Source: a virus
DNA length: 26,134 nt
IMG/VR virus record: IMGVR_UViG_3300034523_000294
Span: 1-26,134 of that record
Direction: 5' to 3' (one strand)
The notes under the pieces were generated by a model that saw only the letters and a program-made list of their open reading frames with translations, was not told where the DNA came from and did not search any database. A program made the translations under genes and the position numbers. Below are positions 1 through 26,134 of the stretch, piece after piece (the first letter of the stretch is position 1; every line of letters begins with the position of its first letter).

Positions 1-36
1 GTAACGTAAACCCTTTGAGTTTCGGCACTCTTGGCG

Positions 37-1227
37 TTACTGGCTTTTTACTCGTACCACTTTTGTACCACTATCCAACATTTTCAGCTTATCGAGCTCC
101 GCCCAATCGTTCGGCGAGCTGATCCACTTGGCATAGGTGGAGAGCAGCACCTGCACGCTATGCCCGAGTTGCGCGGCGATGAATGCCGGGTTCATGCCGG
201 CCATCAGGCACATGGTCGCGTACGTGTGGCGCGTGTCGTACATCCTGCGGCGCCTGATACCAAGCTTCCGCAGTGCTGCCAGCCAGTAGCGTTTTTGACT
301 CGTCTCGGAACGGATGAACATCTCCGAGCGGTCACCCGTCCCACTGGGCGCGAACACGTAATCTGAACGGGCCTCGGTGAGCGGTCTGGCTTTTTCGAGC
401 GCATGCAGTGCCCGATCGTTCAATAAAACTTTCCGTGAGCGCTTCGTTTTGGTGCGATCCTGGATCACGCCTTTGATCTGAATCCGGCACACATGGGCAG
501 TCTTCCCGCGCCTATCAATTTCTCCCCAGCGCAATGCCATCACCTCTCCCGGCCGCATGCCGGTGTAGAAACAGAACTCAAAGTAGGCCGCATAAATGGC
601 CGTCATGCCGCTCGTCGTTTCGTAAAGGTGGGCAATGATGGAATCGGCCTCTTCTTTGGTGAAGGGGTCGACCTCACGCTTCGGCACCTTGGCGCCCGGG
701 ATGGAAAGGGCAGGGTTTCGGATGATCAGTTCGTCCGAGACAGCCTGCTGGAAGATCGATACCAGCAGACCGACCACACCCTTGCGGCGGACCGGTGAAG
801 TCCACTTGATGTCGTTCATGATCTTGCGCAACTGAACCGAGGTGATCGTGTCGATCGGCAGTTCGGCCAGGTAGGGAATCCAGTACACCTGCAGCGCAGA
901 CCTGTAGTTCTTCCGGGTTCCCTCTACGATCTGCAAGCTGTTGAGCCAGTCCTGCGCATAATCGAAGAAGATCGGCGTTGTTTGTTCCTGAACTACAACG
1001 CTACGGGTATTGGGGAATAGCTCGGCATACTTCTCTGCCGTCAAGGCGCCGAGCTTATCCAGGCCTTTTACTTGAGCACGTAGACTCGCTGCTGCTGCGA
1101 TCCCTTTCGCGGTCTGAGGGAGGGGGAGCGTCTCGCAGCACCGCTTCTTGTTCCAGGTGAAGCGAATTCGGATTGAGCGCCCGACAAGCTCGACTCCGGC
1201 CGGCAGGTCCACAGGCTTTCGATCCAT
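37..1227 (-). CDS. int: Tyrosine-type site-specific integrase
   Basis: This 396-aa protein should catalyse recombination between the phage and host attachment sites. The N-terminal ~75 residues look like an arm-type DNA-binding domain (DUF3596-like). Residues ~85-180 form a SAM-like core-binding domain, and ~187-370 the catalytic domain. Visible catalytic residues are Arg225 in TGMRPGE, Arg333 in YDTRHT, His356 in QLGHS and the nucleophile Tyr365 in STYAKW. The usual first His of the HxxR motif is Tyr (YDTR); as I recall, this substitution is tolerated in related integrases. The start is supported by AAGGAG nine bases upstream, which lies inside the excisionase-like gene, so the two genes overlap by 160 bp in different frames. 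It is the last gene of the leftward operon, and attP would be expected just beyond its 3' end at the window edge. Confidence 0.95.
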   Translation of the reverse strand: MDRKPVDLPAGVELVGRSIRIRFTWNKKRCCETLPLPQTAKGIAAAASLRAQVKGLDKLGALTAEKYAELFPNTRSVVVQEQTTPIFFDYAQDWLNSLQIVEGTRKNYRSALQVYWIPYLAELPIDTITSVQLRKIMNDIKWTSPVRRKGVVGLLVSIFQQAVSDELIIRNPALSIPGAKVPKREVDPFTKEEADSIIAHLYETTSGMTAIYAAYFEFCFYTGMRPGEVMALRWGEIDRRGKTAHVCRIQIKGVIQDRTKTKRSRKVLLNDRALHALEKARPLTEARSDYVFAPSGTGDRSEMFIRSETSQKRYWLAALRKLGIRRRRMYDTRHTYATMCLMAGMNPAFIAAQLGHSVQVLLSTYAKWISSPNDWAELDKLKMLDSGTKVVRVKSQ

Positions 1228-1412
1228 TCGTCATATCTCCTTTTGCTGTACATAATCCTGCCGTTGATCTTCATCCACACCCAAGTGGGGATGATGCCTT
1301 TCTCGCGCTTGCGTTGAAGCGCCTTCGCTGTACACCCCACCAGCTCGCCCATCCGTTTCTCGGTGACCTTGTCGTGCACATGGTCTTCGGGCAGATTTTC
1401 TGCGGCTGCCAT
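1068..1412 (-). CDS. xis: Excisionase-like (Xis) DNA-binding protein
   Basis: A 114-aa basic protein immediately upstream of, and overlapping, the integrase gene. Residues ~15-70 look like a winged-helix/MerR-type excisionase fold: a helical segment with KRMGELVG and KALQRKRE, then a 'wing' with WVWMKINGRIMYSKRRYDEW. The Ser/Arg/Lys-rich tail (residues ~75-114) is encoded by DNA that also encodes the integrase N-terminus. GGAG lies upstream of the start, inside the end of the phosphatase gene. Position and fold suggest it directs excision by bending att DNA, as Xis proteins do. The fold is recognised from residue pattern only, but gene order and overlap support the call. Confidence 0.8.
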   Translation of the reverse strand: MAAAENLPEDHVHDKVTEKRMGELVGCTAKALQRKREKGIIPTWVWMKINGRIMYSKRRYDEWIESLWTCRPESSLSGAQSEFASPGTRSGAARRSPSLRPRKGSQQQRVYVLK

Positions 1413-1414
1413 CT

Positions 1415-2191
1415 CTACTCCTCCTGACGCGTCAGGTTTTGGTTGTCACGCTGATCTGTCGCGTCATCCCAGTCCCAGCTCAGCTTCGGATCAATCGGCG
1501 GGTGAGCCTGCAGGGTATGCAGGTCCAGCAGCGTGAAGTGGCCGTCCATCCAGCCGGCGGTGTCGATGTGATAGACGTTGCCTAGCACTGCCGGGCGGCG
1601 AACCGGGGTGTGGCCGACCACTACCGCCCGAACGCCTTCGAAGCCGGATGCGTCCTCGGCAGTGATCCGCCTGCGAGACCATTGCGCCATTGCTGCAACG
1701 TGCTCGCTCTCGGCAGGGCCACCATCCTTTGCTGCCCAGGTGAACTCATTCCAGGCTTTGTAAGGGCAGTCTGCGTGAACGATTCCTACCAACCCCTGGG
1801 GCGTCACGACCTCGATGATCAGCGGCAGGTCGGCCAGCAGTTCGACGTAGCAGGCCTGCTCGACACTGGACCGGGCGTAGAGCCATGCGCCGCCGTTGGA
1901 CAGATGCACTTCCGCTATGCGGCCTGCTGGATCAAGGCGGTATGCCTCGACTGCCATCTGCTCGTGGTTGCCGCGCACGGCATGGAACCATGGCTTGGCC
2001 AGCCAGGTGTCCACCTGGTCAGACTCAGGCCCGCGGTCGACCAGGTCACCTACGGAGAACAGCCGGTCAGTGGCCGGGTCGAAGCTGACCGCGTCCAGGG
2101 CGCGCTGCAGGCGGGTGAAATGGCCATGGATGTCGCCCACGGCGAAGTCGCGGCCGGCGGTGTTGACGGGGAAACGCTGGAGAGTGGTCAT
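1415..2191 (-). CDS. Lambda-type serine/threonine protein phosphatase (metallophosphoesterase)
   Basis: A 258-aa calcineurin-like metallophosphoesterase of the phage lambda phosphatase/PrpA type, expected to use two metal ions (typically Mn2+) to remove phosphate from proteins. The family motifs appear in order: GDIHGH (Asp20, His22), GDLVDRG (Asp49), RGNHE (Asn75, His76), VHAD near residue 148 and GHTP in the C-terminal third. A longer open frame extends upstream, but the ATG at 2191 overlaps the preceding stop (ATGA) and begins the family homology, so it is preferred. The gene sits in the leftward operon between a membrane protein and xis, where it is likely expressed early or on induction. 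Its target, phage or host, cannot be read from sequence. Confidence 0.9.
   Translation of the reverse strand: MTTLQRFPVNTAGRDFAVGDIHGHFTRLQRALDAVSFDPATDRLFSVGDLVDRGPESDQVDTWLAKPWFHAVRGNHEQMAVEAYRLDPAGRIAEVHLSNGGAWLYARSSVEQACYVELLADLPLIIEVVTPQGLVGIVHADCPYKAWNEFTWAAKDGGPAESEHVAAMAQWSRRRITAEDASGFEGVRAVVVGHTPVRRPAVLGNVYHIDTAGWMDGHFTLLDLHTLQAHPPIDPKLSWDWDDATDQRDNQNLTRQEE
1423..1436. repeat. 14-bp perfect palindrome ahead of xis
   Basis: CCTGACGCGTCAGG reads identically on both strands. It lies inside the last codons of the phosphatase gene, directly before the xis ribosome-binding site on the minus strand. A dimeric regulator could bind it, or it could form RNA structure near the xis start. It may also be chance within coding sequence. 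Confidence 0.4.
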
Positions 2192-2508
2192 GACAGCGCC
2201 CCCGTAGCCCGTGCGGCGGCAGCGACAATGAAGAACGACACCAAGAACGCCGAAGCAGCTAGCATGGGATGGCCGCTGTAAATCAGCGCGTATAGCTGGA
2301 ATACCGTACTTGGCACACTGATCCACCAGTAGCGCAGAATTCGCTCGGCCACTTCACCGGTTACGGTGCCGGATGACCAGCCGATCCAGGCCATGGCGTT
2401 GAAGGCCACGGTGACGTAGAAGGCGAAACGGCAGAGTTGGGCGCCGCCGAACAGCAGCGACAGGCTGATAACAGCGCTGATGGCCGTGGAAATAAGGGTC
2501 TGGATCAT
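2188..2508 (-). CDS. Small four-helix inner-membrane protein
   Basis: A 106-aa very hydrophobic protein with probable membrane helices at residues ~4-21, 26-45, 60-76 and 81-100 and no recognisable catalytic motif. It begins in an ATGA overlap with the 54-aa gene upstream and ends in an ATGA overlap with the phosphatase gene, implying translational coupling. The family is not recognised. A membrane role during lysogeny, such as superinfection exclusion, is possible from position and topology, but this is inference only. Confidence 0.8.
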   Translation of the reverse strand: MIQTLISTAISAVISLSLLFGGAQLCRFAFYVTVAFNAMAWIGWSSGTVTGEVAERILRYWWISVPSTVFQLYALIYSGHPMLAASAFLVSFFIVAAAARATGALS

Positions 2509-2669
2509 GGTTTAACCGCCTTCTGGTCGAATGCGTGCAACGCTTTGTCGAGCGCTACAACTGCTTGGTGGCGAGTAGCACAGGTGGTTTCGGCGTAGAT
2601 GCCTGGGCGGGAGCCCTTTGCCGTCCAGCTGCCATCCTTGTTCTGAGTCACTTCGATGACGGCACTCAT
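2505..2669 (-). CDS. 54-aa conserved-type small phage protein
   Basis: A short gene filling the space between two others, with ATGA overlaps at both ends. It starts at ATG 2669 inside the DUF1566-like stop and ends at TGA 2505-2507 inside the start of the membrane protein. The product begins MSAVIEVTQNKDGSWTAKG and contains a GSW..KGSRPGIYAETTC segment resembling a small beta-rich fold. Function is unknown. The double coupling is the main evidence that it is a gene. Confidence 0.75.
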   Translation of the reverse strand: MSAVIEVTQNKDGSWTAKGSRPGIYAETTCATRHQAVVALDKALHAFDQKAVKP

Positions 2670-3397
2670 GCCTGACCTCCTGCCAATGCGGCCAGCTCAG
2701 CCACCAGCGCTTCGGTTCGCCCGTAGAACTTCCCGGCGTCCTCGTTCACGAACCGCTCGAGCACGGTGGCCACGGCCCGCTGGTTGGCCAGGCCGCGCAG
2801 GTCAGCCTCGGTCAGCGTGTCGGTCGATGGCGCGTGCACGAAAGCCTCCTGACTGATCAGCAGGGTGCGCACCGGGCGAATGCCCTTGCACTTGCTCACC
2901 CAGTTCGTATCGGGCACGCACCAGGGCAGCATGTGAAGGCACCAGGCAGTTGCTGCGTTCGACTTCTGACTGCTGGTCCAGTACTCGCTAAGGCCAAACG
3001 CCTGGGCCGCGCCCCTGACTGTGTACGATCCGTCGTGACCCCATTCTGGAAGCTGTAAGAGATTGCAGCGCAGCACCTGCAGCTCCTCGATCGACGGGAT
3101 GTGCCAGCCCCAGGTGCCCCGGATGTTCATGCCCAGCACCTTGCGGGCGATGGCGCTGCCCTCGGCTGCCATGGCCTGGGTGTTGGCCATCCCGTCGAAG
3201 CGCGATGTGGCGCCACGTATACGCGGGCGCGGGCCTTCTTCCTGCCACCAGTGGGCGGCTACTTCGAACTCCCGGCCTGCATCGATCACCGCGTGCTCGG
3301 CGCCGCCGAAGAAGATCCGGCCGGCGAAGAAGCCGCCAGCCAAGGGCTGCCCAACGGCAGGGAGGGCGGCGTGGTTGATTGTTCGACGCTTTTTCAT
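2666..3397 (-). CDS. DUF1566-like phage protein
   Basis: A 243-aa protein whose central and C-terminal part resembles DUF1566/Lcl-C domains, which share a fold with formylglycine-generating-enzyme-like proteins. Characteristic signatures are GWHIPSIEEL (~97-106), the YWTSSQ segment (~139-144), WCLHM, and GIRPVRTL near residue 180. The ATG at 3397 is chosen because it follows GGAGG and overlaps the preceding TGA (ATGA). An in-frame extension upstream has no comparable start signal. Such proteins are common in Pseudomonas prophage accessory regions, with no established role. Residues ~193-243 form an extra helical tail. Confidence 0.8.
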   Translation of the reverse strand: MKKRRTINHAALPAVGQPLAGGFFAGRIFFGGAEHAVIDAGREFEVAAHWWQEEGPRPRIRGATSRFDGMANTQAMAAEGSAIARKVLGMNIRGTWGWHIPSIEELQVLRCNLLQLPEWGHDGSYTVRGAAQAFGLSEYWTSSQKSNAATAWCLHMLPWCVPDTNWVSKCKGIRPVRTLLISQEAFVHAPSTDTLTEADLRGLANQRAVATVLERFVNEDAGKFYGRTEALVAELAALAGGQA

Positions 3398-3537
3398 GGC
3401 AGCCTCCGGAAGTGGTCGGCCAGCACCCGGCGCCCGTCCAGGCCGCACGCGGCAGACAGGTCAGCGATTTGGCCAAAGGTTGTTTCGCGCTGCTGCAGGG
3501 CGTCCCACAGCAGCAATAGCAGGCCGGCCTGGCTCAT
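3394..3537 (-). CDS. 47-aa small phage protein
   Basis: A small gene between csrA and the DUF1566-like gene, joined to both by ATGA overlaps. It starts at ATG 3537 and stops at TGA 3394-3396. The protein has a leucine-rich N-terminus (MSQAGLLLLLWDALQQR) followed by FGQIADLSAACGL, which looks like two helices and could be a mini-HTH. Its last codons carry the GGAGG ribosome-binding site of the downstream gene. Function is unknown; the tight packing on both sides supports it as real. Confidence 0.7.
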   Translation of the reverse strand: MSQAGLLLLLWDALQQRETTFGQIADLSAACGLDGRRVLADHFRRLP

Positions 3538-3929
3538 GGCTGCTGATCCTGTACCACCTGCTGCTGCAAGGCCTCCAGGCGCAGGGCGGTGTCGATCTCC
3601 TGATCCAGCTCTTCGCCGGAGAGCCAGTTATCGCCGCGCACTACCAGCAGGTCTTCGTCAGGATCTTCGATGCGCTCGCGGTCACGCAGCCAGCGGTAAC
3701 GGCGCGCATCTGCCGCCAGCTTGACGTGCTCGTCGATGCTGAACGCTGGCGCTTCCTCGACGGTACCTTCAGCCACGCGACGGGCGTGGATCTCTTCGCG
3801 GTCAACGATCACCCCGCGCGGGGCCTCAATCCCCAGACGAACCTGGCAGCCGTTAACCTGGGCCACGCTGACCCGGATGTTGCCGCCGATGATGACGGCC
3901 TTGCCGATGTTCCGGCTGAGCATAAGCAT
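3534..3929 (-). CDS. csrA: CsrA/RsmA-family RNA-binding regulator with C-terminal extension
   Basis: Residues 1-51 align along the whole CsrA/RsmA core, which binds GGA motifs in mRNA leaders to repress or activate translation. RNA-contact positions Leu4, Arg6, Arg44 and Ile47 are present, while position 7 (Arg in E. coli CsrA) is Asn. The protein is 131 aa, about twice the usual ~60. Residues ~52-131 form a second segment containing LAADARRYRWLRDRE, a pattern I associate with small phage hypothetical proteins, so this looks like a fusion. The start ATG at 3929 follows AAGGAG; ATG 3923 (M3) is an alternative. It is the second gene of the leftward operon and overlaps the next gene by ATGA. Its leader contains an AGGA that could allow self-control. 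Confidence 0.9.
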   Translation of the reverse strand: MLMLSRNIGKAVIIGGNIRVSVAQVNGCQVRLGIEAPRGVIVDREEIHARRVAEGTVEEAPAFSIDEHVKLAADARRYRWLRDRERIEDPDEDLLVVRGDNWLSGEELDQEIDTALRLEALQQQVVQDQQP

Positions 3930-4019
3930 GTGAATCTCCTTATTTCGGGCAAGCCGGTGGCCTGCCGCGTTTGTTGGCTTTCGCAAAAATCAGGGTTGGA
4001 TCAGGTCAGGCCAGCAGCG

Positions 4020-4418
4020 TCACGCCACCGCCAGGGCGCACTCGGCGCGCCGGGTTGCTATGCGGGTTTCAATCTTTCGCTCGCCGCTGTTGCCGCCACG
4101 GCGGACGCGCATTGCATGGTCGTCGCCGATCATTCCGTGGATGGCCATCAGCAGAGCCAGGGCGGTGGCAGCTGGGCTGATGATTCCGCGCCGAAATGCC
4201 TCCGCCACCAATGCAGTACGCTTGGTCATGCCCCACTTGGTGCCCAAGGCCATCATGCGTTTCTTGACGCCGTCCTCGCTGATCCCAAGCGCCCGGGCAA
4301 CTTCCTTACCTGAAGCGCCACCAGCGATCGCCAGCAAGCACTCCAACTCACGCGGTGCAGCGCCCTGGCCCAGGAGGCCTTGCCAGTTGCCTACGGTGAT
4401 TGAGGTTGCTGGGGTCAT
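4020..4418 (-). CDS. LuxR-type helix-turn-helix regulator
   Basis: A 132-aa protein whose residues ~21-80 form a LuxR/GerE-type DNA-binding domain: APRELECLLAIAGGASGKEVARALGIS-type spacing, then VKKRMMALGTKW as the recognition region. No receiver or autoinducer domain precedes it. A hydrophobic stretch at ~84-97 and a basic tail follow. The ATG at 4418 is chosen because GGAG lies nine bases upstream; the ATG 15 bases earlier lacks a ribosome-binding site. It is the first gene after the candidate operator-controlled leftward promoter, so it is probably repressed in the lysogen by the CI-like protein. It may regulate the rest of the operon or host genes. Confidence 0.8.
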   Translation of the reverse strand: MTPATSITVGNWQGLLGQGAAPRELECLLAIAGGASGKEVARALGISEDGVKKRMMALGTKWGMTKRTALVAEAFRRGIISPAATALALLMAIHGMIGDDHAMRVRRGGNSGERKIETRIATRRAECALAVA

Positions 4419-4452
4419 GCTTGGAAACTCCATTGCAAGTGCGATGGAATCA

Positions 4453-4480
4453 AGAGTACCAATTGGTAAATCTTTGTCAA
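4453..4480 (-). promoter_or_regulatory. Leftward early promoter (pL-like)
   Basis: On the minus strand a perfect -35 TTGACA (4475-4480) is followed after 16 bp by TACTCT (4453-4458), which matches the three most conserved -10 positions. The operator palindrome lies in the spacer and overlaps the -10. It would drive the LuxR-like/csrA/.../int operon. The start site would be near 4446, leaving a short leader before ATG 4418. Confidence 0.6.
4457..4468. promoter_or_regulatory. Repressor operator in the leftward promoter
   Basis: TACCAATTGGTA is a perfect 12-bp palindrome placed in the spacer of the leftward promoter. The flanked form TTGGTAAATC recurs, with small changes, upstream of the cro-like gene (TAGGTAAATC, ending at 5416) and inverted at 4494-4503. 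Recurrence at both ends of the repressor gene points to a CI/Cro binding site. Confidence 0.6.
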
Positions 4481-4493
4481 TCGAATGGCCGAA

Positions 4494-4503
4494 AATTTAC
4501 CAA
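4494..4503. promoter_or_regulatory. Possible auxiliary operator half-site
   Basis: AATTTACCAA is the inverse of the TTGGTAAATC element at 4463-4472 with one mismatch. It lies upstream of the leftward -35 box and could let two repressor dimers bind cooperatively. It touches the A-run of the repressor terminator, so part of the match may be due to low complexity. Confidence 0.35.
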
Positions 4504-4525
4504 AAAAAACCCGCCGTAGCGGGTT
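4502..4525 (-). terminator. Rho-independent terminator of the repressor gene
   Basis: On the minus strand the sequence forms a 7-bp stem AACCCGC/GCGGGTT with a 4-base loop, followed by an eight-base T run. It lies 16 bases past the repressor stop, separating repressor transcription from the leftward promoter. Confidence 0.85.
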
Positions 4526-4541
4526 GTCTTATTGATGTCAG

Positions 4542-5321
4542 CTATGTTCTTGATCCGCTCCAGATGTAGACGACACGCGCTACCACCGAGATTCGGTCCA
4601 TCATGTCATGGGGTATGCGGACCTCTTTGAACTGCGGATTATCGGATAGGATACGGATCCCATCCATGTCCAACTGTATGCGTTTGATAGTGAGTACGCT
4701 GCCAATACGGACTACATAGACCGCATCGTATAGAGCCTCTGTCACCCCAACATCCACGACAAGGAGGTCACCATGCTTGATGGTTGGAGCCATACTGTCC
4801 CCGAGCCCTGTTGACATGCGTAGATTCGAGATGTCCGTCATGGACATGGATCTTCGCAGCCACGCCAGATCAAACACGGCAGTCCTAATAGGGGTTTCGC
4901 TTTCAGCGCCTTGCGCGTGCTTTCCCCAGCTTTCAGGGATCTCGAGCACGGGGATTGTGACGCTGTAGAACGGATACTCGTGGTCGTCAGTCGAGTCCCA
5001 GTTTCTCACGTCTATAGGCTCAGAGATTGCTGCAGCGCGGGATTGAGCGTCGTTTACCGCTGATATGGCCAGCTCCAAGCCCTTAGGATCATCTAACCAT
5101 CCATTGGGCAAATGACACATGCCTTCAATCTGCCGCGCCAATGACTCCCCAATATTCCTTGAGTGCGCTGGATTTTCAGAAAACAGCCTGGCCACGTAGG
5201 AGGGAGAGCGCTCAATGGCTTCCGCGAAGGCTGATTGCTTTCCGCCAAAGCGTGTCAGCACGAGCTCCCGTAGCCGGAGCCTGCGTACATTTCTGATTTG
5301 GTTCGAGTCATTAGTGTCCAT
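4542..5321 (-). CDS. CI-like prophage repressor (XRE HTH + S24 peptidase domain)
   Basis: A 259-aa lysogeny repressor. Residues ~12-70 form an XRE helix-turn-helix (KQSAFAEAIERSPSYVARLFS). Residues ~115-255 form a LexA/UmuD-like S24 domain with nucleophile Ser176 in GDSMAPTI and general base Lys213 in TIKRIQ. These suggest RecA-stimulated self-cleavage, although no Ala-Gly or Cys-Gly bond is obvious in the linker; a Gln-Gly lies at ~137-138. The gene is divergent from the cro-like gene, across a 98-bp region with repeated operator motifs. Only a weak AAAGG precedes the start. Confidence 0.93.
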   Translation of the reverse strand: MDTNDSNQIRNVRRLRLRELVLTRFGGKQSAFAEAIERSPSYVARLFSENPAHSRNIGESLARQIEGMCHLPNGWLDDPKGLELAISAVNDAQSRAAAISEPIDVRNWDSTDDHEYPFYSVTIPVLEIPESWGKHAQGAESETPIRTAVFDLAWLRRSMSMTDISNLRMSTGLGDSMAPTIKHGDLLVVDVGVTEALYDAVYVVRIGSVLTIKRIQLDMDGIRILSDNPQFKEVRIPHDMMDRISVVARVVYIWSGSRT

Positions 5322-5419
5322 GCTTGACTGTACCTTTTATTTCCCTTTTGGAAAATTACCTTGAAATGGTGCATGAATCAGGTAGCCTGCGACATAAATG
5401 CACCAATAGGTAAATCTGA
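5322..5419. promoter_or_regulatory. Divergent repressor/cro control region
   Basis: This 98-bp AT-richer gap separates the divergent repressor and cro-like genes and must hold their promoters. It contains one clear operator-like site (5401-5412) and a weaker TACC-N7-GGTG element around 5357-5371. TTGACT at 5324-5329 and TTGAAA at 5361-5366 resemble -35 boxes, but no well-spaced -10 is convincing, so no promoter is assigned. Confidence 0.6.
5401..5412. promoter_or_regulatory. Operator-like site upstream of cro-like gene
   Basis: CACCAATAGGTA differs from the operator TACCAATTGGTA at two positions and shares the following AATC. It lies just 7 bases before the cro-like ATG, so a protein bound here would block rightward transcription or initiation at that gene. 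Confidence 0.5.
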
Positions 5420-5755
5420 ATGAACCTATCCGAGTACCTTTCGCAACTCCCGCGGGGCGGCAAGAAAGTCCTTGCGCTCAAGCTTGGCGTGACAGCGTCG
5501 TATTTATCGAGGCTCGTCTCAGGCGACAGGGCGATCACTGCCGAAAGGGCTCTGCAGATTGAAAGCGCTACTGACGGGCTCGTAAGCCGCTGCGTACTTC
5601 GCCCGGATCTGCAGTGGGGCTTGACTCGCGATGAAGAGCAGCTTTCCAAGGCAAAGGCCCTGCCGACCTTGAACGCAAATGTACGCTCAAGATCACGGCC
5701 AAGTCAGTCCCCTGAAGTGGCTGGCGTTTTATCCAGTACCGGGGGTGCGCAGTGA
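5420..5755 (+). CDS. Cro/YdaS-like HTH regulator
   Basis: A 111-aa protein with an HTH in residues ~10-55: GGKKVLALKLGVTASYLSRLVSGDRAITAERALQIE-type layout, as in YdaS/Cro-like prophage regulators. The C-terminal ~45 residues look disordered. It is the first rightward gene, divergent from the repressor, the classical place of Cro. No Shine-Dalgarno precedes the ATG and an operator-like site lies directly upstream, so it may be translated from a very short leader. It ends in a GTGA overlap with the KilA-N gene. Confidence 0.85.
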   Translation: MNLSEYLSQLPRGGKKVLALKLGVTASYLSRLVSGDRAITAERALQIESATDGLVSRCVLRPDLQWGLTRDEEQLSKAKALPTLNANVRSRSRPSQSPEVAGVLSSTGGAQ

Positions 5756-6360
5756 GCAACGTAATCCACCTCGACTTCGAAGGGCGGCAGGTAGACCTGA
5801 GTGCTGACGGCTGGTTGAACGCCACGAAAATCGCCAAGCAGTTTGGCAAGGAGCCGACTGCCTGGCTTCGCCAAATCGACACCCTCGAATACCTTTGCGT
5901 CATGGGAGATGCCCTGGGGGTTAATTCTGTCACTCTGACAGAATTCAATGAAATCAGAGAGTTAGACGCGTCGAAGTCCTGGGTTCGCTCCAAGATCCTC
6001 GCTCTCACGAAAAGGACTGGCCTCGTGATGACCAAGGCTGGTGGAAGTGGCGGGACATGGCTGCACCCGAAGATCAGGGTCTATTTCGGTCGCTGGATCA
6101 GCACTAAGTTCGCAGTTTGGTGCGATACGAAAATTGAAGCACTGCTGAGCGGTGCTCCGTCGAAGCTGGATCGACTCAATCGCGCTTGCAAGATTTTCGA
6201 CGACCGCGAATCTCTCGCCAGCACCTACGGGCGCGGACTTTGTGAGTGGAAGCGCGACAAGCCGCTGCTGCTAGGCGACATCGAGCGCGAGCTTGATTCA
6301 CTGCAAATGGTGCTCGGCTTGAACAACCCCAATCAACCTCGCCTGAAGGCCTTCTCATGA
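5752..6360 (+). CDS. KilA-N domain protein
   Basis: A 202-aa protein with a KilA-N DNA-binding domain. WLNATKIAKQFGK near residues 21-33 and GGTWLHPKIRVYFGRWIS near 100-117 are the two hallmark blocks. It starts at a GTG that overlaps the stop of the cro-like gene. KilA-N proteins occur in many phages as regulators or antirepressors, and the position next to cro suggests an early regulatory role. The C-terminal ~60 residues are helical and unassigned. A tandem terminator region follows. Confidence 0.88.
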   Translation: MSNVIHLDFEGRQVDLSADGWLNATKIAKQFGKEPTAWLRQIDTLEYLCVMGDALGVNSVTLTEFNEIRELDASKSWVRSKILALTKRTGLVMTKAGGSGGTWLHPKIRVYFGRWISTKFAVWCDTKIEALLSGAPSKLDRLNRACKIFDDRESLASTYGRGLCEWKRDKPLLLGDIERELDSLQMVLGLNNPNQPRLKAFS

Positions 6361-6414
6361 CGGCCTCGGCGTCTCAGTTTTTGTTGTCCGGCTAAATCGC
6401 AGGCAGCAAAAAAA

Positions 6415-6435
6415 CCGCTTCGCAGGCGGGCTTTT
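6415..6435. terminator. Probable bidirectional rho-independent terminator
   Basis: CCGC and GCGG pair around a 7-base loop, with A-rich sequence before and a T run after, so it can act on either strand. The stem is short. It lies about 50 bases past the KilA-N stop. Confidence 0.5.
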
Positions 6436-6440
6436 TAACC

Positions 6441-6461
6441 GTCCCCGGCAAGGGACTTTTT
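6441..6461 (+). terminator. Rho-independent terminator
   Basis: GTCCC (6441-6445) pairs with GGGAC (6452-6456) around a 6-base loop, followed by five T residues. With the hairpin just upstream it forms a tandem stop between the cro/KilA-N unit and the following early operon. That suggests either a promoter not recognised here or antitermination. Confidence 0.65.
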
Positions 6462-6485
6462 GAATCTTCGTTCGAGGAGAACGAT

Positions 6486-6764
6486 ATGTCACGTTCGAAA
6501 AATAGCAAACCCCGTGTTGCTGTGCAACAGCCAAAGGAGAGCCTGATCGATCTGCGCCATCGCTTTCGCGCCGCCCAAGGCGCTTACGGCATTGCCCGCG
6601 TATTGCTGGAAGACCAGGCCCAGCTTGGCGAAATGCTGTTGTCACGCGACCGGGAGGATTTGCTCAGTGCTCTCGAGTTCTGCACCCAGGCGCTCTATGC
6701 CTATCACGAGTACGCCTATCTCGACGCGCTCCCGCATGCCTCAGAGCAAGGCGGTGCCCAATGA
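6486..6764 (+). CDS. Hypothetical early phage protein (92 aa)
   Basis: The start follows a good GGAG six bases upstream. The basic N-terminus (SRSKNSKPR) precedes a mostly helical protein with RHRFRAAQGAYGIARVLLED and a Tyr-rich segment (ALYAYHEYAYLD). The family is not recognised. It is the first gene after the tandem terminators and overlaps the next gene by ATGA, starting a chain of coupled small genes. Confidence 0.75.
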   Translation: MSRSKNSKPRVAVQQPKESLIDLRHRFRAAQGAYGIARVLLEDQAQLGEMLLSRDREDLLSALEFCTQALYAYHEYAYLDALPHASEQGGAQ

Positions 6765-7066
6765 GCGCCCTCGTCACACGCACCCAGGCATTCCTGGTCT
6801 CTGGCGTCGCGCTACAGGTTAATCACGGCTCGAGCTGCTACACGGCAATAGAGGCCGCAAGCACCATCCTGTCAGGCGTAAACGCGATGCTTGCTGGTCT
6901 CGTTGATGCAGCTCCAGACAATGCCAACGAAGTGTATGCGATTCGGGTTTTGACCCAGCAATGCGAGGCATTGATTGACGCTGTCGCCGGCTCTATCCGT
7001 GAAGCCGAAGACCTCGCGCCACAAAACCCAACCTCTTCAGTTTGTGGCGCGGGGGTACCGGTATGA
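6761..7066 (+). CDS. Hypothetical protein, DUF3077-like layout (101 aa)
   Basis: A 101-aa helical protein. The pattern VALQVNHGSSCYTAIEAASTIL, followed by a helix with QQCEALIDAV, resembles small Pseudomonas proteins of the DUF3077 type, in which a short beta start is followed by two helices. This resemblance is from memory of the family pattern and is tentative. It is joined by ATGA overlaps on both sides. Confidence 0.7.
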   Translation: MSALVTRTQAFLVSGVALQVNHGSSCYTAIEAASTILSGVNAMLAGLVDAAPDNANEVYAIRVLTQQCEALIDAVAGSIREAEDLAPQNPTSSVCGAGVPV

Positions 7067-7308
7067 GCCATCTCATGACCAAGTTTTCTTCCCCCGCCAA
7101 GCGCGTGGAGGAGAGACTTGAGTTGCTGGCCATCCTCTCGGAAGTGCTTGAGCACAATGGCGGCTTCAAGGACAGCAATCTTGGCGAACACCCGGCAATG
7201 ATCGGTGAGCGTGGCGAGGACGGCATCATCCGCTCAATGCGAGTAATCGCCTGGGCTGCTCACCGTGAGTTCTGCCAACTGGCTACGGACTTGGAGATCC
7301 CTCAATGA
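7063..7308 (+). CDS. Hypothetical early phage protein (81 aa)
   Basis: It starts at ATG 7063 in an ATGA overlap with the preceding stop; an in-frame GTG-type extension upstream is less likely. The 81-aa product is predicted helical, with an acidic middle (KDSNLGEHPAMIGERGEDG). No family is recognised. It overlaps the next gene by ATGA. Confidence 0.7.
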   Translation: MSHLMTKFSSPAKRVEERLELLAILSEVLEHNGGFKDSNLGEHPAMIGERGEDGIIRSMRVIAWAAHREFCQLATDLEIPQ

Positions 7309-7601
7309 ACCATATTGTCCCCGCGTGGAGTCCAGATGGTTTGCATGGTGAGATCGTTCACGACGTGACCCTCAGTGCTGCCGAGATCGCACGCTTCAAC
7401 GACGCCCGCGAAGCTTTCAAGTTGATCAAGGCTTTGTACTGGGCGCACGTCGTGCCTTCGCTCGGCGGATTCGATAATCCAGTAGCCGGCGAACTTGAGC
7501 GCCTATTCGAGCGCGTCGTTTTCGACACGCGAAACTTTATGTGGCCTCACCGAAACGCGGCTGCCTTCCATGAAGCGAAGGATGTGGGAGGTGCGGCATG
7601 A
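7305..7601 (+). CDS. Hypothetical early phage protein (98 aa)
   Basis: A 98-aa product starting in an ATGA overlap and ending in one with the Rha-like gene. Mostly helical after residue 20, with aromatic-rich segments (ALYWAHVVPSLGGFD, FDTRNFMWPHRNA). No known motif is seen. Position suggests an early accessory role. Confidence 0.7.
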   Translation: MNHIVPAWSPDGLHGEIVHDVTLSAAEIARFNDAREAFKLIKALYWAHVVPSLGGFDNPVAGELERLFERVVFDTRNFMWPHRNAAAFHEAKDVGGAA

Positions 7602-8371
7602 ACCTGATCGCCGCCACCGCACTCACTATGTCTTCTCGCGACATCGCGGACTTGGTTGGATCTCGTCACGACAAGGTGAAGCAGTCGATTGAGCGTCTTG
7701 TAGAGCGCCGCGTGATCGTCCAACCCCCAATGGGGGATGAACAGACCGCCGATTCTCTTGGGCGCCCCCGTACCGAATCCGTCTACCACGTCAACAAGCG
7801 CGACAGCTTCGTTGTCGTCGCGCAGCTCTCACCCGAGTTTACTGCGGCGCTGGTAGACCGCTGGCAAGAGCTGGAAGCCAAGCTTGCTGGTCGACCAATC
7901 GTTCCGCAGAGCCTGCCGGAGGCCCTGCGCCTTGCTGCTGACCTCGCCGAGGAGAAGGCAGTGCTGGCGCTGGAGAACCAGCAGCAGGCCAAGAAGATTG
8001 AAGCCCTGGAGAACCTGTTCATGCCTGGGGAGACGGTTCCGCAGTTCGCCAAGCGCCTCAACGGCGTGAATTCGCAGCTGATGCTGGCGTTCCTGGCCGA
8101 GCTGAAGTGGATCTACAACGCCGAGACCGACCCAGACCATTCTCCCAAGTATCGCGTGTACGCCATGGCGCGTGACAAGCACCTGCTCACCGAGAAGCCA
8201 TACAAAGTCAGCAGCGAGGGCATGACCGGTTTCATCCGGTACGCCCCGGTGATGCTGGAGAAGGGCGCACGGCGCCTGCACGACCTGTACATGGCCGGGA
8301 AACTGCCCATGAAGAAGACCTGGGACGGCCAGTTCCATTACGAAAAATTCACTCCGGAGAAGCCCCTGTGA
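7598..8371 (+). CDS. Rha-family regulator / antirepressor-like protein
   Basis: A 257-aa protein. Residues ~8-100 match the phage Rha (pRha) domain: SSRDIADLVGSRHDKVKQSIERL, then GRPRTESVYHVNKRDSFVVVAQLSPEFTAALVDRWQELE pattern. Residues ~110-145 look coiled-coil, and ~145-257 resemble the C-terminal ANT/KilA-C-type domain of phage antirepressors (PQFAKRLNGVNSQ, FIRYAPVMLEKGARRLHDLYMAGKLP). Rha proteins influence lytic growth in some hosts, and antirepressor-type proteins counter CI. It lies in the early operon with ATGA/GTGA coupling at both ends. Confidence 0.88.
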   Translation: MNLIAATALTMSSRDIADLVGSRHDKVKQSIERLVERRVIVQPPMGDEQTADSLGRPRTESVYHVNKRDSFVVVAQLSPEFTAALVDRWQELEAKLAGRPIVPQSLPEALRLAADLAEEKAVLALENQQQAKKIEALENLFMPGETVPQFAKRLNGVNSQLMLAFLAELKWIYNAETDPDHSPKYRVYAMARDKHLLTEKPYKVSSEGMTGFIRYAPVMLEKGARRLHDLYMAGKLPMKKTWDGQFHYEKFTPEKPL

Positions 8372-8667
8372 CGATCAAATCAACCAAGCAACAAGCGCGT
8401 GACCGGATCGTCCAGGCGGCAGTGGATGTGGTCGAGGCCGAGCACCACTTCCGCGCGGCCCGCGCCGAAATCAAGGCCATGTACGAGGTGTATTTCCGCG
8501 CCCACGGTCGCCCTGAAGGTGAGTTCCTGCCGTACACCGATGCATGGGAAGGGGTTCGTCTTTTCACTGCTGCGGCCAATGAACGTCGCGCCAAGGCCCG
8601 GCGAGTACTGCGCAATGCCCAGGCCCGCATGGAGCGCGCCGTGCATGCGCTGGGGGCTGCCCAATGA
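8368..8667 (+). CDS. Hypothetical helical phage protein (99 aa)
   Basis: It begins at GTG 8368, overlapping the Rha-like stop (GTGA), and ends in an ATGA overlap. The product is Arg/Ala-rich and almost fully helical, with a coiled-coil-like C-terminal half (ERRAKARRVLRNAQARMERA). No family is recognised. Confidence 0.7.
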   Translation: MTIKSTKQQARDRIVQAAVDVVEAEHHFRAARAEIKAMYEVYFRAHGRPEGEFLPYTDAWEGVRLFTAAANERRAKARRVLRNAQARMERAVHALGAAQ

Positions 8668-9257
8668 GCAAGGTGATCGAGTTCCCCCAGGCTCCAGAAG
8701 CCGTTGTCGTCAACGAAGAGTTCTTCGAGAAGTTCGCCGACGCCGCCTTGCTGATGATGTGCTTTGAAAGCGTTGCCGATGCGGTCGAGGTGGTCGGGGA
8801 TGGCGTCAAGATCCACGACCGCGACGAGATCCACGTAAAGCTGATCGAGGCCTGCATGGCTCTCGCCGTTCTGTTCCGGCGCCGCACTGGTCACGACGTG
8901 CAGCAGGTATCTGCCGATCATCTCGACGAGGAGCGGCGTTGCCTGTTGGCCGGGGAGGTGGCGCGGTTACTCATCCCCATCAAGGCATCCCCTATCAACC
9001 CGCTGCCAGCCAGTGCTTTCGCCAGCCTGTCAGACCACGCGTTGGCACAGGTCAGCTTCAACTACGCCAGCAGGGTCAGCGACCACATCAAGGGCAATTG
9101 CCCCACGGTGATCGAGCTGGACCTCGCACAGACCCATTCGTTGGATGCCATGAGTGCGCTCAGCGTACTGATTTCCAGGCTCGCTAACACGGCACTGCAA
9201 GGCAGGCCAGTGGGCGCGGACAAGATCAGTATCCCCGGCCCGGAGACCCTGCAATGA
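8664..9257 (+). CDS. Hypothetical phage protein (197 aa)
   Basis: A 197-aa protein starting MSKVIEFPQAPE, with an acidic hydrophobic helical N-terminal half (EEFFEKFADAALLMMCFESV). A second region from ~115 has NPLPASAFASLSDHAL and IELDLAQTHSLDAM. No catalytic motif is seen and the family is not recognised. It is coupled by ATGA overlaps within the early operon just before the replication genes. Confidence 0.75.
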   Translation: MSKVIEFPQAPEAVVVNEEFFEKFADAALLMMCFESVADAVEVVGDGVKIHDRDEIHVKLIEACMALAVLFRRRTGHDVQQVSADHLDEERRCLLAGEVARLLIPIKASPINPLPASAFASLSDHALAQVSFNYASRVSDHIKGNCPTVIELDLAQTHSLDAMSALSVLISRLANTALQGRPVGADKISIPGPETLQ

Positions 9258-9484
9258 ACAACCCGTCTACCCCCCCCCAGGCGCTCCAGCAGGTCGCTGG
9301 CGCAGCGATCATCAGCGGCCCTTGGCCAAGCTATGCCGCATTCCGAAATCTACCAGAGCGCGAGCGCTGGGTGCTGTACGGCAGCGCGAAGGCGTATCGC
9401 GAGGCGCTGGAGCTTCAGGGATTCCAGATGGCCGAGAGCTACGACCAGTTTGTCCGTCGTGTCTGTACTGAGTTGGACCTCTGA
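9254..9484 (+). CDS. Hypothetical phage protein (76 aa)
   Basis: A 76-aa product with ATGA overlap at its start and a 3-base gap before the DUF1376 gene. Residues ~20-76 (GPWPSYAAFRNLPERERWVLYGSAKAY) look helical and conserved in character. Function is not recognised. Codon usage is normal for the region. Confidence 0.7.
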   Translation: MNNPSTPPQALQQVAGAAIISGPWPSYAAFRNLPERERWVLYGSAKAYREALELQGFQMAESYDQFVRRVCTELDL

Positions 9485-9487
9485 ACC

Positions 9488-10282
9488 ATGCATTACTACA
9501 AGTTCAACATCAAGGATTGGACGCGGGATACCGCGCACCTCTCTGTGGAGGAGGAGGGCGTCTACCGGCGCCTTCTCGACCACTACTACGAGAGCGAAAA
9601 ACCAATCCCACAAGAAACCAAGCCGGTTATCCGTAGGTTGCGACTGGCAGGCCACGAGGAAGCTGTTGGGGTCATCTTGGGTGAGTTTTTCACGCTCGAA
9701 GATGACGGCTTTCACCATCGCCGCTGTGACGAGGAAATCGCCAAGTATCACTCGAAAGCGAATACCAGCAGGAACAACGGCAGCCGTGGCGGAAGGCCCA
9801 AAAAACCAGAAGAAAACCCAGCAGGTTATGAAGATGAACCCAAACATAACCTTAACCAAGAACCACTAACCATTAACCAAGAACCAGAAGATCAAGAGCA
9901 GTGCGCCGCTGGCGCGCCGCCTGGCCAGGTTGAGCCAAAGCAGGATGGCCGAAAGCGCGGTACTCGCCTGCCTGATGACTGGGTTCTATCTCCAGAACTG
10001 GCTGCATGGGCGAAAGCGGAAAGGCCGGAGCTTGATGACCGAATGGTCAAGGCGATGGCCGACTCGTTCAAAGACTTCTGGATCTCCAAGACCGGTAAGG
10101 ACGCCACAAAGCTCAACTGGGATGCGACTTGGCGTAACTGGGTGCGCAACCAACGGGTGAGTGTTAATCCGCGCGCCAGCCCTGCGCAGGGCCAATCGCA
10201 CCACACCGACCTCGACAAGATTGACCACACCGAGGGGCTGGTTCGCCAGCCTGACGGGACTTACCGGGTAGCAAGATCATGA
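9488..10282 (+). CDS. DUF1376 / YdaU-like replication initiator protein
   Basis: A 264-aa protein whose residues 1-~90 match DUF1376 (YdaU): HYYKFNIKDWTRDTAHLSVEEEGVYRRLLDHYY. These phage proteins sit upstream of helicase-loader and helicase genes and are thought to act like lambda O. Residues ~100-160 are a low-complexity linker with repeated NQEP, encoded by exact 14-bp direct repeats (see 9852-9886) that could be origin iterons. The C-terminal ~100 residues (LPDDWVLSPELAAWAK, FKDFWISKTGKDATKLNWDATWRNWV) are a typical helical segment of phage replication proteins. It overlaps the loader gene by ATGA. Confidence 0.88.
   Translation: MHYYKFNIKDWTRDTAHLSVEEEGVYRRLLDHYYESEKPIPQETKPVIRRLRLAGHEEAVGVILGEFFTLEDDGFHHRRCDEEIAKYHSKANTSRNNGSRGGRPKKPEENPAGYEDEPKHNLNQEPLTINQEPEDQEQCAAGAPPGQVEPKQDGRKRGTRLPDDWVLSPELAAWAKAERPELDDRMVKAMADSFKDFWISKTGKDATKLNWDATWRNWVRNQRVSVNPRASPAQGQSHHTDLDKIDHTEGLVRQPDGTYRVARS
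9852..9886. repeat. Direct repeats in the initiator gene; candidate replication origin
   Basis: TTAACCAAGAACCA occurs exactly at 9852-9865 and 9873-9886, 21 bp apart. TAACC recurs four times between 9847 and 9878, and AACCAGAAGA recurs at 9804-9813 and 9882-9891. The stretch is much richer in A than its surroundings. Iterons plus an A-rich segment inside the initiator gene is the layout of the lambda origin; function here is inferred. Confidence 0.5.
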
Positions 10283-11052
10283 CCACACCGAAGACTCTGG
10301 AATTCAAACCTGGCCAGTGCCGCGTGCATGGCGATTTCACTGATGAACTGATCGAGTCGTTCTTGGGCGACCACTTCTGGCAGGGCTGCACTCGCTGCCA
10401 GTTCGATGCGCTGCACTCGGCCGACGAGGCGATCCGCCAGCCAGCGCAGAAGGTACGGCGTAACTGGGCGATGAACGTCAGTCTAATGGCTTCTGAGATC
10501 CCGCTGCGCTTCCGAGCGGCAACCTTGGACACCTACCGCGCCGAAACCGAAGGACAGGCCGTGGCGCTGACTGAGTGCCGCGACTACGTGCATGGGTTCG
10601 AGCGCAACTGGGAACTGGGCCGCTCGATGCTGCTGCTGGGAAGCGTGGGCACCGGGAAGACACACTTGGCCTGCGCCATTGCTCAGCAGGTGATCCGCAG
10701 CTACGGAGCGTCAGCACGCTACACCATGGCCATCGAGATCATCCGCGACATCAAGATGACCTTCGACAAGAAGTCCGAGCAGACCGAGCGCGATGTGTAT
10801 TCCTCCTTGCTGGCGCCGGACCTGCTGGTGATCGACGAGGTCGGCGTTCAGCACGGCAGCGACTTCGAGCGGCAGGTGCTGTTCGAGGTGGTCGACTCAC
10901 GGTACCGGCAGCTGATGCCGACCATCGTGATCTCCAACCTGGGCCTAGCTGGCCTGCGCAAGTGCCTGGGAGACCGTGCTGTCGACCGACTGACTGATGC
11001 TGGCGGGCCAGCTGTCCTGTTCACCTGGGCCTCGGCGCGAGGTGAAGCATGA
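10279..11052 (+). CDS. DnaC-like replicative helicase loader (AAA+ ATPase)
   Basis: A 257-aa AAA+ ATPase of the DnaC/IstB type, expected to load the DnaB-type helicase at the phage origin. Walker A is GSVGTGKT (121-128), Walker B LLVIDEV (182-188), and a sensor-like VISN lies at 217-220. An N-terminal Cys/His set (Cys14, His17, Cys37, Cys40) resembles the small zinc site of phage loaders. It lies between the DUF1376 initiator and DnaB with ATGA overlaps on both sides. Confidence 0.92.
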   Translation: MTTPKTLEFKPGQCRVHGDFTDELIESFLGDHFWQGCTRCQFDALHSADEAIRQPAQKVRRNWAMNVSLMASEIPLRFRAATLDTYRAETEGQAVALTECRDYVHGFERNWELGRSMLLLGSVGTGKTHLACAIAQQVIRSYGASARYTMAIEIIRDIKMTFDKKSEQTERDVYSSLLAPDLLVIDEVGVQHGSDFERQVLFEVVDSRYRQLMPTIVISNLGLAGLRKCLGDRAVDRLTDAGGPAVLFTWASARGEA

Positions 11053-12458
11053 GCGAACTGGTAATGGGTTACCCGGAGGCCGAGCACGGCGTCCTGGGGG
11101 CGATCATGCTTGCGTCTCTCGATGGCAATACCGCGCTGGTGGACGACATCGTCAGCCAGATGAGCAGCGCAGATTTTCTCTACGACGACCACGCGGCCCT
11201 GTTCGATGTGATCCGTGATTGCCTGGGGCGCGGCCTGCCGGTCGATGCGGTGACAGTCGGTGATGTGCAGCGCTTCCTTCCAAGCGGACAGGGCACGCTG
11301 GCATTCGCGGTAGATCTGTGCCGGAACGTTCCTTCAGTAGCCAACGCGATGGCGTACGCAAAGCAGGTCAAGCAGTGGGCGGTGATTCGCCAGGTGGTCG
11401 ATATCGGCCATTCCGCGAAGGCTGCCGTTGCAAATGGCCTGGTGCCGGACGAGATCATCGCCCAGGCCCAGCAGTCCATCGCTGACTTGCGCGACCTGCA
11501 GGGCTCCGAGAAGGCCGGGTACAAGCGCATGGCCGAGGTGCTGCCTAAGGTGTTCGACGGCATGCAGGAGGTGCTGGATGACCGAGCACCACCGAAGCTT
11601 TCCACCGGCCTGGCCGATCTGGACAAATTGATCGGCTTCCTGCGCCCCAAGAGCATGGTGGTGATCGCCGGGCGCCCTGGCAGTGGCAAGACCATGCTGG
11701 GGCTGCAGATCGTCAACCATGTGGCCATCCGCGGCGCAGGCGTGGGGCTGATCTTCAGCCTGGAAATGGACGAGAAGGAACTGACCATCCGAACGATCGC
11801 CTCGCAGGGCGGTGTCGATCTGCGCCGCATGGAAGAGGTCAAGAGCCTGGACGAGGACGAGTGGCAGCGCATTGGGACAGCAGGCAGCAAGATCGAGTCC
11901 GCCCAGCTGTACCTGAACGACACCCCGGGCATGACTATGAGCGCCATCCGCTCGGAAGCCCGCAAGCTCCAGCGTGAGCACGGCCTCGACATCCTGATGA
12001 TCGACTACCTGGGCCTGGTGGGCGCAGAGGGCAAGAACCAGAGCCGAACCGACGCCGTGGCGAAGATCTCCATCGCCTTGAAGAACCTGGCCAAGGAACT
12101 GAGCGTGCCGGTGCTGGTGCTGGCGCAGCTAAACCGTAACCCGGCGAGCCGCCCGGGCAAGAAGCCCCAAGCCAGCGACCTTCGCGACTCCGGCCAGATC
12201 GAGCAGGATGCCGACGCGGTGATCCTGGTTCACCACGACCCAGAGTCGGAAGCGGGGCAGCAGGGCGTTACCGAACTGATCCTCGACAAGGGGCGCCAAG
12301 CCCCCCAGGGCTCTTGCCTGGTACAGCGTCAGGGGCAGTACGCCCGATTCGTCAACTTCGCCGGCAGCCGCCTCCCACCTGACGACGAGGTCGAGATGGG
12401 CCGCGTCCTGAATTTCTCCAAACACCGTAAGGGGAGCAAGCACCATGAAACTTTCTGA
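11049..12458 (+). CDS. dnaB: Replicative DNA helicase, DnaB family
   Basis: A 469-aa hexameric replicative helicase. The N-terminal DnaB domain (AEHGVLGAIM at 11-20) is followed by a linker and a RecA-like ATPase core. Walker A is GRPGSGKT (208-215), Walker B ILMIDY (315-320), a sensor-like LAQLNR lies near 358-363, and SDLRDSGQIEQDAD (376-389) carries the arginine-finger region. It works with the adjacent loader and initiator to make phage replication semi-independent of host initiation. Its last 14 bp overlap the next gene. Confidence 0.95.
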   Translation: MSELVMGYPEAEHGVLGAIMLASLDGNTALVDDIVSQMSSADFLYDDHAALFDVIRDCLGRGLPVDAVTVGDVQRFLPSGQGTLAFAVDLCRNVPSVANAMAYAKQVKQWAVIRQVVDIGHSAKAAVANGLVPDEIIAQAQQSIADLRDLQGSEKAGYKRMAEVLPKVFDGMQEVLDDRAPPKLSTGLADLDKLIGFLRPKSMVVIAGRPGSGKTMLGLQIVNHVAIRGAGVGLIFSLEMDEKELTIRTIASQGGVDLRRMEEVKSLDEDEWQRIGTAGSKIESAQLYLNDTPGMTMSAIRSEARKLQREHGLDILMIDYLGLVGAEGKNQSRTDAVAKISIALKNLAKELSVPVLVLAQLNRNPASRPGKKPQASDLRDSGQIEQDADAVILVHHDPESEAGQQGVTELILDKGRQAPQGSCLVQRQGQYARFVNFAGSRLPPDDEVEMGRVLNFSKHRKGSKHHETF

Positions 12459-12957
12459 TCTGTGGCCAGGCCACAAGCCGCCAGCCCGCAATCCTGCAAA
12501 CCCGGTTGTCTCGGTGACTGTGACCAAGCGAGCCGGCGCCGACCAGCCTGTTGCCACTGGCAATGCCACGAAACTCGCAGAAGCGCATCCACGGCTTGTG
12601 GGGCCCCGCGAGCTGCCGGAAACCCTTGAGGCCTGCGAAGCCCTGCACGAGCAGCTGGTGAGTGACGCAATTCGGCTGGAGCTGGCGCTGAGCCAGGCGC
12701 AAGAGGGCGCTGTTCAGGGGCGTCCATACGACCGCAGCTGGTACAACCGAGCAAAGGCTGCGCTCAAGCACATCAACCATGACCGCACCCGCCTGCTGTA
12801 CCGATGCGGCCAGTTGCGCAAGGAGGCCAAGGCGCACGCCCAGCAGAACATGGACCGGGTCATCCTCGATGTGATCAAGGAGTCGCTGCCCGCCGACCAG
12901 TTCTTGGGCTATGTGCGAATTGCCGAGGCCCGTGTGGCCCAAGGAGTCGCTCGATGA
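12445..12957 (+). CDS. Hypothetical phage protein downstream of DnaB (170 aa)
   Basis: The start overlaps the end of dnaB by 14 bp, with GGGGAGCAAGCACC upstream as ribosome-binding site. The N-terminal ~50 residues look disordered and Pro/Ala-rich. Residues ~55-170 are helical and charged (ACEALHEQLVSDAIRLELALSQAQEG, WYNRAKAALKHINHDRTRLLYR). It has a nin-region position between helicase and Q. Family not recognised. Confidence 0.75.
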   Translation: MKLSDLWPGHKPPARNPANPVVSVTVTKRAGADQPVATGNATKLAEAHPRLVGPRELPETLEACEALHEQLVSDAIRLELALSQAQEGAVQGRPYDRSWYNRAKAALKHINHDRTRLLYRCGQLRKEAKAHAQQNMDRVILDVIKESLPADQFLGYVRIAEARVAQGVAR

Positions 12958-13241
12958 GCAACGTAACTGCGGCGCTGCCGCGCAAAAGCCTGACCGCCGT
13001 TGAGCGCAAGTTCCTCTCAGTCGGAAACCGCATGCTGCTGGACCTACCCAACGGCCGCCTGGCCTCGGCAGCCTTGATGGATATCGTGACTGACTGGCAC
13101 GCTGCCCGAGCCAACAAGGGGTTCGAAGAGTTCGCGAAGGACTGGATCATCGAGGGCAACGCCAAGAACAAACACGCCCACAAGCTCCTGTGCGAGCTGT
13201 TCGGCCTGGATACCGACCCAACGCCCCGGAGGGCTGCATGA
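12954..13241 (+). CDS. Hypothetical nin-region protein (95 aa)
   Basis: It starts at ATG 12954 in an ATGA overlap; the longer upstream frame is only read-through of another gene's DNA. The 95-aa product contains LTAVERKFLSVGNRML and a helical centre with DWHAARANKGFEEFAKDW. No family is recognised. It is coupled to the Q-like gene by an ATGA overlap at its end. Confidence 0.72.
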   Translation: MSNVTAALPRKSLTAVERKFLSVGNRMLLDLPNGRLASAALMDIVTDWHAARANKGFEEFAKDWIIEGNAKNKHAHKLLCELFGLDTDPTPRRAA

Positions 13242-13627
13242 AGAAACGAACCTACGCGGACAAGGCGCTGGGCGATACCGAGTACATGCTTGAGCAATGG
13301 GGCTGGTGGCGAATGAGTGAGATGGGGGTACCCAGGTACGTATCGCCACTCTACGCGCTCATGCGGGACAACGTGCCCAGTGAAGGAGGCGCCCGGCAGC
13401 ATGTGATCACTGACGACCTAGCACTGATCATCGACGGTGCTGTGGCCAGGCTGACGAAGCGTAACCAGCAGATGGGTGATTTCGTGTGGGCCTACTACGG
13501 ATCGAAGCACCCGGCTATGCGGGTCGGAAGGGAAGCTGGCATGTCTGAGCGGAAGGCACGGGAGATCATCAAGGCAGGCGTTGCATGGATCGACTGCGCG
13601 CTCGAAGAAATTCGAGAGGCGGCGTAG
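13238..13627 (+). CDS. Q-like phage antitermination protein
   Basis: A 129-aa protein with the layout of the Phage_antitermQ family. The N-terminal block is ALGDTEYMLEQWGWWRM, followed by YVSPLYALMRDN. The C-terminal helix-turn-helix has YYGSKHPAMRVGREAGMSERKAREIIKAGVAWID. It starts at ATG 13238 (ATGA overlap). Q proteins modify RNA polymerase near the late promoter so that it reads through terminators. The end of the early operon, followed by four terminators and then the holin and structural genes, fits exactly. Confidence 0.82.
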   Translation: MKKRTYADKALGDTEYMLEQWGWWRMSEMGVPRYVSPLYALMRDNVPSEGGARQHVITDDLALIIDGAVARLTKRNQQMGDFVWAYYGSKHPAMRVGREAGMSERKAREIIKAGVAWIDCALEEIREAA

Positions 13628-13702
13628 AAAGTTCTATACGGGCGGATAAACACCTGTTTTCATAGCAGCGTGTCCAGCTTGCAACGTCACGCGACACAGA
13701 TG

Positions 13703-13736
13703 AACCCCGGCCATTGTGTCGGGGTTTTGTGTTTTT
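13703..13736 (+). terminator. Rho-independent terminator after the Q-like gene
   Basis: AACCCCG (13703-13709) pairs with CGGGGTT (13720-13726) around a 10-base loop and is followed by TTTTGTGTTTTT. It should end early rightward transcription unless antiterminated. Confidence 0.85.
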
Positions 13737-13852
13737 GAGGGGCTTCGATTCAGGTAGCCCTCCAGAAAAAGCATTTTTCTTGTATGAGGGAACGATTTGA
13801 TAGCGCTATGATTCTGATAGGTTGCTACTCAATAATATGGAAGACCGTGAGT

Positions 13853-14362
13853 ATGAAAAACGTTCTCGCCGTTGTGGCGCTTTCCCTTTTCGCTGCGTCC
13901 GCCGGTGCGGCTGAGCTATCCGGAGCGCTTGGCGCGACAGGCCAAGGTGGTCTTACAGCGCGCGTCGGCATTGGCTTTAACTGGGACAAAAGCTGGTTTG
14001 AATCCAGTACTGGCCGTCTCACCGGTTATTGGGATGCTGGCTACACCTACTGGGAAGCAGGCGATGCTTCAGGTGGGGCTCACTCGCTGTCCTTCGCTCC
14101 TGTGTTCGTCTATGAGTTCGGCAGTGGGAATGTGAAGCCCTTCATCGAGGCGGGTATCGGCGTGGCCGTGTTCTCAGGCACTTCGGCAGGCGATCAGGAT
14201 TTTGGCTCTGCTTTCAACTTCGAAGACCGTATTGGTGCGGGTCTCAAGATTGGCGAGACACAGAAAGTAGGCATCCGAGCGATTCACTACTCCAACGCTG
14301 GTATCAAGCAGCCGAACGACGGCATTGAGTCGTACTCTCTCTTCTACAGTCACCAGATTTAA
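13853..14362 (+). CDS. pagL: PagL-type lipid A 3-O-deacylase (cargo gene)
   Basis: A 169-aa outer-membrane beta-barrel enzyme expected to remove the 3-O-acyl chain of lipid A. A signal peptide is clear (MKNVLAVVALSLFAASAGA, cleavage near Ala20), then alternating beta strands rich in aromatic residues. The catalytic set is visible as His145, Ser147 and Glu159 in AIHYSNAGIKQPNDGIES, with the same 14-residue His-Glu spacing reported for P. aeruginosa PagL (His126/Glu140). The protein ends in a strand finishing FYSHQI. The ATG at 13853 is chosen because it begins the signal peptide. The gene lies alone between two terminators with AT-richer upstream DNA holding TATGAT (13807-13812), so it is probably expressed in the lysogen as a moron. 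Confidence 0.9.
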   Translation: MKNVLAVVALSLFAASAGAAELSGALGATGQGGLTARVGIGFNWDKSWFESSTGRLTGYWDAGYTYWEAGDASGGAHSLSFAPVFVYEFGSGNVKPFIEAGIGVAVFSGTSAGDQDFGSAFNFEDRIGAGLKIGETQKVGIRAIHYSNAGIKQPNDGIESYSLFYSHQI

Positions 14363-14389
14363 CCATTTTCTGCGTTGCTCCCCTTGCCC

Positions 14390-14408
14390 GCCCTGTGTGG
14401 GCTTTTTT
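14390..14408 (+). terminator. Rho-independent terminator of pagL
   Basis: GCCC-TGTGT-GGGC (14390-14402) followed by six T residues. It lies 28 bases after the pagL stop and closes the cargo unit. Confidence 0.75.
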
Positions 14409-14497
14409 ATGCGGATGACACGCTCAGGCAGCTGGGCTAAGTCGGTAGTGGCGTCGATCAAAGCCGTGCGCTCCCTGATCGGCTACGCGATGAGAGT

Positions 14498-14590
14498 CTG
14501 GGGTACGTGACCCAGCGAGCCAGACCAACAAGCCGGGTAAGCACCGGCCCTCCGCACCCATTCCAAGCCTCGCACCAGCTGGGGCTTTTT
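14498..14590 (+). other. Structured leader / candidate small RNA
   Basis: Three hairpins follow one another: CTGGG/CCCAG (14498-14515), GCCGG/CCGGC (14532-14548), and a terminator hairpin ending in a T run (14565-14590). No coding frame of note crosses it. It could be a small RNA, a Q-utilisation or pause element, or a late leader. No promoter is assigned. Confidence 0.3.
14565..14590 (+). terminator. Rho-independent terminator
   Basis: AAGCC (14565-14569) pairs with GGCTT (14583-14587), with inner CC/GG pairing around AGCT, followed by a T run. It lies 17 bases before the ATG at 14607. Confidence 0.6.
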
Positions 14591-14606
14591 CGTATCTGGA
14601 GGATGC

Positions 14607-14915
14607 ATGGAAAAGCTACAGCTCGACGTTGAGGTTGAGGGCGCCGCTGACTTCCTGCGCCCTCTGGCTGAAACGCTCAGGTCACTTGAACATTTTCCCG
14701 AGCTGCCGCTGCAGGTCTTTCGTGACCTTGTCGCCCACAGCCTTCATGAGCTTCCCGTAAGTCTCGACAGCACCGCATTTGCCGCAGGTGACCTTCGAGT
14801 TGTCGTTCGGCCTAGCCGGAACCTCGAACTTGTCACTGCCGCACTTGGCGCACTTGAGGGTTACCTTCATCGTTTTTCGCTCCGTGGAACGTCTTGTGTG
14901 GAAGCTCGACGATAG
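14607..14915 (+). CDS. Doubtful plus-strand ORF with strong RBS, antisense to the zinc-ribbon gene
   Basis: An ORF of 102 codons starts after a good GGAGG four bases upstream. The first ~25 residues (MEKLQLDVEVEGAADFLRPL) look like a real phage protein start. From codon ~26 on it runs antisense to the minus-strand zinc-ribbon gene and looks like a shadow frame. It may be the 5' remnant of a gene disrupted by insertion of that gene. Confidence 0.3.
   Translation: MEKLQLDVEVEGAADFLRPLAETLRSLEHFPELPLQVFRDLVAHSLHELPVSLDSTAFAAGDLRVVVRPSRNLELVTAALGALEGYLHRFSLRGTSCVEARR
14682..14870 (-). CDS. Small zinc-ribbon protein (ECs_2282-like)
   Basis: A 62-aa protein encoded against the direction of the late operon. 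Two CxxC knuckles (Cys7/Cys10 and Cys29/Cys32) with CAKCGSDKF and CGKCGAVE form a zinc ribbon, and the C-terminal half is a basic helix (KAVGDKVTKDLQRQLGK). It resembles the small putative zinc-binding proteins annotated as ECs_2282 family in enterobacterial prophages. The ATG at 14870 follows GGAG at nine bases; an upstream in-frame ATG lacks such a site. Opposite orientation and an isolated position suggest a moron with its own promoter, which I could not identify. Confidence 0.8.
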   Translation of the reverse strand: MKVTLKCAKCGSDKFEVPARPNDNSKVTCGKCGAVETYGKLMKAVGDKVTKDLQRQLGKMFK

Positions 14916-14943
14916 CACGGGGCCACCTTTTCACGTATCCAAG

Positions 14944-14974
14944 GGCTCGCCATAACGGCGGGCCTTTTCTTTTT
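14944..14974 (+). terminator. Rho-independent terminator ahead of the holin gene
   Basis: GGCTCGCC (14944-14951) and GGCGGGCC (14957-14964) form an 8-bp stem with one G-U pair and a 5-base loop, followed by TTTTCTTTTT. It acts on plus-strand transcripts and is the fourth in the Q-to-holin interval. Confidence 0.8.
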
Positions 14975-15000
14975 CTGCTTCCCGCAAGGGAGGAACCCGG

Positions 15001-15333
15001 ATGTCCAACATGCCAGACAAACCAGACACCTGGGCGGTTGCCCTTGCGTGGTTGAGCCAGCATTCGCCCCTGCTGTATGCGGCCGGGCTCTCCTGCGCCA
15101 TGGCTGTGCTGCGCATCACTTACGGTGGCGGTACTCGCCGGCAGATGTTGGTCGAGGGTGCTATCTGCGGCGGCCTGACCCTGACAATCATCAGCGGCTT
15201 CGAGTTCTTCGGCCTGCCGCAAAGCATGGCTGCCTTTGTTGGCGGGTGGGTTGGCCTCCTTGGAGTGGAAAAGGTTCGTGCGATTGCTGATCGCGTTACC
15301 GACTTCAAGCTGCCCAGTCGCAAGCCGGAGTAA
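15001..15333 (+). CDS. Phage holin, lambda-holin-family type
   Basis: A 110-aa protein with three likely membrane helices at ~22-39, 52-70 and 75-90 and a charged C-terminal tail (KVRAIADRV...PSRKPE). The pattern LRITYGGGTRRQMLVEGAICGGLT fits the 'phage holin, lambda family' group. It would form holes in the inner membrane at the end of the lytic cycle. GGAGG precedes the start by seven bases. It is the first gene after the terminator array. No endolysin or spanin follows it directly. Confidence 0.85.
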   Translation: MSNMPDKPDTWAVALAWLSQHSPLLYAAGLSCAMAVLRITYGGGTRRQMLVEGAICGGLTLTIISGFEFFGLPQSMAAFVGGWVGLLGVEKVRAIADRVTDFKLPSRKPE

Positions 15334-15383
15334 TCCGCGCCACAAAATCAGAGTGCGCCGTTTCGTGGCGCGAGGTGGATGCC

Positions 15384-15623
15384 ATGGATTTACCACAAGA
15401 CCTCGGGTCATCCCAGATGGCTGCATTTAAGCAATACATGCCAGACCGGCTCGAAAGCGCAATCCGCGAGACTGTGAGCCTCCTCAATGAACAGGCTGTG
15501 TTTCTTGCTGAGAGCGGTCTGAATGGCGTGCAGAAAGCTGGCCTCAAGTTCGTGGGGGAAAAGCTGAACTCCCATCTCAACCACCTGCTCAGCATCCAGC
15601 TTGATGTGGCTCGGTCTGGTTGA
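15384..15623 (+). CDS. Hypothetical late protein (79 aa)
   Basis: The ATG at 15384 follows GAGG by eight bases; an in-frame GTG nine bases earlier lies too close to that site. The 79-aa product is helical (RLESAIRETVSLLNEQAVF, GLKFVGEKLNSHLNHLLSIQLD). No family is recognised. The stop shares one base with the next start (TGATG). Confidence 0.65.
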   Translation: MDLPQDLGSSQMAAFKQYMPDRLESAIRETVSLLNEQAVFLAESGLNGVQKAGLKFVGEKLNSHLNHLLSIQLDVARSG

Positions 15624-15847
15624 TGGCAAAAGCTCCATACACGCCCTGCAAGCTCTACGTGGACGGTGCCGACGGCATCGCGGTAGGCGACTTCATCACG
15701 ACGGCTGCAGGCTCTGCCTACCTGGTGCAGACGCTTCGGGCGAGCCGCATAAGACCGGAGCGCAAGCACATGGACTGCCTGCGCTGGCCAATCGCCGAGG
15801 TGCCACCTGATGCGCGGTGCTACCAACTGACCTGGTACAAGAGATAG
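15623..15847 (+). CDS. Conserved-type small phage protein (74 aa)
   Basis: A 74-aa basic protein with a beta-rich start (YTPCKLYVDGADGIAVGDFI) and an end with MDCLRWPIAEVPPDARCYQLTWYKR character. It resembles small hypothetical proteins I recall from Pseudomonas prophage late leaders. Its start overlaps the preceding stop by one base. Function unknown. Confidence 0.72.
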   Translation: MAKAPYTPCKLYVDGADGIAVGDFITTAAGSAYLVQTLRASRIRPERKHMDCLRWPIAEVPPDARCYQLTWYKR

Positions 15848-15849
15848 CC

Positions 15850-16134
15850 ATGATCTGCGAGTTTCAGTGCTCCAAGTGCCGACACGTGAAGATCGAGCCG
15901 CACCCGGTCCAGTTGGCCGGCGGTCATCTCCTCTGTATGCATTGCTCGAAGCGCGACCTGCCGCCGCCAACTACAGAGTGGCGAGGCCGACCAATTGGAT
16001 GGCAACCGCCACCTGCACCACCACCGATGCGTGGCGGTGCGATCCCGCATGCGCCTGGCGTCAGTGTGACGCTGGTGCTGCTGGTATTCCTCATGGGCGT
16101 GGTGATCGGAACCAAGATGGCTGGAGGTTGGTGA
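15850..16134 (+). CDS. Zinc-knuckle membrane protein (94 aa)
   Basis: The N-terminus carries two Cys pairs, Cys7/Cys10 and Cys29/Cys32, suggesting a small zinc-binding fold. A Pro-rich linker (WQPPPAPPPMRGG) and a single membrane helix at ~70-88 (VTLVLLVFLMGVVIG) follow. The ATG at 15850 is two bases after the previous stop. The role is unknown; a cytoplasmic knuckle tethered to the inner membrane is the likely topology. Confidence 0.7.
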   Translation: MICEFQCSKCRHVKIEPHPVQLAGGHLLCMHCSKRDLPPPTTEWRGRPIGWQPPPAPPPMRGGAIPHAPGVSVTLVLLVFLMGVVIGTKMAGGW

Positions 16135-16301
16135 TGGCTTGCAGTGGATGCGCCGCCCGGCGCGAATGGATTAACAAATGGTCAAAGGTGGCATATGAGC
16201 GAGCCAAGAAAATCCTTGATGGTGGCGACCGTCGTGCCAGCACCAAAGAGCAGCCCGAACAGCGCGCATCCAGCGATGGGAACCAAGGTCCTACTGAGTG
16301 A
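16134..16301 (+). CDS. 55-aa small phage protein with N-terminal CxxC
   Basis: It starts at ATG 16134, sharing a base with the previous stop, and ends at 16301. The product begins MACSGCAARREWINKWSKVA and continues as a basic helix and a polar tail. The MACSGCAARRE start is a pattern I recognise from small Pseudomonas phage proteins, without known function. The 3' half overlaps the next gene in another frame if that gene starts at 16195. Confidence 0.65.
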   Translation: MACSGCAARREWINKWSKVAYERAKKILDGGDRRASTKEQPEQRASSDGNQGPTE

Positions 16302-16488
16302 CGGTAGCGAGCTACAGGGTGTGTTGAGCGTTGAGCTTAAGGCATCAACAGAGAGCGGTGTCTGGCAAGCGGTGATCACCCTGCTGCCCCGGGATATCCC
16401 CGAAGTTTCCGCAGAGGCTCAGGTTGTTGAGGTGGATATCTCCAGCCTCAAGGATGAGCGCCGCCGATATGCACGGGTGGAGCGATGA
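16195..16488 (+). CDS. Hypothetical late protein (97 aa, start uncertain)
   Basis: The conserved-looking part begins at MGTKVLLSDGSELQGV and is beta-rich through ITLLPRDIPEVSAEAQVVEVDI. The ATG at 16195 is proposed because AAGG lies six bases upstream, but it overlaps the 55-aa gene by 107 bp. ATG 16276 would reduce the overlap to 26 bp but has no clear ribosome-binding site. The family is not recognised. It ends in an ATGA overlap with the next gene. Confidence 0.6.
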   Translation: MSEPRKSLMVATVVPAPKSSPNSAHPAMGTKVLLSDGSELQGVLSVELKASTESGVWQAVITLLPRDIPEVSAEAQVVEVDISSLKDERRRYARVER

Positions 16489-16673
16489 GCCAGGCTATTG
16501 AACTGCTGTTGGAGCAGACGCTGATCGAACAGCGCAAACAGACTGCGCTGCTGGAGCAGATCGCAATGCAGAACCTGGCACTGATCGAAGCGCTGGCGGA
16601 TGACCAGGGCGTGGACCCTGATGCTGCCCCCCGGACCTACCTGAGCGGTGCACCTGTTCACGGTGGCCGCTGA
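16485..16673 (+). CDS. 62-aa coiled-coil phage protein
   Basis: A short protein starting in an ATGA overlap and ending one base into the HNH gene start. The first ~40 residues are a Leu/Gln/Glu-rich helix (IELLLEQTLIEQRKQTALLEQ) likely to form a coiled coil. The remaining tail is polar. Function unknown. Confidence 0.65.
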   Translation: MSQAIELLLEQTLIEQRKQTALLEQIAMQNLALIEALADDQGVDPDAAPRTYLSGAPVHGGR

Positions 16674-17014
16674 TGGCAAAGCTTCCCACATTGAAGTCGA
16701 GACTGAATCCCGTTGAAGGCCGCAAGCTCTCAACGACCAACACCTCAGAGCGTCGCATGACAGGCAGCAGGCTGCAGTCTCGCCGGCTTAGGCTGTGGAC
16801 AGAGTCACCGACATGCGCCGAATGTGGCCGAGTCGTTGCCTACCCAAATGGCTTCGAGCTTGACCATCGTGTCCCGTTACATCAAGGCGGCGCCGACACC
16901 GACGAGAACTGCCAGATCCTGTGCTGTGGCCCTGACGGCTGCCACCTGAAGAAGACGGCCGCTGATGGTGCCGAGCTAGGCGCGCACCGATCTGGTGCGA
17001 AAGCGGGGGTGTGA
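16673..17014 (+). CDS. HNH endonuclease next to terminase
   Basis: A 113-aa HNH nuclease. Cys48 and Cys51 (CAEC) start a zinc site. ELDHRVPLHQGG carries the first catalytic His (His65), Asn79 lies in DENCQ, and His91 in CHLKK completes the motif. HNH proteins adjacent to TerS/TerL in HK97-type phages are required for cos cleavage and packaging in studied cases. The position 107 bp before TerS fits that role. Confidence 0.9.
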   Translation: MAKLPTLKSRLNPVEGRKLSTTNTSERRMTGSRLQSRRLRLWTESPTCAECGRVVAYPNGFELDHRVPLHQGGADTDENCQILCCGPDGCHLKKTAADGAELGAHRSGAKAGV

Positions 17015-17024
17015 CGTGCTGCAA

Positions 17025-17082
17025 GGGGGAGGGGTGGGGTAAGACTTCACACCTTTCCGTCTCGGAAACCTCCCCCCCTCCC
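17025..17082. repeat. G-tract/C-tract inverted repeat before TerS; candidate cos region
   Basis: A 15-base G-rich tract (17025-17039) is matched by a 14-base C-rich tract (17069-17082). GGGAGGGG at 17027-17034 is exactly complementary to CCCCTCCC at 17075-17082. It lies between the HNH and TerS genes, where cos sites of HNH-dependent phages are often found. A cohesive-end site here is inference. Confidence 0.45.
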
Positions 17083-17120
17083 ATTCGCAGTTTTTTTCCC
17101 CTTTCACGGAAAAGTTAACC

Positions 17121-17603
17121 ATGGCTTTAACCGACAAGAAGCGACGGTTTGCTGACGCTTTGCTGTCGGGAGCGTCAAACCGAGACGCGGCCATTGCCGC
17201 CGGCTATTCAGAGAAAACCGCGTCGCAAGCGGGCTCCAAGCTCGCTAAGGACCCGGATGTCATCGCCGCAATTGGCCGGCATCTGCGCGACCGGCAGGCA
17301 GCGTCCACAGAAGTTAAACCAGGCCGAAAAGTTAAAGCTCCTCCGCCAGAGGACGGCGCCGTCGGGGAGCTCGACCTGGGCGACTTCGACGACCCGATGG
17401 ACTTCCTGAAGGCCGTCATGAATGAGCAGGCTGCTGAGCCCAAGTTGCGCGTCGATGCCGCCAAGGCACTACTGCCCTACAAGCACGGCAAGGTCGCCGA
17501 CCAGGGCAAGAAGGAACAGAAGGCCGCAGCGGCCGATCAGGTCAGCAAGGGGCGTTTCGGCGCCCGTCCGCCACCGAAGCTGGTGGTTAACAACAAGGGG
17601 TGA
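17121..17603 (+). CDS. terS: Terminase small subunit
   Basis: A 160-aa protein with the Terminase_2-type N-terminal helix-turn-helix: TDKKRRFADALLSGASNRDAAIAAGYSEKTASQ, followed by KLAKDPDVIAAI. It would recognise phage DNA for packaging. The middle is acidic (DLGDFDDPMDFLK) and the tail is basic and disordered. The ATG at 17121 follows a weak GGAAAAG. TerL begins four bases after its stop. Confidence 0.9.
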   Translation: MALTDKKRRFADALLSGASNRDAAIAAGYSEKTASQAGSKLAKDPDVIAAIGRHLRDRQAASTEVKPGRKVKAPPPEDGAVGELDLGDFDDPMDFLKAVMNEQAAEPKLRVDAAKALLPYKHGKVADQGKKEQKAAAADQVSKGRFGARPPPKLVVNNKG

Positions 17604-17606
17604 TGC

Positions 17607-19301
17607 ATGGAGTGGACGACAGCCTGCCCAGACTGGGAGGCTCGGATCGTTGCTGGCCAATCGCTGATTCCCTTCAAGCCGCTGTTTCCCGATGAAGCCG
17701 AGGCTGCGCTTGAAGTGTTCAAGGCGCTCAAGGTCGTCGATTTGCTTGGCCAGCCGACTTTCGGCGAGTGCTGCGATGAATGGGTGTTCGACTTCGTTGC
17801 CGCCATCTTCGGGGCCTACGATGCCGAGCACGGTAAGCAGCTGATCCGGGAGTTCTTCCTGTTGATCAGCAAGAAGAACACGAAATCAACGATCGCCGCC
17901 GGCATCATGTTGACGGCGCTGATCTTGAACTGGCGGCACGATGAGGAGCTGCTGATCATCGCGCCGACGATCGAAGTAGCGGCGAACAGCTACAAGCCAG
18001 CCGCCGGCATGGTGCGGGCCGATCCGGAGCTCAGCGAACTGCTGCACGTCCAGGATCACATCCGCACCATCACCCACCGGGTGAACAATGCGGCGCTGAA
18101 GGTGGTCGCGGCCGACACCGACACGGTATCGGGCAAGAAGTCCGGCAAGATCCTGATCGACGAGGTGTGGGTATTCGGCAAGCGCGCGAACGCCGACGCC
18201 ATGCTGATGGAGGCCACCGGCGGCCAGATCTCCCGGGACGAAGGGTTTGTCATCCTGCTGTCGACGCAGAGCGACGAGCCGCCGGCCGGGGTCTTCGAAG
18301 AGAAGCTGAGCTACTACCGCGATGTTCGAGACGGAGTAGTCAATGACCGCAAGTCGCTGGGCGTCCTGTACGAGTTCCCAGAGGCCATGGTGAAGAGCAA
18401 GGCCTACCTTCAGCCGGACAACTTCTACGTCACCAACCCCAACATGGGGCGATCGGTCAGCCGAGAGTGGCTGGAAGATGAGCTGGCGAAGAACCTGCGC
18501 AAGGATGAGGGCAGCCAGCGGAAGTTCCTGGCCAAGCACCTGAACATCCAGATCGGCATGAACCTGCGGGCGAACCGCTGGGCCGGCGCCGATCACTGGG
18601 AGGGTCGGGGCGACAAGCTCCTCACCCTCAACGAACTGCTGCGCAGAAGCGAAGTAGTGGTGGCTGGGATCGACGGTGGGGGGCTGGACGATCTGCTGGG
18701 GTTGAGCCTGATCGGGCGAGAGCGCGGTACCCGGAAGTGGCTGCACTGGGCCCATGCCTGGGCGCACAAGATTGTGCTGGAGCGCCGGAAGGACATCGTC
18801 AGCGTGCTGAACGACTTCTCGGCGGACGGCGATCTGACCATTGTTCAGCTTCCTGGAGAGGATGTTCGGGATGTCGCCGACATCATCTGCCAGGTGCGCG
18901 ATGCTGGGCTGCTGCCCGAGAAACAGGCCATCGGCGTGGACGCGGCGGGCATTGGCGACATCATCGATGAACTCACCACCGAGGAGCGCGGCATCGCCAT
19001 GGAGCGGATTGCCTCCGTATCCCAGGGGTGGCGCCTGAATGGCGCGATCAAGACCACAGAGCGAAAGGTTGCCGGTGGCGAGTTCATTCACGGCGACTCC
19101 CGGCTGATGGCCTGGTGTGTAGGCAACGCCAAGACCGTGCAGGTCGGCAACGCAATCGCAATCAACAAGCAGGTCAGTGGCACTGCCAAGATCGACCCGC
19201 TGATGGCGACCTTCGATGCGGCAACGCTAATGGCGTTGAACCCGGAAGGCTCTGGCGATCTCCAGGGCTTCTTTGATAACCCGATCATGGTAGGAATCTG
19301 A
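17607..19301 (+). CDS. terL: Terminase large subunit
   Basis: A 564-aa packaging motor of the Terminase_1 (HK97-like) group. The ATPase part has a Walker A-like ISKKNTKST (87-95), Walker B KILIDEVW (181-188) and coupling motif LLSTQSD (217-223). The nuclease part starts near VVVAGIDGGGLDD (351-362), where acidic residues bind metal. Length and layout are normal for the family. AAGGGG six bases upstream supports the start. It shares one base with the portal start. Confidence 0.96.
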   Translation: MEWTTACPDWEARIVAGQSLIPFKPLFPDEAEAALEVFKALKVVDLLGQPTFGECCDEWVFDFVAAIFGAYDAEHGKQLIREFFLLISKKNTKSTIAAGIMLTALILNWRHDEELLIIAPTIEVAANSYKPAAGMVRADPELSELLHVQDHIRTITHRVNNAALKVVAADTDTVSGKKSGKILIDEVWVFGKRANADAMLMEATGGQISRDEGFVILLSTQSDEPPAGVFEEKLSYYRDVRDGVVNDRKSLGVLYEFPEAMVKSKAYLQPDNFYVTNPNMGRSVSREWLEDELAKNLRKDEGSQRKFLAKHLNIQIGMNLRANRWAGADHWEGRGDKLLTLNELLRRSEVVVAGIDGGGLDDLLGLSLIGRERGTRKWLHWAHAWAHKIVLERRKDIVSVLNDFSADGDLTIVQLPGEDVRDVADIICQVRDAGLLPEKQAIGVDAAGIGDIIDELTTEERGIAMERIASVSQGWRLNGAIKTTERKVAGGEFIHGDSRLMAWCVGNAKTVQVGNAIAINKQVSGTAKIDPLMATFDAATLMALNPEGSGDLQGFFDNPIMVGI

Positions 19302-20698
19302 TGGCCGAGAAGAAACCGGGCCGGGTGAAGGCTGCGTTGCAAAACTGGCTCGGGGTGCCCATCGGCCTGAAGGACGGCGCATTTTGGCAAGAATGGTTCG
19401 GCAGCTCTGCATCTGGAAAGCACGTATCGGTCGACAAGGCCATGCAGTTGTCCACGGTATGGGCTTGCGTAAGGCTGCTGTCCGAGTCCGTCTCTACGCT
19501 GCCGCTCAAGCTTTACCGGCGCCTTCCAGACGGATCACGTGAGGTCGCCAAAGACCATCCGCTGTTCCGCGTGCTTTGTCGCACCCCGAACGCCGAGATG
19601 ACCCCGCAGCGCTTCATGCTGCTGGTGGTGGCGAGCATCTGCCTTCGAGGCAATGCATTCGTCGAGAAGAAGATGATCGGCAGCCGGATCATCTCCCTGG
19701 TGCCGCTTCTGCCCCAGTCCATGAGGGTGAAGCGGCAGGACAACGGGCGCCTAAAGTACACCTACAACGAGAATGGCGTGGACCGCGACATTCCCGAGAA
19801 GAACCTGATGCACATCCGCGGCTTTGGCCTGGACGGGGTGTGCGGGATGCTTCCGGTCACCACCGGGCGCGAGATTTTCGGCTCGGCGATGGCGATCGAG
19901 GAAGCCGCGGCGAAGGTGTTCGCACAGGGCATGCAGGCGTCCGGCATCCTGAGCAGCGACGCCAAGATCACGCCGCAGCAGCGCGAGCAGCTTCGGGCCA
20001 GCATGCAGGCGTTCATGGGTTCGAAGAACGCCGGCAAGATCATGGTGGCGGAGGCGGGCTTCAAGTACCAGGGCATCACGATGAACCCTGAAGCCGCGCA
20101 AATGCTGGAATCCAGGTCTTTCGGGATCGAGGAAATGTGCCGCTGGTTCCGCGTACCGCCCTTCATGGTCGGTCACATGGACAAGCAGTCCAGCTGGGCT
20201 GCTTCGGTTGAGGCGCAGAACCTGCACTTCCTCACCAACAGCCTGCGGCCGCTACTGGTCAACATCGAGCAGGAAATCACTCGCTGCCTGATCGGCGAGG
20301 CCGATGCCGACGACTACTTCGCGGAGTTCGCGGTGGAAGGTCTGCTGCGAGCGGACAGCGCTGGCCGCGGGGCCTGGTACAACACGGCGCTGCAAAACGG
20401 CTGGATGTCCCGCAACGAGGTACGCCGGCTGGAGAACCTGCCACCGATCCCGGGCGGCGACACGTACACGGTCCAATCCGCGCTGGTGCCATTGGACCAG
20501 CTCGGGAAGCCGAGCGCAGGCGTCTCGCCGGCTGCCTCGGCTTTCATGCTTCGGCTGGTCTCGGCACGCAATAACGACGACCGAGAGGCAATCAACAATG
20601 CGGTCGAACTGGCTTCCCAGGCATTGGCAACCGGAAACCCAGACGGGCCCATGATGGCCCACGCGCTGATATCGATGCCGCTGCTCAAAGCGGCCTGA
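19301..20698 (+). CDS. HK97-family portal protein
   Basis: A 465-aa protein forming the dodecameric head portal. Family signatures include WACVRLLSESVSTLPLKLYRR near residues 49-69, HPLFRVLCRTPNAEMTP, and GFGLDGVCGMLPVT. Also present is the C-terminal block WFRVPPFMVGHMDKQSSW followed by a helical wing and crown. The extra C-terminal ~60 residues are variable. Start overlaps the TerL stop (TGATG). Confidence 0.95.
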   Translation: MAEKKPGRVKAALQNWLGVPIGLKDGAFWQEWFGSSASGKHVSVDKAMQLSTVWACVRLLSESVSTLPLKLYRRLPDGSREVAKDHPLFRVLCRTPNAEMTPQRFMLLVVASICLRGNAFVEKKMIGSRIISLVPLLPQSMRVKRQDNGRLKYTYNENGVDRDIPEKNLMHIRGFGLDGVCGMLPVTTGREIFGSAMAIEEAAAKVFAQGMQASGILSSDAKITPQQREQLRASMQAFMGSKNAGKIMVAEAGFKYQGITMNPEAAQMLESRSFGIEEMCRWFRVPPFMVGHMDKQSSWAASVEAQNLHFLTNSLRPLLVNIEQEITRCLIGEADADDYFAEFAVEGLLRADSAGRGAWYNTALQNGWMSRNEVRRLENLPPIPGGDTYTVQSALVPLDQLGKPSAGVSPAASAFMLRLVSARNNDDREAINNAVELASQALATGNPDGPMMAHALISMPLLKAA

Positions 20699-20711
20699 CC
20701 TGGAGTAACCC

Positions 20712-21587
20712 ATGACTCTCAAGACACTACCGGCGGCGCCGGCGGTGCGGCCGCACGCGCGCGTCGAGTCCGATCTGCTGCCGAAGGCCATGGAGCGCTG
20801 GAATCCGGCGATCAAGGCGGCGGCCGGCGACGACTCCGCCACCATCACCATGTACGACCCGATCGGCATGGATTGGTGGACAGGCGAGGGCGTCACCGCC
20901 AAGCGCGTCAGTGCCGCACTTCGCAGCATCGGCGACAAAGACATCACCGTGAAGATCAACAGCCCAGGCGGCGATGTCTTCGAGGGCCTGGCGATCTACA
21001 ACCTGCTGCGCGAGCACAAGGGTAAGGTAACCGTCCAGGTGCTTGGCCTAGCTGCCTCGGCTGCGTCGTTCATTGCCATGGCCGGCGATGAAATCCAGAT
21101 CGCCCGAGCCGGCTTCATGATGATCCACAACGCCTGGACCATCGCCGCTGGCGACCGAAACGACTTCACCGAAGTCGCTGACTTCCTCGACCAGATCGAC
21201 GCCACCCTGGCCGACATCTACGCGGTCAGGACGGGCGATAAAGCCGCAGTAATGCGCGCCCTGATGGACGTAGAGACCTGGATGGGCGGCAGTTCGGCAG
21301 TCGAGGCCGGATTCGCGGACGGCCTGCTCCCATCAGATGCGGCACAGGAAGACCCGCAAGCCAGCGCGCCTCAGCAGGTCGCGGCACGGCGCCTGGACAC
21401 GATCCTGGCCAAACAGGGCATGCCTCGCTCCGAGCGCCGAGCCCTGATTCAAGAACTCAAAGGGGGTACGCCTGGCGCTGCCCCCTCCGGTACGCGCAGC
21501 GCTGCCGAAAACCAGGCCGACCTGGCCAACCACTTTGCCGATCTACAGGCCGCCATGTCGCGGTTCTCGGCAGCAGCCCTCAAGTAA
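20712..21587 (+). CDS. ClpP-like prohead maturation protease
   Basis: A 291-aa S14 (ClpP) family protease that processes the capsid during head assembly. INSPGGDVFEGLAIYN (83-98), LAASAASFIAMAGD with nucleophile Ser116, and MMIHNAW with His139 are visible. The third residue (Asp) is not confidently placed. The C-terminal ~80 residues are a linker with a possible helical end. GGAG lies six bases upstream. It is directly before the major capsid gene, as in HK97-type phages. Confidence 0.94.
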   Translation: MTLKTLPAAPAVRPHARVESDLLPKAMERWNPAIKAAAGDDSATITMYDPIGMDWWTGEGVTAKRVSAALRSIGDKDITVKINSPGGDVFEGLAIYNLLREHKGKVTVQVLGLAASAASFIAMAGDEIQIARAGFMMIHNAWTIAAGDRNDFTEVADFLDQIDATLADIYAVRTGDKAAVMRALMDVETWMGGSSAVEAGFADGLLPSDAAQEDPQASAPQQVAARRLDTILAKQGMPRSERRALIQELKGGTPGAAPSGTRSAAENQADLANHFADLQAAMSRFSAAALK

Positions 21588-21601
21588 CCGGAGAAGATCC
21601 C

Positions 21602-22816
21602 ATGGCAGATAATACCGCCGACCTGCTGAAGCAGGTCTCCAACGAGCTCAAGCAGGCCACCAGCGATTTCAGCAAGCAGGCTGAAAACGCCCTGGCCGAG
21701 GCCAAGAAGGCCGGCAGCCTTTCCGAAGAAACCAAGAACGCCGTCGACGAACTGGCCACCAAGTTCAACAGCCTGACCGAGGCCGAGAAGCAGCTGAAGG
21801 CCCAGCTGGGCGAGCTCGAGCAGGAGTTCGCGCGCCTGCCTTCGGCTGGCACCCCGCAGACCCAGGACAGCCTCGGCGGCGTGGTGATCAAGAGCGAAGC
21901 GCTCAAGCAGTTCGCGGCCAGCATCGAGGGCGGCAAGCGCGTAAACATTCCGGTCAGCGCCGCCCTGCTGTCCACCGATGTTCCCGCCGGCATCGTCGAG
22001 CCTCAGCGCCTGCCCGGCATCGACACCGCGCCGAAGCAGCGCCTGTTCATTCGAGACCTGATCGCCCCGGGCCGAACCACTGCCCCGGCGATCTTCTGGG
22101 TACAGCAGACCGGCTTCACCAACGCCGCCAAAGTCGTGGCCGAGGGCACCGCCAAGCCATACTCCAACATCGAATTCGCGTCGAAACTCACCGCGGTGTC
22201 GACCATCGCCCACATGTTCAAGGCCTCCAAGCAGATCTTGGACGACTTCGCCCAACTGGGTTCGACCATCGACGTCGAAATGCGCTACGGCCTCAAGTAC
22301 GTCGAGGAGCAGGAGATCCTGTTCGGTGACGGCACTGGCGTTCACCTGCACGGCATCGTCCCTCAGGCCTCGAAATACGTCCCGGCATTCGAGGTGGAGA
22401 AACGGTCGGGCATCGATGATCTCCGCCTGGCGATGTTGCAGGCCCAGCTGGCGCGTCTGCCGGCTTCCGGTCATGTCCTGCACTTCATGGACTGGGCCAA
22501 GATCGAACTGACCAAAGACACCCTCGGCCGCTACATCCTCGCCAACCCGCTGGGTCTGGCTGGTCCCGTGCTGTGGGGGCTGCCTGTCGTGGCTACCGAG
22601 GTCGCCGCCTTCCTGGGCAAATTCCTGACCGGCGCATTCCAGACCGGCGCGCAGCTGTTCGATCGTGAAGACGCGAACGTGGTGATCTCGACCGAAAACG
22701 CCGACGACTTCGAGAAGAACCTGATATCGATCCGCTGTGAAGAGCGTGCTGCGCTGGCGGTCAAGCGTCCGGAAGCGTTCATCTTCGGTGAGTTCGCCGC
22801 CCCGGTCACTCCGTAA
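21602..22816 (+). CDS. HK97-fold major capsid protein
   Basis: A 404-aa protein. Residues ~1-80 are a long charged coiled coil (the delta/scaffold domain) expected to be cut away by the upstream protease. The rest is the HK97 fold, with DVPAGIVEPQRLPGID, then TAPAIFWVQQTGFTNAAKVVAEGTAKP, the E-loop/spine region, and FGDGTGVHLHGIVPQA. The C-terminal part ends DANVVISTENADDFEKNL and VKRPEAFI, as in many siphophage capsids. GGAGAAG precedes the start. Confidence 0.95.
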   Translation: MADNTADLLKQVSNELKQATSDFSKQAENALAEAKKAGSLSEETKNAVDELATKFNSLTEAEKQLKAQLGELEQEFARLPSAGTPQTQDSLGGVVIKSEALKQFAASIEGGKRVNIPVSAALLSTDVPAGIVEPQRLPGIDTAPKQRLFIRDLIAPGRTTAPAIFWVQQTGFTNAAKVVAEGTAKPYSNIEFASKLTAVSTIAHMFKASKQILDDFAQLGSTIDVEMRYGLKYVEEQEILFGDGTGVHLHGIVPQASKYVPAFEVEKRSGIDDLRLAMLQAQLARLPASGHVLHFMDWAKIELTKDTLGRYILANPLGLAGPVLWGLPVVATEVAAFLGKFLTGAFQTGAQLFDREDANVVISTENADDFEKNLISIRCEERAALAVKRPEAFIFGEFAAPVTP

Positions 22817-22859
22817 CCCAATGTGAGGGCCGCACAAGATGCGGCCCCTGGAGGCATTC

Positions 22860-23249
22860 ATGAAGCTGAAAACCCTGAAACCTCTGTACCTGGGCGGTCA
22901 AACGCTGGTGGAGGGCACGCCCTTCGAAACCATCGAGCAGCACGGGCGCCAGTTGATCCAGAAAGGCTATGCAGAGCTGGACGACTCGGAAGGCGAGGTG
23001 GTGGTGACTATCTCGCAGGAAGATGCAGTTGGCGCGGGCGTGCTGACCTCCGGCAGCTTGGCCGCCGTCGCCCTGCCGATTACCCAGCCCGTCGCCTCCT
23101 TCAAGGTGAAGCACAAGGGGGCAGGCAAGTACATCGTGGTGGACGCTGAAGGCAACCAGGTTGGCCAGTTCTCCGGAAACCAGGAAGAAGCCACCGCTGA
23201 AGCTGAGCGGCTGATCGCTGGCGGCGAGCCAGAGCAGGCGAAGGAGTAA
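22860..23249 (+). CDS. Hypothetical head-region protein (129 aa)
   Basis: The ATG at 22860 follows GGAGG by five bases. The N-terminal ~45 residues (MKLKTLKPLYLGGQTLVEGT, QHGRQLIQKGYAEL) resemble a small domain seen in phage head-region proteins (DUF7210-like by memory). The C-terminal part has KHKGAGKYIVVDAEGNQVGQF, then a Glu-rich tail. Position between capsid and connector suggests a head-associated or decoration role. Function is not established. Confidence 0.75.
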   Translation: MKLKTLKPLYLGGQTLVEGTPFETIEQHGRQLIQKGYAELDDSEGEVVVTISQEDAVGAGVLTSGSLAAVALPITQPVASFKVKHKGAGKYIVVDAEGNQVGQFSGNQEEATAEAERLIAGGEPEQAKE

Positions 23250-23252
23250 CCC

Positions 23253-23729
23253 ATGTCCGTGATCGCAATCGAGGTGGCCATGCACCACATCAGGGCGGAG
23301 TCTGAAGACCAGGTGTTGGTCCAGACGCAACTTGATGCAGCGGAAGAGGCGGCGATGCAGTTCCTCAATCGGCGCTTCTATTTGGATCAGGTCACGCTCG
23401 ACGAGGCCTGCGCTGGCGTTCAGGCGCTCATGCAGCAGGCCAAGGCTGCGAATGCCGAGGCTGTCGTGGCCGCTGAGGAAGAGCAGGACCACGCCCTGCG
23501 TTGCCGCCTGCTCGAGCACGCCCGCCAGGCTCTGGCCAATGCCTACGACCAGGCCGACGCCATTGCTTACGGCATGGTGCTCAACCCTGCAATCCAGGCT
23601 GCCTGCCTGCTCAAGTTGGGCCACCTGTTCGCCAACCGCGAGGAGGTGGTGATAGGAACCATCGCCACCGAGCTGCCGCTGGCGTCCCAGCACCTGCTGA
23701 TGCCGTATCGCATCCGGATGGGTGTGTGA
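23253..23729 (+). CDS. Head-tail connector protein (gp6-like)
   Basis: A 158-aa mostly helical protein matching the phage gp6/head-tail connector layout. It has an N-terminal HHIRAESEDQVLVQTQLDAAEEAAMQFLNRR, a long Ala/Gln helix and a C-terminal AIQAACLLKLGHLFANRE, as in QLRxHLR-type adaptors. It would sit under the portal to form the neck. GGAG precedes the start, and its stop overlaps the next ATG by one base. Confidence 0.87.
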   Translation: MSVIAIEVAMHHIRAESEDQVLVQTQLDAAEEAAMQFLNRRFYLDQVTLDEACAGVQALMQQAKAANAEAVVAAEEEQDHALRCRLLEHARQALANAYDQADAIAYGMVLNPAIQAACLLKLGHLFANREEVVIGTIATELPLASQHLLMPYRIRMGV

Positions 23730-24049
23730 TGCGCGCCGGACCATTACGCCACCGCTGCATGCGTCGTGGCTTCGTCGAAGGCAAGGATGCTTTGGGCCAG
23801 CCCACCAAGGTTTGGGGGGATCTTGGCCCGCTGTGGGCGGAGATCAACATTCCATCAGGCCGCATGTACGAAGCTGCGTCGCAGATGCAGGTCACGGTCA
23901 GTGCTGAGATAAACATTCGGTACCGCAAGGACGTGATAGCCGGACAGCACCTGGTTCACCAAGAGGTTACCTACGAGATCATTGCCCCGCTGCCCACCAA
24001 CCAGCGGGACATGCTCAAACTCATGTGCAAAACGGTGAAGCCAACATGA
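23729..24049 (+). CDS. Phage head closure protein (head-tail adaptor)
   Basis: A 106-aa beta-rich protein of the head-tail joining family (SPP1 gp16/HK97 gp7-like). Signatures are RHRCMRRGFVEGKDALGQPTKVW near the start, LWAEINIPSGRMYEAA, and IRYRKDVIAGQHLVH. It starts in a TGATG overlap and ends in an ATGA overlap with the next gene. It would complete the neck below the connector. Confidence 0.88.
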   Translation: MRAGPLRHRCMRRGFVEGKDALGQPTKVWGDLGPLWAEINIPSGRMYEAASQMQVTVSAEINIRYRKDVIAGQHLVHQEVTYEIIAPLPTNQRDMLKLMCKTVKPT

Positions 24050-24516
24050 GCAATGGATCATTGACTGTCGTCGGCCTGGGTGATTTACAGGCCGACTTCG
24101 AGCGCTTGGCTAAAGCCACGGGCAACAAGATCGTGCGTGATGCCGTAATGGCTGGCGCCCGAGTTGCCAGGGACAAAGCTCGTGCCACGACGCCGGTTCG
24201 TACTGGCAAGCTCAAGAAGAACATCACAGCTGTGCGCCTGAAGCAGTCCGAGACGCCTGGCGGCGCCACAGCTGGCTTGCGCGTGAAGAAGCCCAACGGC
24301 AAGCAGTCCAAGGCCCTCAAGCGCCGCGGTAAGAAGGGCCGGACCTCCGCGACGGAATGGGAGGCACCGTTCTACTGGAAGTTCCTGGAATTTGGCACCT
24401 CCAAGATGCAGGCCCATCCGTTCATTCGGCCGGCCTGGGACGGGAGCCTGCCGGAAATCGAAGCGGCCGTGAGTGACAAGCTGGCCGAAGGCATCGACAA
24501 CGCCACCGCGCGGTAA
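24046..24516 (+). CDS. HK97 gp10-like tail-completion/neck protein
   Basis: A 156-aa basic protein with the HK97-gp10 pattern: GLGDLQADFERLAKATGNK, ATTPVRTGKLKKNI, FYWKFLEFGTSKMQAHPFIRPAWD. The ATG at 24046 in the ATGA overlap is chosen over an in-frame ATG seven codons earlier. Proteins of this family occupy the head-tail joint before the tail terminator. Confidence 0.9.
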   Translation: MSNGSLTVVGLGDLQADFERLAKATGNKIVRDAVMAGARVARDKARATTPVRTGKLKKNITAVRLKQSETPGGATAGLRVKKPNGKQSKALKRRGKKGRTSATEWEAPFYWKFLEFGTSKMQAHPFIRPAWDGSLPEIEAAVSDKLAEGIDNATAR

Positions 24517-24520
24517 TCCC

Positions 24521-24868
24521 ATGATCGAGAAATCCCTGATCGACAGGCTGTCGCCTCTTGTCGATGGCCGCGTGTTTTTCGGCGTTGCCCCTGAGGGGGC
24601 GGCTCAGCCGCGCCTGGTGATCCAAACGGTCAGTGGCTCCACCGGATTCACCCTGGCCGGTTGGGACGGCTCCAGTGACTTAACCATTCAGCTCGCCGCA
24701 TGGGGTGAAAGCTATTTGCAGGCGCTGACACTGGCCGGTGAAGCATTCAATGCCATGACCATCGACGGCGAAGATTTCACCACTGGCGGCGCCGATCGCC
24801 TGCCGGACGAATTCGAAGATGACACCAAACTCTTCAGCGTGAGCTGGGAGTACACCCTGCAACCATAG
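24521..24868 (+). CDS. Tail terminator-like protein (DUF3168 family)
   Basis: A 115-aa protein with the DUF3168 (gp17-like) layout: IDRLSPLVDGRVFFGVAPEGAAQPRLVIQ, then LTIQLAAWGESYLQALTLA. A final strand is FSVSWEYTLQP. The family is thought to cap the tail tube. It lies before the tail tube gene, and the start follows the previous stop by four bases. Confidence 0.87.
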   Translation: MIEKSLIDRLSPLVDGRVFFGVAPEGAAQPRLVIQTVSGSTGFTLAGWDGSSDLTIQLAAWGESYLQALTLAGEAFNAMTIDGEDFTTGGADRLPDEFEDDTKLFSVSWEYTLQP

Positions 24869-24876
24869 GAGGCCCC

Positions 24877-25347
24877 ATGGCCGCGCAGAACCCAACCAAA
24901 GCCAAGTTCGTGAAAACGCAGGGTACCCAGCTCAGCGTTTCCAAGACCACCACGCTAGACCCGGCCGCCGACGGCCTGGAGTACGCCGACCTGTCGGTAA
25001 CGATCAAGCAGCCTCAGTTCCAGGGCGGCCAGTCGGACGAAATTGAGGTAACCACCCTGGCCAGCGAGGCCAAGGAGTTCACTGTTGGTCTGGCCGACAA
25101 CGGTACCTTCAGCATGTCCGGCAACTGGAAAGCGGATGACGAAGCTCAGACCGTGCTGCGAACCGCACGCGACGACGGCGAGCCGCGGGCATTCAAGTCG
25201 GTATTCAAGGATGGTACGTCCTCGACGTTCCTCGGCCTGGTCACCCAGTTCACCTGGGATGCTGCGCCCAACGGCACCGTTAACGGTACCTTCAACGTGC
25301 GCATCACCGGCAGCGTCACCTTCACCGTCCCGCCGGTGACCCCGTAA
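24877..25347 (+). CDS. Major tail tube protein
   Basis: A 156-aa beta-rich protein typical of the phage tail tube (major tail) family. It has TKAKFVKTQGTQLSVSKTT at the start, EYADLSVTIKQPQFQGGQSDEIEVTT, and TWDAAPNGTVNGTFNVRITGSVTF at the end. AGGAGG lies four bases upstream, a strong signal fitting high expression. It shares one base with the tail chaperone start. Confidence 0.9.
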   Translation: MAAQNPTKAKFVKTQGTQLSVSKTTTLDPAADGLEYADLSVTIKQPQFQGGQSDEIEVTTLASEAKEFTVGLADNGTFSMSGNWKADDEAQTVLRTARDDGEPRAFKSVFKDGTSSTFLGLVTQFTWDAAPNGTVNGTFNVRITGSVTFTVPPVTP

Positions 25348-25814
25348 TGGCCCGCGCAAAGACTGCAGGCGCACAGGGCCTGCGAGCGATGGCGCTCGAC
25401 CCGATCCGGAACTTCAAGCATGAATCGCTTGAGGTACCGGAATGGGATGGCGCGAAGGTCGTGGTGATGGCGTTGAGCGCTGGCGACTGGGCTGAGTACC
25501 GGCGCCGTGCGGCAGCGGCAGTGGCTACTGCCCGCGCCGCTGTCGGCCTGAGCGAGCAACCGGAGGAGGGTGACGAAGAAACCTCGGCCGCCCGCCTGGT
25601 CGATATCGACTCCTCGCCGCTGTACGCCTTCGTGCTGGCGCGCACCCTGCTTGACGAATCTCATTCCCGCATTTTTGAAGATGAGGATGTGTCGGTCGTG
25701 GCCAAGGCCTTCAGCCCTGTTCACGACCGGCTGGTGGGCAAAGCGTTCGAGCTGAGTGGTGTCGAGGCAGGCGCTGGCGCCCAGGACCCGGTAGAAGCGG
25801 CGGGAAACGGCTAA
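25347..25814 (+). CDS. Tail assembly chaperone (gpG analogue)
   Basis: A 155-aa acidic/helical protein between the tail tube gene and the tape-measure position, where siphophages encode gpG. Residues ~25-60 (FKHESLEVPEWDGAKVVVMAL) match tail-assembly-chaperone proteins. Its final codons GGA AAC GGC TAA contain the slippery heptamer GGGAAAC in the correct phase. A fraction of ribosomes should shift -1 and continue into the T-like frame, giving a predicted 262-aa G-T product. It would coat the tape measure during tail assembly. Confidence 0.88.
   Translation: MARAKTAGAQGLRAMALDPIRNFKHESLEVPEWDGAKVVVMALSAGDWAEYRRRAAAAVATARAAVGLSEQPEEGDEETSAARLVDIDSSPLYAFVLARTLLDESHSRIFEDEDVSVVAKAFSPVHDRLVGKAFELSGVEAGAGAQDPVEAAGNG
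25802..25808 (+). other. Programmed -1 frameshift site (GGGAAAC)
   Basis: The heptamer is read in the zero frame as G GGA AAC, with codons at 25803 and 25806, which fits the X XXY YYZ rule. Slippage gives GGG AAA and then CGG CTA ACG in the -1 frame, which is open to 26134. Lambda uses GGGAAAG at the same place in its G gene. Confidence 0.85.
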
Positions 25815-25828
25815 CGGAGGAGCCAGAG

Positions 25829-26134
25829 TTGGCCTTCATGCTGACTCTGGCCCTCCGGCTGGGCATGACTCTGCAGGATCTCAAGCAGAGCATGAGCGCC
25901 GAGGAGCTGTTCCTCTGGCAGGCCTACAACGAGGATTCGCCGCTGAGTGATGCTCGAGGCGACATCCAGGCGGCGATCGTTGCTGCTTCCACACTGCAGG
26001 CCCAGGGCGCCAAGGTGACCCCGATGGACCTGCTTCCTCAATGGAAGACGGAGAAGCCAGCTGCCGAGCAGGCCCCGGAAGAAGGTGAGGAGCTGTTCAA
26101 GGCCTTCCTGATGGCGAAAGCTGTTGAGGAGTAA
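25829..26134 (+). CDS. Tail assembly protein T-like frame, expressed as G-T fusion
   Basis: This -1 frame is probably expressed mainly as the extension of the tail chaperone: join of 25347-25808 and 25808-26134. An independent start at TTG 25829 with GGAGG eight bases upstream is possible. The segment ALRLGMTLQDLKQSMSAEELFLWQAY resembles the DUF4035/lambda T pattern of small tail assembly proteins, followed by an acidic tail ending FKAFLMAKAVEE. T domains recruit the tail tube subunit. The next gene, off the window, should be the tape measure. Confidence 0.85.
   Translation: MAFMLTLALRLGMTLQDLKQSMSAEELFLWQAYNEDSPLSDARGDIQAAIVAASTLQAQGAKVTPMDLLPQWKTEKPAAEQAPEEGEELFKAFLMAKAVEE

Follow-up and report, generated by a model that had tools for sequence, protein, structure and literature searches.

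We analysed a stretch of 26,134 nucleotides of viral DNA (positions 1 to 26,134 of the IMG/VR record IMGVR_UViG_3300034523_000294), which is called the window hereafter. Between the gene for the antitermination protein Q and the first recognised lysis gene, a predicted lipid A deacylase gene (pagL) was found with a promoter-like element on its 5' side and a terminator-like hairpin on its 3' side. The features of the region are given below with coordinates, strand and the evidence for each assignment.

13238..13627, plus strand: antitermination protein Q, the 5' neighbour that defines the slot (phrog_79 / PF06530)
13702..13727, plus strand: terminator-like hairpin after Q, putatively tR'-like, whose T tail holds the left cassette border (hairpin search)
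13730..14404, plus strand: pagL cassette (putative moron) with approximate borders, the join lying in the T tracts of both terminators (empty-slot relatives L208/L210)
13789..13828, plus strand: promoter-like element, GGAAC (-35-like, 13789-13793), N19, TCTGA (-10-like, 13813-13817) (alignment of relatives)
13839..13843, plus strand: putative ribosome-binding site GGAAG, 9 nt 5' of the ATG (sequence)
13853..14362, plus strand: pagL, predicted lipid A 3-O-deacylase of 169 aa (PF09411, PHROG 15758, 2erv)
14386..14402, plus strand: terminator-like hairpin of the cassette, GCCCGCC..GGGC and then a T run (hairpin search, empty-slot comparison)
15001..15333, plus strand: holin, the first recognised lysis gene 3' of the slot (PF05106 / phrog_126)

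The reading frame at 13853-14362 on the plus strand was free of stops and translated into 169 aa; its N-terminus reads MKNVLAVVALSLFAASAGA followed by AELS, with residues 1-19 forming an apparent signal peptide as predicted from sequence. The product matched the Pfam family PF09411 (PagL) with E=1.6e-44 and 151.8 bits, the curated cut-off being 23 bits, and PHROG 15758 spanned its whole length with 368 bits. The solved PagL of P. aeruginosa (PDB 2erv) matched residues 20-166 with E=4e-72, the mature phage protein aligning end to end with this beta-barrel. Residues H145, S147, N148 and E159 of the phage protein were aligned with H126, S128, N129 and E140 of 2erv, which are the catalytic residues of the PagL structure, and the His-x-Ser motif with its downstream Glu (H145/S147/E159) was kept in all sequences compared. 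By these comparisons 13853-14362 was confirmed to encode an intact PagL, a predicted lipid A 3-O-deacylase, in agreement with the earlier note, which had described a complete PagL with the same three residues. PHROG 15758 has no function assigned in its listing; on this evidence it is the PagL family and can be so named. Chromosomal PagL is an outer-membrane lipid A 3-O-deacylase; the chromosomal proteins of P. aeruginosa (2erv) and Salmonella belong to PF09411 like the phage protein and have the same catalytic residues, and PagL of PA7 was 72% identical to that of the phage. A changed envelope charge had also been expected in the earlier note; because PagL removes a 3-O acyl chain, a change of charge is not its direct effect.

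The Q protein matched PF06530 (8.7e-12) and phrog_79 (2.8e-33). It had been claimed that pagL lies between two terminators just after Q and behind AT-richer DNA, and both points held: the hairpins at 13702-13727 and 14386-14402 flank the gene, and the GC content was 42% at 13741-13852 against 61% in the window (56% in pagL). Eight terminator-like sites were detected in the region against 2.0 expected from shuffles, and 15 of the 24 representatives had a terminator 3' of pagL, where 0.9 would be expected. An Rfam hit to rnk_pseudo at 13669-13736 was below threshold (27.5 versus 55 bits) and covered the Q terminator; it was taken as chance.

When the Q-position proteins were used as queries, 139 further loci were obtained, many of them without PagL. 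The relatives L208 and L210 aligned at 96.5% to window positions 13505-13740 and then directly to 14406-14977. At their junction the Q hairpin is followed by TTTTCGTTTATGCGGATGAC, in the terminator T tract; the window has at this place the Q hairpin, the promoter region, pagL, the second hairpin and then TTTTTTATGCGGATGAC. Since the join of L208/L210 falls in the terminator T tract, the cassette was placed at about 13730-14404, comprising promoter region, pagL and terminator. Among close relatives, L208 and L210 thus lacked exactly the cassette, and others had different cargo. HicA/HicB toxin-antitoxin genes occupied the post-Q slot in L181 (there on the minus strand), L207 and L217, and elsewhere the slot held a 182-aa protein (L176, L182), a small membrane protein (L213, L218) or a lipoprotein-like protein (L171). 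In lambdoid phages, late-region morons sit between Q and the lysis genes as cargo that the phage can do without. The pagL cassette differs from these in holding a predicted LPS-modifying enzyme together with its own ECF-type promoter-like element. Between pagL and the holin, a 62-aa zinc-ribbon protein (phrog_23920) is encoded on the minus strand at 14682-14870; it was conserved at 94-100% in many pagL phages.

The earlier note had suggested a survey of pagL in Pseudomonas prophages and a phylogeny against chromosomal pagL. The survey revealed PagL relatives in 107 stretches of IMG/VR viral contigs, of which 80 were fetched and, together with the window, gave 81 pagL copies. The triad was intact in 81/81 copies, and 79 of these were exactly 169 aa long. 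Three copies were too near a contig end for the upstream gene to be judged; among the 78 informative loci, a Q-position gene was present 5' of pagL on the same strand in 76 and lay within 320 bp in 71, these loci not being independent events because IMG/VR is redundant, and their flanks differing widely despite this redundancy. PagL was not found at the protein level among 50,697 INPHARED records of named phages, and plasmid homologues had at most 79% identity, most of them less than 60%. In the open-access papers searched, a PagL carried by Pseudomonas prophages was nowhere described.

The Q-position genes upstream of pagL belonged to three families: phrog_79 (Q, PF06530), phrog_3412 and phrog_3373. 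A phrog_79-type Q was located within 320 bp 5' of pagL in 38 loci including the window. The families phrog_3412 and phrog_3373 (L031:9031-9720, L072:9097-9768), listed as of unknown function, stood at the Q position of pagL phages, in several of them after a ninG-like gene, and phrog_3373 matched the Q-like phrog_304 weakly. Judged by position and sequence, both may be unrecognised Q-type antiterminators.

Comparison of the relatives with the window pagL gave dN/dS values of about 0.02-0.08, most of them 0.03-0.08, with pS of 0.42-0.71 (for L096, pS was 0.79 and saturated). As dN/dS was low while synonymous sites were heavily diverged, pagL was judged to be maintained by selection rather than to be a chance reading frame, and strong purifying selection on it was evident from these codon comparisons. 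In the maximum-likelihood tree, all phage copies and some island copies formed a clade apart from the chromosomal PagLs with support of 99/96, so the proposed phylogeny placed the phage genes on a branch of their own. The chromosomal genes mostly lacked the 40-bp element and in several Pseudomonas adjoined murI- and photolyase-like genes, whereas the phage gene follows Q. In four loci (L096, L097, L099, L100), a phage-type pagL with the element was seen among host genes; these are apparently escaped or ancestral copies.

PagL was encoded by 198 of 200 sampled Pseudomonas genomes, and the genomes of this sample with a phage-type PagL mostly held a chromosomal-type PagL too. The phage therefore adds a second, separately regulated copy and not a new activity, and conversion is likely to be a change of dose and regulation rather than a new trait. 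That hosts encode homologues would also suit a neutral passenger, a host gene captured recently and without function for the phage. Such a capture is very improbable in view of the separate clade, the conserved upstream element, the triad intact in every viral copy at nearly constant length and the purifying selection, which already contradicts it.

The 40-bp element at 13789-13828 can be written as GGAACG-N18-TCTGATAG..TTGCTA, the spacer and the downstream ATAG-TTGCTA being conserved as well. When upstream regions were aligned on the motif, the block consensus was GGAACG[AT][TA]TTGAT..CACT.TG.TTCTGATAG.TTGCTAA. The element was conserved across unrelated flanks, and likewise a T-rich tract about 12-16 bases 5' of it. 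In 24 representatives, chosen for dissimilar upstream flanks, the element averaged 1.53 bits per column and the 59 bases 5' of it 0.30. Fourfold-degenerate sites (n=45) of the same pagL genes had 0.55 bits, and the Mann-Whitney p of 3e-12 for this comparison is indicative only, because some representatives (L031/L032) are close kin with shifted flanks. A pattern search of 400 Pseudomonas genomes, with 3 mismatches allowed, gave 13 matches, all directly 5' of pagL, as were 8/8 matches in a first set of 8 genomes partly overlapping the 400; the matches were judged by the position of PagL in loci centred on them. The reversed pattern gave no match in the 400 genomes. Chromosomal pagL genes outside the phage clade were mostly without the element. 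It was retained in the four loci of phage-clade pagL among host genes mentioned above, where no Q was detected.

Because almost all copies of the cassette carry the element, we considered whether it might be a recombination or integration site instead of a promoter. It lies within the cassette, some 60 bp from the left border, nothing equivalent is present at the right border, and its distance to the start codon is near-fixed at about 63-74 nt, in chromosomal islands too; a role in recombination is hardly credible on these grounds. Between the element and the putative ribosome-binding site, positions 13829-13838 are A-rich, and relatives have AACAAACAA and AAGAAAAA there; this stretch and its equivalents resemble A-rich Hfq/Crc target motifs.

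The consensus promoter of AlgU has been given as GAACTT-N16/17-TCtgA (PMC10651043). In the window the corresponding sequence is GAACGA-N17-TCTGA, which agrees in the -10 half and the spacing and in 4/6 positions of the -35 half; the latter is GAACG[AT] and not GAACTT. The window held one AlgU-type match, where chance alone predicts 0.12. We infer that the element serves as a promoter for an ECF sigma factor of the host, one of the AlgU/sigma-E type. The spacer and the +1 region are conserved beyond the need of a bare sigma-factor promoter, therefore another factor may bind, and a second host regulator is likely to act at the element besides the sigma factor. A phage repressor is unlikely as its reader, because CI varies between loci (25-41% identity in most of those in which it was found) and the element is also kept among host genes. 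Other promoter types were tried and rejected. The only sigma-70 consensus match near pagL was on the minus strand, and TATGAT at 13808-13813, a possible sigma-70 box, was not conserved among relatives; sigma-54 (TGGCAC-N5-TTGC), considered for the GGCAC...TTGC variants, had the wrong spacing, and the G was not conserved.

The comparisons above showed the gene, its cassette, the slot, purifying selection, a pagL-specific element and a phage PagL clade. On sequence grounds the pagL cassette is real, widespread and well defined in phages, and as a moron it is of a known kind. Our preferred reading, to which we give a probability of roughly 0.6, is that an autonomous promoter-like element, pagL and a terminator form a moron in the Q-to-lysis cargo slot of temperate Pseudomonas phages, with a proposed role in the lysogen. 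In the lysogen, the prophage pagL would be transcribed by a host ECF sigma factor without any need of Q, and probably when the envelope is stressed; the enzyme would be exported, inserted in the outer membrane and strip lipid A of its 3-O acyl chain. A host already endowed with a chromosomal pagL would thereby receive more deacylase under separate control. This would probably benefit the fitness or the surface state of the lysogen, through outer-membrane remodelling, vesiculation or altered lipid A recognition. After induction, the Q-modified polymerase would be expected to pass both terminators, so that pagL would be expressed late as well. Lipid A deacylation of the PagL type promotes outer-membrane vesiculation in Salmonella (PMC10295235), and in P. 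aeruginosa an increase in PagL has been associated with susceptibility to polymyxin and reduced inflammatory signalling (PMC8395346). The earlier note had called pagL a lysogenic conversion gene. The anatomy of an exchangeable, self-contained cassette under purifying selection with a promoter-like element speaks for this, and the idea of a gained function was weakened by the PagL of nearly all sampled hosts.

Against the moron reading stand the imperfect -35 half and the conserved spacer and +1 region described above; the benefit of an extra copy is also not self-evident when 198/200 Pseudomonas genomes have pagL, and the exclusive co-orientation with the late operon fits late lytic expression too. 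A Q-dependent pagL expressed just before the holin could loosen the outer membrane or alter LPS, making lysis, or the freeing of progeny from LPS debris, more efficient. The gene has the orientation of Q and the late genes in every case, close behind the Q-position gene in 71/78 loci and just 5' of the holin, whereas other slot cargo is found on both strands, as with HicBA in L181. A late-operon gene would have no need of a conserved promoter-like element and terminator of its own, the element is retained among host genes without Q, and close relatives do without pagL; we hold such a lytic accessory role to be rather unlikely. Still less probable is control of superinfection, in which deacylation or the resulting vesicles would alter phage adsorption so that the lysogen excludes competitors. 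The promotion of vesiculation would suit it, and phage cargo slots often carry surface-altering genes. Against it, phage receptors are usually O-antigen, core or proteins, and PagL acts on the acyl chains of lipid A; the hosts already have pagL, and PagL had no match among the PADLOC defence families, so that it was rejected as an anti-phage defence family.

Compared with known systems, the moron reading has partial parallels. Serotype-converting prophage genes (gtr operons, O-acetylases) alter LPS at the O-antigen, whereas phage PagL is predicted to act on lipid A acylation. Chromosomal PagL of P. aeruginosa was reported to be controlled by PhoPQ (PMC9804370) and to be activated by the sRNA Sr006 (PMC8395346). 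In lambdoid prophages of E. coli, the lipid A deacylase LpxR is encoded within 10 kb of Q, near PasD sRNA genes, and this co-occurrence is, by analogy, the closest precedent found (PMC13192938). LpxR differs from phage PagL in family (PF09982), in removing the 3'-acyloxyacyl group, in host and in the associated Q family (PF03589), and the Pseudomonas cassette has, unlike LpxR, a dedicated promoter-like element; no member of the LpxR family was found in the window record. It is tentatively possible, though we lean against it, that unrelated lipid A deacylases were loaded independently near Q (PagL in Pseudomonas, LpxR in E. coli), the Pseudomonas copy being wired through a dedicated 40-bp promoter to the envelope-stress sigma factor of the host.

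PagL is common in the Pseudomonas prophages of IMG/VR, though absent from the named-phage records searched, and the cassette connects a prophage with lipid A acylation in a defined way that can be tested. Since the host already has PagL, the question becomes why the phage adds a second, differently regulated copy, and the 40-bp element lends itself to reporter assays that identify the host regulator exploited by the phage. If the proposed wiring is true, the prophage would remodel the outer membrane of its host when the envelope is damaged.
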